Origin: Tropicimonas marinistellae
GTDB taxonomy: Bacteria > Pseudomonadota > Alphaproteobacteria > Rhodobacterales > Rhodobacteraceae
Reading direction: 5' to 3'
Assembly: GCF_001509585.1 (NCBI RefSeq)
Contig: NZ_LNCI01000009.1
Coordinates: 180,565-244,564 of the forward strand
DNA: 64,000 bases
The translations under genes and the position numbers were made by a program. Every line of letters begins with the position of its first letter. Position 1 is the stretch's first letter. Below, one piece after another: positions 1 through 64,000 of the stretch. The notes under the pieces were generated by a model that was given only the letters and a program-made list of their open reading frames with translations, searched no databases and was not told the DNA's origin.

Positions 1-70
1 CATCGGCCAGCGCCTTCCCCATCCCGATTGCCTGCGCGCCCTGCCCCGGAAAAACGAATGCCCGGCTCAT
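1..70 (-). CDS. fabD: Malonyl CoA-ACP transacylase, N-terminal fragment (cut by window edge)
   Basis: Only the first 23 codons are present and the gene runs off the left edge. The peptide starts MSRAFVFPGQGAQ, the conserved N-terminal strand and loop of FabD-type acyltransferases, where the PGQGAQ loop helps form the oxyanion hole. FabD loads malonyl groups onto acyl carrier protein for fatty acid synthesis in the cytoplasm. A GGGAG element lies 5' of the ATG on the minus strand. It is divergent from the cytochrome b561-YceI gene. The catalytic GHSLGE motif lies outside the window, so the call rests on the N-terminus only. Confidence 0.85.
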   Translation of the reverse strand, partial: MSRAFVFPGQGAQAIGMGKALAD

Positions 71-231
71 GCTCTCACTCCCGATCTTGCCGTTACGTTG
101 CGCCGGTGTATCCCCATGCGCCCGAACCCACAAGCGACGCGCGCACATGCTCTGTGCGGCGGTTGCCATGTGCCCCGCCCGCGCGCGCCCGTATCTCTTG
201 GGCAAACACGTTCCCTCCCGGAGACACGCGC

Positions 232-1440
232 ATGACCCTCGCCAATACCGAAGACAGCTACGGCCTCGCAACGCGCCTGCTGCACTGGCTCACCGCCGCC
301 CTCATTCTCGTCCTGCTGCCGCTTGGACTGATCGCCGAGCAATGGCCCTACGAAACCGCCGCGCAACTGGCGCAAAAGATGTGGCTCTTCAGCCTGCACA
401 AGACCCTCGGCGTCGCGGTCTTCTTCGTCGCCCTGACGCGCCTCGTCTGGATGGCCACCCAAACGCGGCCGCGCCTGCTCAATGGCGACAAGCCGCTGGA
501 GGCCGGCCTCGCCGAAACCATCCACACGCTGCTCTATATCGCGCTCGTCGCGACCCCACTTACCGGCTGGATCCACCACGCCGCCTCCGAGGGATTCGCG
601 CCGATCTGGTGGCCCCTCGGTCAGTCGCTGCCGCTCGTGCCGAAATCAGAACCGCTCTCGGCCGTCTTCTCGGGGCTGCATCTGGTCAGCGTCCTGACCC
701 TTGTCGCCGCGCTCGGGCTCCACGTCGCGGGCGCGCTCAAACACCACGTCATCGACCGCGACGCCACCCTGCGCCGCATGGTGTCCGGCGTGCGGGCCGT
801 GGGCACCGGCGGCACCCATACCGGCCGTGCGGCCGGGCTCGCGGCACTTGCTGCGGCGATGATCGCGGTTGGCGGCGGCGCTGCCGTTGGTCTCTATGCG
901 CCCCCGCAATCTCCCCGCGATGCCGAGCCCGCGCCGATCGTGGCGGAAACGGGCGGCGACTGGCTGGTCTCGGACGGCACGCTTGCAATCACCGTCAGCC
1001 AGATGGGCTCCGATGTCAGCGGCACCTTCGCGGATTGGAACGCCCGGATCGACTTCAGCGAAACGCCCGTCGACGGCAGCCACGGGACCACCGAGGTCAC
1101 GATCGCAATCGGATCGCTGACCCTCGGTTCCGTCACGGAACAGGCAATGGGGGCCGACTACTTCAATGTCGCCGCCTTTCCGACCGCCACTTTCCGTGCC
1201 GACCTGCGTCCGGGCGACGATGGCACGTTCCTGGCCACCGGCAGCCTGACCCTGCGCGGCGCCGAGGTACCAGTGGACATGCCCTTCACCCTGCAGATCG
1301 ACGGTGACACCGCCACGATGAACGGCAGCCTCACGCTCGACCGCCGCGACTTCCATATCGGAGACAGCCAGACCAACGCCGGCACGCTGGGTTTCGACGT
1401 CGCGGTCAACATCGCACTGACGGCGGACCGCAGCCGCTAG
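232..1440 (+). CDS. Cytochrome b561 fused to a C-terminal YceI domain
   Basis: A 402-residue protein from the ATG at 232, behind GGAGAC; an upstream in-frame ATG at 28 would add 68 residues of non-family sequence and overlap the fabD start. Residues 10-170 form a four-helix cytochrome b561 domain with the paired heme histidines visible as H18, H56, H150 and H164. A fifth hydrophobic stretch (about 200-222) leads into a YceI domain (about 243-400), a lipocalin-like fold that in other members binds isoprenoids. Family knowledge suggests a membrane b-type cytochrome moving electrons to or from quinone, with the YceI part outside the membrane. It converges with a stand-alone YceI gene. The physiological substrate is unknown. 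Confidence 0.85.
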   Translation: MTLANTEDSYGLATRLLHWLTAALILVLLPLGLIAEQWPYETAAQLAQKMWLFSLHKTLGVAVFFVALTRLVWMATQTRPRLLNGDKPLEAGLAETIHTLLYIALVATPLTGWIHHAASEGFAPIWWPLGQSLPLVPKSEPLSAVFSGLHLVSVLTLVAALGLHVAGALKHHVIDRDATLRRMVSGVRAVGTGGTHTGRAAGLAALAAAMIAVGGGAAVGLYAPPQSPRDAEPAPIVAETGGDWLVSDGTLAITVSQMGSDVSGTFADWNARIDFSETPVDGSHGTTEVTIAIGSLTLGSVTEQAMGADYFNVAAFPTATFRADLRPGDDGTFLATGSLTLRGAEVPVDMPFTLQIDGDTATMNGSLTLDRRDFHIGDSQTNAGTLGFDVAVNIALTADRSR

Positions 1441-1496
1441 TACCGCAATCCCGAACGCGGGCAGCGCCGCGCGCGCCCGCGTCATCGCAAAGGAAA

Positions 1497-1524
1497 ACGG
1501 CCGCAGGATTTCTCCGGCGGCCGT
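1497..1524 (-). terminator. Hairpin terminator between converging genes
   Basis: ACGGCCGC (1497-1504) pairs perfectly with GCGGCCGT (1517-1524) across a 12-base loop. Read on the minus strand the stem is followed by TTTTCCTTT, so it best terminates the YceI gene; it may also stop transcripts of the b561-YceI fusion. Confidence 0.6.
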
Positions 1525-1550
1525 CCTTACGTCCGTGAGTGGCGCGTGGA

Positions 1551-2132
1551 TTATTCGGCCTTCATGGCCTCGATGGAAATCGTGACATCCACCTCGTCGC
1601 TGACATAGGGCGCATATAGCCCCATGTCGAAATCCGACCGCACCAGCGTCGTGGTCGCATCGAACCCGGCCCATTCCTTTTCGGCCATCGGATGCACGCC
1701 GGCGGCGTTCAGCTTGGCATCCAGCACCACTTCCTTCTCGACCCCGTTCATGGCCAGCAGGCCGGTGATCTTGGCCGTGTCCTCACCGGTCACCTCGATG
1801 CCGGTCGAGTTGAACGTCACCAGGGCGTTGGCCTCGATGCCGAAAAAGTCCTCGGCCTTGAAATGCGCATCGCGCTCTTCCCAGCCGGTCAGCATCGACG
1901 CCACCGGCAGCGACACGCTCACCGAGCTGTTCGCCGGGTCCTCCATGTCGAAGTCGATCTCGCCCTCGAAGCCGGAAAACATGCCGGTGGTGGTCGAGTA
2001 ACCGAGGTGGTTATACGTGAAAACCGCCTGGCTGTGGCTGGAATCCAGCACGTATTTCTCGGCCGTGGCCGCCACTGCCGAGGTGAGCACCGCGACGGCG
2101 GCGAGAGTTGCGATGCGGGAGGAAGTCGTCAT
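1551..2132 (-). CDS. YceI family periplasmic protein
   Basis: A 193-residue protein with a clear Sec signal (MTTSSRIATLAAVAVLTSAVAATA, split after ATA) followed by YVLDSSHSQAVFTYNHLGYS, the typical YceI opening strand. The rest matches the family: an 'HFKAEDFFG' segment, then a 'GLLAMNGVEKEVVLDA' strand. YceI proteins are periplasmic lipocalin-like barrels thought to bind polyprenoid lipids. The ATG at 2132 follows AGGACC at proper spacing; a longer frame to 2207 lacks a signal. Its neighbour across the terminator carries the same domain fused to cytochrome b561, which suggests a shared lipid or quinone substrate; that link is inferred. Confidence 0.85.
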   Translation of the reverse strand: MTTSSRIATLAAVAVLTSAVAATAEKYVLDSSHSQAVFTYNHLGYSTTTGMFSGFEGEIDFDMEDPANSSVSVSLPVASMLTGWEERDAHFKAEDFFGIEANALVTFNSTGIEVTGEDTAKITGLLAMNGVEKEVVLDAKLNAAGVHPMAEKEWAGFDATTTLVRSDFDMGLYAPYVSDEVDVTISIEAMKAE

Positions 2133-2250
2133 TTTATGGTCCTGTTCGGGTTGTTGATCTTGACGCTTCGGAAGATGGCACCATTCCCTCCCTTGAAAAT
2201 TCTGCACCGCCGCACAGACGCGCTATCGCCAGCGCGCAACCGCTTCGGTC

Positions 2251-2279
2251 TTGCATCGCGAGGGCGATTGGCGTAACTG
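2251..2279 (+). promoter_or_regulatory. Candidate sigma70 promoter for rpsF operon
   Basis: TTGCAT at 2251-2256 and TAACTG at 2274-2279 are separated by 17 bases, about 105 bp before the rpsF start, leaving a moderately long 5' UTR. No S6:S18 autoregulatory structure was resolved by eye. Confidence 0.4.
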
Positions 2280-2384
2280 CCCCCATCTCCGCAAGTTGAT
2301 ATGACCAGCGGCGCCTCTCGTGGTCGGGCAGCGGAGATCATCGCCCGCCCTATGAAGGCCGCTTTAGAAATGACAGGAGTTCGC

Positions 2385-2741
2385 ATGCCGCTTTACGAGC
2401 ATGTCTTCATCTCGCGTCAGGACCTGTCCAACGCGCAGGCCGAAGGGCTGATCGAGCACTTCTCGACCGTTCTGGCCGACAATGGTGGCCAAGTCGTCGA
2501 CCAGGAATACTGGGGCGTCAAGACCATGGCCTACAAGATCAACAAGAACCGCAAGGGCCACTACGCCTTCCTCAAGACCGACGCGCCCGCGCCGGCCGTG
2601 CAGGAAATGGAACGCCTGATGCGCCTGCATGACGACGTGATGCGCGTGCTCACCATCAAGGTGGACACCCACGCCGAAGGCCCGTCGATCCAGATGCAGA
2701 AGCGCGACGACCGCGACGACCGCCGTCGCGAGCGCCGCTGA
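2385..2741 (+). CDS. rpsF: 30S ribosomal protein S6
   Basis: A 118-residue S6, starting MPLYEHVFISRQDLS, the family N-terminus, with AGGAG nine bases before the ATG. The conserved YWGVKTMAYKINKNRKGHYAF core is present from about residue 44. The charged C-terminal tail (KRDDRDDRRRERR) is typical of alphaproteobacterial S6. S6 binds S18 on the platform of the 30S subunit. It is first in the rpsF-rpsR-rplI operon, 29 bp before rpsR. A frame extending upstream to 2301 adds residues absent from the family and was not used. Confidence 0.97.
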   Translation: MPLYEHVFISRQDLSNAQAEGLIEHFSTVLADNGGQVVDQEYWGVKTMAYKINKNRKGHYAFLKTDAPAPAVQEMERLMRLHDDVMRVLTIKVDTHAEGPSIQMQKRDDRDDRRRERR

Positions 2742-2770
2742 TCCGAAACCCGAGAAAAGGAGCATAACTC

Positions 2771-2998
2771 ATGGCTGCAAAACCGTTTTTCCGCCGCCGC
2801 AAGGTCTGCCCGTTCTCCGGTGAGAACGCGCCCAAGATCGACTACAAGGACACCCGTCTTCTCCAGCGCTACATCTCCGAGCGCGGCAAGATCGTGCCCT
2901 CCCGTATCACCGCCGTCTCGGCGAAGAAGCAGCGCGAACTGGCCCGCGCCATCAAGCGCGCCCGCTTCCTCGCCCTGCTGCCCTACGCCGTGAAATAA
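2771..2998 (+). CDS. rpsR: 30S ribosomal protein S18
   Basis: A 75-residue S18. It opens [17 protein letters not shown] and carries the diagnostic [19 protein letters not shown] and [22 protein letters not shown] segments. S18 heterodimerises with S6 in the 30S platform. AAAGGAG lies just before the ATG. It sits between rpsF and rplI, 12 bp before rplI, so the three are one transcription unit. Confidence 0.98.
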
Positions 2999-3010
2999 GG
3001 AGCGAGCCCC

Positions 3011-3634
3011 ATGGACGTTATCCTTCTGGAACGTGTGGCCAAGCTTGGCCAGATGGGCGAAGTCGTTTCCGTCAAGGACGGCTATGCCCGCAACTTCCTG
3101 CTGCCCCAGGGCAAGGCGCTGCGCGCCTCCGAGGCCAACAAGGCCCGGTTCGAGGCCGAGAAGGCCCAGCTCGAAGCCCGCAACCTCGAGACGAAGGCCG
3201 AAGCCGAGAAGCTCGCCGCCAGCCTCGACGGTCAGCAGTTCATCGTGATTCGCTCCGCCTCCGACACCGGTGCGCTCTACGGCTCCGTCACCACGCGTGA
3301 CGCCGCCGACGCGGCCACCGAAGGCGGGTTCTCCGTCGACAAGAAACAAGTGGCGCTGGCCAAGCCCATCAAGGAACTCGGCCTGCACGACGTACACGTG
3401 AACCTCCACCCCGAAGTGGTCGTCACCATCGTCATGAACGTCGCCCGTTCGGAAGAGGAAGCCGAGCTTCAGGCGTCCGGCAAGTCGATCCAGGAACTCG
3501 CCCAGGAAGAGGAAGAGGCCGCCGAATTCGAGATCGCCGAACTCTTCGACGACATCGGGTCGGCCGCCGCCGACGACGAAGACCTCAAGGGCGCGACCGC
3601 CGAAGAGGCGCCGCAGGACCCGATCGAGGACTGA
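3011..3634 (+). CDS. rplI: 50S ribosomal protein L9
   Basis: A 207-residue L9. The N-terminal rRNA-binding domain is clear ([19 protein letters not shown], then [16 protein letters not shown]), followed by the long connecting helix and a C-terminal domain to about residue 150. The protein is longer than the roughly 150 residues of E. coli L9 because of an acidic tail (about 155-207) rich in Glu and Asp, as I expect for Rhodobacterales. L9 sits at the base of the L1 stalk. It closes the rpsF operon and is followed by a strong terminator. Confidence 0.97.
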
Positions 3635-3694
3635 TCGGCCCAAGCGCCATCGCGGGCGGTGCTCATCCGCCGCCCGACACGGTATCAAAACAAC

Positions 3695-3730
3695 AAGGCG
3701 CGTCGCGATTGCGGCGCGCCTTTCGTTTTT
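3695..3730 (+). terminator. Rho-independent terminator of rpsF-rpsR-rplI, probably bidirectional
   Basis: AAGGCGCGTCGC (3695-3706) pairs with GCGGCGCGCCTT (3711-3722) with one G-T pair and a four-base loop, followed by TTTCGTTTTT. On the minus strand the same stem is followed by GTTGTTTTG, so it can also end the converging preA transcript. Confidence 0.85.
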
Positions 3731-3771
3731 CCCGGTGGCGGTGGTGGCGGTCCACGCCCCCGCCGCGCCCG

Positions 3772-5079
3772 CTACTGTGCGGCGATCACCTTGGCGGGGT
3801 TGTTCGGGTGCGTCGTCCAGTCGCCCGGCTCCGCGGGCACGTTCCGCCCGGTGCGGTCATCCATCTCGCCGGCTGCAAGCTTGCGCATGCTGATGCACCC
3901 CTCGACCGGGCAGACGTTGACGCAGAGGTTGCAGGCGACGCATTCGCTATCGTCCACCTCGAAAACCCGGCCCTCCTTCATCAGGATCGCCTGGTGCGAC
4001 GTGTCCTCGCAGGCCGCGTAGCAGCGCCCGCACTTGATGCAGGCCTCCTGGTCGATCTCGGCCTTGGTGATGTAGTTCAGGTTCAGGTACTGCCAGTCGG
4101 TGACGTTCGGCACGGCCTTGCCAACAACCTCGCTGACGGAGCTGTACCCCTTCTCGTCCATCCACGACGACAGCCCCGAGATCATCTCCCCGACGATCCG
4201 GAACCCGTAGGTCATCACGGCGGTGCAGACCTGCACGTTGCCAGCCCCCAGCGCCATGAACTCCGCCGCATCGCGCCAGGTCGTCACCCCGCCGATGCCG
4301 GAAATCGGGATACCCGCCGTCTCCGGGTTGCGCGCGATCTCCGCCACCATGTTGAGCGCGATCGGCTTCACCGCCGGGCCGCAATATCCGCCGTGCGTCC
4401 CCTTGCCGTCGATCATCGGCTCCGGGCTCATCGCGTCGAGATCGACCGATGTGATGGAATTGATCGTGTTGATCAGCGAGACCGCATCCGCGCCGCCGCG
4501 CTTTGCCGCCTCCGCCGGGTAGACGATGTTCGTGATGTTGGGTGTCAGCTTCACGATCACCGGCATCCGGGTGTTCTGCTTGCACCAGCGCGTCACCATC
4601 TCGATGTATTCCGGTACCTGCCCCACGGCCGAGCCCATGCCGCGCTCCGCCATGCCATGCGGACAGCCGAAGTTCAGTTCCACCCCGTCGGCGCCGGTTT
4701 CCTCGACCACCGGCAGGATCGCCTTCCAGGCATCCTCCTCGCAGGGCACCATCAGCGACACCACCACCGCGCGGTCCGGATAGTCGCGCTTCACGGATTT
4801 GATCTCCTGCAGGTTCTGCTGCAGCGGCCGGTCCGTGATCAGCTCGATGTTGTTGAGCCCGATCAACCGACGGTCCGCGCCCCAGATCGCGCCGTACCGC
4901 GGTCCGTTGACGTTCACCACCGGCGGCCCTTCGGAGCCCAGCGTCTTCCACACGACGCCGCCCCAGCCCGCCTCGAAGGCGCGGCGGACATTGTATTCCT
5001 TGTCCGTCGGCGGCGCGGAGGCGAGCCAGAACGGGTTGGGCGATTTGATCCCGACGAATTCGGATGCAAGACTAGCCAT
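3772..5079 (-). CDS. preA: NAD-dependent dihydropyrimidine dehydrogenase, subunit PreA
   Basis: A 435-residue protein with a dihydroorotate-dehydrogenase-like FMN barrel (about 5-320) and a C-terminal ferredoxin-type region. The active-site loop NFGCPHG carries the catalytic Cys. Two 4Fe-4S motifs follow: CIKCGRCYAAC and CVACNLCVNVCP. With PreT it reduces uracil and thymine to dihydropyrimidines (or the reverse), the first step of reductive pyrimidine breakdown in the cytoplasm. preT ends 14 bp upstream on the same strand, so the pair is an operon. Dihydropyrimidinase and beta-ureidopropionase genes, which would complete the route, are not in this window. Confidence 0.92.
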   Translation of the reverse strand: MASLASEFVGIKSPNPFWLASAPPTDKEYNVRRAFEAGWGGVVWKTLGSEGPPVVNVNGPRYGAIWGADRRLIGLNNIELITDRPLQQNLQEIKSVKRDYPDRAVVVSLMVPCEEDAWKAILPVVEETGADGVELNFGCPHGMAERGMGSAVGQVPEYIEMVTRWCKQNTRMPVIVKLTPNITNIVYPAEAAKRGGADAVSLINTINSITSVDLDAMSPEPMIDGKGTHGGYCGPAVKPIALNMVAEIARNPETAGIPISGIGGVTTWRDAAEFMALGAGNVQVCTAVMTYGFRIVGEMISGLSSWMDEKGYSSVSEVVGKAVPNVTDWQYLNLNYITKAEIDQEACIKCGRCYAACEDTSHQAILMKEGRVFEVDDSECVACNLCVNVCPVEGCISMRKLAAGEMDDRTGRNVPAEPGDWTTHPNNPAKVIAAQ

Positions 5080-5093
5080 CTCTGCGCTCTCCC

Positions 5094-6479
5094 CTATTCG
5101 GCCGCGACGGCGGTGACGCCGGTCAGCGCCATGTGAATGTCCTCGGCCGCGTCGCGGCCATTGGCGACAGCCGTCACCGTCAGGTCGTCGCCGCCGGACG
5201 CGCAGTCGCCCCCGGCCCAGACCCCCTCGATCGACGTGCGCCCGCTGTCCGAGACGACGATCTTGCCGCCTTCGGTCTCCAACACGCCCGGCACGCCGCT
5301 GAGGGCCTGGCCAATGGCTTTGAAGACCTGGTCGGCCTTGATCGTGAAGGTCTCTTCGGACGCGACAAGCCCCGTCGGCCCGTCCTCCGTATAGGCGAAG
5401 GTCACCGACGAAACGGTCTTGCCATCATCGCTGTTGAACGCCACCGGCTGGGCGTTCAGCACGATCTTCACGCCCTTCGCCGTCGCCAGTTCCTGCTCGA
5501 AGGTCGAGGCCGACAGCCGGTCGCGCCCCCGGCGATAGACCATCGTCACATGTTCCGCCCCGAGCAGCTTCGACTGGATCGCGGCGTCCACCGCCGTCAT
5601 GCCACCGCCAATGACCACCACGTCGCGCCCAACGGGCAGCACGGACAGGTCGTCGGCCTGCCGCAACTCGGCGATGAAATCCACCGCGTCGCGCACATGC
5701 GCATGCTCCTCGCCCTCGACACGCAGCGCGTTCACACCGGCCAGTCCCATGCCGAGGAACACCGCGTCGAACGCCTCCTGCAATTCCTCCAGCGACAGAC
5801 CCTCGCCCAACCGCTGGCCATAGCGCATCTCGATACCGCCGATCCCGAGCAGCCACTCCACCTCGGCGGCGGCAAAGCTGTTGGGCGCCTTGTAGGCGGC
5901 GATGCCGAATTCGTTCAGCCCGCCAGCCTTCTCGCGCGCGTCGAAAACCACGACCGAATGGCCACGCATGGCGAGGCGATGCGCGCAGGCCAGTCCCGCC
6001 GGCCCCGCGCCGACGACCGCAACCTTGCAGCCGGTGGGCGCGCCGCGGCTGTAGGGATGCGGGTCCTGCGCCATGAGATGATCGGTCGCGTAGCGCTGAA
6101 GCTGCCCGATCTCCACCGGGTTGCCCTCCGCCACCTGCCGCACGCAGGCCTCCTCGCACAGCGTCTCGGTCGGGCACACCCGGGCGCACATGCCGCCCAG
6201 AATGTTCTGGTCGAAGATCGTGCGCGCGGCACTGTCGGGATCGCCGGTCTGGATCTGCCGGATGAACATCGGGATGTCGATCGCCGTCGGGCAGGCCGTG
6301 GTACACGGCGCGTCGTAACAGAAATAGCACCGGTCCGCGGCAACGCGTGCCTCATGCGTATCGAGCGGCGCATGGAGATCGTCGAAATTCTGACGGTAGG
6401 TGGCTTGATCGAGCCGACCGGGAACGACGCCCGGCGTCCTCTGGCTGTTTTGCATCGTGCAAACCCCTGCTGGAGACAT
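5094..6479 (-). CDS. preT: NAD-dependent dihydropyrimidine dehydrogenase, subunit PreT
   Basis: A 461-residue glutamate-synthase-small-subunit-type flavoprotein. The N-terminal iron-sulfur region is CYFCYDAPCTTACP followed by CARVCPTETLCEEAC. Two Rossmann motifs follow: VAVVGAGPAGLACAHRLA for FAD and VVVIGGGMTAVDAA for NAD(P)H. PreT passes electrons from NADH to the FMN barrel of PreA. I chose the ATG at 6479 because GGAGAAAG precedes it at seven bases; a second ATG at 6455 (MQNSQRT) has a weaker AGGGG and would shorten the protein by eight residues. A TTTGATAAAAAATCTGACC stretch lies further upstream, but no RutR-like palindrome was found there. Confidence 0.9.
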   Translation of the reverse strand: MSPAGVCTMQNSQRTPGVVPGRLDQATYRQNFDDLHAPLDTHEARVAADRCYFCYDAPCTTACPTAIDIPMFIRQIQTGDPDSAARTIFDQNILGGMCARVCPTETLCEEACVRQVAEGNPVEIGQLQRYATDHLMAQDPHPYSRGAPTGCKVAVVGAGPAGLACAHRLAMRGHSVVVFDAREKAGGLNEFGIAAYKAPNSFAAAEVEWLLGIGGIEMRYGQRLGEGLSLEELQEAFDAVFLGMGLAGVNALRVEGEEHAHVRDAVDFIAELRQADDLSVLPVGRDVVVIGGGMTAVDAAIQSKLLGAEHVTMVYRRGRDRLSASTFEQELATAKGVKIVLNAQPVAFNSDDGKTVSSVTFAYTEDGPTGLVASEETFTIKADQVFKAIGQALSGVPGVLETEGGKIVVSDSGRTSIEGVWAGGDCASGGDDLTVTAVANGRDAAEDIHMALTGVTAVAAE

Positions 6480-7019
6480 TTTCTTTCTCCAAAGGCTGAC
6501 ACAGGTCAGATTTTTTATCAAACGGTAAATTTTCTGGAAACGCCAGATTCCACCGCGCCGTCTGCCGAGTGCCGCCTTTTTCGGCGGGACTCCCGCGCTT
6601 CGGCACACACACTGACCTATGCCTGCTTCCCTCCGCCCCTGCCCGAGCATGGGCCGGGGGTTCCTTCGGAACGGCTGGTCCCCGCCCCTGGCGTTCGGCT
6701 GTCGGCGGGCGGTGTGCGATCGTGCATCGGACAACGGTGGGACAACGGGCGGTCACGGCGTGGAACCCTCAGGGATGCGCGGCTGCAACGGGTGTTCCAC
6801 GCGATGTGACGTGACGATCCGAAGAAGGTCAGACCGGTGCGCTTACGTCGACAAGGCACAAGACGCACGCCGGCAAAACGGCTCTCGCCAAGGCGCACGG
6901 CTCCCCCGTTTCCGGCGCCGCGCAACCGCATCAATCGGTTTCCCGTAATGACAGCAGTGCGACCGGACATTGCTATGGCAACGTGACGGCGTCCGGGCAG
7001 CTGATCGGAGGGTCTGTCA
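6480..7019. other. 540-base region without a convincing gene
   Basis: It presumably holds the preTA promoter on the left. Open frames on both strands lack family-like sequence and good start signals. A short hairpin CCGCC-TTTTTC-GGCGG sits near 6572-6587. No tRNA, known riboswitch or repeat was recognised. Confidence 0.4.
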
Positions 7020-7292
7020 ATGATCGACACCTCGAACGCACCGGACACGGCCCGCATCCGCATTCTGATGGTGGATGGCGACACCGAGCTTTCCTGCGAG
7101 ACCTGCGCCTTTCCGGCGTCGCGCCGCGACGATGCCGACCGCGCGGACACCGTTTCCGCCGCCCGGAGCATGATCGCATCCATCTCCGGCCCGGTAACAG
7201 GCCGCTCTCCGTCGCGTCGCTACGCCGGCGACGAAAACATATTCAAGAATTTTAATTTGGAACCCGCGCGCCCCTGCGCTAAACTCTTCTGA
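7020..7292 (+). CDS. Possible small hypothetical protein (weak)
   Basis: A 90-codon frame from the ATG at 7020, with GGAGGG seven bases before it, which is the main support. The product is polar, with two close cysteines (CETC) near residue 26 and no recognisable domain. Its last third contains AT-rich sequence that looks like the promoter of the next gene (7257-7285), so the frame may be coincidental. I do not recognise a family. Confidence 0.3.
   Translation: MIDTSNAPDTARIRILMVDGDTELSCETCAFPASRRDDADRADTVSAARSMIASISGPVTGRSPSRRYAGDENIFKNFNLEPARPCAKLF
7257..7285 (+). promoter_or_regulatory. Candidate sigma70 promoter for the 7323 membrane protein gene
   Basis: TTGGAA (7257-7262) and TAAACT (7280-7285) with exactly 17 bases between, in a locally AT-rich patch, about 38 bp before the ATG at 7323. 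It overlaps the 3' end of the weak frame at 7020-7292. Confidence 0.5.
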
Positions 7293-7322
7293 AACGCTCG
7301 ATAGCCTTGCAGGGATTCGACC

Positions 7323-7643
7323 ATGCCAGAACTCGTCCGCCTCTACATCCGTCAGGTTGCAATTGGCTTCCTCTTGTCGGCGGCCTTCGTGGCGCTGCTG
7401 TTCGGGCTGAACGTGGCGAACCTCTGGCATCTGGTCACCCATTCCAGCGGCGGATGGATCGCGGCTCTGATGCTCTTCGTCTTCAACGGGATCGTCTTCG
7501 CCGGAGTCCAGTTCGGCATCTCCGTCATGCGGATGCACGAGGACGACGACGACACCGGCCGGGGCAAGCGGATCTCCTTCGCGACGCCGACCGTACCGGC
7601 CGACGGCTCGCTCGCGGTGACCGCGTCCGACGATCGCCGCTGA
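7323..7643 (+). CDS. Small two-helix membrane protein, conserved hypothetical
   Basis: A 106-residue protein with two hydrophobic helices (about 12-34 and 44-66), separated by a short polar turn (WHLVTHSSGG), then an acidic patch (MHEDDDD) and a disordered tail. AGGGATTC precedes the ATG, and a good -10/-35 pair lies just upstream. I recall similar short membrane proteins in Rhodobacterales but know no function. It appears to be monocistronic. Confidence 0.65.
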   Translation: MPELVRLYIRQVAIGFLLSAAFVALLFGLNVANLWHLVTHSSGGWIAALMLFVFNGIVFAGVQFGISVMRMHEDDDDTGRGKRISFATPTVPADGSLAVTASDDRR

Positions 7644-8038
7644 CGCGGCGCCGATCCGACACCGCTCCATCTGATTTCGGTCGTTTTCGGCGGTCATTCC
7701 GACCGGACTTGTCCGTCACGGCACGAAACCCCGCGTCTGGTCGCGAATTGTACGAATCTGCGTGAAAAACGACCGCGCTTCCGGTCATTTCACCCCGGCA
7801 ACCCGGTCGAAACGACCGTTTGCCGGCAGTGAAATCGTGGCGGGGACCGCGCGCAACCGTGAGGGTGTTTCATTCCCGAGGACCTGTATATACAGGTGGG
7901 CGCCAGGTAACCGGACCAGGATCCGGACAGAGCCAGCTCCCTCGGAATTGCTTAAGGCCACCGGAATTTGACCCAGGCACGAGGAGGGCAGAGCCGCCAA
8001 CGCCCGAAATAGGCGTCGCCGGCGCATTCGGCAAGAGA
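7644..8038. other. 395-base intergenic region with inverted repeats and a possible structured RNA
   Basis: No gene was supported. On the left, GGTCGTTT-type segments recur in both orientations: CGGTCGTTTT (7679-7688), AAAACGACCG (7764-7773) and the palindrome CGGTCG-AAA-CGACCG (7804-7818). On the right, a nested fold is possible: CCGAGG (7876-7881) with CCTCGG (7940-7945) enclosing the perfect palindrome ACCTGTATATACAGGT (7882-7897) and a CCGGA/TCCGG hairpin (7911-7926). I could not match this to a known RNA family. Confidence 0.4.
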
Positions 8039-8473
8039 TCAGGCGGATTTTTCCATCTCCACGTCTGGCACGTGCAGACGAAGCCTTGCCAGGTGGGAGT
8101 CCCAGCCTTCGTCGAGCGCCAGAACGAGTCCAAACCCCGCCTCGCCTTCCGGCAATCCACTATGTTCCAGCGAAAGCCGCGTTCCGCCAGGCACCTCTTC
8201 GAGCGTCCACGCGACACGCGTCTTGTGCCCTTGCAGCGGTCCTATCTCGAAACTGTATTCAAGATACTCGTGCGGCCGCGCGGCGATGACCTCGCCCCAC
8301 ATCAGCCTGTCGCCGCTGCTCGTCCCGAACATCTCGTAGCTGCTGCCTTCGCTGAGCGGAACTTCCGGCTTGTGAAACCACGTTGCCAGCTTCTCCGGTT
8401 CGGTCAGGAATGCCCAGACACGCGCCGCCCCCACCGGCAGGTAGATCGTCTTCCTCAACGTCGCATTGCTCAT
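8039..8473 (-). CDS. SRPBCC (AHSA1/START-like) domain protein
   Basis: A 144-residue single-domain protein of the activator-of-Hsp90-like SRPBCC group. Diagnostic segments are IYLPVGAARVWAFLTEPEKLATWF at the start, the central WGEVIAARPHEYLEYSFE, and WTLEEVPGGTRLSLEHSGL. The fold is a helix-grip barrel binding a hydrophobic ligand; no ligand can be named. Its ATG overlaps the TGA of the upstream ArsR-type gene (ATGA at 8470-8473), so the two are translationally coupled. ArsR-SRPBCC pairs are common in bacteria, where the regulator controls its own operon. Confidence 0.85.
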   Translation of the reverse strand: MSNATLRKTIYLPVGAARVWAFLTEPEKLATWFHKPEVPLSEGSSYEMFGTSSGDRLMWGEVIAARPHEYLEYSFEIGPLQGHKTRVAWTLEEVPGGTRLSLEHSGLPEGEAGFGLVLALDEGWDSHLARLRLHVPDVEMEKSA

Positions 8474-8793
8474 TTTTTATCCTCCTCTTCAATGGCTTGT
8501 CGGAGCGCGGCCAGACGGTCGTCCCAAAAGAGATCGAAGGCCGTCAGCCAGTCCAGTACCGGCGCCATGCCGGCTGGGTCGATGGAATTGATCCGCTCGC
8601 GGCCCGATGGGCGGGTTCGGATCATCCCGCCGTCGCGGAGCACGACGAGGTGCTTCTTCACCGCTGCACGGGTCATGTCGAAATTCTCGGCCACCTGCGC
8701 AATGGTCAGCTCCTGCCCACGCAGCATCATCAGAATGTCGCGTCGCGTGGGATCGGCCAACGCGCGGAAGGCGGCCTGTGGTGTGACGGTCAT
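8470..8793 (-). CDS. ArsR-type winged-helix transcriptional regulator
   Basis: A 107-residue repressor-like protein. The winged helix covers about residues 5-80: FRALADPTRRDILMML, then IAQVAENFDMTRAAVKKHLVVLRDGGMI as the helix-turn-helix, then the wing RTRPSGRERINSI. The metal-binding Cys motif of classical ArsR is absent, so it is probably a non-metal member. Start choice is uncertain: the ATG at 8793 is family-like, but an in-frame GTG at 8802 has an AAAGG element. It is the first gene of a two-gene operon with the SRPBCC gene. A perfect inverted repeat directly upstream (8804-8854) is the probable operator. Confidence 0.85.
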   Translation of the reverse strand: MTVTPQAAFRALADPTRRDILMMLRGQELTIAQVAENFDMTRAAVKKHLVVLRDGGMIRTRPSGRERINSIDPAGMAPVLDWLTAFDLFWDDRLAALRQAIEEEDKK

Positions 8794-8803
8794 GGTCCCC
8801 ACA

Positions 8804-8854
8804 CGTGATACCTTTTGGTTTCACGTATGAATTACAGTACCAAAAGGTATCACG
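8804..8854. promoter_or_regulatory. Inverted-repeat operator upstream of the ArsR-SRPBCC operon
   Basis: CGTGATACCTTTTGGT (8804-8819) is repeated exactly in inverted orientation as ACCAAAAGGTATCACG (8839-8854), with 19 bases between. Each arm also has an ACC-N4-GGT core, so the region may hold two dimer sites about three helical turns apart. It lies just 5' of the regulator start, as expected for autorepression. Confidence 0.7.
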
Positions 8855-8880
8855 TCAAGCGCAAGTTTGCATTGCCAAAT

Positions 8881-8895
8881 GTTCACTTATTGTTC
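8881..8895 (+). promoter_or_regulatory. LexA (SOS) box of mmcB
   Basis: GTTC-ACTTATT-GTTC is an exact match to the alphaproteobacterial LexA operator GTTC-N7-GTTC. It lies 11 bases before the mmcB ATG, where LexA binding would block transcription initiation or early elongation. Confidence 0.8.
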
Positions 8896-8906
8896 ACCAT
8901 GCCTCC

Positions 8907-9386
8907 ATGAACTCACAGCCTGCCTCCCCTCTCGACGCCCTCATGCCGGGTCAATTGCTGGCGCGCGGCGTGTGCCGGCACCTCGCAAGCCATGGCTTCG
9001 TGACAGTGGAGGAACTCGTTCCCACCCCGGGCCTGCGCGTCGACGTGATGGCGCTCGGGACAAAGGGCGAGATCTGGGTCGTGGAGTGCAAATCGAGCCG
9101 CGCGGATTTCACGTCCGACCGCAAATGGCATGGATACCTGGAATGGTGCGACCGCTTCTTCTGGGCTGTCGACTCCGACTTCCCAACGGAGCTACTTCCA
9201 CCGGAAACCGGCCTGATCCTGGCGGATTCCTACGATGCGGAGATCCTCCGCATGGGCCCGGAGACCAAGCTCGCCGGCGCCCGCCGCAAGGTCATGACGC
9301 AGAAGTTCGCGCGCCACGCCGCGCGCCGGCTGCACGCCTTCCGCGACCCGGGCGTGGCGGCGCTGCTGAGCGACGACGTCACCTGA
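8907..9386 (+). CDS. mmcB: MmcB family DNA repair protein
   Basis: A 159-residue protein with the nuclease-like core seen in MmcB: VDVMALGTKGEIWVVECKSSRADF, in which D-x-x-E-x-K spacing (D50, E68, K70 in this numbering, approximate) resembles a PD-(D/E)XK fold, then WHGYLEWCDRFFWAV. In Caulobacter, mmcB is an SOS gene linked to mitomycin C resistance. The ATG at 8907 gives the family N-terminus (MLARGVCRHLASHGF region nearby); a longer frame from 8805 runs through the operator. The exact LexA box just upstream supports the assignment independently. The gene stands alone. Confidence 0.85.
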   Translation: MNSQPASPLDALMPGQLLARGVCRHLASHGFVTVEELVPTPGLRVDVMALGTKGEIWVVECKSSRADFTSDRKWHGYLEWCDRFFWAVDSDFPTELLPPETGLILADSYDAEILRMGPETKLAGARRKVMTQKFARHAARRLHAFRDPGVAALLSDDVT

Positions 9387-9415
9387 CCCATCGGCCGCGC
9401 CCAATGCGCACGCCG

Positions 9416-9613
9416 CTACTTGGCCTTGCCACCCGCGTTCCGCGCCCTTTCGGCAGCGGCGCGCAACTCCTCGGCAATTTCCTCGGCCTCCTCCGGCTCG
9501 AAGTCCATCGGCAGATCCACACCATCGCCTGAGATATAGATCCGCACCATGCCGAGCGACGTCGGGCCGATCTGGAGGTTTGCGGAAATGTCGCTTTCCT
9601 TGTTGATGCTCAT
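9416..9613 (-). CDS. DUF6324 family small protein
   Basis: A 65-residue acidic protein beginning MSINKESDISANLQIGPTSLGMVRIYI with the later segment MDFEPEEAEEIAEELRAAAERAR. This matches my memory of DUF6324, a short family found in Rhodobacterales, of unknown function. The C-terminal half should form an amphipathic helix. GGAG precedes the ATG. It converges with mmcB and seems monocistronic. Confidence 0.7.
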   Translation of the reverse strand: MSINKESDISANLQIGPTSLGMVRIYISGDGVDLPMDFEPEEAEEIAEELRAAAERARNAGGKAK

Positions 9614-9863
9614 TCAGGGCTCCTCTGCGCGGCACGCCGTGGATCGTCTTGCCTCATAGCTCGATTGCACATCAATCCCGGCATACGGAGACATTCGCAC
9701 TGCGTCCGGTGCCAGTACCGCGACCGTCGTCTCTGGGCAAGTGGCCGAACGGATCCGGAACCGGCACCTGACCCGCCCAACGGCGCCGCTGGCCGGATTC
9801 CCAATGTCTGGCGCGAGGAAAGTCTTGCGCCCCGCCCCGCCTCAGGCTAAACGACCGCCCTGT

Positions 9864-9940
9864 GCCGCCTTAGCTCAGTTGGTTAGAGCGCTGGATTGTG
9901 GATCCAGAGGTCCCCCGTTCAAGCCGGGGAGGCGGTACCA
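9864..9940 (+). tRNA. tRNA-His (GTG anticodon), without encoded G-1
   Basis: A full 77-base cloverleaf with CCA encoded. The acceptor GCCGCCT pairs with AGGCGGT, the D-arm is in TAGCTCAGTTGGTTAGAGC, the anticodon stem-loop CTGGATT-GTG-GATCCAG reads His, and the T-arm is CCCCG-TTCAAGC-CGGGG. The base before G1 is T, not the G-1 usually needed by HisRS, and the discriminator is A73. This combination is the known unusual tRNA-His of a large alphaproteobacterial group. Confidence 0.97.
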
Positions 9941-10004
9941 CCTCTCTAACGCACCAGCAACGCAATACCTTGCGCATGGCTCGGCAAAATCGCGGGTGCC
10001 CGGT

Positions 10005-10550
10005 TCAGATCTGCGGCGGGGCCGTGTCGCCAGCGCCGAGCGAACGTTGCATTAGGACGGTATCGAGCCAGCGCCCGTGCTTCCAGCCGACCGACCGGAA
10101 CGTGCCCACGTGGTCGAACCCGAGACGCTGGTGCAACGCGACCGAACCGGCATTTCCGGAATCGCCGATCACCGCGATCATTTGCCGGAACCCGCCCGTT
10201 TCGCAGTGCGCGATCACCTCCGCCAGCAGCATCCGGCCGATCCCTGCCCCGCGATGGCGGCGATCAACGTAGACGGAATCCTCAACCGTCCCGGCATAGG
10301 CGGGGCGTTCCCGATAGGCGGCGGCGTAGGCGAAGCCAGAAAGCTCGCCCCCCCGTTCGGCCACCAGAAACGGGAAACCCGCCGCCGTGATTTTCGTCCA
10401 GCGTGCCTGCATCTCCTCAACCGTCGGCGCCTCCAACTCGAAGGACGCGAGCCCGGTCAGAACCGCATCGGCATAGATCGCCTGCACCGCGGCGATGTCC
10501 CGCGCCTCGCAGGGGCGCAGGCGGATATCTGGCATGTCTTCGTAGGGCAT
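10005..10550 (-). CDS. GNAT N-acetyltransferase, phosphinothricin-acetyltransferase-like
   Basis: A 181-residue GNAT protein. The N-terminus IRLRPCEARDIAAVQAIYADAVLTGLASFE and the acetyl-CoA loop VYVDRRHRGAGIGRMLL (R/Q-x-x-G-x-G/A) match the PAT/Bar-like subgroup, and GFDHVGTFRSVGWKHGRWLDTVLMQ is its typical C-terminal block. Such enzymes acetylate small amines, including glutamine-synthetase inhibitors or methionine sulfone; the real substrate is unknown. The start at 10550 has GGGAA upstream; MPDIRLRP at 10535 is an alternative. It converges with tRNA-His. Confidence 0.85.
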   Translation of the reverse strand: MPYEDMPDIRLRPCEARDIAAVQAIYADAVLTGLASFELEAPTVEEMQARWTKITAAGFPFLVAERGGELSGFAYAAAYRERPAYAGTVEDSVYVDRRHRGAGIGRMLLAEVIAHCETGGFRQMIAVIGDSGNAGSVALHQRLGFDHVGTFRSVGWKHGRWLDTVLMQRSLGAGDTAPPQI

Positions 10551-10618
10551 CGGATTCCCGGAACAGATAGGTTGGCTCTCCCCGGCGCCGACCCTTGCAG
10601 CACCACGGGGAAATGAAA

Positions 10619-10645
10619 AGCCCCGCGCGTGGGACCGGCGGGGCT
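10619..10645 (-). terminator. Terminator downstream of ppk2
   Basis: AGCCCCGC (10619-10626) and GCGGGGCT (10638-10645) form a perfect 8-bp stem. On the minus strand it is followed by TTT-C-ATTT, 57 bp after the ppk2 stop. Confidence 0.65.
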
Positions 10646-10701
10646 CTCCCTATCTTATCGGTACGGATCGGCGGCGATTGCCGCCCGCCGCCTGACGCGC
10701 G

Positions 10702-11634
10702 CTAGTAGATCTTCGGCACGTAGAGTTCGTCGGGCAGTGTCTTGCGCTCGTATTCCGGGTCATACTCCCGCTCCGGCAGCATGACCTTCTCGTGGTCCAC
10801 CGGCGCGTAGGGGATCTTGGTCAGGATGTGTTCGATGCAGTTCAGCCGCTCGCGCTTCTTGTCGTTTCCCTCGACGATGTACCACGGCGCCTCGGGAATG
10901 TTCGTACGGGCGAACATCTCTTCCTTGGCTTTGGTGTATTGTTCCCACCGGACGCGGGACTGAAGGTCCATCGGGCTCAGTTTCCACTGTTTCATCGGGT
11001 CGTGGATACGCACCTGGAACCGCAACTGCTGCTCGGCATCGGTGATCGAGAACCAGTATTTCAGGAGGATGATGCCGTTTCGAACCAGCATGCGTTCGAA
11101 TTCCGGGACGTCCTCGAAGAACTGCTCGACCTGGTGGTCTGTCGCGAACCCCATGACCCGCTCCACGCCGGCGCGGTTGTACCAAGAGCGGTCGAAAAGA
11201 ACGATCTCCCCACCCGCCGGCAGGTGCGGCACGTAACGCTGGAAGTACCAGCTCGATTGCTCGCGACGGTTGGGCGCCGGCAGCGCCACCACACGGCAGA
11301 TCCGCGGGTTCAGACGTTGGGTGATCCGCTTGATCACCCCTCCCTTGCCGGCGGAGTCGCGCCCCTCGAAGAGAATGCAGATCTTGGCGCCGGTTGCCTC
11401 GACCCAGTCCTGAACCTTGATGAGTTCGGACTGCAGCCGCAACAGGTTCCGGAAATACGTGCGCCGGTCGAGCGAGTCCGGGTGCGCCGCGCGATAGATC
11501 TTGCGGATTTCCTGGCTCAGCATCGGTTCGCTGAATTCCAGCTCGAACGTCTCGTCGAGCGTCTCCTCCAGTTCGGCCTCCAGCCAGTCGCTATGCATGT
11601 CGTCCAGCGGGTTCTCTTCCGTCATGTCGCTCAT
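10702..11634 (-). CDS. ppk2: Polyphosphate kinase 2
   Basis: A 310-residue PPK2 family kinase, which uses polyphosphate to phosphorylate nucleotides (or runs in reverse). The Walker A loop GRDSAGKGG is at residues 91-99, the Walker B and lid region reads IVLFDRSWYNRAGVERVMGF, and the C-terminal block YIVEGNDKKRERLNCIEHIL is characteristic. The acidic N-terminus (about 1-40) is a family extension. It is cytosolic, monocistronic, and followed by a hairpin terminator. PPK2 subclass (GDP, ADP or AMP preference) cannot be settled from motifs alone. Confidence 0.92.
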   Translation of the reverse strand: MSDMTEENPLDDMHSDWLEAELEETLDETFELEFSEPMLSQEIRKIYRAAHPDSLDRRTYFRNLLRLQSELIKVQDWVEATGAKICILFEGRDSAGKGGVIKRITQRLNPRICRVVALPAPNRREQSSWYFQRYVPHLPAGGEIVLFDRSWYNRAGVERVMGFATDHQVEQFFEDVPEFERMLVRNGIILLKYWFSITDAEQQLRFQVRIHDPMKQWKLSPMDLQSRVRWEQYTKAKEEMFARTNIPEAPWYIVEGNDKKRERLNCIEHILTKIPYAPVDHEKVMLPEREYDPEYERKTLPDELYVPKIY

Positions 11635-12053
11635 CGCTCTGTTTCCAATATTTTTTGCCCCGAATGGCGCTATTTTGGCGGTCCGTGCAATCGGTATCAG
11701 GCGACTGTAACATAGGAATCACACAGATATCCCCGCTTTGGACCGCGCCGGACGGGATTGCGTATAGCTTTCCGCATATCCGCTTCTACACGTGAACATG
11801 ACGCGTTAGCGGTAACAATGCAACTGACTGATATTGCACGTACTTTTTTGCCTCCCTCACCATTATCCCGCTGAAATCCCCCGGAATTTCGGCAACCGCG
11901 TCAATCGTTCCATGGTTGTGGCGTTCACTCGGAGCGAAGACTGGTATATCAGTTTAGTTGACCATGGATTTTCGGGCGTTCGGCCTTCCGGGCGCGTGAA
12001 GGGCCAGCGTGGTTCCTACCCTATCTTACTCTTACCGGATGGAGACCCAGCCG
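11635..12053. other. Intergenic region between ppk2 and the CoA-transferase gene
   Basis: The 419 bases hold the divergent promoters of both genes, but no clear -35/-10 pair stood out. TGCAA (11819-11823) and TTGCA (11834-11838) form a short inverted pair that could bind a regulator; the arms are only 5 bp. An open frame from 11834 lacks coding character. Confidence 0.35.
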
Positions 12054-13586
12054 ATGTCGTCCCGTATTGCCAATGCTGAGTTGCGGAAAAAAGTCGTGAG
12101 TGTCGATGAGGCCATCACGCACATAAAGTCAGGCATGCGGGTGGGAATGAGCGGCTTCACCGGCTCCGGCTATCCAAAGGAGGTCCCGCCCGCGCTCGCC
12201 GCCCGGATGGAGGCCGCCCACGCGGCCGGCCAGCCGTTCAAGGTGAGCCTGTTCACCGGCGCATCCACCGGCCCAGAGCTGGACGGGGCGCTGGCGAAAG
12301 CCGACGGCGTCCAGTTCCGCTTCCCCTACAATTCCGACCCCACGACCCGCGACAAGATCAACCGCGGCGAGATGATGTATATCGACATGCACCTCAGCCA
12401 CGTCGCGCCGATGGTGTGGGAGGGCTTCTTCGGCAAGCTCGACCTGGCCGTCGTGGAGGTGTCGGGCATCACCGAGGATGGGGAACTGATCCCCTCGACC
12501 TCCATCGGCAACAACAAGACCTGGCTCGACCTGGCCGACAAGGTCATCCTCGAGGTCAACTCCTGGCAGAGCGAAGGTCTGGACGGGCTGCACGACATCT
12601 ACTACGGCACCGCCCTGCCGCCGAACCGGATGCCGATCCCGATGGTGCGCCCGGACAACCGCATCGGCCAGCCGCATTTCCGCTGCGACCCCGAGAAGAT
12701 CGTCGCCATCATCGAGACGGACAAGCCGGACCGCAACGCGCCCTTCACCAAGCCTGATGCGACGGCGGAGGCGATTGCCGGACACCTGCTGGAATTCCTC
12801 ATGCACGAGGTGAAGGTCGGCCGGTTGCCGAAGAACCTGCTGCCGCTGCAATCGGGCGTGGGCAACGTGGCCAACGCGGTGCTGGCGGGCCTGATGGACG
12901 CGCCCTTCGGCAACCTGACCTCCTACACCGAGGTGATCCAGGACGGCATGATCGACCTGCTGGAAGCCGGCAAGCTGCGCATGGCCTCGGCCACGGCCTT
13001 CTCGCTGAGCCCGGATGTCGCCAACTACATGAACGAGAATGCCGCGAAGTTCCGCGACAAGATCATCCTGCGCCCGGCAGAAATCTCCAACCACCCCGAG
13101 GTCATTCGCCGTCTCGGCTGCATCGCCACCAACGGTCTGATCGAGGCCGATATCTACGGCAACGTGAACTCCAGCCACGTCATGGGCTCGCGGATCCAGA
13201 ACGGTATCGGCGGCTCGGGCGACTTCGCGCGCAACGCCTATATCTCGATCTTCGTGACCCCGTCCGTCGCCAAGCGCGGCGACATCTCCTGCATCGTTCC
13301 GCAGGTGAGCCACGTGGACCACATCGGTCAGGACGTGCAGGTGATCGTCACCGAACAGGGCCTTGCCGATCTGCGCGGCATGGCACCGAGACAGCGCGCC
13401 GAGCTGATCATCAACAACTGCTCCAACCCTGCTTATCGCGACATGCTGCGCGACTACTTCGAGCGTGCCAAGCGCGGCGCCTACGGGATGCAATCGCCGT
13501 CGCTGCTGTCCGAGGCGCTGTCCTGGCACCAACGCTTCGTCGACACGGGCTCCATGTCGCAATCGCCCGCCCAGGCCGCGGAGTAA
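12054..13586 (+). CDS. Succinyl-CoA:acetate CoA-transferase / acetyl-CoA hydrolase family
   Basis: A 510-residue class I CoA-transferase of the Cat1/AarC group. Visible landmarks are GMSGFTGSGYPKEVP near the N-terminus, the CoA loop SGVGNVANAVLAGL, the segment SYTEVIQDGMIDLLEAG, which contains the likely catalytic Glu, and GGSGDFARNAY. It transfers CoA between succinyl-CoA and acetate (or hydrolyses acetyl-CoA), linking acetate use to the TCA cycle. The ATG at 12054 has GGAG nine bases upstream; an ATG at 12039 would add five residues. It is monocistronic. AarC versus hydrolase activity is not decided by the sequence alone. Confidence 0.9.
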   Translation: MSSRIANAELRKKVVSVDEAITHIKSGMRVGMSGFTGSGYPKEVPPALAARMEAAHAAGQPFKVSLFTGASTGPELDGALAKADGVQFRFPYNSDPTTRDKINRGEMMYIDMHLSHVAPMVWEGFFGKLDLAVVEVSGITEDGELIPSTSIGNNKTWLDLADKVILEVNSWQSEGLDGLHDIYYGTALPPNRMPIPMVRPDNRIGQPHFRCDPEKIVAIIETDKPDRNAPFTKPDATAEAIAGHLLEFLMHEVKVGRLPKNLLPLQSGVGNVANAVLAGLMDAPFGNLTSYTEVIQDGMIDLLEAGKLRMASATAFSLSPDVANYMNENAAKFRDKIILRPAEISNHPEVIRRLGCIATNGLIEADIYGNVNSSHVMGSRIQNGIGGSGDFARNAYISIFVTPSVAKRGDISCIVPQVSHVDHIGQDVQVIVTEQGLADLRGMAPRQRAELIINNCSNPAYRDMLRDYFERAKRGAYGMQSPSLLSEALSWHQRFVDTGSMSQSPAQAAE

Positions 13587-13638
13587 TCAGAACCGCGCGG
13601 GCCGGGGCAAATCCGCCCCCGGCCCGCGCAACGCCCGG

Positions 13639-13977
13639 TCACTCGATCTCGACCCGCTGGCGCAACGCGCCGCTATCCGCATCGAAAATCAGGATCTCCC
13701 CCGCCGTCGTGACGATGGCCCACCAGCCTGCGCCTTGCGTGACCGCCTGAGGCTCGGCGCCTTCGGGAAGCGCTAGCGTATCCGGAAAAACCAGCCCCTG
13801 CCCCGCCGACGGCGCGGGCGTGTCACGCCCGGAGAACCGGATCGCGAAAAGCGCGACAAGTGCGGCCATCCCGACAATCATCGTTACCGTCAGAACCAGC
13901 ACCAACCCGCGCAGGAACCGAAGGGTTCGCGCGTCGCTCTCGCTGAGTTCCCGTTCATTCTCCCCCGTGTCGCCCAT
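13639..13977 (-). CDS. DUF6476 family single-pass membrane protein
   Basis: A 112-residue protein with an acidic N-terminus (NERELSESDARTLRFLRGL), one transmembrane helix (about 25-48) and a small outer domain ending GWWAIVTTAGEILIFDADSGALRQRVEI. This matches DUF6476, which I know from Rhodobacterales. The function is unknown; the last strands look like part of a beta-propeller blade. It converges with the CoA-transferase gene and is divergent from the pseudouridine synthase. Confidence 0.7.
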   Translation of the reverse strand: MGDTGENERELSESDARTLRFLRGLVLVLTVTMIVGMAALVALFAIRFSGRDTPAPSAGQGLVFPDTLALPEGAEPQAVTQGAGWWAIVTTAGEILIFDADSGALRQRVEIE

Positions 13978-14135
13978 GGGCCGCCCCTGTCGCTACCTGC
14001 GGTCGCTGATACGGCACCGCGCGCGGCGGCGCCAGTGGCGTCCGGGCGGGCGCGAACTTGCACACACCCGCGCTGCGGCGTATCGCGCGTTGGATGCCTG
14101 CGTATCGCGCGGGCCGCGAGAGCCGAGGACCATCC

Positions 14136-15176
14136 ATGACCGACCCGCTCCGGATCCTCCGGATCGAGATCACATCCGCAACCGCCGAGCGACTGGACAA
14201 GGCGCTCGCGCGCGACGTACCGGAGGCGGCCGCGCTCAGCCGGTCACGCCTGGCGCGGCTGATCGCCGAGGGACATGTCCGGCTCAACGGCGACAGCGTG
14301 CAGGACGCCAAGCGAAAGGTCGGCGCGGGCGACGTGGTGGAGATCGCGCTGCCGGCGGCCGCCGAGGTCGATACGCGCCCGGAGGCGATCCCGCTGTCGG
14401 TGGTCTACGAGGACGACGCATTGATCGTTGTGGACAAGCCGGCCGGCATGGTCGTGCACCCCGCCCCCGGATCGCCCGGCGGCACCTTGGTCAATGCGCT
14501 GTTGCATCACTGCGGCGACACGCTGTCCGGCATAGGCGGAGAACGGCGCCCCGGCATCGTCCACCGGATCGACAAGGACACATCGGGTTTGTTGGTGGTG
14601 GCCAAGACCGACGCCGCGCATCACGGCCTGGCCGCGCAATTCGAGGCCCATTCCGCCGAGCGACGCTACCTCGCGGCGGTCCATGGCTGCCCGGACCCGT
14701 CCGATCCGCGGCTCCGAGGCGTCCGGGGGACGCATTGGGAAAACACGGAGGTGCTTCGCATCACCACCGAGCTTGCACGGCATCGCCATGACCGCCAGCG
14801 ACAAGCAGTTGTCTGGTCTGGCGGCCGGCACGCGATTACGCGGGCCCGCGTGCTGGAACCATTTGGGCAGCCGCCCGCCGCCGCACTGGTCGAGTGCCGG
14901 CTGGAGACGGGCCGCACCCACCAGATCCGCGTTCACATGGCGCATGTCGGCCACGGGCTGATCGGAGATCCGGTCTACGGCGGTCGCCGAAAGCTCTCCG
15001 CGCGCGCCGTGGGTCCGGAGGCGGCGCGCGCCGCGGAGCAGTTCCCGCGCCAGGCGCTCCACGCCACGTCGCTCGGCTTCCGTCACCCTTTATCCGATGC
15101 CTGGATGGCTTTCGAAAGCCCGCTGCCCGACGACATGGCGCAGCTGATCACGGCGCTTCGGCACGGAACGACCTGA
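14136..15176 (+). CDS. RluA family pseudouridine synthase (RluC/RluD-like)
   Basis: A 346-residue tRNA/rRNA pseudouridine synthase. An S4 RNA-binding domain occupies about residues 15-80 (RLDKALARDVPEAAALSRSRLARLI), then the catalytic domain with HRIDKDTSGLLVVAK, whose Asp is the nucleophile, and RLETGRTHQIRVHMAH. Length and S4 domain fit RluD/RluC, which modify 23S rRNA. The start at 14136 gives the S4 domain; a longer frame from 14058 lacks support. rpoH lies 232 bp downstream on the same strand, probably with its own promoter. RluC and RluD cannot be separated here. Confidence 0.88.
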   Translation: MTDPLRILRIEITSATAERLDKALARDVPEAAALSRSRLARLIAEGHVRLNGDSVQDAKRKVGAGDVVEIALPAAAEVDTRPEAIPLSVVYEDDALIVVDKPAGMVVHPAPGSPGGTLVNALLHHCGDTLSGIGGERRPGIVHRIDKDTSGLLVVAKTDAAHHGLAAQFEAHSAERRYLAAVHGCPDPSDPRLRGVRGTHWENTEVLRITTELARHRHDRQRQAVVWSGGRHAITRARVLEPFGQPPAAALVECRLETGRTHQIRVHMAHVGHGLIGDPVYGGRRKLSARAVGPEAARAAEQFPRQALHATSLGFRHPLSDAWMAFESPLPDDMAQLITALRHGTT

Positions 15177-15408
15177 CACCGCGACCGCCAGCCCCGCGCG
15201 CGCGGCCGGGATTGAAACAATCGGTGAATAGCCCGTGACAAGCGTTTCATTCCCCTTCCGACGGAAACTCCAACGTCCTACGTTTGAAGAACATGAGACC
15301 GTTAACGCAATCATTACCACTTGAACCGAACGGTTCAGTTTATACATACTATGTGAATTCCTTTGCGCCGATGACGCGCGAAGGGTCCGACAGGCAAGGA
15401 GGGACACG
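15177..15408 (+). promoter_or_regulatory. rpoH upstream region with a palindrome
   Basis: TGAACC (15322-15327) and GGTTCA (15332-15337) flank GAAC, forming an inverted repeat inside an AT-rich patch ending in TATACATACTATG (15341-15353). CTTGAA at 15320-15325 resembles a sigma32 or sigma70 -35 element, but the spacing to any -10 is not standard. Autoregulation is possible but unproven. Confidence 0.35.
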
Positions 15409-16305
15409 ATGAGCAATTACACAAGCCTTCCCGCCCCCTCTCCGGAGCAGGGGCTGAACCGGTATCTGCAGGAAATCCGCAAGTTTCCGATGCTGGAGCC
15501 GGAGCAGGAATACATGCTGGCCAAGCGGTGGGTGGACCACGGCGATGCCGAAGCCGCACACCAGATGGTGACAAGCCACCTGCGGCTCGCGGCGAAGATC
15601 GCCATGGGCTATCGCGGCTACGGGCTGCCGCAGGCCGAAGTGATTTCGGAGGCCAACGTGGGTCTGATGCAGGCGGTCAAGCGCTTCGACCCCGAAAAGG
15701 GCTTCCGGTTGGCGACCTATGCCATGTGGTGGATCCGTGCATCGATCCAGGAGTACATCCTCCGGTCATGGAGCCTGGTGAAGCTCGGCACGACCTCGGC
15801 GCAGAAGAAGCTCTTCTTCAACCTGCGCAAGGCAAAGTCGCGTATCGGCGCGCTGGAAGAGGGCGACCTGCGCCCGGAAAACGTCGCCCGGATCGCCAAT
15901 GACCTCGGCGTGACCGAGGACGAGGTGATCTCGATGAACCGGCGGCTGTCCGGCGGCGATGCCTCGCTCAACGCCACCGTCGGCAGCGACGGCGACACCA
16001 CGACCCAGTGGCAGGACTGGCTGGAGGACGAAGACGCCAACCAGGCCGAAGCCTACGCCGAGAGCAACGAGATGGCGGTGCGCCGCGACCTGATGCTGGA
16101 GGCGATGGAAGCCCTGAACGACCGTGAGAAGGATATCCTCACGCAGCGCCGGCTGGCCGAACCGCCCGTCACGCTCGAGGAACTGAGCGGCGTCTACGAC
16201 GTGAGCCGCGAGCGAATCCGCCAGATCGAGGTTCGCGCGTTCGAAAAGCTCCAGAAGCGGATGAAGGAGCTGGCCCGCGACAAGGGGATCCTCCCGGCCT
16301 CCTGA
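15409..16305 (+). CDS. rpoH: RNA polymerase sigma-32 factor
   Basis: A 298-residue heat-shock sigma factor. Region 1.2 starts LNRYLQEIRKFPMLEPEQEY, region 2 includes GLMQAVKRFDPEKGFRLATYAMWWIRASIQEYILRSWSLVK, the RpoH box QKKLFFNLRK is intact, and region 4 ends with the helix-turn-helix VTLEELSGVYDVSRERIRQIEVRAFEKL. It directs core polymerase to chaperone and protease promoters. AGGAGG precedes the ATG at 15409. Rhodobacterales often have two rpoH genes; which this is cannot be told here. A strong terminator follows, so the gene is probably transcribed alone. Confidence 0.96.
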   Translation: MSNYTSLPAPSPEQGLNRYLQEIRKFPMLEPEQEYMLAKRWVDHGDAEAAHQMVTSHLRLAAKIAMGYRGYGLPQAEVISEANVGLMQAVKRFDPEKGFRLATYAMWWIRASIQEYILRSWSLVKLGTTSAQKKLFFNLRKAKSRIGALEEGDLRPENVARIANDLGVTEDEVISMNRRLSGGDASLNATVGSDGDTTTQWQDWLEDEDANQAEAYAESNEMAVRRDLMLEAMEALNDREKDILTQRRLAEPPVTLEELSGVYDVSRERIRQIEVRAFEKLQKRMKELARDKGILPAS

Positions 16306-16336
16306 CAGCCGGTGCACGGCAACGCGGAAGAATGAC

Positions 16337-16372
16337 GAAGCCCGGCGCGACCTGCGCCGGGCTTCTCGTTTG
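16337..16372 (+). terminator. Rho-independent terminator of rpoH
   Basis: GAAGCCCGGCGC (16337-16348) and GCGCCGGGCTTC (16354-16365) form a perfect 12-bp stem with a five-base loop, followed by TCGTTTGTT. Confidence 0.85.
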
Positions 16373-16576
16373 TTGGCCAGGAGAAGGCGGGGCCCGGCAG
16401 CCGGACACCCCACGGCGCTGACTATAGGTAAACTTACCCTTGATCCGATCCCCGCATTTCCGGAAACTTAGCCCATCGAAGCAGGTGGGATTCGGTGCCA
16501 CGAGGGGAGGATTCGTTGGCCGTTTCCACGGCTGAGCCTCCCATTTTTACAAACCCGAGTTTGGGAGAAAATTGGA

Positions 16577-17782
16577 ATGGCAAGCTTTACCCTTAGCAGT
16601 ACGAGCACACTGGCAAGAACCCTGGCGAGCGGTGAAACCGGCTTTCTGGGTGTCAATGGTGCGCTCTCGATCGCCAGCGGACCGGCCGTCGACGGGGCCG
16701 GGAGTATCAAGCTGACGGTCCTTGGTGCGATTCAGGCGTTCAATGGACAAGCCGTCGATCACGACGGCACGACGCTCCGGCTGGATGTCGGCGCATCCGG
16801 TTACCTCGGGTCGAGTACCTCCGATACCGTGTCGGCGCGGATTTCCTCCGCTGCGGATGTCACCAACCACGGGACGATCCAGTCCGGAGAAGACGGGCTC
16901 GATCTCCGTGAAACGGACGGGGCGGCCAGCCTGCGTGTGTTCAACCATGGAAGCATCAGCGCCCGCAGCGACGGCATGGTCCTGCAGTCCGGGTCCGGCA
17001 ACACCACGGTCTTCAATACCGGCGAAGTCGTCGGGCTGCAGTACGGCATCTTCAATGCCTTCAGCGGCCAGAGCGGCACGACGACGATTATCAACAGCGG
17101 CAAGATCGTCGGAGAGGACGTCGGGTACGGCGGCGACGATTCCACCGAAACAATCCGCAACAGCGGCGAGATCATCGGCGGCATCGAGCTTGCGGGCGGA
17201 GACGACGTTTATCGCGGCGCCAATGGCAAGGTCGTCGGGGTTGTCGCCGGCGAAGACGGCAACGACAAGATCTTCGGCGGCGCCTATGACGAGGAATTCA
17301 GCGGTGGCGCGGGCAACGACGAATTGCGCGGCCGGGGCGGCGACGACAAGCTCCTGGGCGACGACGGCGAAGACAAGCTGTTTGGCGGCACCGGCAATGA
17401 CAACATGTCGGGCGGCACCGGAGACGACGTGCTTCGGGGCAAGGACGGCGACGACGCGCTGAAGGGAAACGCCGGCGCCGACAAGCTGGCCGGCGGTCGC
17501 GGAAACGACACGCTCTCCGGCGGCGGCGGCAACGATGTCTTCGTCATCCGTCCGGCCGCCGGGAATGACACGATCACCGACTTCGCCAACAACAAGGACA
17601 AGATCGACATCACCAGCTTTGGCCTCCGGCCATCCGACTTCGGAAGCGAGGTGGCGCCCGCGCTGTCAAATGCCGGCGGCGGCAGCACACGACTGGATCT
17701 TACGGAACTTGGCGGCGAAGGTGTTCTTCTGATCGACGGCCTCAGCTTTGCCAATGCCGATTCCAGTGACTTCATCTTCTGA
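16577..17782 (+). CDS. RTX (hemolysin-type calcium-binding repeat) protein without catalytic domain
   Basis: A 401-residue acidic protein with GGGAG nine bases before the ATG. Its first half has five 'N-x-G-x-I/V' motifs (VTNHGTI, VFNHGSI, VFNTGEV, IINSGKI, IRNSGEI) between about 93 and 199, suggesting a right-handed beta-helix. About residues 225-335 carry RTX nonapeptides such as GGAGNDELR, GGTGNDNMS and GGRGNDTLS, which bind calcium after export. The C-terminus (DFIF end) is compatible with a type I secretion signal, and no Sec signal is seen. No T1SS genes lie in the window. It may be an adhesin or surface protein; the function is unknown. Confidence 0.85.
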   Translation: MASFTLSSTSTLARTLASGETGFLGVNGALSIASGPAVDGAGSIKLTVLGAIQAFNGQAVDHDGTTLRLDVGASGYLGSSTSDTVSARISSAADVTNHGTIQSGEDGLDLRETDGAASLRVFNHGSISARSDGMVLQSGSGNTTVFNTGEVVGLQYGIFNAFSGQSGTTTIINSGKIVGEDVGYGGDDSTETIRNSGEIIGGIELAGGDDVYRGANGKVVGVVAGEDGNDKIFGGAYDEEFSGGAGNDELRGRGGDDKLLGDDGEDKLFGGTGNDNMSGGTGDDVLRGKDGDDALKGNAGADKLAGGRGNDTLSGGGGNDVFVIRPAAGNDTITDFANNKDKIDITSFGLRPSDFGSEVAPALSNAGGGSTRLDLTELGGEGVLLIDGLSFANADSSDFIF

Positions 17783-17840
17783 TCGAATGCCCCGCGCGGC
17801 GCCTGTCGCCGGCCGTGGGCAAGAGGTCGCCTGATCCCAG

Positions 17841-17866
17841 ACCGCGCCGGCATCGTCCGGCGCGGT
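17841..17866. terminator. Hairpin between converging RTX gene and phaC
   Basis: ACCGCGCCGG (17841-17850) pairs perfectly with CCGGCGCGGT (17857-17866), six-base loop. The following sequence has only short T runs (TCGATTCT), so termination is likely but the signal is not ideal on either strand. Confidence 0.5.
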
Positions 17867-17892
17867 TCGATTCTGGCCACCTTGGCCCGGTG

Positions 17893-19737
17893 TCAGCTCT
17901 GATGCACGTAGGTTCCCGGCGCCGCGCAGAGCGGCTTCAGCCCGGCGGAGGGCGCCCCCATGTCCGGTGGCGCAATCACCGTTCCAGAGCCCTTCGATCG
18001 CAGGAACTCCGCCCAGACCGGCCACCACGACCCCTCCTGCGCATCCCGGTCCTGCATCCAGCTGTCCGGATCCTGGTAATGCTCATTCGCCGACCGCGTC
18101 CCGACGCGAAAACTGCGGCGGGGGTGCCCCGGTTCGCTGACAATGCCGGAATTGTGCCCGCCCGCCGTGAGCACGAAGGTCTGCTCCGCGTCGTTGAAGA
18201 GGCGGATCTTGTAGACCGACTTCCAGGGCGCGATATGGTCCTTCTCGGTTCCAACCACGAAGAACGGCGCCGCGATATCGCTCAGCGCAATGGGCTTGCC
18301 CTCCACGGCGTAACGCCCACCCGTAAGGCGGTTTTCCAGGAACAGCCCCCGCAGGTACTCCGAATGCATCCGGTAGGGCATGCGCGTTGCATCGGCGTTC
18401 CACGCCATGATGTCGAAGAGCTTCTCCGGCTCGCCCAACAGGTACCGCCGGATCGCCTTGGCCCAGATCAGGTCCTCCGCGCGGAGCGCCTCGAAGGCGC
18501 CGGCCATCTGGTCCTGGTCGAGATAGCCCTGATCCCACATCATGTCTTCGAGATAGGCGATCTGGCTTTCGTCGAGGAACATCATCACCTCGCCGGCCTC
18601 GGTGAAGTCGGTTTGCGCCGCCAGCAGGGTGACGGAGGCCAGCCTGTCGTCGCCGTCGCGGGCCATGGTGGCCGCCGCAATCGACAGGATGGTGCCGCCA
18701 AGGCAATAGCCGCAGGCATGGATCTTCTGGTCGGGCAGGATGGCGGACACCGCGTCCATGGCGGCCATCACACCCGTTTTCCGGTAGGCATCCAGACCGT
18801 ATTCGGCGTAGCTCGCGTCAGGGTTGACCCAGGAAATCGCAAAGACCGTGAAGCCCTGATCGACGAGATACTTGATCATCGAATTATGCGGGCTGAGGTC
18901 GAGGATATAGTACTTCATGATCCATGCCGGAACGATCAGGATCGGCTCGGCCTGCACCGTCTCGGTGGTCGGCGAATACTGGATCAACTCCATCAGTTCA
19001 TTGCGGAAAACCACCTTGCCGGGCGTGCAGGCAATGGTCTCGCCCACCTTGAACTTCTCCGGCATCGGTTCCTTCTCGCCAGAGACCTCCCGCACCAGGT
19101 CGTCGGTGAAGTTCCGTGCGCCGGCCACCAGGTTCTCACCGCCGGTTTCCAGCGTCTTGGCAATCACCTCGGGGTTGCTGAAAGGGTAGTTGGAGGGTGC
19201 GAACGCGTCGAGGATCTGGCGCGACTGGAAGGCCACCCGCTCGCTTGACTTGTGCCGCATCCCGCGGACTTCGGTGGTGGCGGTTTCCCACCAATCTTCC
19301 ATGGCGAGATAACTCTGCTTCCATATCGAGAACGGCGGCGCATCCCAGCCTTCGTGGCGGAAACGATTGTCCCCTTTCTTGGGCTGGAACCCGTCTCCAA
19401 GACCCATCGCGCCCAGCCACAGCTTGCGCATTCCGTCGGCCGCATGTTCCATCAGTTCCTGTTGCCGGCCGGGTGCCTGCGCCAGATGCTTCGCCCAATC
19501 GGTCCAGGCCGCTTGGGAGGCGTTGATCGACATGCCGTTGGTAATCTGGGCGTTTTTCGCCCGGATCGACCGATCGAGATTCTCGTACCTGCGGCGCGCC
19601 GCCTTCGGGGCCGGTTTGGCCGGAGGAGACACCGCCGGAACCCCGGGTTTGTTGGCCGCCTTTCCGGTGGCGGGAGCCGGCACCGGACCGATGTCGGACG
19701 GCTTGGCGGCAGTCCTGCTCGTCGTTCTCGTCGTCAT
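17893..19737 (-). CDS. phaC: Class I poly(3-hydroxyalkanoate) synthase
   Basis: A 614-residue PhaC. The lipase-like box GYCLGG holds the nucleophile Cys345, and the alpha/beta-hydrolase core includes WIMKYYILDLSPHNSMIKYLV and ISWVNPDASYAEYGLDAY. A later His in LTAGGHNSGIVSEPGH completes the triad. It polymerises hydroxyacyl-CoA into carbon-storage granules. The ATG at 19737 has GAGG upstream. The N-terminal 50 residues are Pro/Ala/Lys-rich and probably disordered. phaA, phaB, phaP, phaR and phaZ are not adjacent, so the gene stands apart from the rest of the pathway. Confidence 0.95.
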   Translation of the reverse strand: MTTRTTSRTAAKPSDIGPVPAPATGKAANKPGVPAVSPPAKPAPKAARRRYENLDRSIRAKNAQITNGMSINASQAAWTDWAKHLAQAPGRQQELMEHAADGMRKLWLGAMGLGDGFQPKKGDNRFRHEGWDAPPFSIWKQSYLAMEDWWETATTEVRGMRHKSSERVAFQSRQILDAFAPSNYPFSNPEVIAKTLETGGENLVAGARNFTDDLVREVSGEKEPMPEKFKVGETIACTPGKVVFRNELMELIQYSPTTETVQAEPILIVPAWIMKYYILDLSPHNSMIKYLVDQGFTVFAISWVNPDASYAEYGLDAYRKTGVMAAMDAVSAILPDQKIHACGYCLGGTILSIAAATMARDGDDRLASVTLLAAQTDFTEAGEVMMFLDESQIAYLEDMMWDQGYLDQDQMAGAFEALRAEDLIWAKAIRRYLLGEPEKLFDIMAWNADATRMPYRMHSEYLRGLFLENRLTGGRYAVEGKPIALSDIAAPFFVVGTEKDHIAPWKSVYKIRLFNDAEQTFVLTAGGHNSGIVSEPGHPRRSFRVGTRSANEHYQDPDSWMQDRDAQEGSWWPVWAEFLRSKGSGTVIAPPDMGAPSAGLKPLCAAPGTYVHQS

Positions 19738-20128
19738 GATATCCTCGTAAGATTCAACCGCGCTGCAGCGCAACGGCGCGCGCCGCAATGCAGCAAACCG
19801 GTTATCTCCCCTTCGCGGAAGGATGTAACTGCGACCTTCCTTCACCGTTAGCGCAACACTTTCAAACGCTGCGCATTTGATACATTCCAACCGTGGAGCA
19901 ACGGTAAATCCGGATGCAATTGCCCGAGTTCTGTGCACGAATCCGCCCCCTGCCGCGGTCTGCCCCCGGGTCTTTCTTCAGGGGGGTCAGGCCCGCCGGA
20001 TCTGTCGCGCACCGGGCGGCGCCGTTTCGGTGCGCCTTTGACAAGCCCCGGGGCATGAAGGATGCTCGGCGCGCACGGCACGGGACCGGCATCGACACGC
20101 GGGCACTCACCCGAAGGGAGACAGGGAC
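19738..20128. promoter_or_regulatory. phaC / Gfo-Idh divergent promoter region with TGC-rich sites
   Basis: Close to the phaC start lie TGC-AGC-GCA (19764-19772) and overlapping GCAATGCAGCA (19785-19795); further on a TGCGCA site sits near 19869. PhaR regulators of Paracoccus-type bacteria bind TGC-rich inverted sites (TGC-N3-GCA), so this may be a PhaR operator region. Nothing else was resolved in the 391 bases. Confidence 0.35.
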
Positions 20129-21094
20129 ATGGACACGATCCGTTGGGGCATACTCGGTGCCGCGAATTTCGCACGCCAGCACATGGGGCCGGCGATCCAC
20201 GCCGCCCGGGGCGCAACACTCGCCGCGGTCGCAACCAGTTCGGCCGAGAAAGCGGCGGCCTTCTCGGACCTGTTTCCGGGCATCCGCGTTGTCGACAGCT
20301 ACGACGCCCTGCTCGCCGATCCCGACATTGATGCCGTCTATGTGCCGCTTCCGAACCACCTGCATGTGGAGTGGAGCCTGAAGGCACTGGAAGCGGGTAA
20401 ACCGGTGCTCTGTGAAAAGCCCATGACACTGGCGGCCAGCGAGTTCGACCCGCTGATCGCGGCGCGCGACAAATCGGGGTTGCTGGCGGCCGAGGCATAT
20501 ATGGTCGTTCACCATCCCCAATGGCAACGCGCCCGGGACTTGGTGGCCGAGGGCGCAATCGGAAATCTCGTCGACGTGCGCGGCGCCTTTTCCTTCAACA
20601 ACCCGGACCCCGCCAACATCCGCAACCAGGCGGCGACCGGCGGCGGCGCGCTCCGCGACATCGGCGTCTATCCGTTGGGAACGGCGCGGTTCGTCACCGG
20701 CGAGGAGCCGGTTTCCGCATCCGCGAAGATCACCTGGGTGGACGGCTACGACACCACCTCGCGCAGCCTCCTGACGTTCCCCGGATTTACCATGTCGATG
20801 ATGCTGTCGACACGGCTCGCGCCCTATCAGGAGATGGTTTTCCACGGCGATGAGGGCGTCCTGCGGCTCGACTATCCGTTCAACGCGAATGTCCACGGCG
20901 AGGCGCGGCTGGACCTCTATCGCGACAACGAAACCCACACCGAACGCTGGCCGGGCGTGAACCATTACGTGCTTCAGGTCGAACGCTTTGGCGAATGCCT
21001 GCGCACTGGCGCGGCCTACCCCTGCCCGCTGGAATTCAGCCGCGGCACGCAGGCGGCCATGGATATGATCTTCGCGGCCGATCCGGCACCGTAA
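20129..21094 (+). CDS. Gfo/Idh/MocA family NAD(P)-dependent oxidoreductase
   Basis: A 321-residue oxidoreductase. The Rossmann start is IRWGILGAANFARQHMGPAI, the conserved EKP motif appears as LCEKPMTL, and the catalytic-region GGGALRDIGVYPLGTARF matches the dihydrodiol/xylose dehydrogenase-like subgroup. These enzymes oxidise or reduce sugars and cyclitols; the substrate is not evident. GAAGGGAGAC precedes the ATG at 20129. It is divergent from phaC and stands before the serralysin gene, without any evident sugar-pathway partners. Confidence 0.85.
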   Translation: MDTIRWGILGAANFARQHMGPAIHAARGATLAAVATSSAEKAAAFSDLFPGIRVVDSYDALLADPDIDAVYVPLPNHLHVEWSLKALEAGKPVLCEKPMTLAASEFDPLIAARDKSGLLAAEAYMVVHHPQWQRARDLVAEGAIGNLVDVRGAFSFNNPDPANIRNQAATGGGALRDIGVYPLGTARFVTGEEPVSASAKITWVDGYDTTSRSLLTFPGFTMSMMLSTRLAPYQEMVFHGDEGVLRLDYPFNANVHGEARLDLYRDNETHTERWPGVNHYVLQVERFGECLRTGAAYPCPLEFSRGTQAAMDMIFAADPAP

Positions 21095-21249
21095 GCGGCC
21101 TGCCGCCGCCACAATACCGCCGAACTGATCTGGCAACACTGTCTCGTCCGGGGCACTGCGGTGGGTTTCCTCCCCGCCGCAGGAGGCACATATGTGTCGC
21201 ACCGCAAGGTCACTGACTCCGGCTTCACAGAACACGCCACGAAGCTGCC

Positions 21250-22506
21250 ATGCCCTACTACTCCGACCTGTCCGATTATCTCGTCTCCGGCTATTGGGCC
21301 GACAGCGGTGACGCCTCGCACCAACACCGTTCCGGAGGCGACACGACAACAATCACCTACAATGCCAGCGGCCTCGACGCGGAAGGCCAGAGGCTCGCGC
21401 ACGCGGCAATGGCCGCGTGGGAAGATGTCGCCAACATAGAGTTCGTCCGGGCTTCCAGCGCATCGGCAACCCTGCTCTTCACCGACGACGCGAACGGCGC
21501 CTGGACCGACCACACCGAGTTCTACGGAATCATCACCTCGGTTCAGATCAATATCGCGCGGCAATGGCTCGACTGGTACGGGACCGGATTCGACACGTAT
21601 TCCTACGGCACGTATCTGCACGAAATCGGTCACGCACTCGGCCTGGGGCACAGCGGCGACTACAACCGGACCGCCGATTTCGAGCGCGACGCCAAGTTCT
21701 CCTATGACAGCACCCAGCTGACGGTGATGTCTTATTTCCTCCCCTCCGAAAACCCGAACGTCAACGCCTCGGATGCCGAAGTTCTGACGCCCCAACTGGC
21801 CGACATCGAGGCAATCCAGACCATCTACGGGGCCGCCGAAAAGGCACGCAACGGTGATACCGTCTACGGGCACAGTACCAACCTTTCGGGCGGACGCTGG
21901 CATCTCACCGGCTTCGACGAGGCGTGGTCCCTGACCCTGGTCGACACCGGCGGCACCGACACGATCAACCTCTCGACCTTCGACGCCTGGCAACTCATCA
22001 ACCTGCGTGCAGGGGCCTTCTCCAGCGTGCTCGGCGGCCGCGCCAACCTCGCCATCTCTCCGGACACGGTGATCGAACGCGCGATCGGTGGTGCCGGGCG
22101 GGATCTGCTCTACGGAAACGCCGCCTCCAATGCGCTGAAGGGGCGCGACGGCAACGACGAGTTGATCGGGCGCGGCGGCAACGACCGGCTGTTCGGCGGC
22201 GGTAGCGACGATAGGCTGACCGGCGGACAGGGCAATGACCGGCTCAAGGGCGGGAGCGGAACGGATACGTTTGTGTTCCGCGCGGGCAGCGGCAAGGACC
22301 GTATCCTCGATTTTCGCGACGATTGGGATCGCATCGAACTCGATAGGGCGTTGTGGGACGGCGGGCTGAGTCGCAAGCAGGTGATCCGGAAATTCGCGCA
22401 CGTTCAGGAAGACGGTGATGTCGTGTTCGATTTCGGAAAGGACGTGCTCATCGTTGCCGATGCGGGTGACCGCTGGCTGCTGACAGACGACATCGCATTC
22501 CTCTGA
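21250..22506 (+). CDS. Serralysin-like M10 metalloprotease with RTX repeats
   Basis: A 418-residue secreted zinc protease. The zinc motif HEIGHALGLGH is complete (H124, E125, H128, H134), and the Met-turn is VMSYF (M160). Residues about 285-345 contain RTX repeats (GGAGRDLLYG, GRDGNDELIG, GRGGNDRLFG, GGQGNDRLKG). There is no Sec signal, as expected for type I export, and the C-terminus is TDDIAFL. Serralysins cleave proteins outside the cell after calcium-dependent folding. No ABC transporter or inhibitor gene is adjacent. It is shorter than the roughly 470-residue Serratia enzyme but all core parts are present. Confidence 0.9.
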   Translation: MPYYSDLSDYLVSGYWADSGDASHQHRSGGDTTTITYNASGLDAEGQRLAHAAMAAWEDVANIEFVRASSASATLLFTDDANGAWTDHTEFYGIITSVQINIARQWLDWYGTGFDTYSYGTYLHEIGHALGLGHSGDYNRTADFERDAKFSYDSTQLTVMSYFLPSENPNVNASDAEVLTPQLADIEAIQTIYGAAEKARNGDTVYGHSTNLSGGRWHLTGFDEAWSLTLVDTGGTDTINLSTFDAWQLINLRAGAFSSVLGGRANLAISPDTVIERAIGGAGRDLLYGNAASNALKGRDGNDELIGRGGNDRLFGGGSDDRLTGGQGNDRLKGGSGTDTFVFRAGSGKDRILDFRDDWDRIELDRALWDGGLSRKQVIRKFAHVQEDGDVVFDFGKDVLIVADAGDRWLLTDDIAFL

Positions 22507-22678
22507 CCGCCGCACCGAACCCCTGCAGGCCATGATCCGGCTGCCCATATCCTGCCCATCCAATCCGGCGTGCCGCGAGACACGCGAATGTCGGCTTGCC
22601 GATACCGGGCCGACGCCCAAGTGTTGAACGTCGCGGCACAGGCGTTAATCTCGCCCCAGGTCTGGAACGGAGCACCCC

Positions 22679-22978
22679 ATGCAGAATGACAACATCGAAG
22701 GACGCCTCCACGGGCCGCAACCCGACCCCGATACGGAGGAATCTCTGTTTCTGCGGCTGGTCTACATGCTGATCATCTATTTCATGATCGGGATCGCACA
22801 GACCGTACTGGGGGTTGCCACCGTGGTGCAGTTTTTGATCATGCTATTAAACAAGCGACAGCCCAACGAGCGGCTGGCCGATTTCGGCACCGATCTTGGG
22901 ATCTGGATCGCCAAGGCCGCGCGCTACCAGACCGCGGCCAGCGACGTGAAGCCCTGGCCCTGGACAGAGCTGGACTGA
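22679..22978 (+). CDS. DUF4389 domain membrane protein
   Basis: A 99-residue protein with one hydrophobic region (about 26-55: LVYMLIIYFMIGIAQTVLGVATVVQFLIMLL), followed by NKRQPNERLADFGTDLGIWIAKAARYQTA, the DUF4389 signature. It is an inner-membrane protein of unknown role. GGAGCACCCC precedes the ATG. No neighbour suggests a function. Confidence 0.8.
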   Translation: MQNDNIEGRLHGPQPDPDTEESLFLRLVYMLIIYFMIGIAQTVLGVATVVQFLIMLLNKRQPNERLADFGTDLGIWIAKAARYQTAASDVKPWPWTELD

Positions 22979-23116
22979 CCCAACCGCATTCATGAACGCG
23001 CAGCGCGGCTCGCTTCGGAGGCCCGCATTTCGGCTGCGCCAAAACCGCCGGCGCCGGTTGCGATCCCAATTTCGCACCTCATATTTGAATATATGGGTTA
23101 TGGGAGGAGTGCCGAC

Positions 23117-23437
23117 ATGTCACTGTTCGAAGACCGCGAGCGGGCAATAGAAGCGAAATTCGCCCGAGATTCGGAGTTGGACTTCCGCGCGCGGGTGCGC
23201 GCGTTCCGCTTCCTGGCCGTTTGGGCGTCGACGCTGAAAGGCGAAACCGTTGCGCAGGCGCGCGAATTCGCCCGGTCGATGATCCACGTGGATGTGCGCC
23301 AGATCGGGGACGAGGATGTCGTCCGCATTGTCCGGAGCTATCTGGGCGAACTGACGGACGAGGCAACCGTGCGGCGGAAGATGCAGGAGTTCTTCCGCGA
23401 GTCCAAGGAGTTGCTGGAGTTGGAGAAATCGCTCTGA
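23117..23437 (+). CDS. DUF1476 protein, divergent ATP synthase inhibitor zeta-like
   Basis: A 106-residue helical protein. It begins MSLFEDRERAIEAKFARDSELDFRARVRAFR and ends with DEDVVRIVRSYLGELTDEATVRRKMQEFF, matching the DUF1476/zeta-inhibitor layout found in alphaproteobacterial F1Fo-ATPases. In Paracoccus the zeta subunit binds F1 through its N-terminus and blocks ATP hydrolysis. The N-terminal motif is kept, but the middle (VWASTLKGETVAQAREFARSMI) differs from the usual GLWAAE-type segment, so it may be a second paralogue. GGGAGGAG precedes the ATG. An imperfect palindrome CATAT-N6-ATATG lies just upstream. Confidence 0.75.
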   Translation: MSLFEDRERAIEAKFARDSELDFRARVRAFRFLAVWASTLKGETVAQAREFARSMIHVDVRQIGDEDVVRIVRSYLGELTDEATVRRKMQEFFRESKELLELEKSL

Positions 23438-23584
23438 ATTGCACATCGGGTCCGGCGCGCAACTCTTCGCGGCTGGCCGATTGCGAATCTCATGGTGGCT
23501 GATAAGAGTCGATCCACGACGGGCCGGCACAGCACGTGGCCGGTCAGAGACCATGGCACGGCACAGAGCAGAAAGGTCACGCGG

Positions 23585-24067
23585 ATGCGCTGTTTTTCCC
23601 GGATCGGAGCCGTCCTTTTGCTGGCCGCTTCCGTCGCGCTCCCGGCGTCGGCTCAGAACTGGTCATCGACGATCGCGGAAGACGGCGACGGGGTCAGCGG
23701 CGAGATCGCGGTCGACGGCAAGACCTTCATTCTGGGCTGCACGCGTCAGGCCGGGTCATCGCTGACCGTCCTTCTGACCAACGGTCCCCACGACGGGATG
23801 CAGAACGCGGATGGCGAGGCAGAAACCGTGACCATGCGCATCACGCTGGACAATGGCTCGGCAGGAGACTTCCAGATCGACGGGTTCTACCTGGAGCCGG
23901 AAGCGACCTTCGTCGGGCGGCTCGTCGCCTCCAACAACACCCTGCAACAGTTCGCCCGGGGTATGGATCTCCAGTTGCTCACAGCAGACGGCGACCTGGT
24001 ACTGGGTGCCCCGATGACGGGCACGGGCAAGATCCGTGGGGAAATGCAGGACGCCTGCGGGCTTTAG
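23585..24067 (+). CDS. Secreted hypothetical protein
   Basis: A 160-residue protein with a clear signal peptide (MRCFSRIGAVLLLAASVALPASAQN, cleavage after ASA). The mature part is rich in beta-prone sequence (ISGEIAVDGKTFILGCTRQAG, VTMRITLDNGSAGDFQIDGFYLEPEATFVGRLV) with two cysteines, near residue 52 and near the C-terminus, that could form a disulfide. I do not recognise a family. It converges with the GNAT gene at 24078 and is separated from it by only 10 bp. Confidence 0.6.
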   Translation: MRCFSRIGAVLLLAASVALPASAQNWSSTIAEDGDGVSGEIAVDGKTFILGCTRQAGSSLTVLLTNGPHDGMQNADGEAETVTMRITLDNGSAGDFQIDGFYLEPEATFVGRLVASNNTLQQFARGMDLQLLTADGDLVLGAPMTGTGKIRGEMQDACGL

Positions 24068-24077
24068 GCGCTTTCCA

Positions 24078-24683
24078 TCAGGCGCGTTCCTTGATCAGCA
24101 ACAGCCACTCGCCGCTCGCCTCGGTGGCGTCATCGTTCACCATCGGTCGGCGGGCCCGTTCGCGGTATCCGGTGCTCGTGTAGAGTTGGACGGCGTTGCG
24201 GTTGCTTTCCGACACGATGAGACTGGTCTCGCGCAAGCCGAGCGCCTGCGTGATTTCCTCCGCCGCGCGCAGCAGCACGCGCGCATAACCTTGACGTCGG
24301 GCATCCGGCAACACGGCCAGAATGTTGATGTACCATGACCCCGGCGCATGGTTTTCCAGTTCAACCAGCGGCCGGAACAGCGCGGCCACGCCGCCGGGAT
24401 CTTCCGGCTCGTGACCGATCGGGTTTCCGATGAGGCACGCCACGGCCCCGTGCCCGGGGTCAAGCATCACCACGGTTTGCCCATTCGCGACACGCTCGAT
24501 CTGCCGGCGCCGGCCGACCGCCCACGGGTCCTCGCCCTCGGCCGCCATATCGCGCCACACGCGCAGCGCGAGACCGTCGCTCGCCATCTCGTTGAGCCGT
24601 GCCGCGACCGCGGCATCGTCATTGCGGAAGGGCCGCAGCGGGGGCGCCAGGTCAATGGGGATTGACGCCTCGGCGTGGCTCAT
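24078..24683 (-). CDS. GNAT family N-acetyltransferase
   Basis: A 201-residue acetyltransferase. The acetyl-CoA binding block is INILAVLPDARRQGYARVLLRAAEEITQALG followed by LIVSESNRNAVQLYTSTGYRERARRPM, the standard GNAT order. Substrate unknown. Its ATG overlaps the TGA of pepF (ATGA at 24680-24683), so it is translationally coupled and probably acts with the peptidase, for example by acetylating peptides or amino acids released by it (inference). Confidence 0.82.
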   Translation of the reverse strand: MSHAEASIPIDLAPPLRPFRNDDAAVAARLNEMASDGLALRVWRDMAAEGEDPWAVGRRRQIERVANGQTVVMLDPGHGAVACLIGNPIGHEPEDPGGVAALFRPLVELENHAPGSWYINILAVLPDARRQGYARVLLRAAEEITQALGLRETSLIVSESNRNAVQLYTSTGYRERARRPMVNDDATEASGEWLLLIKERA

Positions 24684-26503
24684 CCCTCCATCGCCTCCAG
24701 TTCGTCGATCATTCCGGAGATCATGCTCAGGCCCTTGTCCCAGAAGGCAGGGTCCGTTGCGTCCAGTCCGAAGGGCGCCAGCAGTTCGGTGTGATGTTTC
24801 GATCCGCCCGCCTTGAGCATCTCGAAATACTTCTCCTGGAAGCCCGAGTCGCCCTCCTCGTAAACCGCATAGAGCGCGTTCACGAGCCCGTCACCGAAGG
24901 CATAGGCATAGACGTAGAAGGGCGAGTGGATAAAATGCGGGATGTAGGACCAGAAGGTGTCGTAGCCGTCCATGAAGCTGAAGGCCGGCCCGAGGCTTTC
25001 ACCCTGCACCGACATCCAGAGGCGGTTGATATCCTCCGGCGTCAACTCGCCATGGGCCCGCGCCTCGTGCAGCTTGCACTCGAAATCGTAGAAGGCGATC
25101 TGCCGGACGACGGTGTTGATCATGTCCTCCACCTTGCCGGCGAGCAACACCTTCCGCTGTGCCTGGCCGGACGCCTGGTCCAGCAGCCTGCGGAACGTCA
25201 GCATCTCTCCGAAAACGCTCGCTGTCTCGGCCAGCGTCAGCGGCGTCGCGGCAAGCAGCTCCCCCTGCCCCGCGGCCAGCACCTGGTGGACGCCATGGCC
25301 CAGCTCATGCGCGAGCGTCATCACGTCCCGCGGCTTGCCGAGGTAATTGAGCATCACGTAGGGATGAACGTCGACCACGGTCGGATGGGCGAAGGCGCCC
25401 GGCGCCTTGCCCGGCTTCACGCCGGCGTCGATCCATCCCTTCGAAAAGAACGGTTCGGCAATCTCCGCCATGCGGGGGCTGAACCCCGAGTAGGCGTCCA
25501 GCACGGTGTCCTTGGCCTCCTGCCAGCCGACGATCCGGTTGTCTTCCATCGGCAGCGGCGCGTTACGATCCCAGACTTCCAGCGCGTTGAGCCCGAGCCA
25601 CTTGCGCTTGAGGTCATAGTACCGGTGGCTGAGGCGCGGATAGGCGGCAACCACGGCGTCGCGCAGGGCCTCCACCACCTCCGGCTCAACCTGGTTGGAC
25701 AGGTGGCGCCCGGTCTGCGGCGTGGGCATGCCGCGCCAGCGGTCCTCGATTTCCTTCTCTTTCGCCAGCGTGTTGTGGATCCGCGCAAAGAGCTTGATGT
25801 GCTCGCCGAACACGCGGGCCAGTTCGCGGGCAGCGGCCTCGCGCAGCTCGCGATCCTGCTCGGTAAGGAAGTTGAGCGTCGATTCGAGGTTGCGGGTCTC
25901 CCCTTGCACCTCGAATTCCAGCCCCGCCATCGTCTCGTCGAAGAGCCGGTTCCACGCGGCCGCCCCCACCGTGGACTGGTCGTGCAGGAACTTTTCCAAC
26001 TCGTCGGAGAGCTGGTAGGGCTTCATCGCGCGCAACTTGTCGAAGATCGGCTTGAACCGCGAAAGCTCCTCGCTTTCGTTCAGCAGGGCGTCAAGCGCGT
26101 CATCCTCGATCCGGTTGATCTCGAGCGTGAAGAACACCAGCGGCGTGGTGAAGTTCGTGATCTTCTCCTGGCAGTTTCCGAGAAACTGCGCCCGCCCCGC
26201 ATCGGACGTGTTCTGGTAGTAGCGAAGGCCCGCGAAGGACATGATCCGCCCGGCGACCACGTCTATCTTCTCGTAGCGCAGAACGCAGTCGAGCATTTCC
26301 CGGGAGTTGAGGCTCGCCAGCTTGCCCTCGTAATCCTCGGCAAAGCTGAGGCACGCCTGTTCCAGCCAATCCATATCCCGTTTGAGCTCCACGGCATCCG
26401 GGGCGCTGTAGAGATCAGTCAGATCCCACTCCGGAAGATCGCTGAAGGCGCCATCGGCGGCTACGTCGATGTCTCGGACCGGGGTCGGAAGAATTGGCAA
26501 CAT
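24680..26503 (-). CDS. pepF: M3 family oligoendopeptidase F
   Basis: A 607-residue cytosolic zinc peptidase. The zinc motif is HELGHGVHQ, preceded by PYVMLNYLGKPRDVMTLA and followed by the second ligand region LAETASVFGEML (Glu). N-terminal residues include LPEWDLTDLY, typical of PepF. It cleaves short peptides of about 6-18 residues. It is the first gene of a coupled pair with a GNAT. A 146-bp gap separates it from the DUF1127 gene upstream on the same strand. The family assignment is solid; the subgroup (PepF/PepB-like) is inferred. Confidence 0.92.
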   Translation of the reverse strand: MLPILPTPVRDIDVAADGAFSDLPEWDLTDLYSAPDAVELKRDMDWLEQACLSFAEDYEGKLASLNSREMLDCVLRYEKIDVVAGRIMSFAGLRYYQNTSDAGRAQFLGNCQEKITNFTTPLVFFTLEINRIEDDALDALLNESEELSRFKPIFDKLRAMKPYQLSDELEKFLHDQSTVGAAAWNRLFDETMAGLEFEVQGETRNLESTLNFLTEQDRELREAAARELARVFGEHIKLFARIHNTLAKEKEIEDRWRGMPTPQTGRHLSNQVEPEVVEALRDAVVAAYPRLSHRYYDLKRKWLGLNALEVWDRNAPLPMEDNRIVGWQEAKDTVLDAYSGFSPRMAEIAEPFFSKGWIDAGVKPGKAPGAFAHPTVVDVHPYVMLNYLGKPRDVMTLAHELGHGVHQVLAAGQGELLAATPLTLAETASVFGEMLTFRRLLDQASGQAQRKVLLAGKVEDMINTVVRQIAFYDFECKLHEARAHGELTPEDINRLWMSVQGESLGPAFSFMDGYDTFWSYIPHFIHSPFYVYAYAFGDGLVNALYAVYEEGDSGFQEKYFEMLKAGGSKHHTELLAPFGLDATDPAFWDKGLSMISGMIDELEAMEG

Positions 26504-26649
26504 GGGCGGAACCTCTCTGTCTGGTGGTGTCCAGATAATCCCGCAATGCCACGTTCTTCAACCGTCACCGCCCCCGGTCCACTGCCTTTGGCGCGTTTGC
26601 CCGTACCGTCGCCGCGGATTCCCGTTCCGCGGATCGCCGCGAGCCTGCG

Positions 26650-26946
26650 TCAACGCGGCTGGCCGGCCTGTTCGCGCCGCTTGCGCAGTTGCGCCATCAT
26701 CTGCAATTCAAGCGCCGCGTTCTGCGAGAGCGGAAGGCCGGCCGCGGCCTCCACCTCCCGGCGGCTGACGCCGATGTCGTCGAGCATCTTGTCGTCGAAA
26801 TCCAACAGCCTCAGGAACTTGCGCCGTCTGCGAATACGCTGGAACCGGGCGCGCAACCAGCCTCCCACGGCGCTGGAGGCGCGGTGCGGATACAGCACGG
26901 ATGCATGGCGGATCGGGGCAGCGGCGTCATCGTGAATTACACTCAT
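26650..26946 (-). CDS. DUF1127 domain small protein
   Basis: A 98-residue basic protein with the DUF1127 helix pair RARFQRIRRRRKFLRLLDFDDKMLDDIGVSRREVEAAAGLPL. DUF1127 proteins in alphaproteobacteria are small, basic and often stress-linked, and some bind RNA. GGAAACC lies near the ATG. It is divergent from a LysR-type gene with a perfect inverted repeat between them, a common arrangement in which the regulator controls the DUF1127 gene. A CCGCGGA/TCCGCGG hairpin (26612-26632) follows its stop. Confidence 0.82.
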   Translation of the reverse strand: MSVIHDDAAAPIRHASVLYPHRASSAVGGWLRARFQRIRRRRKFLRLLDFDDKMLDDIGVSRREVEAAAGLPLSQNAALELQMMAQLRKRREQAGQPR

Positions 26947-27034
26947 CGCGGTTTCCTTTCGACCGTGTGATTGGGTGTCCTGTCGTCTTCGGGGATGACT
27001 CTCGCCGCATTCTATGCTTCAATCAAACGAAACA

Positions 27035-27055
27035 AACTGACGGCAACCGTCAGTT
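27035..27055. promoter_or_regulatory. Perfect inverted repeat between LysR gene and DUF1127 gene
   Basis: AACTGACGG (27035-27043) and CCGTCAGTT (27047-27055) form perfect 9-bp arms around CAA. It lies in an AT-rich patch about 28 bp before the LysR-type start, the usual location of a LysR recognition site that serves divergent promoters. Confidence 0.7.
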
Positions 27056-27083
27056 ATTTTGATGATAGGAGCATCTCGCCCGT

Positions 27084-27968
27084 ATGAACATCGCCCGCAC
27101 GCCGCAGATCCCGTTGATTGACCTGGATCTTCTCAGAACGCTCGACGCCATCGCGGAGAGCGGCTCCTTCGCAGGCGCCGCGACGATCGTGCACCGCTCG
27201 CCGTCGGCGATTTCCATGCAGGTGCGTCGGCTCGAAGAGATCATCGGCCGCCCGGTGTTCCTGCGCGACAGTCGGTCGGTGACGCTCACGCCGGACGGGG
27301 AGTTTCTCCTGTCCCATGCCAGGCGCATGCTGGCGCAGAACCGCGAGGCGATGGCGCGTTTCGCCTCGCCGGAATTGCGCGGAACCGTGCGGCTCGGGGC
27401 GCCGGACGACGCCGTGGAACGCTTTCTGCCGCCAATGCTCCGGCGATTTGCCGAATCCCACCCCGGCGTGGTGGTGGATGTGACGGTCGAGGATTCGGTC
27501 GGCCTGCGCGGGATGCTGCGGGCCGGCGCCATTGATATCGCGCTCGTGACAAGTTCCTGCGAGACGACCGGCAGCGGCGTGGCCGAACCGCTGATGCGCG
27601 AGCAGCTGGTCTGGGCGAGCTGCCGCGGTGGCACGGCCGCCAGCCGCTCGCCGCTCCCCGTCTCCGTCTGGGAAGAAGGCTGCGCCTGGCGGAATTCCGG
27701 TCTCTCGGCGCTCGACAAGTCCGGGCGTCCTTGGCGGATCGCCCTTCAGAGCGCCCATATCGCCGGCCAGCGCGCGGCAATTCTGGCCGACCTCGCCGTG
27801 GCCCCCATCCCGGCGGCGGCGCTGGGCGGCGATGTGGTCGAAGCGCCCGAGGAACATGGATTGCCACCGCTGCCAAGCTACACGCTGGGGCTTCTGATCC
27901 ATCCGGACGCAAAGGCCCATGTGCGCGCGGCAGCCGATCACCTCCGCGCCAGCTTCGCCGCCTGCTGA
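27084..27968 (+). CDS. LysR-type transcriptional regulator
   Basis: A 294-residue regulator. The N-terminal helix-turn-helix reads DLDLLRTLDAIAESGSFAGAATIVHRSPSAISMQVRRLEEIIGRPVFLR (about 13-60), with a linker helix, then a periplasmic-binding-like effector domain (about 90-290). It lacks a long C-terminal extension. It is divergent from the DUF1127 gene, sharing the operator at 27035-27055. The LysR gene probably regulates itself and the DUF1127 gene, and possibly distant targets. The effector is unknown. Confidence 0.9.
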   Translation: MNIARTPQIPLIDLDLLRTLDAIAESGSFAGAATIVHRSPSAISMQVRRLEEIIGRPVFLRDSRSVTLTPDGEFLLSHARRMLAQNREAMARFASPELRGTVRLGAPDDAVERFLPPMLRRFAESHPGVVVDVTVEDSVGLRGMLRAGAIDIALVTSSCETTGSGVAEPLMREQLVWASCRGGTAASRSPLPVSVWEEGCAWRNSGLSALDKSGRPWRIALQSAHIAGQRAAILADLAVAPIPAAALGGDVVEAPEEHGLPPLPSYTLGLLIHPDAKAHVRAAADHLRASFAAC

Positions 27969-28139
27969 GCCGCCCGGCAGCGGGGGCAAACCCTCACCGG
28001 CGAAACCGACCCCCGGCCGTCACAGCCACTCCTGGCGAAAGAGCGCACCGTCGCGCGTTTGCAACGCGGCGACTGGCAGTGACGACCCCATGCATTCTGA
28101 ATGCTGCGGGCGGAAAAACGGGCGGAATGCCGACTGTGA

Positions 28140-28168
28140 GGACATCCGACGTGATTTGTCGGATGTCC
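28140..28168. repeat. Perfect 11-bp inverted repeat upstream of sulfatase gene
   Basis: GGACATCCGAC (28140-28150) and GTCGGATGTCC (28158-28168) flank GTGATTT. There is no T tract on either side, so it fits an operator or a processed hairpin better than a terminator. Confidence 0.6.
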
Positions 28169-28225
28169 GGGCCGAGACCATTCGATGGTTCCCCCACGTA
28201 AAGTTTTCTTGGTTTCTCGGCCTGC

Positions 28226-28256
28226 GGCTGTCACGAATAGTCGGATTGTGACAGCC
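28226..28256. repeat. Perfect 9-bp inverted repeat next to the sulfatase start
   Basis: GGCTGTCAC (28226-28234) and GTGACAGCC (28248-28256) are separated by 13 bases and end just before the AGGAG ribosome-binding site, so binding here could block transcription, or an RNA hairpin could mask translation. Confidence 0.6.
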
Positions 28257-28274
28257 TGCTAGGAGATCAGATCT

Positions 28275-29984
28275 ATGGTGCGAAGTGTACTGACAGCTGC
28301 GTTGGCGCTCAGTTTTGGCGCTGCGGTTGCGCAAGAAAGTCCGATCATTCACGACGCCGAGTTCTTTGTTCTGAGTGCACAAAACGGCGATCGATGGGCG
28401 TCCGAAGACGTAGATGTTCAAAACCGACTGGCCGAACTCAGAGAAGAACATGGGCGGCCACCCAATATCGTCTACATTCTGTGGGACGATCAGCCCTTTG
28501 GCATTGTTGGCTTTCCGGGAATTCAGCAAACGCTCGGGTTTGAAACACCCAACCTGAACCAGATGGCCGCCGATGGCATCAATTTCACGCGAATGTACTC
28601 CGAGCCATCATGTACACCGACGCGGGCTGCATTCCTAACGGGGCGCCATCCGGTTCGACACGGCATGGGCGTGGTGGGCATGCCTCACGAATACGCCGGT
28701 CTTCGCGGCGACGAAGTCACGCTCGCAGAGGTGCTTTCAGAAGCCGGATATGCCACCGCCCACTATGGAAAGGGTCACCTCGGGGACATCGAGGAGAGCT
28801 ACCTGCATAACCAGGGGTTCGATGAAGCACTCTTCACGCCAATGAACCAAATCACATCACTCTATGACACTCTTGGATCAGCGGCGAATGCGACACTTGG
28901 GTTTCCGGATATTGGTCCGGAAGACCCATACAAGCTAGACGATCCCGGCCTGCTTCCCGAAGGCTGGGTCCAAACCATCGACGGCCGCAAAGGTGAACTC
29001 GGACAAGAATGGGGTCTGCCCAACAACGAGTGGTACTCCAAGGTCGATCCGGAAAGCGAAGTGCGAATGATGAACTTCATCCGGACGAATGCCGAAGCCG
29101 GGAAGCCATTCTATGTCCAGTACTGGCCCAACTGGTTGAACTTCCTCCAACCCGACATCGAGAGAAACACGCTCAACGGAGGAAAAGTTGCAGAAGCCTA
29201 CCACCGGCTAGACATGTTCGTAGGCGAGGTCATGGACGAACTTGAAACTCTCGGGATTGCAGAAAACACGATCTTTGTTGCGATGGCCGACAATGGTCCG
29301 ATGGTCCACAACCCACCCCCGGGGTGGGGCATGACCCAGATCATGTTTTCAGGAGGAAAGGGTGATTTCACAGAAGGTGGTGTTCGTGTTCCGGCCTTTG
29401 CGTGGTGGCCCGGAACCATCGAAAGCGGGCAACTCGTGGGCGACATCATCCACGTGACCGACCTTTTCACCACCTTCGCGTCTCTCGCCGGTGCATCGGA
29501 TTTCATCCCGCGTGACAGGGTGATCGACGGGATCAACCAATCCTCACTTTTGTTGAACGGCGATACGCATTCCCGTCGCGACTACGTCCACATCTATCAG
29601 GGGCATACGCTCGCTGCGACTGTGAAGGGACGCTACAAGCAACACTGGATTTCGCCGGACCCCGGCGCCGCCTCAGGTATCGGCGCATCATACTACGATC
29701 TCTATCAGGACCCCCACGAGGAGAACCCTCATCTGGTTCCCCTGATTCATACCCTTGGCCAATTCAAGATGATGCGGATGCGGCATGAACTCCTGAAGGA
29801 GAAGTACCCCGACAAGCCGAATGCTCGGGGCATTCCACTGACAGGTCTTTCCAATGCTCGTCCGGAGACACTGGCCATCGCGGATCGGCTTGAGCAGAAC
29901 CTGCAAGGACTGCCGGTGTCAGTTCAGGAGTTCGTTCAGCGTCAGCCTAGCTTCGAAATCATGGATTTCGATTGGGGTGAATAA
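28275..29984 (+). CDS. Secreted sulfatase (arylsulfatase-like), lower GC
   Basis: A 569-residue type I sulfatase with a Sec signal (MVRSVLTAALALSFGAAVAQ). The formylglycine motif is C113-T-P-T-R117 inside EPSCTPTRAAFLTGRHP. The metal site begins with D71-D72 in ILWDDQPFG, and ADNGPM holds later ligands. It would remove sulfate esters from a substrate in the periplasm; the substrate is unknown. AGGAG precedes the ATG. GC is visibly lower than neighbours: 32 of 60 bases at 28861-28920 against 37 of 60 at 27841-27900. Transfer is likely. No formylglycine-generating enzyme or anaerobic maturase is adjacent, so maturation depends on a gene elsewhere. Confidence 0.88.
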   Translation: MVRSVLTAALALSFGAAVAQESPIIHDAEFFVLSAQNGDRWASEDVDVQNRLAELREEHGRPPNIVYILWDDQPFGIVGFPGIQQTLGFETPNLNQMAADGINFTRMYSEPSCTPTRAAFLTGRHPVRHGMGVVGMPHEYAGLRGDEVTLAEVLSEAGYATAHYGKGHLGDIEESYLHNQGFDEALFTPMNQITSLYDTLGSAANATLGFPDIGPEDPYKLDDPGLLPEGWVQTIDGRKGELGQEWGLPNNEWYSKVDPESEVRMMNFIRTNAEAGKPFYVQYWPNWLNFLQPDIERNTLNGGKVAEAYHRLDMFVGEVMDELETLGIAENTIFVAMADNGPMVHNPPPGWGMTQIMFSGGKGDFTEGGVRVPAFAWWPGTIESGQLVGDIIHVTDLFTTFASLAGASDFIPRDRVIDGINQSSLLLNGDTHSRRDYVHIYQGHTLAATVKGRYKQHWISPDPGAASGIGASYYDLYQDPHEENPHLVPLIHTLGQFKMMRMRHELLKEKYPDKPNARGIPLTGLSNARPETLAIADRLEQNLQGLPVSVQEFVQRQPSFEIMDFDWGE

Positions 29985-29999
29985 CAGACCTGGGCCCGT

Positions 30000-30038
30000 G
30001 GCAATGCCGGACCTTCCTTCGGCAAGGTGGGCATTGCC
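30000..30038. terminator. Hairpin after the sulfatase gene
   Basis: GGCAATGCC (30000-30008) and GGCATTGCC (30030-30038) pair perfectly, with a CCTT/AAGG inner stem. No T tract follows, so it may be a Rho-assisted or degraded terminator. Confidence 0.45.
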
Positions 30039-30231
30039 GCTCGGGCGCTTACCCCTAACGGGACCCTGGCCAATTCCCCCTTTCTGACGGCAACGCGCAG
30101 GCAGCGGTCGGTCGCATGGAATGGACGAACGGCACCAGCGTTCCCCCGCCAGCCTGCACGGCCAAGACATCCGCCGCGGCGGATTTGCCGGAAGCGGCCG
30201 TCTCGGCCCGGTCTGAGCGGGGCCTGCGCCC

Positions 30232-30825
30232 CTACTCGGCGGGTTTCTCCGCGTTCAGCGCGGCGAGGATGCCGCCGTACCCCTCGTTCTCGAGGAACTC
30301 CGCCTCGGACGGCAGGGTCATGCGGCCAAGCGCGGCGTTGCGGTAGGGAAAGCGGCCGAACCGGCGGATGATCTCCCGGTGCGCGCGCGCGTGGTCCAGG
30401 TTGTTCGCGCCGGTCTCCGGCATCCGCTCGACCATGAGCCGCACGCAGCGATCCTGGTCGCCGAGGTTCTCCGAATGCATCAGGGGCAGGTAGAAGAACT
30501 GCCGCTGCGGTTCGGCAACGGCCATGTCCCACCGGCGGTCGATCGCCATCTTGGCTGCCGTGCGCGCCAGGACGTCGGTATCGAACGCACGCGCCTCGCC
30601 ACGGAACATGTTGCGCGAGAACTGATCGGTGAGGATCAGGAAGCCGAACGTCCCCTCGGCGTCGCAACACCACCCGTGCAGGTCGCCGGCATGGGCGAGT
30701 TCCCAGGCCGCTCCGAAACGCTCGCGGATATCGGCGTCCAGCGCGTCGGATGCCTTGTACCACCCCTGCGGCCCGACCTCGTCGACCCAGTAGCGTTCGA
30801 TTTCCTGTGGTGTCACATCCACCAT
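30232..30825 (-). CDS. DUF924 family protein
   Basis: A 197-residue helical protein. Diagnostic parts are GFLILTDQFSRNMFRGEARAFDTDVLART, then QFFYLPLMHSENLGDQDRCVRLMVERM and RRFGRFPYRNAALGR. The fold is TPR-like and the function is unknown. It is last in a three-gene minus-strand run after the TAXI-type gene and MFS transporter, 45 bp after the MFS gene, so an operon is possible. Confidence 0.85.
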   Translation of the reverse strand: MVDVTPQEIERYWVDEVGPQGWYKASDALDADIRERFGAAWELAHAGDLHGWCCDAEGTFGFLILTDQFSRNMFRGEARAFDTDVLARTAAKMAIDRRWDMAVAEPQRQFFYLPLMHSENLGDQDRCVRLMVERMPETGANNLDHARAHREIIRRFGRFPYRNAALGRMTLPSEAEFLENEGYGGILAALNAEKPAE

Positions 30826-30870
30826 CTGATTTCCTTTCGTCCGTTCGGACGGGTATCGAATGCGAACGGC

Positions 30871-32163
30871 TCAGCCCGCCTGTCCCGCCTCTTCCTGAAC
30901 CGCCTCCGCATCGGCTTCCTGCGCGGCCTCGATGAACATCTCCTGCGCGACCTCCACCGCGACGGGCGATGCCGTTGGCAGTACCGGAGCATAACTCACA
31001 GTTTCGTCCACCGGAACAGCCTCGCTCTGTGTCATCCGCCAGAATGCGTAAGCGGCCAGAGCCGCACATAGGATGCTCAGGAACAGAAAGAAACCCTGTG
31101 GCCCCGCAATCGACATCATCCCGCCAGTGATCAGCGGGCCGGCAACCGCCCCGACCCCGTTGACGAAGATCAGGCCGCCCGAGGCGCCGGCCATCTCGTC
31201 GTACTCCAGATGGTCGTTCACATAGGCCAGCAGCAGCGCGTAGAGCGGGCTCGATGTGCCGCCGATGAAAAACGCCGCCACCAGAAGGGTCACGTATTTC
31301 TGCCCCATGACCATCGCGAGCAACGACGCGACAGCTCCAACGGCCGCCAGCGCGAGTATGAGCAACCTGCGGTCCATCCGGTCGGAGAGCCATCCGATGG
31401 GATATTGCATCACCATGCCGCCGATATAAATCGTTGCAATGAAAGCGGAAATCTGTGCGACGGCAAGGCCGGCCTGCGTCGCGAAAACCGACGCCATCCC
31501 GTAGAGCGCCGAAAACACGCCGCCCAGCAGGAAGAGGCCCACGCAGCCAAGTTGCGATGTCTTCCAGAGTTGCCGCAGGCTCATCGGCTTGGCCGTCTCG
31601 AATGCGGGCGTCGGCTGCACCGCCAGCAGGATCGGCGCGAAGGAGACCGACACCAGAACGGACGGGATGATGAAGAGCACGAAGCCCGAGGGGTCGCCCA
31701 GCAGCAGCAATCCCTGCGCCGAGACCATACCCGCCATCTGCACGATGACGTAGAGCGAGAGCGCCTGTCCACGGCGGTCATTCGTCACCGCATCGTTCAG
31801 CCAGCTTTCGGCGGTCACGTAAACGGCGGACAGGCAGAATCCCATCAGCACACGGCCAATCGTCCAGGCCAGGGGCTGCGCCAGCAGCGGGTAGAGAATG
31901 AGGATCGCGGACACCAGCGAGCCGAGCGCGGCGAAGACCCGGATGTGCCCGACCCGCCGGATCAGCTCCGGCGCCATGCGCGAGCCCCCGAGAAAACCCG
32001 CGAAATACGCGGACATGACAATGGACATCTCGAAGGTCGAGAAGCCCTCGATACTGCCGCGGATACCCAGCAGCGTGCCCTGCACGCCATTGCCGACCAT
32101 CAACAGGAGCATTCCGAACAAAAGGGCCCAGGAGGCCGAGATCACTTGGAACATGAGACGCAT
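30871..32163 (-). CDS. MFS transporter, YcaD-like
   Basis: A 430-residue major facilitator with about 12 hydrophobic helices. The repeated family features include SMRLSEGRAT-type loops replaced here by GSRMAPELIRRVGHIRVFAALGSL after helix 2 and YPIGWLSDRMDRRLLIL after helix 8, both MFS loop motifs. It has a Glu/Ala-rich cytosolic tail after helix 12 (about 385-430). Substrate unknown; similar YcaD proteins are uncharacterised. It follows the TAXI-type gene by 81 bp. Confidence 0.85.
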   Translation of the reverse strand: MRLMFQVISASWALLFGMLLLMVGNGVQGTLLGIRGSIEGFSTFEMSIVMSAYFAGFLGGSRMAPELIRRVGHIRVFAALGSLVSAILILYPLLAQPLAWTIGRVLMGFCLSAVYVTAESWLNDAVTNDRRGQALSLYVIVQMAGMVSAQGLLLLGDPSGFVLFIIPSVLVSVSFAPILLAVQPTPAFETAKPMSLRQLWKTSQLGCVGLFLLGGVFSALYGMASVFATQAGLAVAQISAFIATIYIGGMVMQYPIGWLSDRMDRRLLILALAAVGAVASLLAMVMGQKYVTLLVAAFFIGGTSSPLYALLLAYVNDHLEYDEMAGASGGLIFVNGVGAVAGPLITGGMMSIAGPQGFFLFLSILCAALAAYAFWRMTQSEAVPVDETVSYAPVLPTASPVAVEVAQEMFIEAAQEADAEAVQEEAGQAG

Positions 32164-32244
32164 TCCCTCTTTCGCGCGGCCGCTCTAGACCAGTCTTCGC
32201 GACAGCGCCATGTCCGGTTGCGACATTCGGAATCCGTGAACGAC

Positions 32245-33525
32245 CTATGGGTCGGATGCGGAGAGATGGTCGCGGCGCTCGGCTAGCTGGCGCCGCACCA
32301 GATCGACATGCAGCCGCGCATGATAAGCGCCGACGCGGAACGCCGGCGGCAGGCGCATCGCCGCCAACCGATGGTCGAGCGCATCCAGCCGCCCGTCGAG
32401 CGAGCGCAGATCATCGAGGGTTTCGGCCTGCGCGAGATCGGTCTCGATTGCGCCGATGGCCCGGTAGTGCTGCCAGACCCTGCGTCGCATCGTCCAACGG
32501 TAGACCGCCGGAAGAGACCGGATCAGCGGAACGACGACGAAGAGAAGCGGCAGCAGAATGAGCATCACCCTCCGTACCTGGGCGGCGATCCAGTACGGCA
32601 GCCAGTCGTGAAAGAAGCTTTGACCTTCGGTCAGCAACTTCTGCGCCGCCGCGTCGACGGGCATGTCGGCTCCCTCCGGCGTCGGGTATTGGCCCTGACG
32701 CGCGAAAACGCTCTGCTCGCCATGGATCTCGCGGGCGGCAAGCACCATCCGGTCGACAACCGCCGGATGAAGGTCCGTCGTGCCCGCGAGTCGTGCCAGC
32801 AGGACAACCGTGGAGAGCGGCACCTCCGGCACCACGGGGTCGAGTGAAACCGCGCCGGCCGGGGCGGTCAGCACCCGGCTGTGCGGCATTCTCTGGGCGA
32901 TTGCGTCGGCATAGGACAGCACCAGCAGGTCGGTCGTCGGCGATTGAATGAGCGGCACCAGATAGGGCGCGTGGATGGGCGCCACGAACAACGCGACATC
33001 TATTTCGCCGGCCAGAAGCGCCTCCGCCGCCGCCTGCCCCCCGAGGTCCGACAACCGGTTGACCGGTTCGCCGATTTCCAGCGTCGTCAACAGCCGGTCG
33101 AGCGCCAGCTGCGTCCCCGATCCCGGGCCGCCCCGCGCGACGACGAGCCCCCGCCAGAGTGCCGGATTGGCCGGGATCGGCCGGTCCGCGCGGGCAAACG
33201 CCAGGATCGGCTCCACGAAGACCGTGCCGAGCGCCACCACGCCGGTGTCCCGCTGCGGTTCGATCCCGCCCTGCACGAGGCCGACGTCGACGGCCCGGTC
33301 GGCAAGGAGCGCGACATTTTCCACCGACCCTGCGGTCTCAACGATATCGACGATGATGCCGTCGCGGGCGAGGATCTCGCGGTAACGCTCGGCAATCTCC
33401 CAATACCCGCCGTCGCGCTCGCCTGCGGCGAAGGACAGTCGGTCCGGAGGCGGAAGATCCCGCAGCAGGTAGAGCGAGTACAGGACGGCCGCGACGATGG
33501 CGGTCAGCACGAGGATCAATCGCAT
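32245..33525 (-). CDS. TAXI-type TRAP solute-binding protein with C-terminal membrane segment
   Basis: A 426-residue protein. The TAXI-type ligand domain covers about residues 30-320 after an N-terminal anchor (MRLILVLTAIVAAVLYSLYL). Key parts are FAAGERDGGYWEIAERYREIL, VENVALLADRAVDVGLVQGG and VVARGGPGSGTQLALDRLL. Unlike a free binding protein, it has a second hydrophobic segment (about 340-365: VRRVMLILLPLLFVVVPLI), then a helical cytosolic tail. GGAGAGG precedes the ATG at 33525; the upstream frame to 33741 lacks support. No TRAP permease is adjacent, so it may act as a sensor or anchor rather than in uptake. Confidence 0.85.
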   Translation of the reverse strand: MRLILVLTAIVAAVLYSLYLLRDLPPPDRLSFAAGERDGGYWEIAERYREILARDGIIVDIVETAGSVENVALLADRAVDVGLVQGGIEPQRDTGVVALGTVFVEPILAFARADRPIPANPALWRGLVVARGGPGSGTQLALDRLLTTLEIGEPVNRLSDLGGQAAAEALLAGEIDVALFVAPIHAPYLVPLIQSPTTDLLVLSYADAIAQRMPHSRVLTAPAGAVSLDPVVPEVPLSTVVLLARLAGTTDLHPAVVDRMVLAAREIHGEQSVFARQGQYPTPEGADMPVDAAAQKLLTEGQSFFHDWLPYWIAAQVRRVMLILLPLLFVVVPLIRSLPAVYRWTMRRRVWQHYRAIGAIETDLAQAETLDDLRSLDGRLDALDHRLAAMRLPPAFRVGAYHARLHVDLVRRQLAERRDHLSASDP

Positions 33526-33651
33526 CGGCCTCTCCGGGGCAGCGGGGAAAGGGAGTGCGGAAACCGCAGGAATCCCCCGACAGTGCCACAGCCGGCCCGA
33601 TCGCGGAAGAATCCGTTTGACGGCTTGGCGGAATTGGCGCAGGAGAGGCGT

Positions 33652-33699
33652 ATGACACGCCCTGCCGCCACCCGATTTTATTGGTCCCGTTCCACATAG
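33652..33699 (+). CDS. Leader peptide (15 aa) upstream of GNAT gene
   Basis: A short ORF with an AGGAGAGG ribosome-binding site six bases before the ATG. It encodes MTRPAATRFYWSRST, with consecutive CGA (Arg), TTT (Phe), TAT (Tyr) and TGG (Trp) codons at 33673-33684, then TAG. The coding segment contains RNA region 1 (GCCGC, 33664-33668) of the attenuator that follows. A ribosome paused at the Phe-Tyr-Trp codons would cover region 1. No function beyond regulation is expected. The start is supported by the ideal Shine-Dalgarno sequence and by the attenuator geometry, not by homology. Confidence 0.75.
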   Translation: MTRPAATRFYWSRST

Positions 33700-33701
33700 G
33701 A

Positions 33702-33754
33702 GCGGCCGCAGGGGGCATACCCTTACGCACGAGGCCGCCACGAGCGGCCTTTTT
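33702..33754 (+). promoter_or_regulatory. Transcription attenuator (antiterminator plus terminator)
   Basis: Region 2 (GCGGCC, 33702-33707) can pair with region 1 in the leader ORF or with region 3 (AGGCCGC, 33732-33738). Region 3 can instead pair with region 4 (GCGGCCT, 33744-33750), a 7-bp terminator stem with loop CACGA followed by TTTT. The 2:3 and 3:4 stems are mutually exclusive. The GNAT start is 45 bp beyond the terminator. Confidence 0.75.
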
Positions 33755-33798
33755 CATCTCTCGCGTCTCGTGGTGGCAAACATCCCGGAGACAGAAAG

Positions 33799-34311
33799 AT
33801 GGATGCAGAAGAAAAACCAGCCGAGTTGAAAGCGGTGTCGATCCGGCGCGCGGTGCGCGGCGACATCCCATGTCTTGTGGACATGGTATCGGCCCTGGCC
33901 GCGTATCACGGTGACCTTGCGACGGTCTCGCCGCAATCGCTGGAACGGGACATCTTCGGCCCCGGCGCCTGCGCCCGCGCGCTGCTGGCCGAACGCGACG
34001 GCGCGGCGGTCGGATACGTGGCGCTGGCCTGTTACCCGGCCCTCCACTTCGGCCGCAGGGTAATGGAGATGCACCATCTCTACGTGGCGCCCGCGCAGCG
34101 CGGCCGCGGCGTGGGGCGCCACCTCGTTGCCGCCGCCGTCGAGGAAGCCCGGCGCGAGAATTGCGGCCGGATCACCGTCAGCACCGATCCCGACAATGCG
34201 CGGGCGCAGGAGATTTACGGCTCCATGGGGTTCGCGCCGCAATCGCCGGGCGGCCCGCGTTTCCGGCTGGAATTGCCGGAGACGGGCGCGCTGCCCGCCG
34301 GCTGGGTCTAG
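33799..34311 (+). CDS. GNAT N-acetyltransferase controlled by attenuator
   Basis: A 170-residue GNAT. The N-terminal helix IRRAVRGDIPCLVDMVSALAAYHGD resembles spermidine/diamine acetyltransferases; the acetyl-CoA block is MHHLYVAPAQRGRGVGRHLVAAAVEEARRENCGRITVSTDPDN, and the end reads YGSMGFAPQSPGGPRFRLELPET. GGAGACAG precedes the ATG at 33799. It lies directly behind the leader-peptide attenuator (33652-33754), so its expression probably responds to ribosome stalling. A polyamine, antibiotic or amino-acid substrate is possible; the sequence does not decide. Confidence 0.85.
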   Translation: MDAEEKPAELKAVSIRRAVRGDIPCLVDMVSALAAYHGDLATVSPQSLERDIFGPGACARALLAERDGAAVGYVALACYPALHFGRRVMEMHHLYVAPAQRGRGVGRHLVAAAVEEARRENCGRITVSTDPDNARAQEIYGSMGFAPQSPGGPRFRLELPETGALPAGWV

Positions 34312-34656
34312 CGCACGTCGCGCAGAAGCGGGCACCGGTTTTGCGCGCCTCGTAGGTGCGCGTTTGAACGGTCAGAATTTGTCGCGCGCATGCAAGTGGA
34401 CGCGGCAGACTTTGGCCAGCGACGCCACCGGATCGAACGACGCGCACCACGCCCGCGCACGCCCCCCGGGGCCAGTGGTGCGCGGCATGTCACGCTCTGT
34501 CCTTGGCGCCCTTGAACGACTTCCCGGAGGGCGCCAAGGGATTAAGAATTCGTGAATCCGCGCCGGTAACCCATTGATTTAACTAGGTCTGGAAGATGTC
34601 CCATCGTGAGACACCAAGGCGCGAGCGAGCGGACGGAGCGCCGGGCCGGCCCACCC
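34312..34656. other. 345-base intergenic region between GNAT gene and queA
   Basis: Both flanking genes converge here. The notable element is a perfect 11-bp inverted repeat, CCTTGGCGCCC (34501-34511) with GGGCGCCAAGG (34529-34539), loop of 17, followed by GATTAAG rather than a T tract. No gene was supported. It may be a terminator or the end of an unrecognised small RNA. Confidence 0.4.
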
Positions 34657-35703
34657 TCACGGCAGCAGCAGCGAGGCATCTCCATAGGAGAAGAAGCGGT
34701 ACCGCTCCGCGATGGCATGGTCGTAGACCTCCATCATGCGGCCCCGCCCCATCAACGCCGAGACCAGCATCATCAGCGTCGACTTCGGCAGGTGAAAGTT
34801 CGTCATCAGCCCGTCCGTGACCCGAAACCGGTAGCCCGGCCGGATGAAGATATCGGTCTCCCCGCGCCAGGGCGCGATACCACCGTCACCGGCCGCGGAT
34901 TCGATCAGCCGGCAAGCGGTGGTGCCCACCGGCAGGATGCGCCCCCCGGCCGCCCGCGTGGCGTTTATCTCGTCGGCCGCCGTTTCGGTCACCTCGCCCC
35001 ATTCGGCGTGCATCTTGTGGTGGCTGACGTCGTCGACCTTGACTGGGAGGAAGGTGCCCGCGCCCACATGCAGCGTCACTTCCGAGATCGCGACCCCCAT
35101 CGCGACGATCCGCTCCAGCAGGGCGGCATCGAAATGCAGGCTCGCCGTGGGCGCCGCCACCGCGCCGGAGTGGCGCGCGAAAACGGTCTGGTAATCGACC
35201 CGGTCGCGGTCGTCGGCTTGTCGTCGGGCGGCGATATAGGGCGGCAACGGCATCGCGCCCGCGCCGTCGAGCGCCCGGTCGAAATCCTCGCCCTCGCACG
35301 AGAACGCCAGCGTGAGCTGGCCGTCGGCGCGCCCCAGAACACGGGCGGAGAAGCCCGGCGCGAACTGGATCTCCTCGCCGTCGCGCACCTTCTTGGCGGG
35401 TTTGGCAAGGGCCGCCCAGGTGCCGTCTCCGCGCGGATCGAGCAGCGTGACCTCGATCCGCGCTTCCGTGGGGCCTTCGGCACCGGCACGGCGGCGCAGT
35501 CCGGTCAGCCGAGCCGGAATGACTCGGGTATTGTTCAGCACCAGCCGGTCGCCCGGACGCAGGAAATCCGGCAGGTCGAAAACGTGGGAATCGGTCAGGC
35601 TACCCGGCCGAGCGACGAGCAGCCGCGCCGCGGTTCGCGGGCTGGCAGGCCGGGTCGCTATGAGCGCCTCGGGCAGGTCGAAATCGAAATCCGAGAGCCG
35701 CAT
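34657..35703 (-). CDS. queA: S-adenosylmethionine:tRNA ribosyltransferase-isomerase
   Basis: A 348-residue QueA, which transfers the ribosyl part of SAM to 7-aminomethyl-7-deazaguanine in tRNA, giving epoxyqueuosine. It starts [19 protein letters not shown] and carries [34 protein letters not shown] and [19 protein letters not shown], all family blocks. It follows the large AsmA-like gene by two bases, so the two are cotranscribed. tgt, usually adjacent, is not seen in the window. Confidence 0.95.
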
Positions 35704-35705
35704 CC

Positions 35706-38700
35706 TCAGCCCTCGCTCCCCGCCTGCCCATCGGACCGCGCCCTTGGTTGCGGAGGCGCCGCGCGGAATATCTCCCGAAACATGCCCGGCGTGAGCATCG
35801 AGAGCGGGTTCACATCCACCGACGGATCGGATGCAGGCCCGCGCATCCGGTAGGTCACGCCAAACAGGCCCTCGCCCTTCCGGGTGAAGATGGATCCAAT
35901 GGAATTGACCATGTAGATCGGGGAGAACACGCCCTGCATGTCCAGTCTGCCGGTGCCCATATCGAAGATGCCTTCCATGGTGATGCCGAGCGATGGCCCG
36001 ACGCCGGAGGAGCGTGTGACCTGCAGGTAGCGCGGCGTCAAGCGGAAGGCGGCCTCGACATCGCTGAAAACAATGCCGGAGCCGTTCAATTCATCGAGCA
36101 GCCCAACCACGGAAATCGCGTTGGCCAGCGACACGAGCCCGGTCACGCCGCGGACACGCAGGTTCTCGACTTTCAGCTGGCCGTCATATTCGCCGTCTTC
36201 GGCACGCGGCTGAAGGGTCAGTGTCATGCTGCCGCCAGCCGCCTGCTCCAGGATTCCGGCCGACCGGAACACCGCGCCCGCGTCTTGCGACGTCACGCGG
36301 ATCGCCGACTTTCCATGTTGCCCCTTCGACAAGGCCACGGAAACCGGCGCCTGGCCGTTGAGATTGCCCGCGAACGTGCCGGATACGCCGCTGCCGGGCG
36401 GCACATCGCCTCGAAACGGCGCGATGAACAGATCGTCGTCAATCTGCAGCCTGTCGAGCGCGAGGGTAACGGGCGGGTCCGCGGCACTGCCGCCGGAACC
36501 GGAGGCGCCAGACCGCCTGCGCAGGTCGACTCGCCCGCCGACAATGGAAATCACCGGTGCATTCCCGGTGCCACGACCGATGAGCGTCACTGGTGCATCG
36601 AGCCATTCGCCGAGTTGTACACGGTCGAAACGGGCCGCGCCGAGCCCGCCGTCGGGGGACATGTCGATCCGGCCTTCCGCGGCGAGACCCGCGGCAGCAA
36701 ACCTGAGCGCCGTGACCGCAGGTGTGTCGCCGAGATAGCCGGAAACCTGCAGTTCGCCCGTGCCGTCGACGGCCTTCGACCAGCCGAGCGACGGAATCGA
36801 CAACCCCACGCCTTCCAGCGCCGATGTAAGCGCAAAGACCGGCGGCGCGCCTTTCGGAAGGTCGAGCCGGAAATTTGCCGGGCCCGCGCCGGTCACGCTG
36901 CCCTCCGGCAGCCCGATGCCGAAGGTCGAGACAAAGGTCTCTCCGATGTCGATCGCGCCTTCCACCGAGGGCTGATGATCGGCGGCCGCAGCTCCGAGCG
37001 GCAGGCTGAAAGCGGCTTCGAGCGGCACCTCGTCGAGCGTGCCCGCGCCGGAAATCCTGAGCCCGTCGGGCCGGGCCTGCAGGTCGAGCATTTCGGCCCC
37101 CAGCCGCCGCCCGGGCACGACCTCTTCCGACACGACGTTGGTCAGCGCACCGGCGACGTCAAACTCGACCTCGTCCGCCGAGATACGCCGCCGCATGGGA
37201 AAGGCGATGCGCCCGTCCAATCGGGCGTGCCCGTCGGCCAGGTTCACCGGTTTTCCGGCCCGCTGAAGGAAGCGGAACGGCGGCTGATCAAGCAACGACA
37301 GGGCGGCTGTCGTGCTGGACGTGGAGTGCCACAGGATTTCTCCGATGCGCGGCGCCGTCGCCATGTCGTCAATGGTGAATACCGATCCGGCAACGTCGAT
37401 CTCTCCGCCCTCTGGCGGCTGAATGCGGCCCGCATCGAGCGAAAGCGAGAATGTGTCCCGGCCGACATACCCGTAGCCGGCAGCATCTTGGATTGGCGGC
37501 AGGCTTTGCATCGGACGCAATTTCGCGTCGCGAAACTCGAACGTTAGCGCCACGTCGGGACGTTGCCCCTGATCGAACCGCACGCCGGCGCTCGCGTCGA
37601 ACACCTGCCCGTCCAGCAGGTTCCGTTCGATCCAGTCGCGCGTGCGCGGGACGAGTGGCAGCGGCCAGAGCGCCATCATCGGCGCAACCCCGATCTCGTC
37701 GAGCCCCATATCAAGGGCCACGTGCCACCCTTGCCCGTCGGCCGTGATCCGGCCGGACGCATGCAGTCTTGAGTCCGCTGCCGTTTCGCCCCCGTCCGGA
37801 TCGGTCGTTGTCAGGACGAGTTGACCAATCCGGGCGACGAACGGGTCGATCTCAACTTTCAGGTCGAGGATCCCCTCGTCGAAGGTCGCCGGGCCCGGCA
37901 AGAGACCGGGGGGATCGAGCCGAAGTTCGGAGAAGCGAAACTGCCCGACCAGCGCTGTCGGCCAGCCGCTGTCCAGCCCTTCCAGATAGGCGTGTCCGCT
38001 GGCCGATACCGTCCCGTCGGGCGCGTGGACCTGGAGTTGCTCGAAACTCAGCCGGGCCTCCTCCGGACGGTACCCGAAATAGGCGCGCGCGCCGTCGAAA
38101 TGGATCGGGCGGGCGGCCCGCTCCGGCTGGAACGCCCCCGGGCCTATCTCCAGCGTGCCGTTCAGGGTTTCCATCTCGCCCGTCTCGCTCAACCCGGCGA
38201 TGATCGCGCCGGACACGCGCGCATCGAGCGGGCGCAGCCAGGCGACCGCGGGATTCTGTGCCGCGATGTCGGCGGCGGCCACGCCGTCGACAAGGGCGGA
38301 GAACTCGGCCCGCGACCCCGTTTTGCCGAGCGACAGGCGCAGGGCGACCTTTGCCGCGGTTTCTGGCTCCGCCGCGGAACCCGCGCCATTCGCCGTGTCG
38401 GCTTCTGCGGCCGCCGGCGCCTCTTCCGCTGCGGCGGACGGCAGCTTCAGATCGACCGAGGCGGACAGGGCGTCCGCATCCTGCGCAATCACCAGCCGGC
38501 CATCCTCCACCCGCCACAGGCGCCCGGCACGCCGGTCGTCGAAGTGAACGTCCAGACCGGTCACTTCGATCCGATGGATCGGCTCCATGCCCGGCAGGGC
38601 AAAAACCCGCTGGACCGCGGCAATCGCTTCCTCGACCGATCCGAGCTTGGCCGGTGCCACGTCGCGACCGAAGCCGAGATCCAGCGTCCCGTCGGTCTTG

Positions 38701-39173
38701 CGCAATAGCCGGACAGCCGCGCCGTCGAGATGCAACGCCTTGGGCTGGATCTTCCGGCTGAACAAGGCGCTCTTGTCCAGCGAGACACCGAGACTGGGAA
38801 CCGTCACGAGTTCGGCGCCGCTTGGCGCCGCGACCCGCACATCGCGAAACGCAACCTCCGGCAGACGCCGATGGGCGAGTTGCACCGTAACCTGCCCGAC
38901 CTCGACCTGTCCTCCGCCGAGCCCCTGCGAGAGGATCCGCCCCGCCTCGTCGGCCACCCAATCCGGCGCCGGCAGATCGCGCCCCGCCATCAGCGCGCCC
39001 GCGAGCAGCAGCGCGATGCCCAGCACCAGCGCCAGGTCGAAGATGACGAAAACGCCCCAGAGCAACGCGCGCCGCTTCCGGCGACGCGACCGCGGCCGCT
39101 TTGCGCGACCTTCATCATCCGCCGCAACCGAGGCGTCCAAGCGATCCTGTTTGCTGTCGTTTTCGTCGGTCAC
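35706..39173 (-). CDS. Very large AsmA-like / YhdP-type envelope protein
   Basis: A 1155-residue protein with a basic cytosolic start, one N-terminal transmembrane helix (about 38-62) and a long periplasmic region rich in beta strands, as in the AsmA-like YhdP/DUF3971 group. The C-terminal AsmA_2-like block includes [41 protein letters not shown] and [37 protein letters not shown]. In E. coli YhdP and relatives form repeating-beta-groove bridges for phospholipid transport to the outer membrane. The C-terminal AsmA match is clear; the exact subgroup is inferred. queA follows two bases downstream. Confidence 0.85.
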
Positions 39174-39270
39174 ATCGTTCCCGCCGGGAAGCCCTCCCCC
39201 AGTCTCTTTATCTTCGCGGCTGACGCACTAGAACGAAAGTAGCCGTCCAGCCTCAAGGGATAACAGTAAC

Positions 39271-39732
39271 ATGATCGACATCGACGCCCCTGCCCCCGAT
39301 TTTACCCTGCCACGCGACGGTGGCGGGGAGATCACGCTTTCCACCCTGCAGCCCAAACCCGTCGTGCTCTATTTCTACCCCCGCGACGACACCTCGGGTT
39401 GCACCAAGCAGGCGCTCGCCTTCACCGAGGCTCTTGAGGACTTCGAGGCAGCCGGCGCCGTGGTGCTCGGGGTCTCCAAAGACACCGTCGCCAAACACGA
39501 CAAGTTCCGCGACAAACACGGGCTGGGCGTTACCCTGCTGTCGGATGCCGAGAGCGACGTCTGCGAACGCTACGGCGTCTTCAAGGAAAAGAAGATGTAC
39601 GGAAAGACCTTCATGGGCATCGAACGCACAACGGTACTCATCGACGGCGCAGGCACAATCCGGCAGATCTGGCGCAAGGTGAAGGTGCCCGGACACGCGG
39701 ACGCCGTATTGGAAGCCGTTCGCGCGCTCTGA
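39271..39732 (+). CDS. bcp: Thioredoxin-dependent peroxiredoxin, Bcp/PrxQ type
   Basis: A 153-residue peroxiredoxin. It opens IDAPAPDFTLPRDGGGEITLSTL, has the peroxidatic motif YFYPRDDTSGCTKQALAFTE (Cys near residue 46) and ends with KTFMGIERTTVLIDGAGTIRQIW. The second Cys position in PrxQ (CTKQA versus CTKEAC) is not present five residues on, so it is likely a 1-Cys member using an external thiol. It detoxifies peroxides in the cytoplasm. It is divergent from the AsmA-like gene. Confidence 0.92.
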   Translation: MIDIDAPAPDFTLPRDGGGEITLSTLQPKPVVLYFYPRDDTSGCTKQALAFTEALEDFEAAGAVVLGVSKDTVAKHDKFRDKHGLGVTLLSDAESDVCERYGVFKEKKMYGKTFMGIERTTVLIDGAGTIRQIWRKVKVPGHADAVLEAVRAL

Positions 39733-39843
39733 TCGGTTGCCGCCGTTCCCCACGTCTGCAAATACGTCGGCGCGGCATCGGGTTGCACGCTCGCAGCCAC
39801 CCGCCGCGACGGCGCAGAAGGCCGAACGGAGGGACGGTGAAAC

Positions 39844-40674
39844 ATGGATGACATCGAGAAGAACCTTGCCGCCATGGCCTGCGAGGTTCTCACCACGTCG
39901 GATGGGCGCGAAAAGGCGGCCCTCGCCCGTCGTCACGCCGCGACCTGGCGCGCGGCACGCGCTGCCGAACAGCCGATGCAGGTCGGCACGGCGGCACCGC
40001 CGCTGCGCCCCGCCCGGCCTGCCAAGCCCGATCTGCTCGATCCGCGCGACGTTCCGCGCCGGCGGCCCGGCTCGCCGCAGGGACGGATCGCCATCCTCCA
40101 CGCCGTCGCCCACATCGAACTGAACGCGGTCGATCTTCACTGGGATATCATCGCGCGCTTCGGTCACGTGCCGATGCCCATGGGTTTCTATGACGACTGG
40201 GTGAAGTCCGCGGATGAAGAGGCCAAGCATTTCAACCTGATATGCGACTGCCTTGAAGCGAACGGCAGCCACTACGGCGCCCTGCCCGCACATGCAGGCA
40301 TGTGGCGCGCGGCCGAGGACACTGCGGAGGATCTCATGGGGCGGCTGGCGGTGGTACCGATGGTGCTGGAGGCACGCGGGCTCGACGTGACCCCGGGCAT
40401 GATCGACATTTTCCGCAAGGCTGGGGACGCGCAAACCGTTGCGGCGCTGGAGGTCATTTACGCCGAAGAGGTGCATCACGTGGCCTATGGATCGAAATGG
40501 TTCCACTTCCTGTGCGGTCGCGAGGACCGCGACCCGGTGGAGGTCTTTCACGCCCTCGTGCGACGGTATTTCCACGGCCCGCTGAAACCACCCTTCAACG
40601 AGGAAAAACGCGCCGAAGCCGGCCTTCCGCCGGATTTCTACTGGCCGCTTGCCGACGAGGCGGCCCGCACATAG
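39844..40674 (+). CDS. DUF455 ferritin-like domain protein
   Basis: A 276-residue protein of the DUF455 group. The metal-binding helices are visible as AHIELNAVDLHWDIIARF, DDWVKSADEEAKHFNLICDCLEANG and VIYAEEVHHVAYGSKWF, giving the paired E...H ligands of a diiron ferritin-like fold. GACGG lies before the ATG at 39844. The function is unknown; oxidation or oxygen scavenging is suggested by the fold. It follows bcp by 111 bp, which is consistent with a peroxide-related role but not proof. Confidence 0.85.
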   Translation: MDDIEKNLAAMACEVLTTSDGREKAALARRHAATWRAARAAEQPMQVGTAAPPLRPARPAKPDLLDPRDVPRRRPGSPQGRIAILHAVAHIELNAVDLHWDIIARFGHVPMPMGFYDDWVKSADEEAKHFNLICDCLEANGSHYGALPAHAGMWRAAEDTAEDLMGRLAVVPMVLEARGLDVTPGMIDIFRKAGDAQTVAALEVIYAEEVHHVAYGSKWFHFLCGREDRDPVEVFHALVRRYFHGPLKPPFNEEKRAEAGLPPDFYWPLADEAART

Positions 40675-40880
40675 GGGCGCGGCAAGCTGTCGCACCCCCG
40701 CGTCCATACCGAATCAGATCGGCGGTTTCTTGCCGGTTTCATGGGGACTTCCACGCCGTTTCGGGACGAAAACCCAAACTTGTTGCGCCTCACGCAGCAG
40801 ACCCGTAAGTCATTTTCAACCGGCGGCCGAGGGGATGCGCTTGCCGGACAAGAACGCGACACGACGACGGGGACGGGTAT

Positions 40881-42200
40881 TTGCGCACGCGAACGAACGA
40901 CCGCATTCACAATCTCTTTGAACGATTGTTCCCAGAGCAACGGCTCTTTCTCCGCTCCGATACCAGCACACGTTTCATTCGGCTGCGCCCCGGCACCCAG
41001 GCACTCGTCGTCTTCGGCGCGGCGGCCACTGTCGCCTGGGCGATTGTGGCCTCCTCCGTGTTGCTGATGGATTCGATTGGCGCGGGAAATGTCCGCGAGC
41101 AGGCTGGGCGCGACAGGGCTCTCTACGAGGATCGGCTGAACGAATTGTCGGAAGCCCGCGACTCCGCCGAAGCGGAGGCGCTGGCCGCGCACGAACGGTT
41201 CAATGCCGCGCTTGACCAGGTCTCCTCGATGCAGTCGAAGCTGCTGGCCTCGGAGACGCGCCGGCACGAGTTGGAAACCGGGATCGGAGTCGTTCAGGCC
41301 GCCCTTCGGCGCACGATGAACGAGCGCGACGATGCCCGGTCGGAACAGCAGGACATGTTGGCGCAGATCGAAGGCGACGCGACAGGCGACATGCCAAATT
41401 CGTCGCTCCCCGAAGTGGATGCGACGCTCGCCTTTCTGAACGACGCGCTGGAACGCACGGCGGCCGAGCGGGACGACATGGCCCGCGAAGCGGCCCTCGC
41501 ATTCGAGGAGGCAGAGGCGGCCAGCTACGAGCGCGACCTGATCCTGGACCGCAACGACAAGATATTCACGCAGCTCGAAGAGGCGCTGACCGTGTCCGTG
41601 GAGCCGCTCGAGGCGATGTTCACCAAGGCCGGTCTGCCACCGGAAAAGCTCTTGAGCGCCGTCAAGAAGGGCTACTCCGGCCAGGGCGGCCCGCTGATGC
41701 CGATCTCCTTCTCCACCAAGGGCATGCCGCCCTCGGCCGACGAGGCGCGCGCCAACACGCTCCTGAAGGGGCTCGACCGGATGAACCTCTATCGCATCGC
41801 CGCGGAAAAGGCTCCGTTCGGCATGCCGCTGAAGGACTCGTTCCGCTTCACCAGCGGGTTCGGCCCGCGGTGGGGCCGGATGCACAACGGTACCGACTTC
41901 GCCGCCGGCCACGGCACACCGATCTACGCAACCGCGGATGGGGTCGTCACCACCGCCGGGTGGCATTCCGGCTTCGGGCGCATGGTCAAGATCCGCCACG
42001 AATTCGGACTGGAGACATGGTACGGCCACATGTCCAGGTTGCGCGTGAAAGAGGGTCAAAGGGTCTCGAAAGGCCAGAGGATCGGTGATATGGGCAATAC
42101 CGGACGGTCGACCGGCACGCACCTTCACTACGAGGTGCACGTGAACGGAAAGCCCGTGAACCCTATGAACTTTATCAAGGCAGCCAAAGATGTTTTCTAA
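40881..42200 (+). CDS. M23 family metallopeptidase (LytM-type) with coiled coil
   Basis: A 439-residue envelope peptidase. It starts at a TTG (MRTRTNDRIHNLFERLFPEQRLFLRSD), with GGGACGGG upstream; the N-terminus matches Rhodobacterales relatives I recall. One transmembrane helix (about 38-62) is followed by a long coiled coil (about 80-215), then the M23 domain with RMHNGTDFAAGHGTPIYATADG and TGTHLHYEVHVNGKPVNP. HxxxD and HLH ligands are intact, so it should cut peptidoglycan cross-bridges. Its last 11 bases overlap the bactofilin gene, a known M23-bactofilin partnership in which the bactofilin localises the enzyme. Confidence 0.92.
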   Translation: MRTRTNDRIHNLFERLFPEQRLFLRSDTSTRFIRLRPGTQALVVFGAAATVAWAIVASSVLLMDSIGAGNVREQAGRDRALYEDRLNELSEARDSAEAEALAAHERFNAALDQVSSMQSKLLASETRRHELETGIGVVQAALRRTMNERDDARSEQQDMLAQIEGDATGDMPNSSLPEVDATLAFLNDALERTAAERDDMAREAALAFEEAEAASYERDLILDRNDKIFTQLEEALTVSVEPLEAMFTKAGLPPEKLLSAVKKGYSGQGGPLMPISFSTKGMPPSADEARANTLLKGLDRMNLYRIAAEKAPFGMPLKDSFRFTSGFGPRWGRMHNGTDFAAGHGTPIYATADGVVTTAGWHSGFGRMVKIRHEFGLETWYGHMSRLRVKEGQRVSKGQRIGDMGNTGRSTGTHLHYEVHVNGKPVNPMNFIKAAKDVF

Positions 42201-42693
42201 GAGCCGAATCAACGAGCCCGGCCCTGCGAAGGACACCGAAACCTCGAAGGGCACGGAGCCCGCGAAAAAGCCGGGCGGCCTGCCCCCTATGGACGCGCCG
42301 GCGACGGCTCCGAAGGCGAAGCCGCCGGCGTCCGTGCTGTCCTCCGACCTGACGATCACCGGCAATCTCAAGACGACGGGCGATATCCAGGTGGAAGGCA
42401 CCGTCGAGGGCGACATCCGGGCACATCTGTTGACCATCGGCGAGAACGCCACGATCCGCGGCGAGTGCATCGCCGACGACGTGGTGATCAACGGCCGCAT
42501 CGTCGGGCGTGTGCGCGGGCTGAAGGTCCGTCTGACGGCCACCGCGAAGGTGGAAGGCGATATCATCCACAAGACCATCGCAATCGAAAGCGGCGCCCAT
42601 TTCGAGGGCTCCGTGCAGCGCCAGGACGATCCGCTCAATGCCGGCGGCCAGCGCGCGGCATCGGCGAAGGCCACGGCGACGTCCGAGGGCTGA
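42190..42693 (+). CDS. Bactofilin (polymer-forming cytoskeletal protein)
   Basis: A 167-residue bactofilin. The Pro/Lys-rich N-terminus (about 1-48) precedes the beta-helical DUF583 core, SDLTITGNLKTTGDIQVEGTVEGDIRAHLLTIGENATIRGECIADDVVINGRIVGRVRGLKVRL, repeated short turns of about 8-9 residues. Bactofilins polymerise without nucleotide at the membrane and guide wall enzymes. The start overlaps the M23 gene by 11 bases, so translation is coupled. A strong terminator follows. Confidence 0.94.
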   Translation: MFSKSRINEPGPAKDTETSKGTEPAKKPGGLPPMDAPATAPKAKPPASVLSSDLTITGNLKTTGDIQVEGTVEGDIRAHLLTIGENATIRGECIADDVVINGRIVGRVRGLKVRLTATAKVEGDIIHKTIAIESGAHFEGSVQRQDDPLNAGGQRAASAKATATSEG

Positions 42694-42716
42694 TCGCACC
42701 AGTTCCGGAGAAATCG

Positions 42717-42750
42717 AAAACGGGCGTGGCCACGGGCCTGCCCGTTTTTT
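42717..42750 (+). terminator. Rho-independent terminator of the M23-bactofilin operon
   Basis: AAAACGGGC (42717-42725) and GCCCGTTTT (42740-42748) pair perfectly, followed by further T residues (TTTTTTC). Confidence 0.9.
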
Positions 42751-42902
42751 CTTGCCCGGTTCGCCCCAGCATTGATCGAACGTCTCGCGACGTTGCCCAC
42801 TCCGAACGCAAGTTCGGACGTGCTCCCCGCTGCGGGAAACACAGACGTTGACGGATTTGCGCGCGGTCCGCACGCTGGACGCAGGCCAATGGAGTCTGCG
42901 AC

Positions 42903-44315
42903 ATGAATTTCTTGATCGATTTTCTCAACACGATCTTCTGGGGATACGTCCTGATATATGGCCTTCTGGCCGTCGGGATCTACTTCACCTACCGGCTGGG
43001 GTTTCTCCAGTTCCTGCACTTCCGCGAGATGATACGCTGCGTGACGGGCTCGTCCGAACAGACGAAAAACGGCATCACGCCACTGCAGGCGCTGACGGTG
43101 TCGCTGGCATCGCGGGTGGGAACAGGCAACCTCGCCGGCGTCGCGGTTGCGCTCTACCTCGGCGGGCCGGGCGCAATTTTCTGGATGTGGATGGTCGCGC
43201 TCGTCGGCATGGCGACGGCTTATGCCGAAAGCACCCTTGCACAGCTCTACAAGACCAAGGGGCCATACGGGCTCTATCGCGGCGGACCCGCGTTCTACAT
43301 CTCCCGCGGGCTCGGCGCGCCCTGGGCAGGCGCGGTATTCGCCATCTGTCTGCTCATCTCCTTCGGGCTCGTGTTCAACGCCGTTCAGGCGAATTCGATT
43401 GCCAGCGCGCTCAACGAGGCCGGCTCGATCCCGCCCCTCGTCACCGGCATCGTCATCGCGGGGCTGGCCGGCGTCGTGATCTTCGGCGGTGTGAAGAAAA
43501 TCGCCTCGGTCGCCGAGATCGTCGTGCCCTTCATGGCAGGGATCTACCTGCTGCTGGCAATCATCATCCTGCTGCTCAACATCACGGCCGTCCCGGGCGT
43601 GCTGGCCAGTATCGTCGGCAGTGCCTTCGGCTTCTCGGAGGCGGCAGGCGGCGTGACCGGGGGCGTGATGGCGGCAATGCTGAACGGTATCAAGCGCGGC
43701 CTCTTCTCCAACGAGGCCGGCATGGGGTCGGCGCCCAATATCGCCGCCGTCGCGGTTCCGGAACCGCATCACCCCTCCAGCCAGGGCTTCGTTCAGGCGC
43801 TCGGCGTCTTCATCGACACGCTCCTCGTCTGTACCGCAACCGCCACCATCATCCTGCTCTCCGGCGTGCTGGAACCGGGCAGCGAGGTGACCGGCATGGC
43901 CCTGACGCAACGGGCAATGGAAGCGCATATCGGCGCGGCCGGCCCCTATTTCATCGCACTGGCGATCATCTTCTTCGCCTTCACGTCAATCATCGGGAAC
44001 TACTCCTATGCCGAAAACGCGATGATCTTCCTCGGGCTCGGCAGCAAGACATGGCTGACCGCGATCCGCGTGGCGGTGCTGCTGATGGTCGTCTGGGGGT
44101 CTCTGCAGAGCGTCAGCACCGTGTTCAATGCCGCCGACGCCTCCATGGGGCTGATGGCCACGATCAACCTCGTTGCCATCCTGATGCTGTCCGGCATCGT
44201 CGTGCGCCTGACGAAGGACTACCTGGGCCAGCGCAAGACCGGCGCGGTGCCACGCTTCCACCTGTCCGAACACGAGGATATCGGCAAAGGCATCGACGGG
44301 GAAATCTGGCGGTGA
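42903..44315 (+). CDS. Alanine/glycine:cation symporter (AgcS family)
   Basis: A 470-residue inner-membrane symporter with about ten helices. Family motifs include TVSLASRVGTGNLAGVAVALYLGGPGAIFWMWMVALVG, AESTLAQLYKTKG, and GLFSNEAGMGSAPNIAA. It takes up alanine or glycine with sodium or protons. No glycine riboswitch was seen upstream. A short GC-rich hairpin (44330-44346) without T tract follows. The substrate is inferred from the family. Confidence 0.92.
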   Translation: MNFLIDFLNTIFWGYVLIYGLLAVGIYFTYRLGFLQFLHFREMIRCVTGSSEQTKNGITPLQALTVSLASRVGTGNLAGVAVALYLGGPGAIFWMWMVALVGMATAYAESTLAQLYKTKGPYGLYRGGPAFYISRGLGAPWAGAVFAICLLISFGLVFNAVQANSIASALNEAGSIPPLVTGIVIAGLAGVVIFGGVKKIASVAEIVVPFMAGIYLLLAIIILLLNITAVPGVLASIVGSAFGFSEAAGGVTGGVMAAMLNGIKRGLFSNEAGMGSAPNIAAVAVPEPHHPSSQGFVQALGVFIDTLLVCTATATIILLSGVLEPGSEVTGMALTQRAMEAHIGAAGPYFIALAIIFFAFTSIIGNYSYAENAMIFLGLGSKTWLTAIRVAVLLMVVWGSLQSVSTVFNAADASMGLMATINLVAILMLSGIVVRLTKDYLGQRKTGAVPRFHLSEHEDIGKGIDGEIWR

Positions 44316-44375
44316 GCGCAACCGGAACGCCGGCCCGTCGGGCCGGTGCCCCGGCCGGGCCGTGAAACGCGCCGC

Positions 44376-45173
44376 TCAGGCCGCGGGTGCCGGCGCGCCG
44401 GGGTGAATCAACGCGCGCCGGTAGAGGTGCCAGGTCGCATGGCCCAGCACCGGCAGAACAACGAGCAGCCCGAGGAACAACGGGAGCATCGCCAGCACCA
44501 CCAGCACGGCAATGAGGATCGCCCAAAGGAGCATGATGCCGACGTTTTCGCGCACCGCCTCGAAGCTCAGCAGCATCGCCGTCATGAAATCGATCTCCTT
44601 GTCCACCAGAAGCGGCAGCGAAAACACCACCAGCGCGAACAGGATGAAGCCGAGTACGGCGCCGACGGCCAGTTCCACGGCAATCATCGTCAAGCCGTTG
44701 GGCGTGAGAAACGCCTCCAGCGACGAGGTGACATTCGTCATCACCGACAGGCCCATGAACAGCGCAAAGATCATATGCGCCAGAAAGGTATAGAACAGGA
44801 AGTAGATCACGATGATCGCGCCGATCCACGGGATCTGCCGGTCCTTCTCCCGCCAGATCACCCCGAAGATCTGATACAGATCGAGCGGCCTGCCCTCCTC
44901 GATCCGCCGACTGGTCTCGTAGAGCCCGACCGCGGCAAAGGGGGCGATCAGCGGAAAGCCGAGCGCGAGTATGACCGTCTGCGAAACGAACCCGCCGGAG
45001 ACGAAGGCCAGGATGAGCCCGCCCAGAACGTATACCGCCGAAAACACGAGGCCGAACCCCGGCGCCCGTCGGAAATCTTTCCAGCCCATCGAAAGGGCAT
45101 GTCTGAGGTCGCTGCGGTCCAGGATCGCGATGTCCGGGCGCGGCGATGCCTCAGGCACCACGCTGTCTGTCAT
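44376..45173 (-). CDS. DUF2189 domain membrane protein
   Basis: A 265-residue membrane protein. The DUF2189 signature covers SDLRHALSMGWKDFRRAPGFGLVFSAVYVLGGL and EEGRPLDLYQIFGVIWREKDRQIPWIGAIIVIYFLFYTFLAHMIFALFMG. About six helices are visible. GGGAGGAGAATTC precedes the ATG at 45173, so the longer frame to 45218 was rejected. The function is unknown. It converges with the AgcS gene and is divergent from the Hint-domain gene. Confidence 0.88.
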   Translation of the reverse strand: MTDSVVPEASPRPDIAILDRSDLRHALSMGWKDFRRAPGFGLVFSAVYVLGGLILAFVSGGFVSQTVILALGFPLIAPFAAVGLYETSRRIEEGRPLDLYQIFGVIWREKDRQIPWIGAIIVIYFLFYTFLAHMIFALFMGLSVMTNVTSSLEAFLTPNGLTMIAVELAVGAVLGFILFALVVFSLPLLVDKEIDFMTAMLLSFEAVRENVGIMLLWAILIAVLVVLAMLPLFLGLLVVLPVLGHATWHLYRRALIHPGAPAPAA

Positions 45174-45372
45174 GAATTCTCCTCCCGCCGTGGAGCATGG
45201 CCGGGGAGGCCCGCGCAAATCAAGGGTCAGCTTACGCGACGTTCCTCGACCGGATCAGCTTTTCCGGCGTAAAGGCCGCATTCCTGCCAACTTGCGGGTT
45301 GATTAACGCGAACGTAAGGCCGGCGTCGGAACACTCGTCATCGGATTTGCGGCGCATCTGTCTGGACGGTTC

Positions 45373-46401
45373 ATGGATCACGATCTCCCATTCCTCACGC
45401 TGGCATCAATGAGCACCTCGGCGTCGTCGGGATTCAACGGCTCGCCGGGCGGATGGCATCTCTACGGTGCAACGATCACCATCGAGGACGACGCACGCCT
45501 CACCGCGCTGACCGTCAACGACACGGATTCCACCTTCGACGACGATGACAGCGACGGGTCCCAGACCCTCGGCGCGGACATCACCATCGACGGCACCACC
45601 TACCCCGCCGGCACGGTGGTGGAAAACGAATATGCCGCGATCATCGGCGATTGGGGCGGCCCCCAATACCGGATTCTGGCGGTTTCCGTCGCTGGCGACG
45701 CATCCAACATCATCGGTTTCGTCTTTCCCGACGGTCTTCCACCAACGGGCACCTACAACTTTCTTTTCCAGCAGGACGGACAGTCGGACCCCTACGACGG
45801 TTTCCCACCGGTGTGCTTCACCCCGGGAACGATGATCCTGACGCCCGACGGCGAGCGCCGTGTCGAAACGCTGAAATCCGGCGACCTCGTGGTAACGCAA
45901 GATCACGGCATCCGGCCGATCCGCATCGTTGCCCACCGACGCATCGATTTTCGCGACGGCGATACCCGGTTCAAGCCGATCCAGATCCGGGCAGGCGCGC
46001 TTGGGAATGGGTTGCCGACCACGGACCTCGTCGTTTCGCCGCATCACCGCATGCTCATGCGGAACCCGCAGGGACACGACACGCTCGTCGCGGCCAAGTC
46101 GCTTGTCGGGCGCCCGGGCATACGCGTGATGCGCGGCAAGAAGTGCGTCCACTACCTGCACCTCATCTTCGATGCCCATGAAATCGTCTTCTCCAACGGC
46201 ACGCCGTCAGAGAGCCTCCTGCCCGGCCCGCAAGCCCTGCGCAGCGTGCCACCGGAGGTTCGGAACGAACTGCTGACGATATTTCCCCAGTTGAAAGGCG
46301 CGCACGTTCGTGCGGAGCACCTGAGCGATTACGCGCTCCTGCGCGTCTCCCACGCGCGCCGGATCGCGCATCTTCTCGAAGCCCCGGCCGTGCGCCGCTG
46401 A
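45373..46401 (+). CDS. Hint-domain protein (intein/hedgehog-like autoprocessing fold)
   Basis: A 342-residue protein. An N-terminal beta-rich region (about 1-145, with an acidic DDDDSDG run) precedes a Hint domain opening VCFTPGTMILTPDGERRVETLKSGDLVVTQDHGI at C148, then LVVSPHHRMLM. The Hint nucleophile Cys is present, so self-cleavage is possible, but no clear C-terminal His-Asn-Cys intein junction is seen; such proteins in Rhodobacterales usually lack the toxin or RTX part. The start is uncertain: the ATG at 45373 has a weak GGACGG and one at 45409 has none. It converges with prfB. Confidence 0.82.
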   Translation: MDHDLPFLTLASMSTSASSGFNGSPGGWHLYGATITIEDDARLTALTVNDTDSTFDDDDSDGSQTLGADITIDGTTYPAGTVVENEYAAIIGDWGGPQYRILAVSVAGDASNIIGFVFPDGLPPTGTYNFLFQQDGQSDPYDGFPPVCFTPGTMILTPDGERRVETLKSGDLVVTQDHGIRPIRIVAHRRIDFRDGDTRFKPIQIRAGALGNGLPTTDLVVSPHHRMLMRNPQGHDTLVAAKSLVGRPGIRVMRGKKCVHYLHLIFDAHEIVFSNGTPSESLLPGPQALRSVPPEVRNELLTIFPQLKGAHVRAEHLSDYALLRVSHARRIAHLLEAPAVRR

Positions 46402-46468
46402 GGGCCGCCCTTGCAGGCAGTTTCGGTGAAGCCACGGGCGCGCGTTCAACCCCGCGCCGCGACCGCCG

Positions 46469-47593
46469 TCAGTCGTCGGCTTGCGCCTCGCTGCGGCTTT
46501 TGCCGGCCACGTCCATCGCCAGAGTCGCGGCCATGAACCCGTCCAGATCGCCGTCGAGCACACCCGATGTATCCGAGGTTTCGTGGTTCGTCCGCAGGTC
46601 CTTCACCATCTGGTACGGCTGGAGAACGTAGGACCGGATCTGGTTGCCCCAGCCGGCCGATCCCTTGGCCGCGTGGGCCTCGTTGATCGCCTCGTTCCGT
46701 TTGTCCAACTCCATCTGGTAAAGCCGCGACTGCAACGCCTTCATGGCGATATCGCGGTTCTGGTGCTGCGACTTCTCCGAGGACGTCACGACGATGCCCG
46801 TCGGCATGTGGGTGATCCGCACGGCCGAGTCGGTCGTGTTGACGTGCTGCCCGCCCGCGCCCGAGGAACGATAGGTGTCGATGCGGATCTCGGCGGGGTT
46901 GATGTCGATCTCGATATTGTCGTCCACCACCGGGTAAACCCAGACAGATGCAAAGGACGTTTCCCGCGTGCCCTTGCCGAACGGCGAAATCCGCACCAGC
47001 CGATGCACGCCGCTCTCGGACTTCAGCCAGCCATAGGCGTTGTGGCCGGAAATCTTGTAGGCGACGGATTTGATCCCGGCCTCGGTGCCGGCCTCCTCCG
47101 ATTGCAACTCCACCTTGAAGCCGCGCTTCTCTGCCCACCGGACGTACATCCGCTGCAGCATCTGCGCCCAGTCGCAGGCCTCGGTGCCACCGGCACCCGC
47201 GTTGATCTCCAGGAAGGTGTCGTTGGCGTCCGCCTCACCGTCAAGCAGCGCCTCCAGCTCCTTCTCCGCCGCCTTTTCGGCCAGTGCCTTGAGCGCGGCC
47301 TCGGCTTCGGCGACGACCTCCTCGTCCTCTTCCATCTCGCCGAGTTCGATCAGTTCGACATTGTCGTTCAGATCCTGCTCGATACCTTTGTAGGTGGCGA
47401 TGGAATCCACCAGCATCTGGCGCTCGCGCATGAGTTTCTGCGCGCCCGCCGGATCGTCCCACAGCGTCGGATCCTCGACGCGCGCGTTGAACTCCTCCAG
47501 CCGGTGATCGGCGGTCTCCAGGTCCATCCGCTGTCCCAGAAGGGCGAGGGATTTCCGGATCGCTTCAACGGTGTTCTGGGTTTCGGCGCGCAT
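46469..47593 (-). CDS. prfB: Peptide chain release factor 2
   Basis: A 374-residue RF2. The stop-codon reading tripeptide SPF is in [19 protein letters not shown], and the GGQ loop is in [25 protein letters not shown]. The frame is continuous from the ATG, so the programmed +1 frameshift of E. coli prfB is absent. RF2 terminates at UAA and UGA. It lies 80 bp downstream of the PBP1A gene on the same strand. The linkage with mrcA and the amidase is conserved in relatives I recall. Confidence 0.96.
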
Positions 47594-47673
47594 CGCATCC
47601 TCCTGTCAGATGCGCCTCATAGCGTGGCGCCGGTGCGGGAGCAAGCGACCGCCCCTGCCTCATGCCGCCTGCG

Positions 47674-50196
47674 TCAGTAGAGCCCGCCCGAACTCAACGA
47701 GCCGAAGCTTGCCTTGGGGCCGATCTGAACCTGCTTTCCGGTGGAGGTGGTCACCGTGCGGGACTGGCTGTCGTCGTCGAACTCGCCGCGCGAGAACATC
47801 GGCACGTTCGAGCCCATCACGAAACCGCCATCCACAAAGGCCAGGTTGCCGAAGAACGGATCTTCGCCCTCGCGGAAGTACTCGGCAACCACGTGATCGC
47901 CGCCCGCGTTGTCCGGCAACCGGGAACCGCTGTAGCGGTCGATCTTCACGAAATAGCCGCCCGGCGGCACGTCGAACGGGCCGCCCCCGTATTTGGCGAT
48001 TGCCTCCCGCATGAATCGGGAGAACACGGGCCCGCACATGCCGCCGCCCGATGCGCCCCGGCCCAGCGGGCGCGGCTGGTCGTAGCCGATGTAGCAACCG
48101 GCCGCGATGTTGGAGGTGAAGCCGATGAACCACACGTCCTTGGCGTCGTTCGTCGTGCCGGTCTTGCCGGCAACGGGCACACCGAGATTGGCCCCGCCGA
48201 CCGTGCCGGCCGCCGTGCCGCGTTCCACCACGCCCTGCATCATCGAACGAAGCTGGTAAGCGGTGATCGCATCGATCGCCTGCCGGCGGTTGGAGACGAT
48301 CCGCGGCGCCGCGCCGGGTTGCAACGACGCGACCTGGCAATCGGGGCACAGGCGCTGGTCGTGGCGATAGACGGTGGCGCCCCAGCGGTCCTGAACCCGG
48401 TCCACCAGGGTCGGCTCCACCCGCTCGCCGCCATTGGCAAACATCGAATAGGCCGACACCATCTTGTAGAGCGTCGTCTCCTGGCTGCCGAGCGCGTTGG
48501 CCAGGTAGGGCGAGAGCTCGTCGTAAACTCCGAAATCCTCGGCATAACGCGCCACCGTCGTCATGCCGATCTCCTGCGCCAGCCGGATCGTCATGAGGTT
48601 CCGGCTGCGCTCGATCCCGGTGCGCAGGGGCGTGGGGCCATAGAACTTGTTGGAGGCGTTTTTCGGCCGCCACACGCCGTCGGGCGTGTTGATCTCGATC
48701 GGGGCGTCCACGACGATCGTTGCCGGCGTGTAGCCCGAATCCAGCGCGGCCGCGTAGACGAAGGGCTTGAACGCCGAACCGGGTTGGCGCGTCGCCTGCG
48801 TTGCGCGGTTGAAGACCGAGGACTGGTACGAGAACCCGCCCTGCATCGCCAGCACACGCCCCGTGTGCACGTCCATCGCCACGAAGGCGCCCTGCACCTG
48901 CGGTACCTGCCGCAGGGACCAGCGCAGGAACGCGCCGTCCTTTGTCATCTGGCGCACATGCACGACATCGCCACGCTCGAAGTTGGCGGCGAAATCGCCC
49001 TTGATCCACTTGATGTCCTCGCGTGGCACCTCAATGGTGCCCTCGACGCCCTCCGCCCCGAGCGTCATCGCCTGATCGCCGATGCCAAGCACCACGGCCG
49101 GATACCAGTAGCCATCCAGGTCGATGTCACGTGCAACTTCCACCTCGGCGAGCGCCGCCCGCCACGCGGCTTCGGTCTCAAGCGAGTCCACCGGGACTTG
49201 TGTCTTGCTCTTCGTCCAGAGCCCCCGCCCGCGGTCATAGTCCTCAAGCGCCCGGCGCAACGACTTGGCCGCCGCGACCTGCAACTCCGCATCGACCGTC
49301 GCGCGGATCGTGAGGCCGCCGCCGAAGAACTCATCCTTTCCGAAATCCGTGGAAAGCTGCCGGCGAATCTCGTCCGTGAAATAGTCGCGCGGCGGCAGGT
49401 TGCGACGGAACGACGGAAAATCGCCATTCTGGACAGTGCGCAGCGGCTGTTCGCGCTCGGCCTCGTAGGTCGCGCGGTCGAGATAGCCGTTCTCGTACAT
49501 CTCCTTCAGCACGAAGTCGCGACGCTGCGTTGCCACGTCCTTCTGGAAGACCGGGTGATAGTTCGACGGCGCCTTCGGCAGCGCGGCCAGATAGGCCGCC
49601 TCGTGCGGCTCCAACTCCACGAGCGCCTTGTTGAAATAGCTCTGCGCGGCCGCCGCGACGCCGAAGGAATTCGCGCCAAGAAAGATCTCGTTGAGATACA
49701 GTTCAAGGATGCGCTCCTTGTCGAGCGCCTGTTCGACCCGCGCCGCCAGCAGGATCTCCTTCATCTTCCGCTCCACCGAGCGGTCCGAGGACAGCAGGAA
49801 GTTCTTCATCACCTGTTGCGTGATGGTCGAGGCGCCGCGCAGGCGCGCGCCCTGCGTCGCATCGAAGACCGCCTTGGCGATACCGGCAGGATCGTAGCCC
49901 TTGTGCTCGTAGAAGTTCTTGTCCTCGGCCGAGATGAAAGCGTGCTTGACCAGATCGGGGATGTCCTCGGCCGGCACGAACAGCCGCCGCTCCACCGCGA
50001 ATTCGTCGATGATGCCGCCCTCGCCGGAATAGACACGGCTGATCGTCTTCGGGGTATAGCTGGCCAGTTCCTCATGGTCCGGCAGGTCGCGACCGTACAT
50101 CCAGATCACGCCACCACCGATCAGCGCGACGAAAAGCACGCCCGTAACGATCAAGGTGAATAGGCCGCCCAATAGGCTGAAGAAGGCGCGCAACAT
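47674..50196 (-). CDS. mrcA: Penicillin-binding protein 1A (bifunctional)
   Basis: An 840-residue class A PBP. An N-terminal helix (about 5-30) precedes the GT51 glycosyltransferase domain, marked by SAEDKNFYEHKGYDPAGIAKA and STITQQVMKNFLLSSDRSVERKMKE. The transpeptidase domain has PGSAFKPFVYAAALDSG (S-x-x-K), SRN, and VAGKTGTTNDAKD (KTG). An outer-membrane/OB insert lies between. It polymerises and cross-links peptidoglycan. The ATG at 50196 is preceded by AGGACAC; a longer frame to 50319 has no support. It sits between prfB and the amidase gene. Confidence 0.95.
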   Translation of the reverse strand: MLRAFFSLLGGLFTLIVTGVLFVALIGGGVIWMYGRDLPDHEELASYTPKTISRVYSGEGGIIDEFAVERRLFVPAEDIPDLVKHAFISAEDKNFYEHKGYDPAGIAKAVFDATQGARLRGASTITQQVMKNFLLSSDRSVERKMKEILLAARVEQALDKERILELYLNEIFLGANSFGVAAAAQSYFNKALVELEPHEAAYLAALPKAPSNYHPVFQKDVATQRRDFVLKEMYENGYLDRATYEAEREQPLRTVQNGDFPSFRRNLPPRDYFTDEIRRQLSTDFGKDEFFGGGLTIRATVDAELQVAAAKSLRRALEDYDRGRGLWTKSKTQVPVDSLETEAAWRAALAEVEVARDIDLDGYWYPAVVLGIGDQAMTLGAEGVEGTIEVPREDIKWIKGDFAANFERGDVVHVRQMTKDGAFLRWSLRQVPQVQGAFVAMDVHTGRVLAMQGGFSYQSSVFNRATQATRQPGSAFKPFVYAAALDSGYTPATIVVDAPIEINTPDGVWRPKNASNKFYGPTPLRTGIERSRNLMTIRLAQEIGMTTVARYAEDFGVYDELSPYLANALGSQETTLYKMVSAYSMFANGGERVEPTLVDRVQDRWGATVYRHDQRLCPDCQVASLQPGAAPRIVSNRRQAIDAITAYQLRSMMQGVVERGTAAGTVGGANLGVPVAGKTGTTNDAKDVWFIGFTSNIAAGCYIGYDQPRPLGRGASGGGMCGPVFSRFMREAIAKYGGGPFDVPPGGYFVKIDRYSGSRLPDNAGGDHVVAEYFREGEDPFFGNLAFVDGGFVMGSNVPMFSRGEFDDDSQSRTVTTSTGKQVQIGPKASFGSLSSGGLY

Positions 50197-50405
50197 GAAT
50201 GTGTCCTGTCTGTATCTGGCGGCGGTTATACGCAACGTGTTCGGGCGGGTCAAAACGCAACGGCGGCGGATAGCCCAGCCAAGGCGGCTGGCGCAATCAC
50301 GTATCCGTGGGGTCGTCACATTCGGTTCGACGCGGCACGGCGCATGATCCTTGGAATGCCCGCTGCAAATCTCTTACCAACAGATCTGCCCGCACAGCCT
50401 CCGGC

Positions 50406-51629
50406 TTACTGGCGCCGGAGCCCTGCACGGGCACGATCCTCCTCGGCCCAGGCGGACACGGCTGAAACGATGGCCGAGGCGGCCTTTGCCCGCCACGCGC
50501 CGTCTTGCAGCTTCTCCAGCTCCCCCGGGCTCGACATGAAGCCCAGTTCGATAAGAACGGACGGTATATCCGGCGCCTTCAGAACGGAAAACCCCGCGAA
50601 GTCGCGCGGCCGCTTGTGCAGCCGCACCCCGGCATCCCGGAACCCGTCCACCAACGCGTCGGCCAGCGCGTCGGTGCGGGGGACGGTCTCGATCCGCGCC
50701 ATGGACATGAGCACGCGTGCAATCTCGTCGTCCTGCTCGGTCAGGTCGACGCCAGCAAGCAGGTCGTCGCGGTTATGCCGTTCCGCGAGCTTCGCGGAGG
50801 CGCGCGACGAGGCTTCCTCGGCCAGGGTATAGACCTGTGCGCCGCTCGCGATCCCCTCGAGCACGGCATCGGCATGCAGGGACAGAAAAATATCGGCATT
50901 TGCGCGCCGCGCCACGTCGATACGCGCCTCCAGCGAGACGAAGGCATCCGAGTCGCGGGTCATCGCGACGTTGTACTTTCCCGTGCGCCTGAGGGCCTCG
51001 CGCAACTCGCGCGCGAACGTCAGCACGAGGTCAGCTTCGTGGACACCATCGCGCACCGCTCCCGGGTCGATCCCGCCGTGCCCGGGATCGAGAACCACCG
51101 TCAGCTTCCCGTCGTCCGCCTCGTTTGGCCGGCGCGCCGGGCGGCTCTCCGACCCTTTGCGCGGGAAGGCGCGGCTGGAACTGCCACCTGACCGCGCCGC
51201 GAAGGTTGTCGGGTCGGTCTCGCGAAGCATCACGTCGATCCGGGCGCTTCCATCGCTGTCGTCGACCTGCATTCCAGCAGTATCCACCGCGAAGGGTCCG
51301 GTCAGGTCGATGACAAGTCGCGACCATCCGGCCTGGATTGCGCCGTGGCGAACGGCGTCCACGGCGGCGCTGTAGCCGAGCCCGCCGGGCCGCAGCGGGT
51401 CGAAATCCACTTCCCGGAAGTCCATCACCAGTCGCGGCGGATCGGCGAGCGTTTGCACGCGGTAAGGAACCGGCTGGCTGATCGTCAGCGTCAGGTCGAA
51501 CCCGTCGGGCCGGTCCTCGATCTGCGAGCGCTCCGTGTCCAGACGGGCGAGCGCAAAGAGACCCTGCGCTCCGGACGGAGTGCCGAACGCGAGCATCGCC
51601 GCGACGAGCAACGCGAAAAACCTGATCAT
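50406..51629 (-). CDS. N-acetylmuramoyl-L-alanine amidase (AmiC-type)
   Basis: A 407-residue periplasmic enzyme with a Sec signal (MIRFFALLVAAMLAFGTPSGAQG), an AMIN domain (about 30-130) and an amidase_3 domain (about 185-400). Zinc ligands and active site are visible: VVLDPGHGGIDPG, EADLVLTFA, SLHADA and LIELGFMSSPGE. It releases peptides from murein during cell separation. In relatives it often follows ribonuclease E; here a PLP aminotransferase gene is upstream. It is 209 bp upstream of the PBP1A gene and probably has its own promoter. Confidence 0.92.
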   Translation of the reverse strand: MIRFFALLVAAMLAFGTPSGAQGLFALARLDTERSQIEDRPDGFDLTLTISQPVPYRVQTLADPPRLVMDFREVDFDPLRPGGLGYSAAVDAVRHGAIQAGWSRLVIDLTGPFAVDTAGMQVDDSDGSARIDVMLRETDPTTFAARSGGSSSRAFPRKGSESRPARRPNEADDGKLTVVLDPGHGGIDPGAVRDGVHEADLVLTFARELREALRRTGKYNVAMTRDSDAFVSLEARIDVARRANADIFLSLHADAVLEGIASGAQVYTLAEEASSRASAKLAERHNRDDLLAGVDLTEQDDEIARVLMSMARIETVPRTDALADALVDGFRDAGVRLHKRPRDFAGFSVLKAPDIPSVLIELGFMSSPGELEKLQDGAWRAKAASAIVSAVSAWAEEDRARAGLRRQ

Positions 51630-51726
51630 GAGACTGCCCGGAATCGATCCGTTTCCTTTTGCCGCCACCATAGTGGGGCCGGGAGATCGGGGCAAACCGA
51701 ACCCGCCAGCGCGAGGCGCGATTTCG

Positions 51727-52866
51727 TCAGCGTTTGTTCATGAAGTCGCGGAGCCTCTCCAGCCCCTCGGAAATATCCGCGGTCGCCCGCGCGTAGGAGA
51801 AGCGCAACGTCCCCTGCCCGCGCCGCGGGTCGAAATCCAGCCCCGGTGTCACGGCAACGCCGGCGCGGTCGAGGATCTCCCGGCTGAAGGCAAGGCTGTC
51901 GTCCGTCAGGTCGGAGACATCGGCATAGACGTAGAAGGCCCCGTCCGGGGGCGCGATACGGTCGAACCCCGCCTTCGGCAGCCCCTCCATCATCAGCCGC
52001 CGGTTTTCCCGGTAGACGGCGAGGTTGTCCTGCAACTCCGCCTCGCAGTCCATCGCCGCCAGCGCCGCCACCTGGCTCGCGTTGGGGGCGCAGATGAACA
52101 TGTTCTGCATCAGTCTTTCGTACACGCGCACGTCGGATTCCGGCACCACCATCCAGCCGACGCGCCAGCCCGTCATGGAGAAATACTTGGAGAACGAGTT
52201 GATCACGCAGACGTCGTCGCTGATTTCCAGCGCGGTGATCGCCCGCCCCTCGTACTGGATACCGTGGTAGATTTCGTCGGAGACGAAAGCGGCGCCGATC
52301 TCTGCGGCACGCTCCACCAGCGCCGCGAGCGCCTCGCGGTTCAGCATCGTGCCCGACGGATTCGCCGGCGAGGCCACGATGAGCCCCGCCAGATCGTCGG
52401 GGACATCCGCCGGAACCGGTTGCAGCCGGTGCGCTGGCGCCGTCTGTATCCCCACTGGTTCAAGGCTCAGCGCGCGGAGGATCTGGCGGTAGGAGGGGTA
52501 CCCTGGCTCCCCCAGCCCCACGCGGTCGCCGGCATCGAAAAGCGCGCTGAAGGCCAGCAGGAAGGCGCCCGAGGAACCGGGTGTCACGATCACGCGGTCG
52601 GGGTTCAGGTCCAGCCCGTACCACGCGCCGTAGAGCCGCGCGATCCGCTGGCGCAGCGCCGGCAGGCCAAGCGCCACGGTGTAGCCGAGCGCGTCCTGCT
52701 CCATCGCCCGCGCCAAAGCCGCGCGCGCGCCGACGGGCGCCGGTGTTCCCGGCTGGCCCACCTCCATATGGATCACATGGCGTCCCGCGGCCTCAGCCTG
52801 CCGCGCGGCCTCCATCACGTCCATCACGATGAAGGGATCGACCATTCCGCGCCTTGATGCCCGCAT
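51727..52866 (-). CDS. Class I/II PLP-dependent aminotransferase
   Basis: A 379-residue fold-type I aminotransferase. The PLP lysine is in NSFSKYFSMTGWRVGW, the phosphate-binding/aromatic region is DEIYHGIQYEG, and the N-terminus is RASRRGMVDPFIVMDVMEAARQAE. It resembles aspartate/alanine aminotransferases; the substrate is unassigned. The ATG at 52866 has AAAGGAG-like TAAAGGAG upstream. It is divergent from the M48 protease gene, 65 bp apart. Confidence 0.88.
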   Translation of the reverse strand: MRASRRGMVDPFIVMDVMEAARQAEAAGRHVIHMEVGQPGTPAPVGARAALARAMEQDALGYTVALGLPALRQRIARLYGAWYGLDLNPDRVIVTPGSSGAFLLAFSALFDAGDRVGLGEPGYPSYRQILRALSLEPVGIQTAPAHRLQPVPADVPDDLAGLIVASPANPSGTMLNREALAALVERAAEIGAAFVSDEIYHGIQYEGRAITALEISDDVCVINSFSKYFSMTGWRVGWMVVPESDVRVYERLMQNMFICAPNASQVAALAAMDCEAELQDNLAVYRENRRLMMEGLPKAGFDRIAPPDGAFYVYADVSDLTDDSLAFSREILDRAGVAVTPGLDFDPRRGQGTLRFSYARATADISEGLERLRDFMNKR

Positions 52867-52931
52867 CGCTTTCTCCTTTACTGCCCGCAATCTGCCCTGC
52901 GGGGCATAGCCCAGGGGGGACAGGCGCTTCA

Positions 52932-54287
52932 ATGGCAGGCTGGATGGCAGGACGCCTCATGGCGCTGACGCTCGCGCTGGCGCTCGTTCTCGGCGCCCCC
53001 GGCACGTCGCGGGCTCAAACCATCCTGCGCGATGCGGAGCTGGAACGCTCGCTGCGCGAACTCGCACGCCCGATCATCGTCGCCGCCGGCCTCTCCCCGG
53101 CACAGGTCAAGATCCTCGTGCTGGACGACAGCAGCCTGAACGCCTTCGTGCTGAACTCGCAGACGATCATGATCCACTCCGGTCTGATGCTGAAAATGAC
53201 CCGCCCGGAGATGCTGCAGGGCGTCATCGCCCACGAGGTCGCCCATATCGCGAATGGGCACCTGACCCGGCGCCCCGAAAATGCCCGCAACGCCCGCAAC
53301 GCGGCAATGATCGGCCTGGCGCTCTCCGCCGCCCTGGCCACCCAGAGCCCGAGCGCGGCGGCCGGCGTCGCGATCGGCACCCAAAGCTCCGCGCAGCGCG
53401 TCTTCCTGAGCCATACCCGCGCCGAGGAAGCCTCCGCCGATCAATCCGGCCTGCGATACCTCTCCCGCGCCGGGATCGACCCGTCGGGCTTCGTCGAGGT
53501 GCTGGAGATCTTCAGCGGCCAGGAGGCGCTCTCCGCCGGGCGGCAGGACCCCTACGTGCTCAGCCACCCGCTCTCGCGCGACCGGCTGCGCGCCGCCCGG
53601 GGCTATGCCGCCGCCTACGGCAAGGGGATCTCGGGCACCGATGCGGCGTCCGCCTACTGGTATGGCCGCGCCCATGCGAAGCTCTCCGCCTACCTCCGCA
53701 ATCCCGGCTGGACCCTGCGCCGGATCAAGAAAGGCGACACCTCCGATGCGGCACTTGTCGCGCGCGCGGTCGCCAACCATCAGGCGCGCAAGACCGGACC
53801 GGCGCTGGCCGCCGCCGACCAGCTCATCGCGAAACGTCCCGACGACGCCTACGCGCACGAGCTCAAAGGGTGGATCCTGCTCGAATCGCGGCAATTCGGC
53901 GCCGCCACGTCGGCCTACGCCCGCGCCGTGGAACTGGCCCCTAGCCAGCCGCTGATCCTCGCCGGTTACGGCCGCGCCCTGCTGGCGCAGGATACCGCAG
54001 CGTCCAATGCCAAGGCGCTGCAAGTTCTGGAAAAATCCCGCAGCGTCGATCCCGTGAACCCGTCGATGCTTCGCGATCTGGGTCTCGCCTATGCCCGCAT
54101 TGGCGAGACTGGCATGGCCTCGGTCGTCACCGCCGAGCGATATGCGCTTTCCGGTCGCTTGAAGGATGCCGCCATACATGCCAAACGCGCCTCGGGGCTG
54201 TTGCCCCGCGGTTCCACAGGGTGGCGTCGCGCGCAGGACATCCTGCTTGCCGCCGAAACCCAAGAGAAGAGGAAAACCCGCCGATGA
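52932..54287 (+). CDS. M48 family periplasmic metalloprotease with TPR repeats (BepA-like)
   Basis: A 451-residue protein with a Sec signal (about 1-28), an M48 zinc site HEVAHIANGH (H101, E102, H105) and a later E in AEEASADQSG, and a C-terminal TPR region (about 260-440). This is the BepA/YfgC layout, an outer-membrane quality-control protease that degrades misfolded BamA/LptD-type proteins. GGGGGACA precedes the ATG. The stop overlaps the start of the DsbA-like gene by ATGA, so the two are coupled, which fits periplasmic quality control. Confidence 0.9.
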   Translation: MAGWMAGRLMALTLALALVLGAPGTSRAQTILRDAELERSLRELARPIIVAAGLSPAQVKILVLDDSSLNAFVLNSQTIMIHSGLMLKMTRPEMLQGVIAHEVAHIANGHLTRRPENARNARNAAMIGLALSAALATQSPSAAAGVAIGTQSSAQRVFLSHTRAEEASADQSGLRYLSRAGIDPSGFVEVLEIFSGQEALSAGRQDPYVLSHPLSRDRLRAARGYAAAYGKGISGTDAASAYWYGRAHAKLSAYLRNPGWTLRRIKKGDTSDAALVARAVANHQARKTGPALAAADQLIAKRPDDAYAHELKGWILLESRQFGAATSAYARAVELAPSQPLILAGYGRALLAQDTAASNAKALQVLEKSRSVDPVNPSMLRDLGLAYARIGETGMASVVTAERYALSGRLKDAAIHAKRASGLLPRGSTGWRRAQDILLAAETQEKRKTRR

Positions 54288-55033
54288 AACCCCTGCCCCT
54301 CGCTGCCGCCCTTGCCGGTTTCGCCGTCCTGCCTGCCGCCGCACTCGATCTGTCAGAGCTGACGGACGGCGAGCGCGACGCATTCCGCGCAGAGGTGCGC
54401 GCCTATCTTCTGGAAAACCCCGAGGTGCTGATGGAAGCCATCGCCGTGCTCGAGGACCGCCAGAAGCAGGAACAGGCAAGCAACGACGTCGCGCTGGTAC
54501 AGGCCAATGCCGCGGATCTCTTCGAGAGCGACGGCGACTGGATCGGCGGAAACCCCGACGGCGACGTGACGATTGTCGAATTCGTGGACTACCGCTGCGG
54601 CTATTGCCGGAAGGCCTATCCGGAGGTCAGCCAGCTGGTCGCGGACGACGGAAACATCAAGCTGATCCTCAAGGAATTCCCGATCCTCGGCGAGCAATCC
54701 ACCGCCTCGTCGCGCGTCGCACTGGCAACCCGCAAGGCGCTCGGCGACGATGCCTACGAAGCCGTGCATGACGCGCTGATCAACTTCCGCGGCGAGGTGA
54801 ACGACCTGTCGATACGTGCGCTCGCCTCCGACCTCGACCTCGACGCCGATGCGATCCTCGCCGCGATGGACGACCCCGCGGTCGATGCCGTGATCGCCGA
54901 GAATCACGCACTAGCACAGCGGTTGCAGATTTCCGGCACCCCCACCTTCGTCGTCGGCGACACGCTGTTGCGCGGCTACCTGCCCTACGATGGCATGAAG
55001 AACGTGGTGCAAGACGTCCGCGAGGGCAGTTGA
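54284..55033 (+). CDS. DsbA family thiol:disulfide oxidoreductase
   Basis: A 249-residue periplasmic protein with a signal (MKPLPLAAALAGFAVLPAAA), an N-terminal helical segment (about 25-85) and a DsbA thioredoxin fold with active site C105-G-Y-C108 in EFVDYRCGYCRKAYPE and cis-Pro loop ISGTPTFVVGD. CGYC is more like the oxidising or isomerising ends of the family than thioredoxin; function as oxidase or isomerase is undecided. ATGA overlap with the upstream M48 gene shows coupled expression. Confidence 0.92.
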   Translation: MKPLPLAAALAGFAVLPAAALDLSELTDGERDAFRAEVRAYLLENPEVLMEAIAVLEDRQKQEQASNDVALVQANAADLFESDGDWIGGNPDGDVTIVEFVDYRCGYCRKAYPEVSQLVADDGNIKLILKEFPILGEQSTASSRVALATRKALGDDAYEAVHDALINFRGEVNDLSIRALASDLDLDADAILAAMDDPAVDAVIAENHALAQRLQISGTPTFVVGDTLLRGYLPYDGMKNVVQDVREGS

Positions 55034-55134
55034 CCGGAAGACGCTACTCCAAAAGATGCCGCAATTGCTTTGAGTTGCCCCTCGGACGAGGGTAGCTTAG
55101 GGACGATCAACGGCACGGGAAAGGGGAGAACGCA

Positions 55135-55590
55135 GTGGCCAGCGAAACAGGCGGCACCGACGCGGTGCATTACCCGGCATTCATTGTCGAACCCGGATCG
55201 GCGGATGTCTTGTTCATTGTCGTCGTGGTTTTCATGCTGTTTCTGATCTTCGTGATCGGCGCGTTCTACTTCCGGCTGCATGCGCTGCCCGAGCAAATGG
55301 CGCATACCAAACACCCGGTGCAATATCAGCTCGTTGCGATCCTCGCGCTGATTGCCTTGTTCACTCACAACAATGCCTTCTGGATCGCCGCGCTTCTCGT
55401 CGCCGCGATCTCGTTGCCGGATTTCATTACGCCAATACGGTCCATGGCCACGTCCTTGCAGAAGTTGTCGGGATCGGAGGCCCTCGCCGCGCGCCCAACC
55501 GCGGATGCGAACCGTGAAAACCGCGCCGCCGTGGGCGATTTCGTAGATCGGGATTCCTGGGAAGGACGGGAGGACGACAAGAATGTTTGA
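55135..55590 (+). CDS. DUF3302-like inner-membrane protein
   Basis: A 151-residue membrane protein starting at GTG (55135) behind AAAGGGGAG. Two hydrophobic segments (about 24-46 and 66-93) surround RLHALPEQMAHTKHPVQYQLVAILALIALFTHNNAFW, which resembles the 'LHDIPYEIAKKRNHPHQ' block of E. coli YiaW (DUF3302). It overlaps the HlyD-like gene (55583-55590), and YiaW-YiaV is the same pairing in E. coli, which supports the family call. The function is unknown; a membrane partner for the HlyD-type protein is likely. Confidence 0.7.
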   Translation: MASETGGTDAVHYPAFIVEPGSADVLFIVVVVFMLFLIFVIGAFYFRLHALPEQMAHTKHPVQYQLVAILALIALFTHNNAFWIAALLVAAISLPDFITPIRSMATSLQKLSGSEALAARPTADANRENRAAVGDFVDRDSWEGREDDKNV

Positions 55591-56818
55591 GTTGATGTTC
55601 TGCGGGCTCTTCACGGTCCTGCCCGACTATCTCTATCGCCGTTTCGCCCAGGGAAAGCGCTTCGGCCGCGAGCTCACGCTTTTCTCCGTCTGGTATGAAC
55701 TGCGATACGGTCTCACCGGGTGCCTGATGCTGACGATCACCCTGATCACCATCGTCTTTTACTATCACCCCTCCACCACCGACGCGACGAGCTTCTTCCG
55801 CACCGTCTCGATCCTTCCCGAGAAACCCGGGCGGGTAAAAGAAGTGATGGTCGTGAATGGTGAACGTGTGGAAGCCGGCGACGTTCTGTTCGCGCTCGAC
55901 GACAGCGCACAGCGCGCGGCCGTTCTCACCGCCGAGAGCAAGGTCAAGGAGATCGAAGTCGCCTTCGTGACGGCCGACGCCGAACTCGCCGCAGCCGAAA
56001 GCCTGATCAACCAGGCGAAGGCAGCCTTGAACCAGGCGCAGGAAGAATTCGACGTCCGGAACAAGCTCTTGACGGAAGGCAGCCCCGCGACCAGCGAACG
56101 CGAGGTCGAGCGGCTCCAGAACGTCGTCGACGAGCGGATCGCGGGATTGGATTCCGCCGAGGCGCAAAAGCAGGCCGTGGAAGCCAAGATCAACGAGCAA
56201 TTGCCAGCGCAGCTGGCAAGCGCGGAAGCCAGCCTCGCGCAAGCGGAGGTCGAATTGGAAAAAACGGTCGTATCGGCAGCGATCACTGGCGACATTCAGC
56301 AATTCGGCCTGCAACCGGGCGATGTCGTCAATCCGTTGCTCCGCCCCGCCGGTGTACTCGTCGCGGCCGAAGTCATGGATGGCGAATTTCAGGCGGGCTT
56401 CAAGCAAGTCAACAAGCCCGTCATCAAGGTTGGAATGATCGGCGAGATCACCTGTGCCTCGTTGCCCATGAAGATCGTGCCGATGCAGGTTTCCTATGTG
56501 CAGGAATACGTCGCGGCAGGCCAGTTCCGGCCCTCGGACCAGTTGGTCGACATTCAGGACCGCGCCCGCCCGGGCACGATCGCAATTCGCATGTCGCCGC
56601 TCTTCGAGGGCGGGACGGATCAGATCCCTCCCGGCTCGAAATGCATCGCCAACCTCTACACGAACAACCACGACGTCCTGCACGGAGACGAGGATCTCTC
56701 GGTCGGGCGCTGGCTGTTCCTGCACATGGTGGACACGGTCGGATTGCTGCACGCGCTGATCCTGCGGATCCAGGCGATGCTTCTGCCGGTGCAAACCCTG
56801 GTCCTGTCGGGGCACTAG
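55583..56818 (+). CDS. HlyD-family membrane-fusion protein (YiaV/YibH-like)
   Basis: A 411-residue protein with an N-terminal helix (about 43-61), a lipoyl-like half motif ILPEKPGRVKEVMVVNGERVEAGDVLFALDDS, a coiled coil (about 105-225), and a beta-barrel segment VVSAAITGDIQQFGLQPGDVVNPLLRPAG. It continues DUF3302-HlyD pairing seen in YiaW-YiaV. No ABC or RND pump and no TolC gene are adjacent, unlike typical export systems. Its cytosolic N-terminal 40 residues and the C-terminal membrane-like end (LLHALILRIQAMLLPVQ) suggest insertion at both ends. Confidence 0.85.
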   Translation: MFELMFCGLFTVLPDYLYRRFAQGKRFGRELTLFSVWYELRYGLTGCLMLTITLITIVFYYHPSTTDATSFFRTVSILPEKPGRVKEVMVVNGERVEAGDVLFALDDSAQRAAVLTAESKVKEIEVAFVTADAELAAAESLINQAKAALNQAQEEFDVRNKLLTEGSPATSEREVERLQNVVDERIAGLDSAEAQKQAVEAKINEQLPAQLASAEASLAQAEVELEKTVVSAAITGDIQQFGLQPGDVVNPLLRPAGVLVAAEVMDGEFQAGFKQVNKPVIKVGMIGEITCASLPMKIVPMQVSYVQEYVAAGQFRPSDQLVDIQDRARPGTIAIRMSPLFEGGTDQIPPGSKCIANLYTNNHDVLHGDEDLSVGRWLFLHMVDTVGLLHALILRIQAMLLPVQTLVLSGH

Positions 56819-56969
56819 AGCGCTTCGCGGCAATCCAGATTCGCCAATCGCGGCTTCAACTCAAGGGTTTGAACGCGGTTGGCGACAGGCCCCATCTCGC
56901 GCCAATGGCGAACGCCCTGGCACCGGCTGGCCAGCATCGTCCGGCCGCACAACCTGAAATGTGGTTTGG

Positions 56970-58097
56970 CTACTCCGCCGCCTGAACGTCGTCGGCCGCG
57001 TCGATCTCGGCGGCCTTCGTCTCCACCTGTTCGACGATGTGGTCGATCATCTGGTCGTTGGACATCTTGTGGCTCTGCCGACCGGCGAGATAGACCATCC
57101 CGCTCCCGGCCCCGCCGCCGGTGAAGCCCACGTCGGTCATCAGCGCTTCGCCCGGCCCGTTCACGACGCAGCCGATGATGCTGAGGCTCATCGGTGTCTT
57201 GATATGCTCCAGGCGCTTCTCGAGGATCTCCACCGTCTTGATCACGTCGAACCCCTGCCGCGCGCAGGACGGACAGGAGATGATGTTCACCCCCCGATGC
57301 CGCAGGCCGAGCGACTTGAGGATCTCGTAGCCCACGCGCACTTCCTCGACCGGGTCGGCCGACAGGCTCACGCGCAGCGTATCGCCGATCCCCATCCACA
57401 GCAGGTTGCCCAGCCCGATGGCGGATTTCACCGTGCCGGACATCAGCCCGCCGGCCTCGGTGATCCCGAGATGGATCGGCGCATCCGTCTGCTCGGCCAG
57501 CTGCTGATAGGCCGCGGCCGCCATGAACACATCGGAGGCCTTCACCGAGATCTTGAACTCGTGGAAATCGTGGTCCTGCAGGATGCGGATGTGGTCCATG
57601 CCGCTCTCGACCATCGCATCCGGGCACGGTTCGCCGTATTTCTCCAGCAGGTGCTTCTCCAGCGACCCGGCATTCACGCCGATGCGGATGGAACAGCCGT
57701 GGTCGCGCGCCGCCGCGATCACCTCGCGCACCCGGCTCTCGTCACCGATGTTGCCGGGGTTGATCCGCAGGCAGGCGGCGCCGCTCTCGGCCGCCTCGAT
57801 GGCGCGTTTGTAGTGGAAATGGATATCCGCCACGATCGGCACCGGGCTCTCGGCGACGATCTCCTTCAGCGCCCGCGCGCTGGCCTCGTCCGGCGCCGAC
57901 ACCCGCACGATGTCCGCCCCGGCGTCGGCAGCCGCCTGCACCTGGGCAACGGTCGCAGCCACATCGGTGGTGATCGTGTTGGTCATCGTCTGCACCGATA
58001 TCGGCGCGTCGCCGCCAACCTTCACCGGCCCGACCGAGATCTGCCGGCTCTCGCGGCGATAGACATTGCGCCAGGGGCGCACGTGGTTGATCGTCAT
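56970..58097 (-). CDS. ispG: Flavodoxin-dependent 4-hydroxy-3-methylbut-2-enyl diphosphate synthase
   Basis: A 375-residue IspG (GcpE), the sixth step of the MEP isoprenoid pathway, an iron-sulfur enzyme. The cluster ligands are in [12 protein letters not shown] (two Cys) and in the C-terminal [18 protein letters not shown] (third Cys and catalytic Glu). The substrate-binding barrel starts [22 protein letters not shown]. It is downstream of rodZ by 81 bp on the same strand, as in other Rhodobacterales (hemA-rodZ-ispG). Confidence 0.96.
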
Positions 58098-58178
58098 GAC
58101 GGACCTCGGATCGTGTTGCCTGCCCCTTATCTAGAGGCCCCGTGTAACGGGAACAACCGGTTCACGCGCGCGGCGGCT

Positions 58179-59498
58179 CTACCGGCCGTCGCCGTCCGGC
58201 GCTTGCGGCTCCCCGTCATCGGCTTCAGGCTCCGCGAAGATCGTCGCCTGCGCGACCTCAACCGCTTTCCGGGCGTCCTCGCCGGACGTCGCATCGGCCA
58301 TGGCGAAACTGTCCGTCAAGGCGGCGGGGTTCAGGGCGATCTTGTCGACAACCGCCCCCTCCGCGCCCGCCGGCCCGTAGGTCTGGCCGTTGACCGCGAA
58401 ATAGAGTGCGCCGGCCGCCCCGGTGCGCAGCGTCGGCGGTTCTTCGGTCTGGGGCACGACGAAGGTATCGCCGGGGTTGAGGATCTTCTCCAGCAGGATG
58501 GAGCCGTCGCCGGCACGAACCCGGACCCAGGCCGGGCGGACAGCGACAAGCATCACCTCGGGGACGTCTTCCGTCACGCGCGGCGTGGCTGCGCCGTTCT
58601 TCGTGCCAACCGACGCAACCGCTGTCGCGACGTCCTCGAAGGCGGCACCGCCGTCGGGCATCGCCGCCAGGAAGGTATGGTCCACCGGCAGCGGTTCGCG
58701 GAACGGCATGGGGCTCGCCAGCGCGCCGACCGTCTGCGGGTCCAGCGCCGCGATAGGCCCGTCGCGGGCGACCATCACCGGCACGTCGAGCGCCTGCGGC
58801 CGATAAAGGCGATCCAGCGAATCCGGCGCCACCGGCGCCGTTCCCGCGACTTCCGGCTCGCTCTCCTCCTCGGGCCGCTCGACACCGGCGAGCGGATCCA
58901 CGGCGGCTACCGCGAGCGGGGCCCGGTCGACCGGCGTGACCTGAACGCGTTGCACCTCCTGCAGGACCGACCAGCCGCCATAGCCGACGGCCCCGATCAG
59001 CGCCAGCAGCACAAGCGTCGAACCGATGGCGCGCGGCTCGATCTGCGACAGCGGGCTGGCCGCCTTGGGGGCGAAGGACACGCGCGGGTCGGCGAAGGGA
59101 TCGTACCCTTCCGGCTTGGCCGTGGGGTTCTTGCGGAAAACCGGCTTGTTGGAACTGGGCGGGGTTGCCAGAATATCCTTGGTGGAGGCGGACACGAAAT
59201 CGGCCTCACGACAGAAGGTCTCGAAGGCCCATTCCGGGTCGAGACCGAGGTAGCGGGAATAGGAGCGGACGTAGCCTGCAACGAAACCGGGTGTCTCGAA
59301 CGCGGCCGCGTCGGCATTCTCGATGGCTGCGATAAAGGAGGCCTTGATCTTCAATTCGCGTTGCACGTCGAGCAGCGACTTGCCCATGGTCGCACGCTCG
59401 CCCCGCATCACATCGCCAAGGCGGAGTTCATAGTCGTCAAAGCCCCGTTGTGGAGCCTGTGCCTCTTCCGCCTTGGGCTGCTCTCGGCGCCCAATCAT
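58179..59498 (-). CDS. rodZ: RodZ-like HTH cell-shape protein (DUF4115)
   Basis: A 439-residue RodZ-type protein. The N-terminal HTH_25 motif is YELRLGDVMRGERATMGKSLLDVQRELKIKASFIAAIENAD, with GYVRSYSRYLGLDPE after it. A single transmembrane helix (about 155-175) follows, then a Pro/Ala/Glu-rich stretch and a C-terminal DUF4115 block (VRAGDGSILLEKILNPGDTFVVPQTEEPPTLRTGAAGALYFAVNGQTYGPAG). RodZ links MreB to the membrane in rod-shaped growth. The ATG at 59498 has GGGGACGGGC; a GTG at 59558 is an alternative. It lies between hemA and ispG. Confidence 0.9.
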   Translation of the reverse strand: MIGRREQPKAEEAQAPQRGFDDYELRLGDVMRGERATMGKSLLDVQRELKIKASFIAAIENADAAAFETPGFVAGYVRSYSRYLGLDPEWAFETFCREADFVSASTKDILATPPSSNKPVFRKNPTAKPEGYDPFADPRVSFAPKAASPLSQIEPRAIGSTLVLLALIGAVGYGGWSVLQEVQRVQVTPVDRAPLAVAAVDPLAGVERPEEESEPEVAGTAPVAPDSLDRLYRPQALDVPVMVARDGPIAALDPQTVGALASPMPFREPLPVDHTFLAAMPDGGAAFEDVATAVASVGTKNGAATPRVTEDVPEVMLVAVRPAWVRVRAGDGSILLEKILNPGDTFVVPQTEEPPTLRTGAAGALYFAVNGQTYGPAGAEGAVVDKIALNPAALTDSFAMADATSGEDARKAVEVAQATIFAEPEADDGEPQAPDGDGR

Positions 59499-59612
59499 CT
59501 GCCCGTCCCCGTTTGTGCCAAACGTTGTCCCCTGGGGGTAAGTGATTCGTATATCCACCCACCATTGAGATCAGGCTAACACAGGCTTTTCAGTCATGCA
59601 CATGCAGAAAGG

Positions 59613-60848
59613 TCAGGCTGTTAACTCTTGGCGGTTCAGTGCGCATTGAGACCACAGGTTGTCCATTGCCCGAACCAGCCCGTCCAGCATCTCCGGGCTG
59701 TGCACGGGCGAGGGCGTGAACCGCAGTCTTTCAGTGCCGCGCGGAACCGTCGGGAAGTTGATCGGCTGCACGTAAACGCCGAAATCTTCCAGCAACATGT
59801 CCGAAAGTTGCTTGCAATGAACCGGGTCGCCAACGATCACCGGCACGATATGCGAGCCGTGATCGATGATCGGAAGGCCCATCGCCTTCAGCCGGGCTTT
59901 CAGAATACGGGCATGGCGTTGTTGCTTGTCCCGCAAGTCCTGATCGGTCTTCAGATGCCGCACGGAGGCCGCAGCCCCGGCCGCCACGGCTGGCGGCAAC
60001 GACGTCGTGAAGATGAACCCCGGCGCGTAAGATCTTATGGCATCGCACATTTTCGCGCTCGATGCGATGTAGCCGCCCATCACCCCATAGGCCTTGGCAA
60101 GGGTGCCGTTGATGATGTCGATCCGCCCCATCAGCCCGTCCCGCTCGGCCACGCCGGCGCCGCGTGGGCCATACATGCCCACGGCGTGAACCTCGTCGAT
60201 ATAGGTCAGGGCGTCGAATTCGTCGGCCAGATCGCAAATCGCCTCGATCGGGCCAAAATCTCCGTCCATCGAATAGATGGATTCGAAAGCGATCAGCTTG
60301 GGCGCAGCCGGGTCATCGGCCGCCAGCAGCTCGCGCAGGTGCTCCACGTCATTGTGCCGGAACACCCGCTTGGCGCCGCCGTTGCGGCGAATGCCCTCGA
60401 TCATCGAGGCATGGTTCAACTCGTCGGAGTAAATGATGAGGCCAGGCAACAGTTTCGGCAGTGTCGAAAGTGTCGCATCGTTGGCAATATAGGCCGACGT
60501 GAAGATCAGCGCCGCCTCCTTGCGGTGCAGATCCGCCAGTTCGGCCTCGAGTCGTTTGTGGTAGACGGTCGTGCCGCTGATATTGCGCGTGCCGCCGGAG
60601 CCCGCCCCCGTGGCTTCCAGTGCTTCGTGCATTGCCGCAAGGACCACCGGATGCTGCCCCATGCCCAGGTAGTCGTTGCCGCACCAGACGGTGATCTCCG
60701 TCTCCGTCCCGTCCGGCCGCCGCCACATCGCATGGGGGAATTGCCCGCGATGCCGCTCGATGTCGATGAAGGTTCGGTAACGCCCCTCTTCGTGAAGCTT
60801 GTCGATGGCGCTCTCTACGGCGGCGGTGTAGCGGGCTTTCTGTGTCAC
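59613..60848 (-). CDS. hemA: 5-aminolevulinate synthase
   Basis: A 411-residue ALAS from a GTG at 60848 with GAGG nine bases before it; this matches the roughly 407-residue Rhodobacter enzyme, and the upstream in-frame ATG at 60917 adds 23 residues without family support. Signature blocks are [51 protein letters not shown], and the PLP lysine K252 in [15 protein letters not shown]. It condenses glycine and succinyl-CoA in the C4 heme route. It is followed by rodZ and ispG. A candidate Fnr box lies upstream at 60917-60930. Confidence 0.96.
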
Positions 60849-60916
60849 CTGGGTTAACCTCGGCTTATTGGCGCGTTTTCCTGTCGGTTGGTTCACACTA
60901 AATGCGAACCGCCGCA

Positions 60917-60930
60917 TTGATATGGCGCAA
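60917..60930 (-). promoter_or_regulatory. Candidate FnrL box upstream of hemA
   Basis: TTGAT-ATGG-CGCAA matches the FNR consensus TTGAT-N4-ATCAA at 8 of 10 conserved positions and lies about 70-80 bp before the hemA start, the region where the R. sphaeroides hemA gene is known to respond to FnrL. It is not a perfect site. Confidence 0.35.
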
Positions 60931-60971
60931 ATTGACGCTCATCTATCGTTTTGTGAATATGTTTTGTGCAC

Positions 60972-61550
60972 TCATTGATCGAAAATAGCAATACGGCAGT
61001 CGGATGCGCCGCGCTCCGCAGCTGCCGCCTGGCACTTCGCGAGCGCCCGCCCGCCATCGCCACGATCATATCCAAACACGCCCGCCTTGTCGGAAATGGC
61101 CAGCGCCTTGGGCGCCTTGAGCTTGCGGTACTCCTTGTTGAAGGCCTGTGTCGCCTGCACCGAAAGGGTGAGGGGTTGCGCCTTGAACCGCTTCGGCGTG
61201 ATCGTCGCGATAACGACGCAGGCCTTTCCGCTGGTGCGGCGGGCGTTGCAATTGGCAAGTGCCGCCGCCGACGCCGCTTCGACGGAGTGGTAATTCGCCA
61301 TCGTCGCCATCAGGTTCGAACTCGTCGGTTCGCCGGGCGAGACGGCAATCGCACCGTAATAGGGGATCTGCCCGGCCGCGGCTTTCAGCGCCTTGGCCAC
61401 GGCGTCGTCCACAAAGTCCAACTGCGCTACCTGAGCGACACCACCCTTGTCACTGAAAAGCATACGTTTTGCGGCCTTGCTATCGACGGCCTGGGCGGTG
61501 GCAAGCGGCGCGGCCAGAGTGGCCAGCAGGGCCAGTGCGATGATGCGCAT
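60972..61550 (-). CDS. Secreted DUF4189-like protein upstream of hemA
   Basis: A 192-residue protein with a signal peptide (MRIIALALLATLAAPLATAQA). Two repeats fit a DUF4189-type pattern with paired cysteines: SAAALANCNARRTSGKACVVIATI and GRALAKCQAAAAERGASDCRIAIFD. The first half includes GQIPYYGAIAVSPGEPTSSNLMATMANYHS. The function is unknown. It lies 123 bp upstream of hemA on the same strand, so hemA may be read through from it. I have seen such proteins mislabelled as ALA synthase because of this position; nothing here supports that activity. Confidence 0.65.
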   Translation of the reverse strand: MRIIALALLATLAAPLATAQAVDSKAAKRMLFSDKGGVAQVAQLDFVDDAVAKALKAAAGQIPYYGAIAVSPGEPTSSNLMATMANYHSVEAASAAALANCNARRTSGKACVVIATITPKRFKAQPLTLSVQATQAFNKEYRKLKAPKALAISDKAGVFGYDRGDGGRALAKCQAAAAERGASDCRIAIFDQ

Positions 61551-61680
61551 GTCAGGTGTCTCCACTTCGATTGCCGCGCAACCTAGGCAGATGCCGCGCC
61601 CTTGTCGACCCGTCCCCGCGCCCACTGGACAGCCCCGCGCCCGGTGATAGGGTCGCGCCGACCGCTTTCAGGAGCCCCCC

Positions 61681-63069
61681 ATGGATGATGCCCGCCTTGC
61701 CCCCGTACTCGACCGGATCGACGCCGATCTGCCCGAGGCGCTCGACCGCCTGATGACGCTCCTGCGCATTCCGTCGATCTCCACCGATCCGGCCCACGCG
61801 GCCGATTGCGCGGCCGCCGCGGAGTGGTTGGCGGCCGATCTCGCATCGCTCGGGCTCGATGCGGCCAGCCGTCCGACCCCCGGCCACCCGATGGTCGTCG
61901 GCCATACCGGCGCGGAATCGGGGCCGCATATCCTGTTCTACGGGCACTATGACGTGCAGCCGGTTGACCCGCTGGACCAATGGAAAACCGCGCCCTTCGA
62001 GCCGGAAATCCAGGAGACCGAACACGGCAAAGTGATCCGCGGCCGGGGGGCCTCCGACGACAAGGGACAGTTGATGACCTTTGTCGAGGCATGCCGCGCG
62101 TGGAAAGCCGTGCACGGCACCCTGCCCGCCCGAATCTCCTTCTTCTTCGAGGGCGAGGAAGAATCCGGCTCCCCCTCTCTGATCCCCTTCATGCGCGAGA
62201 ACGCCGAGGAACTGACTGCGGATCTGGCGGTCATCTGCGACACCAGCATGGTCTCGCCCGGCGTGCCCTCGATCGCGTCGCAACTGCGCGGCATGCTGAA
62301 GGACGAGTTCACCGTCACCGGCCCGCGCATCGACCTGCATTCCGGCCACTACGGCGGCCCGGGCCTCAACCCGCTCAGGGAGATCGCGCGCATCGTCGCC
62401 AGCTTCCACGACGCCGATGGCCGCGTTGCCGTGGAAGGTTTCTACGAAGGCGTCCACGAGGTGCCCGACGAGATCAAGCGGCAGTGGAACAACAGCGGCT
62501 TCGACGAGAAAACCTACCTCGAAAGCGTCGGTTACACCCGCCCGCACGGCGAAACCGGCTACTCGACGCTGGAACAGCAATGGGCCCGGCCCACGCTGGA
62601 GGTGAACGGGCTCTGGGGCGGCTACATGGGTCCGGGGACGAAAACGGTGATCCCGTCCCAGGCGCATTGCAAGATCACCTGCCGCCTCGTGGGCGACATG
62701 GACCCCGACCGCTTGCGCGACAAGATCCGTGCCCATGTGGAGGCGCGGCTCTCGCCCGATGCCACCGTCACCTGGGATGGCAATCTCGACGGCGCGCCGG
62801 CCGCCGTGATGAACACCGACCGACCCGAGTTCGACGCCGCCCGCGGCGCGCTCACCGACGAGTGGGAGCGCGAGGCGGTGCTCGTCGGCATGGGCGGGTC
62901 GATCCCGATCGCCGGTTTCTTCAAGGACATCCTTGGTATGGACGCGATGCTCATCGGCTTCGCCAACGACGACGACGCGATCCACTCGCCGAACGAGAAA
63001 TACGACGTGAAGAGCTTTCACAAGGGTATTCGCAGCTGGGCGCGCGTCCTCGCCGCGCTGTCGCGCTGA
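61681..63069 (+). CDS. M20 family metallopeptidase (dipeptidase-like)
   Basis: A 462-residue zinc peptidase. Metal ligands are in LFYGHYDVQP, RGASDDKGQLMTF, FEGEEESGSPSL and later HSPNEKYDV, the full M20 set. A central dimerisation lid lies about residues 200-330 (LHSGHYGGPGLNPLREIARIVASFH). It cleaves dipeptides or other small amides in the cytoplasm; the exact substrate is unassigned. It is monocistronic and followed by a GC-rich hairpin. Confidence 0.9.
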   Translation: MDDARLAPVLDRIDADLPEALDRLMTLLRIPSISTDPAHAADCAAAAEWLAADLASLGLDAASRPTPGHPMVVGHTGAESGPHILFYGHYDVQPVDPLDQWKTAPFEPEIQETEHGKVIRGRGASDDKGQLMTFVEACRAWKAVHGTLPARISFFFEGEEESGSPSLIPFMRENAEELTADLAVICDTSMVSPGVPSIASQLRGMLKDEFTVTGPRIDLHSGHYGGPGLNPLREIARIVASFHDADGRVAVEGFYEGVHEVPDEIKRQWNNSGFDEKTYLESVGYTRPHGETGYSTLEQQWARPTLEVNGLWGGYMGPGTKTVIPSQAHCKITCRLVGDMDPDRLRDKIRAHVEARLSPDATVTWDGNLDGAPAAVMNTDRPEFDAARGALTDEWEREAVLVGMGGSIPIAGFFKDILGMDAMLIGFANDDDAIHSPNEKYDVKSFHKGIRSWARVLAALSR

Positions 63070-63082
63070 ACGTTCCCGCCGC

Positions 63083-63113
63083 GCGGCGGACGCCCGTGAC
63101 GGGGGTCCGCCGC
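63083..63113 (+). terminator. GC-rich hairpin after the M20 gene
   Basis: GCGGCGGAC (63083-63091) pairs with GTCCGCCGC (63105-63113), with an inner CCCGT-GA-CGGG stem. No T tract follows, so it is a terminator candidate without the classic tail. Confidence 0.4.
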
Positions 63114-63262
63114 GTCGCCGCTGAAACGCGCCACCGGGGCGTTCCCGTTTCGCGGCGCATTCCACCGCATTCGCGGCGTCCTTCCGCGCGCTTGCAAGAA
63201 ATTGCCCAACGGGCGACGCAATTTACCGCCATTCTCCTGCCGCATCCGCAAGGGACAGGATC

Positions 63263-63757
63263 ATGGCCGACGGAATCTTCGAACAGCGCCTCTTGAAGCT
63301 CCAGCAGGAGGCCACCGCCGCCTCCCCGGCCAAAAAAAGCCCGCCACCCGCCCGCACACCCCGCCAGTCCACTCCCACAGAGCCCTTTCCTGCGATTGCG
63401 CAGCCGGAACCGGACAGCGAGGCCAGCCCCGGCAAGGCGGGCGCCGCGCTCCGGTTCGCGCTTGGAGGGCTTTGGCTCTTCGGCACGATCAAACTCGCGC
63501 AAAGCCTGCCGGATATTCAGGCCCGCATCGCGGGCGCCCCTGCCCTGGAGGCGCAAGGCGACATGCTCATGATGGCCCTGGTCCTGCTGGTCGCCGCCTC
63601 GATGGTCGCCTTCGCATGGAAGATCGGGCGCACCGTGCTTCGCCTCTGGCGGCGCGACGCCGGCTGGGCGGTCTCGCTCGGCGCCATCGCCGGGCTTGTG
63701 CTCGGCGTCGGCCCGGCACAGGTCCTGCAGATTGCCCTGTCCGGTTCGGGGTTCTGA
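63263..63757 (+). CDS. Hypothetical membrane protein
   Basis: A 164-residue protein with a basic, Ala/Pro-rich start (AASPAKKSPPPARTPRQ) and about three hydrophobic helices (about 64-80, 95-115 and 135-155). The last ends near the C-terminus (LGVGPAQVLQIALSGSGF). AGGGACAGG precedes the ATG. I do not recognise a family; the product looks like a small inner-membrane protein with a cytosolic tail. Confidence 0.55.
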   Translation: MADGIFEQRLLKLQQEATAASPAKKSPPPARTPRQSTPTEPFPAIAQPEPDSEASPGKAGAALRFALGGLWLFGTIKLAQSLPDIQARIAGAPALEAQGDMLMMALVLLVAASMVAFAWKIGRTVLRLWRRDAGWAVSLGAIAGLVLGVGPAQVLQIALSGSGF

Positions 63758-63976
63758 CACCGCATCTGCACGCGCGACACGCCGCGCAGCGCCGGTCCGC
63801 GGGGCGGCGACGAACCATCGGGGCGGCAGCGCTTTGAGCCCGTGTTCCCGAACGACGCCCGAGCGTTACACGCGTGGTTACGTATCGCCGGCCCGTCCAG
63901 GCGGACCGGCGATGCGCGGCGGCCTGACGGCCTCGATTCCGCGCATATACGCAATGCATCCGGAAGAAAGGGAAAG

Positions 63977-64000
63977 TGGCGCGGTTGACGGGGCTCGAAC
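63977..64000 (-). tRNA. 3' end of a tRNA, probably tRNA-Asp (cut by window edge)
   Basis: Read on the minus strand the last bases are GTTCGAGCCCCGT then CAACCGC-G-CCA: a T-loop TTCGAGC, a T-stem, a 7-base acceptor strand, G73 and CCA. The implied 5' acceptor is GCGGTTG, which with G73 fits alphaproteobacterial tRNA-Asp(GTC); the anticodon lies outside the window. Confidence 0.7.

Follow-up and report, generated by a model that had tools for sequence, protein, structure and literature searches.

hisL is a classical ribosome-mediated attenuator, and the classical attenuators, to our knowledge, guard amino-acid synthesis or charging. Control of the S. coelicolor synthetase TrpRS1 is reportedly by attenuation, and that of B. 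subtilis TyrZ is said to be by a T-box. The classical group also includes trpL, pheL and the pheST leader (PMC11802643), and rnTrpL/trpL of Sinorhizobium meliloti is described as a leaderless leader of 14 codons that starts at AUG (PMC7298713, PMC10117765). TrpRS1 is described as an indolmycin-resistant auxiliary synthetase and TyrZ likewise as an auxiliary one, and published spare synthetases are described as a protection against inhibitors or incorrect amino acids (PMC9437257). The mechanism of attenuation is already known. In the titles and abstract openings of the literature on leaders, GNATs, Tyr and rhizobial attenuation, of which few subscription papers were covered, no description was found of a Tyr-centred leader family, of GNAT outputs or of a fifth pairing region. 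We describe such a leader in the window, the 64,000-nucleotide stretch of Tropicimonas marinistellae DNA analysed here, where comparison of relatives and folding indicate that positions 33617-33777 are very probably a tyrosine attenuator, predicted to be leaderless and likely inducing a GNAT N-acetyltransferase gene when charged tRNA-Tyr is short.

Layout of the leader and its predicted promoter

The coordinates originally predicted for regions 1-4, the TAG, the TTTT and the GNAT start all proved correct on direct reading of the window sequence (Table 1). An intrinsic terminator, a hairpin plus U tract (33732-33754), lies between the leader and the GNAT, and the RNA from 33640 to 33760 folds better than 200 of 200 dinucleotide shuffles (z -3.77). 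In window positions 31000-36000, comparison with Rfam at E values up to 1 showed no T-box; its two matches were both sub-threshold and irrelevant to the leader.

Table 1 Features of the predicted attenuator locus in the window
Feature	Positions	Strand	Basis
Predicted promoter, -35 TTGACG	33617..33622	+	Sequence; near-fixed distance to ATG in relatives
Expected -10 position, CAGGAG; the "SD" AGGAGAGG begins inside it	33640..33645	+	Spacing from -35; relatives
Leader ORF, 15 codons, translation MTRPAATRFYWSRST and stop	33652..33699	+	Comparable ORFs in relatives
Region 1, includes GCCGC 33664-33668	33661..33669	+	Fold of ribosome-free leader: pairs with region 2 and 3' flank
Tyr codon TAT, sixth codon before stop, predicted stall codon	33679..33681	+	Position conserved in relatives
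Leader stop TAG	33697-33699	+	Direct reading
Region 2 GCGGCC, two nt after stop, antiterminator 5' arm	33702..33707	+	2:3 covariation; partner-swap test
Region 3 AGGCCGC, antiterminator 3' arm and terminator 5' arm	33732..33738	+	Sequence; covariation
Part of region 3 and the loop, GCCGCCACGAG, complement of region 5	33734..33744	+	Sequence; swap test; alignments
Region 4 GCGGCCT (33744-33750) and U tract, terminator 3' arm	33744..33754	+	Sequence; fold; covariation
Region 5 CTCGTGGTGGC, 3' of terminator, 5' of GNAT start	33767..33777	+	Swap test; alignments
GNAT N-acetyltransferase, 170 aa, ATG 33799	33799..34311	+	Pfam PF00583; fold match

The 15-codon ORF of the original prediction stands, but for the letters before it a Shine-Dalgarno role is not confirmed. 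The expected -10 reads CATnnn in 6 of 10 relatives' loci compared. When the best-placed ATG is chosen, 63 of the 67 loci have TTGAC 35-37 nt upstream of a candidate leader ATG, the distance from its first base being 35, 36 and 37 nt in 25, 35 and 3 of the 67; with a fixed choice of ATG the count is 51/67 (last ATG only) or 57/67 (first ATG only), and the background is 51 of 3350 random positions over a 13-nt range. SD-like motifs occur upstream of the leader in 3 of 67 loci, the window being one of the three. Since such motifs are rare, the TTGAC spacing is near-fixed and AGGAGAGG overlaps the expected -10, the leader mRNA is probably leaderless, like that of Sinorhizobium trpL, and we infer that transcription starts at the leader ATG.

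Genes behind the leader

A protein search of 60 genomes found close GNAT orthologues in 8/8 other genomes of the same genus and weaker ones in the family. A 15-codon ORF followed by a CCGCC-type terminator stands at all eight same-genus loci and at L011, from another genus (L009 has 15 codons when counted from the second ATG); neither lies upstream of the GNAT at L010 or L012. Of 394 genomes in a family-wide search, 45 had the GNAT at E 1e-25 or better, and a collection scan, which partly overlaps the earlier loci, gave 78 GNAT loci, including ones from Tropicimonas, Ruegeria, Sulfitobacter, Rhizobium and Agrobacterium.

Distinct GNAT loci that scored 90 bits or more with the HMM and had 330 nt of upstream sequence (n = 121) were examined with a strict detector. 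This demanded an ATG-initiated ORF, 8-22 codons long, in which two F/Y/W stood side by side among the last nine residues, and a T-tailed hairpin that followed the ORF stop by 22-45 nt. It passed 67 of the 121, mostly in Rhodobacterales and Rhizobiales, compared with 0/726 shuffles, 0/121 reverse strands and 0/1304 other windows, and among these relatives both the conserved peptide codons and the compensatory stem changes expected of the originally proposed attenuator were found. A looser detector, with the hairpin anywhere within 95 nt, passed 70/121 loci versus 6/726, 2/121 and 7/1304 in the same controls. Strict passes came to 9/12 in the relatives search, 48/72 in the collection scan and 10/37 in samples drawn evenly from the family and class; 54 of the 121 loci failed, 27 of the 37 in the even samples, and because only 10/37 of the latter passed we consider the leader common in this GNAT family yet by no means universal. 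Reading of 26 failing or near loci by eye gave seven single-Tyr ORFs judged to be leaders, 15 loci without a candidate ORF (among them L141, with Phe-Tyr-Trp early in a longer ORF) and four with unconvincing ORFs.

The arrangement extends to Sinorhizobium meliloti strain Ak57, in which the leader MIKNAPISSVYFWLFR is followed by a terminator 25 nt past its stop and then by the GNAT, and to plasmid records, where three of four GNATs examined (out of six) have Tyr leaders, two sharing one peptide and one without a detected terminator. At L118/L283 the leader of a GNAT orthologue, MINALKIARY, ends directly after the Tyr codon, unlike its relatives. The exact pattern CGMTTTTAYTGGNCNCG, sought in 198 family genomes, gave seven matches in addition to the window's own, which were judged chance because each either falls within a gene or lacks terminator and gene context.

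The window protein belongs to the GNAT superfamily (PF00583, Acetyltransf_1, 71 bits against a cut-off of 20.7). Among solved structures the closest to it in sequence are 2fe7 (P. aeruginosa, probable N-acetyltransferase), 12jc (thialysine acetyltransferase) and 2bei (SSAT2), and the nearest folds to its model (pLDDT 88) are 2fe7 (Foldseek E 1.6e-11) and 2bei. It does not belong to a named resistance or polyamine GNAT family by NCBIfam score, as all 22 NCBIfam matches fell below cut-off. No neighbour gene common to Rhodobacterales and Rhizobiales loci was seen in 77 loci (40 largest clusters), and for this reason the GNAT is taken as the leader's target. At one locus, L052, Pfam identifies a DJ-1/PfpI gene 3' of the GNAT (3469-4056) and a MerR-type regulator upstream of it (1624-2034); ORFs like these two occur at roughly 20 further Rhizobiales loci (cluster sizes 20 and 22). 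In the window, a divergent gene on the minus strand (32248-33525) resembles a TRAP transporter TAXI-type solute-binding subunit (Pfam NMT1_3 above cut-off, NCBIfam TRAP_TAXI below), and queA for queuosine synthesis lies at 34657-35703, also minus (TIGR00113 above cut-off); queuosine modifies tRNA-Tyr.

The acetyltransferase is not an isolated odd target: as far as sequence matches can tell, the leader family is common to GNATs, to second-copy tyrS genes in two genomes and to some plasmid tyrS genes. Covariance model R1 gave ten strong matches in 40 genomes, all of them GNAT leaders, and weak ones with E above 0.006, among which one of nine inspected (L188) is a trpS leader, MENTKTIAMTWWLAS, with Trp-Trp. 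Model R2, built from GNAT leaders only, found the GNAT leader in each of 12 Rhizobiales genomes plus one strong second match (L208, E 5e-13), MIKTVLIAAIYYATSP, before a tyrosyl-tRNA synthetase gene. Model R3 (32 rows, one being the L208 tyrS leader) matched 15 places in 14 of 289 genomes across the class at E 1e-5 or better. These were the window; the GNAT orthologue with the leader MINALKIARY; an intact tyrS (L306, E 2.3e-15) with a leader ending AVYFARLP; a trpS (L307), matched strongly, with the leader MVNRPHLPAFIWWRSF ending FIWWRSF and thus holding Trp-Trp; four GNATs from a distant branch, whose leaders end in WYFTSLP, WYFSATS, WYFTPLT and WYFTSPK; a 92-residue S4-domain protein (L309) with the leader MENTKIHINAYFTSSK ending AYFTSSK; four matches rejected as leaders on inspection; and two partial ones (L286, L316). 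In 295 family genomes the nine best R3 matches are GNAT leaders; at E 0.01, 215 of the 295 match, largely partially and over the terminator half, so that loose matches mean little. In 43 genomes from the order of G414, the genome of L306, R3 found only G414 itself. The L309 protein (1182-1457, minus) is a free-standing S4 protein (Pfam S4 30.3 bits, cut-off 22.8), with a TyrRS C-terminal domain score of 23.3 bits, below the cut-off of 27. Other weak model matches (L176-L179, L189-L191, L193, L209, L211, L212, L219, L224, L285, L287, L292, L293, L296, L297, L299, L303, L312, L313, L315 and L317) were judged by eye to be terminators or gene ends.

Both leader-bearing tyrS genes (L208, L306) exceed the TIGR00234 cut-off, and the trpS genes of L188 and L307 exceed that of TIGR00233. 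G414 and G688 (L208/L274; also the holder of L058) have two tyrS each, and their leader-bearing copies form one clade (98/98; tree of N-terminal parts, 13 rows), against which stands the plain identity of the N-terminal piece of the G688 copy, 67% to the G414 housekeeping TyrRS and 63% to L306. This second tyrS of G688 carries an in-frame TAA under its Tyr leader; its G414 counterpart is intact. Among 49 tyrS loci, that of the window genome included, a short Tyr ORF was present in five (L239 being read in unsure orientation), and a Tyr ORF plus a G+C-rich terminator only at the second copy of G688, L274. Eight plasmid tyrS of 79 records were examined, and three of these have Tyr leaders, MTTRTHHSSRYYPLLP, MSKNAIATSSYYYGPLPRR and MIERSFILNAYYPLPS, one of them without a detected terminator. 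In the same examination of plasmid loci, no terminator was detected at L334 and L326.

Signal codon, alternative pairings and rival readings

Tyr occurs within the last nine residues of all 58 distinct leader peptides, Phe in 51 and Trp in 36, and the universality of Tyr arose although the detector weighted F, Y and W alike. In 47 of 57 peptides the first Tyr is the sixth codon before the stop; in 7 it is the fifth and in 3 the seventh (three rows dropped; the rows are related by descent, and p-values are descriptive only). Leaders use TAT and TAC at 63:30 versus 66:140 in the GNAT genes, and TTT and TTC at 46:10 versus 63:174. The aromatic runs include FYW, YFW, WYF, YY, YF and others, and the rest of the peptide is variable; the window peptide has Phe-Tyr-Trp consecutively. 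The original prediction of a stall on Arg(CGA)-Phe-Tyr-Trp is thereby narrowed: the Arg(CGA) codon is not conserved in relatives' peptides and drops out of the signal, and on the peptide comparison Tyr is the conserved signal codon, not Phe-Tyr-Trp as a set. The Phe and Trp codons beside it probably add, in the window lineage, sensitivity to shortage of the three aromatic amino acids. An alternative interpretation is that the leader senses a general aromatic shortage (Phe, Tyr and Trp), for example a shikimate block, which the GNAT would answer. The window's own run and the frequency of Phe and Trp in the peptides agree with this, but we consider it rather unlikely because Tyr is the sole aromatic residue that all 58 peptides share, Tyr-Tyr is the longest aromatic run in 11 of 57, and the leader family also stands on second tyrS genes.

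The mutually alternative pairings 1:2, 2:3 and 3:4, as originally proposed for a ribosome-mediated attenuator, are upheld by folds and by covariation of 2:3 and 3:4. Among 32 diverse leaders (alignment A6) the covariation scores of 3:4 and 2:3 were each reached by 0/500 shuffles, while the pairs changed on both sides were ordinary compared with shuffles (51/500 for 3:4, 435/500 for 2:3); in a Rhizobiales set (A5), the 3:4 score was reached by 0/500 shuffles and the 2:3 score by 22/500. When partners were swapped among 30 distinct hairpin cores, the own 2:3 partner was matched in 3/5000 trials, and the gap from stop to region 2 is one to six nt in 30/30 cores. When a ribosome is placed at the window's Tyr codon, the RNA that stays uncovered folds into 2:3 if region 4 is absent (-19.4 kcal/mol); with region 4 added to this stalled state, 3:4 outcompetes 2:3 at equilibrium (-24.6 kcal/mol), and the switch must therefore depend on the order in which the regions are transcribed. 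With the ribosome at the stop instead, the uncovered RNA folds into the 3:4 terminator, and the ribosome-free leader forms 1:2 plus the terminator. To judge from these predicted structures, the folding pattern is the classical attenuator design.

A ribosome waiting for Tyr-tRNA at the TAT codon would cover region 1, to about 33691, and leave region 2 free, so that 2:3 would pair before region 4 is made and RNA polymerase would read on into the GNAT. A ribosome that reached the stop would instead cover region 2, and the 3:4 terminator would form; with no ribosome, 1:2 would form and transcription would terminate.

A further complementarity joins the terminator 5' arm and loop to region 5, which sits before the GNAT ribosome site; we know of no other attenuator with a pairing partner downstream of its terminator. 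Terminator loops vary by lineage and region 5 tends to follow them (swap test over 30 hairpin cores, 0/5000; core by core, 9 of 30 beat 95% of swaps). In a Rhizobiales alignment (17 distinct rows) 153 of 153 region 5 cells are paired and compensatory changes occur, with G-C, A-U and U-A at one position; in the Tropicimonas-centred alignment A3 the pairing is not above shuffles (165/500), and it is absent from the window MFE. Weighing these comparisons, we regard the pairing as real across the family, and it may refold the read-through mRNA. A part in the termination decision was rejected, since region 5 is synthesised only after the terminator. Region 5 might instead provide a second, translational layer, in which 3:5, formed in the read-through mRNA, would govern how accessible the GNAT ribosome site is. 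The way in which complementarity follows the loop across lineages would suit such a layer, but it is an unlikely one: in the window, 21 nt separate the end of region 5 from the GNAT ATG, the GGAG there is not part of region 5, and the A3 and MFE results count against this layer as well.

Two other readings were considered. The terminator could be constitutive and the small leaderless mRNA could act in trans, in the manner of rnTrpL/peTrpL, with little control in cis; the predicted leaderless geometry does resemble rnTrpL, for which trans roles are described (PMC7298713, PMC10117765), but conservation of the 2:3 pairing and of the Tyr-to-stop geometry is what control in cis needs, and the peptide sequence is poorly conserved, which makes this reading improbable. 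Least credible is an arrest peptide of the erm/cat/TnaC type, in which nascent chain and small molecule together stall the ribosome, because, for all the aromatic and Arg residues near its end and the antibiotic acetylases among GNATs (a sub-threshold similarity), the peptide varies freely outside the aromatic positions, no conserved arrest peptide of the erm/cat type was seen among the leaders, and the preference for TAT over the synonymous TAC points to codon decoding. Of the two signals originally offered, a drug or a shortage of aromatic aminoacyl-tRNA, the shortage fits; a drug may lie behind it, but a drug-arrest peptide is unlikely.

Proposed function and known systems

That GNATs and second TyrRS genes share a sensor says that the common input of their leaders would be poor tRNA-Tyr charging. 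A spare TyrRS answers poor tRNA-Tyr charging directly. The GNAT could do so by N-acetylating either a TyrRS inhibitor or a toxic analogue of tyrosine, the same insult that a spare TyrRS would meet; by analogy with the published spare synthetases, our hypothesis is that Tyr charging is blocked by an amine-bearing agent, which the GNAT would render harmless. More broadly, and tentatively, the leader family may belong to a dispersed, inducible alphaproteobacterial defence against natural tyrosyl-charging poisons, with a leaderless Tyr-codon attenuator as sensor and, as output, either an amine-acetylating GNAT or a spare, separately evolved TyrRS. If so, the sensor would be a sequence tag for finding both the poison and the enzymes that disarm it. 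The Tyr leader ties an uncharacterised enzyme family, in two GNAT branches, and second-copy TyrRS to charged tRNA-Tyr; this link narrows the search for the GNAT substrate and predicts that tyrosine charging is the point of attack of some natural agent, both being testable in laboratory Sinorhizobium.

TrpRS1 and TyrZ, as described, resemble the present family in that a spare synthetase stands under its own control and is linked to tolerance of an inhibitor or of D-Tyr; here, by contrast, the output is mostly a GNAT, and the leader-bearing tyrS copies are known from sequence. The AroR leader of Corynebacterium glutamicum (Phe-Tyr-Phe) is likewise an attenuator that reads Phe and Tyr codons, but it is described as actinobacterial and as controlling a biosynthetic target, DAHP synthase (PMC11802643). 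uORFC-8-2, the cysS leader of Rhodobacterales, shares the order, ribosome-mediated control, tandem signal codons and a synthetase gene as target, and differs, in its published description, in its Cys codons and in serving cysS only (PMC8632094). S. meliloti trpL, from the same bacterial class, has the leaderless start that is predicted here and shares the attenuator placed before the gene, but its target is trpE and it is described as a tryptophan attenuator. With the classical attenuators the locus has in common a leader ORF with signal codons, regions 1-4 and a mutually exclusive antiterminator and terminator; unlike them, it has a leader predicted to be leaderless and centred on Tyr, a GNAT or a second tyrS as its target, and the extra region 5.
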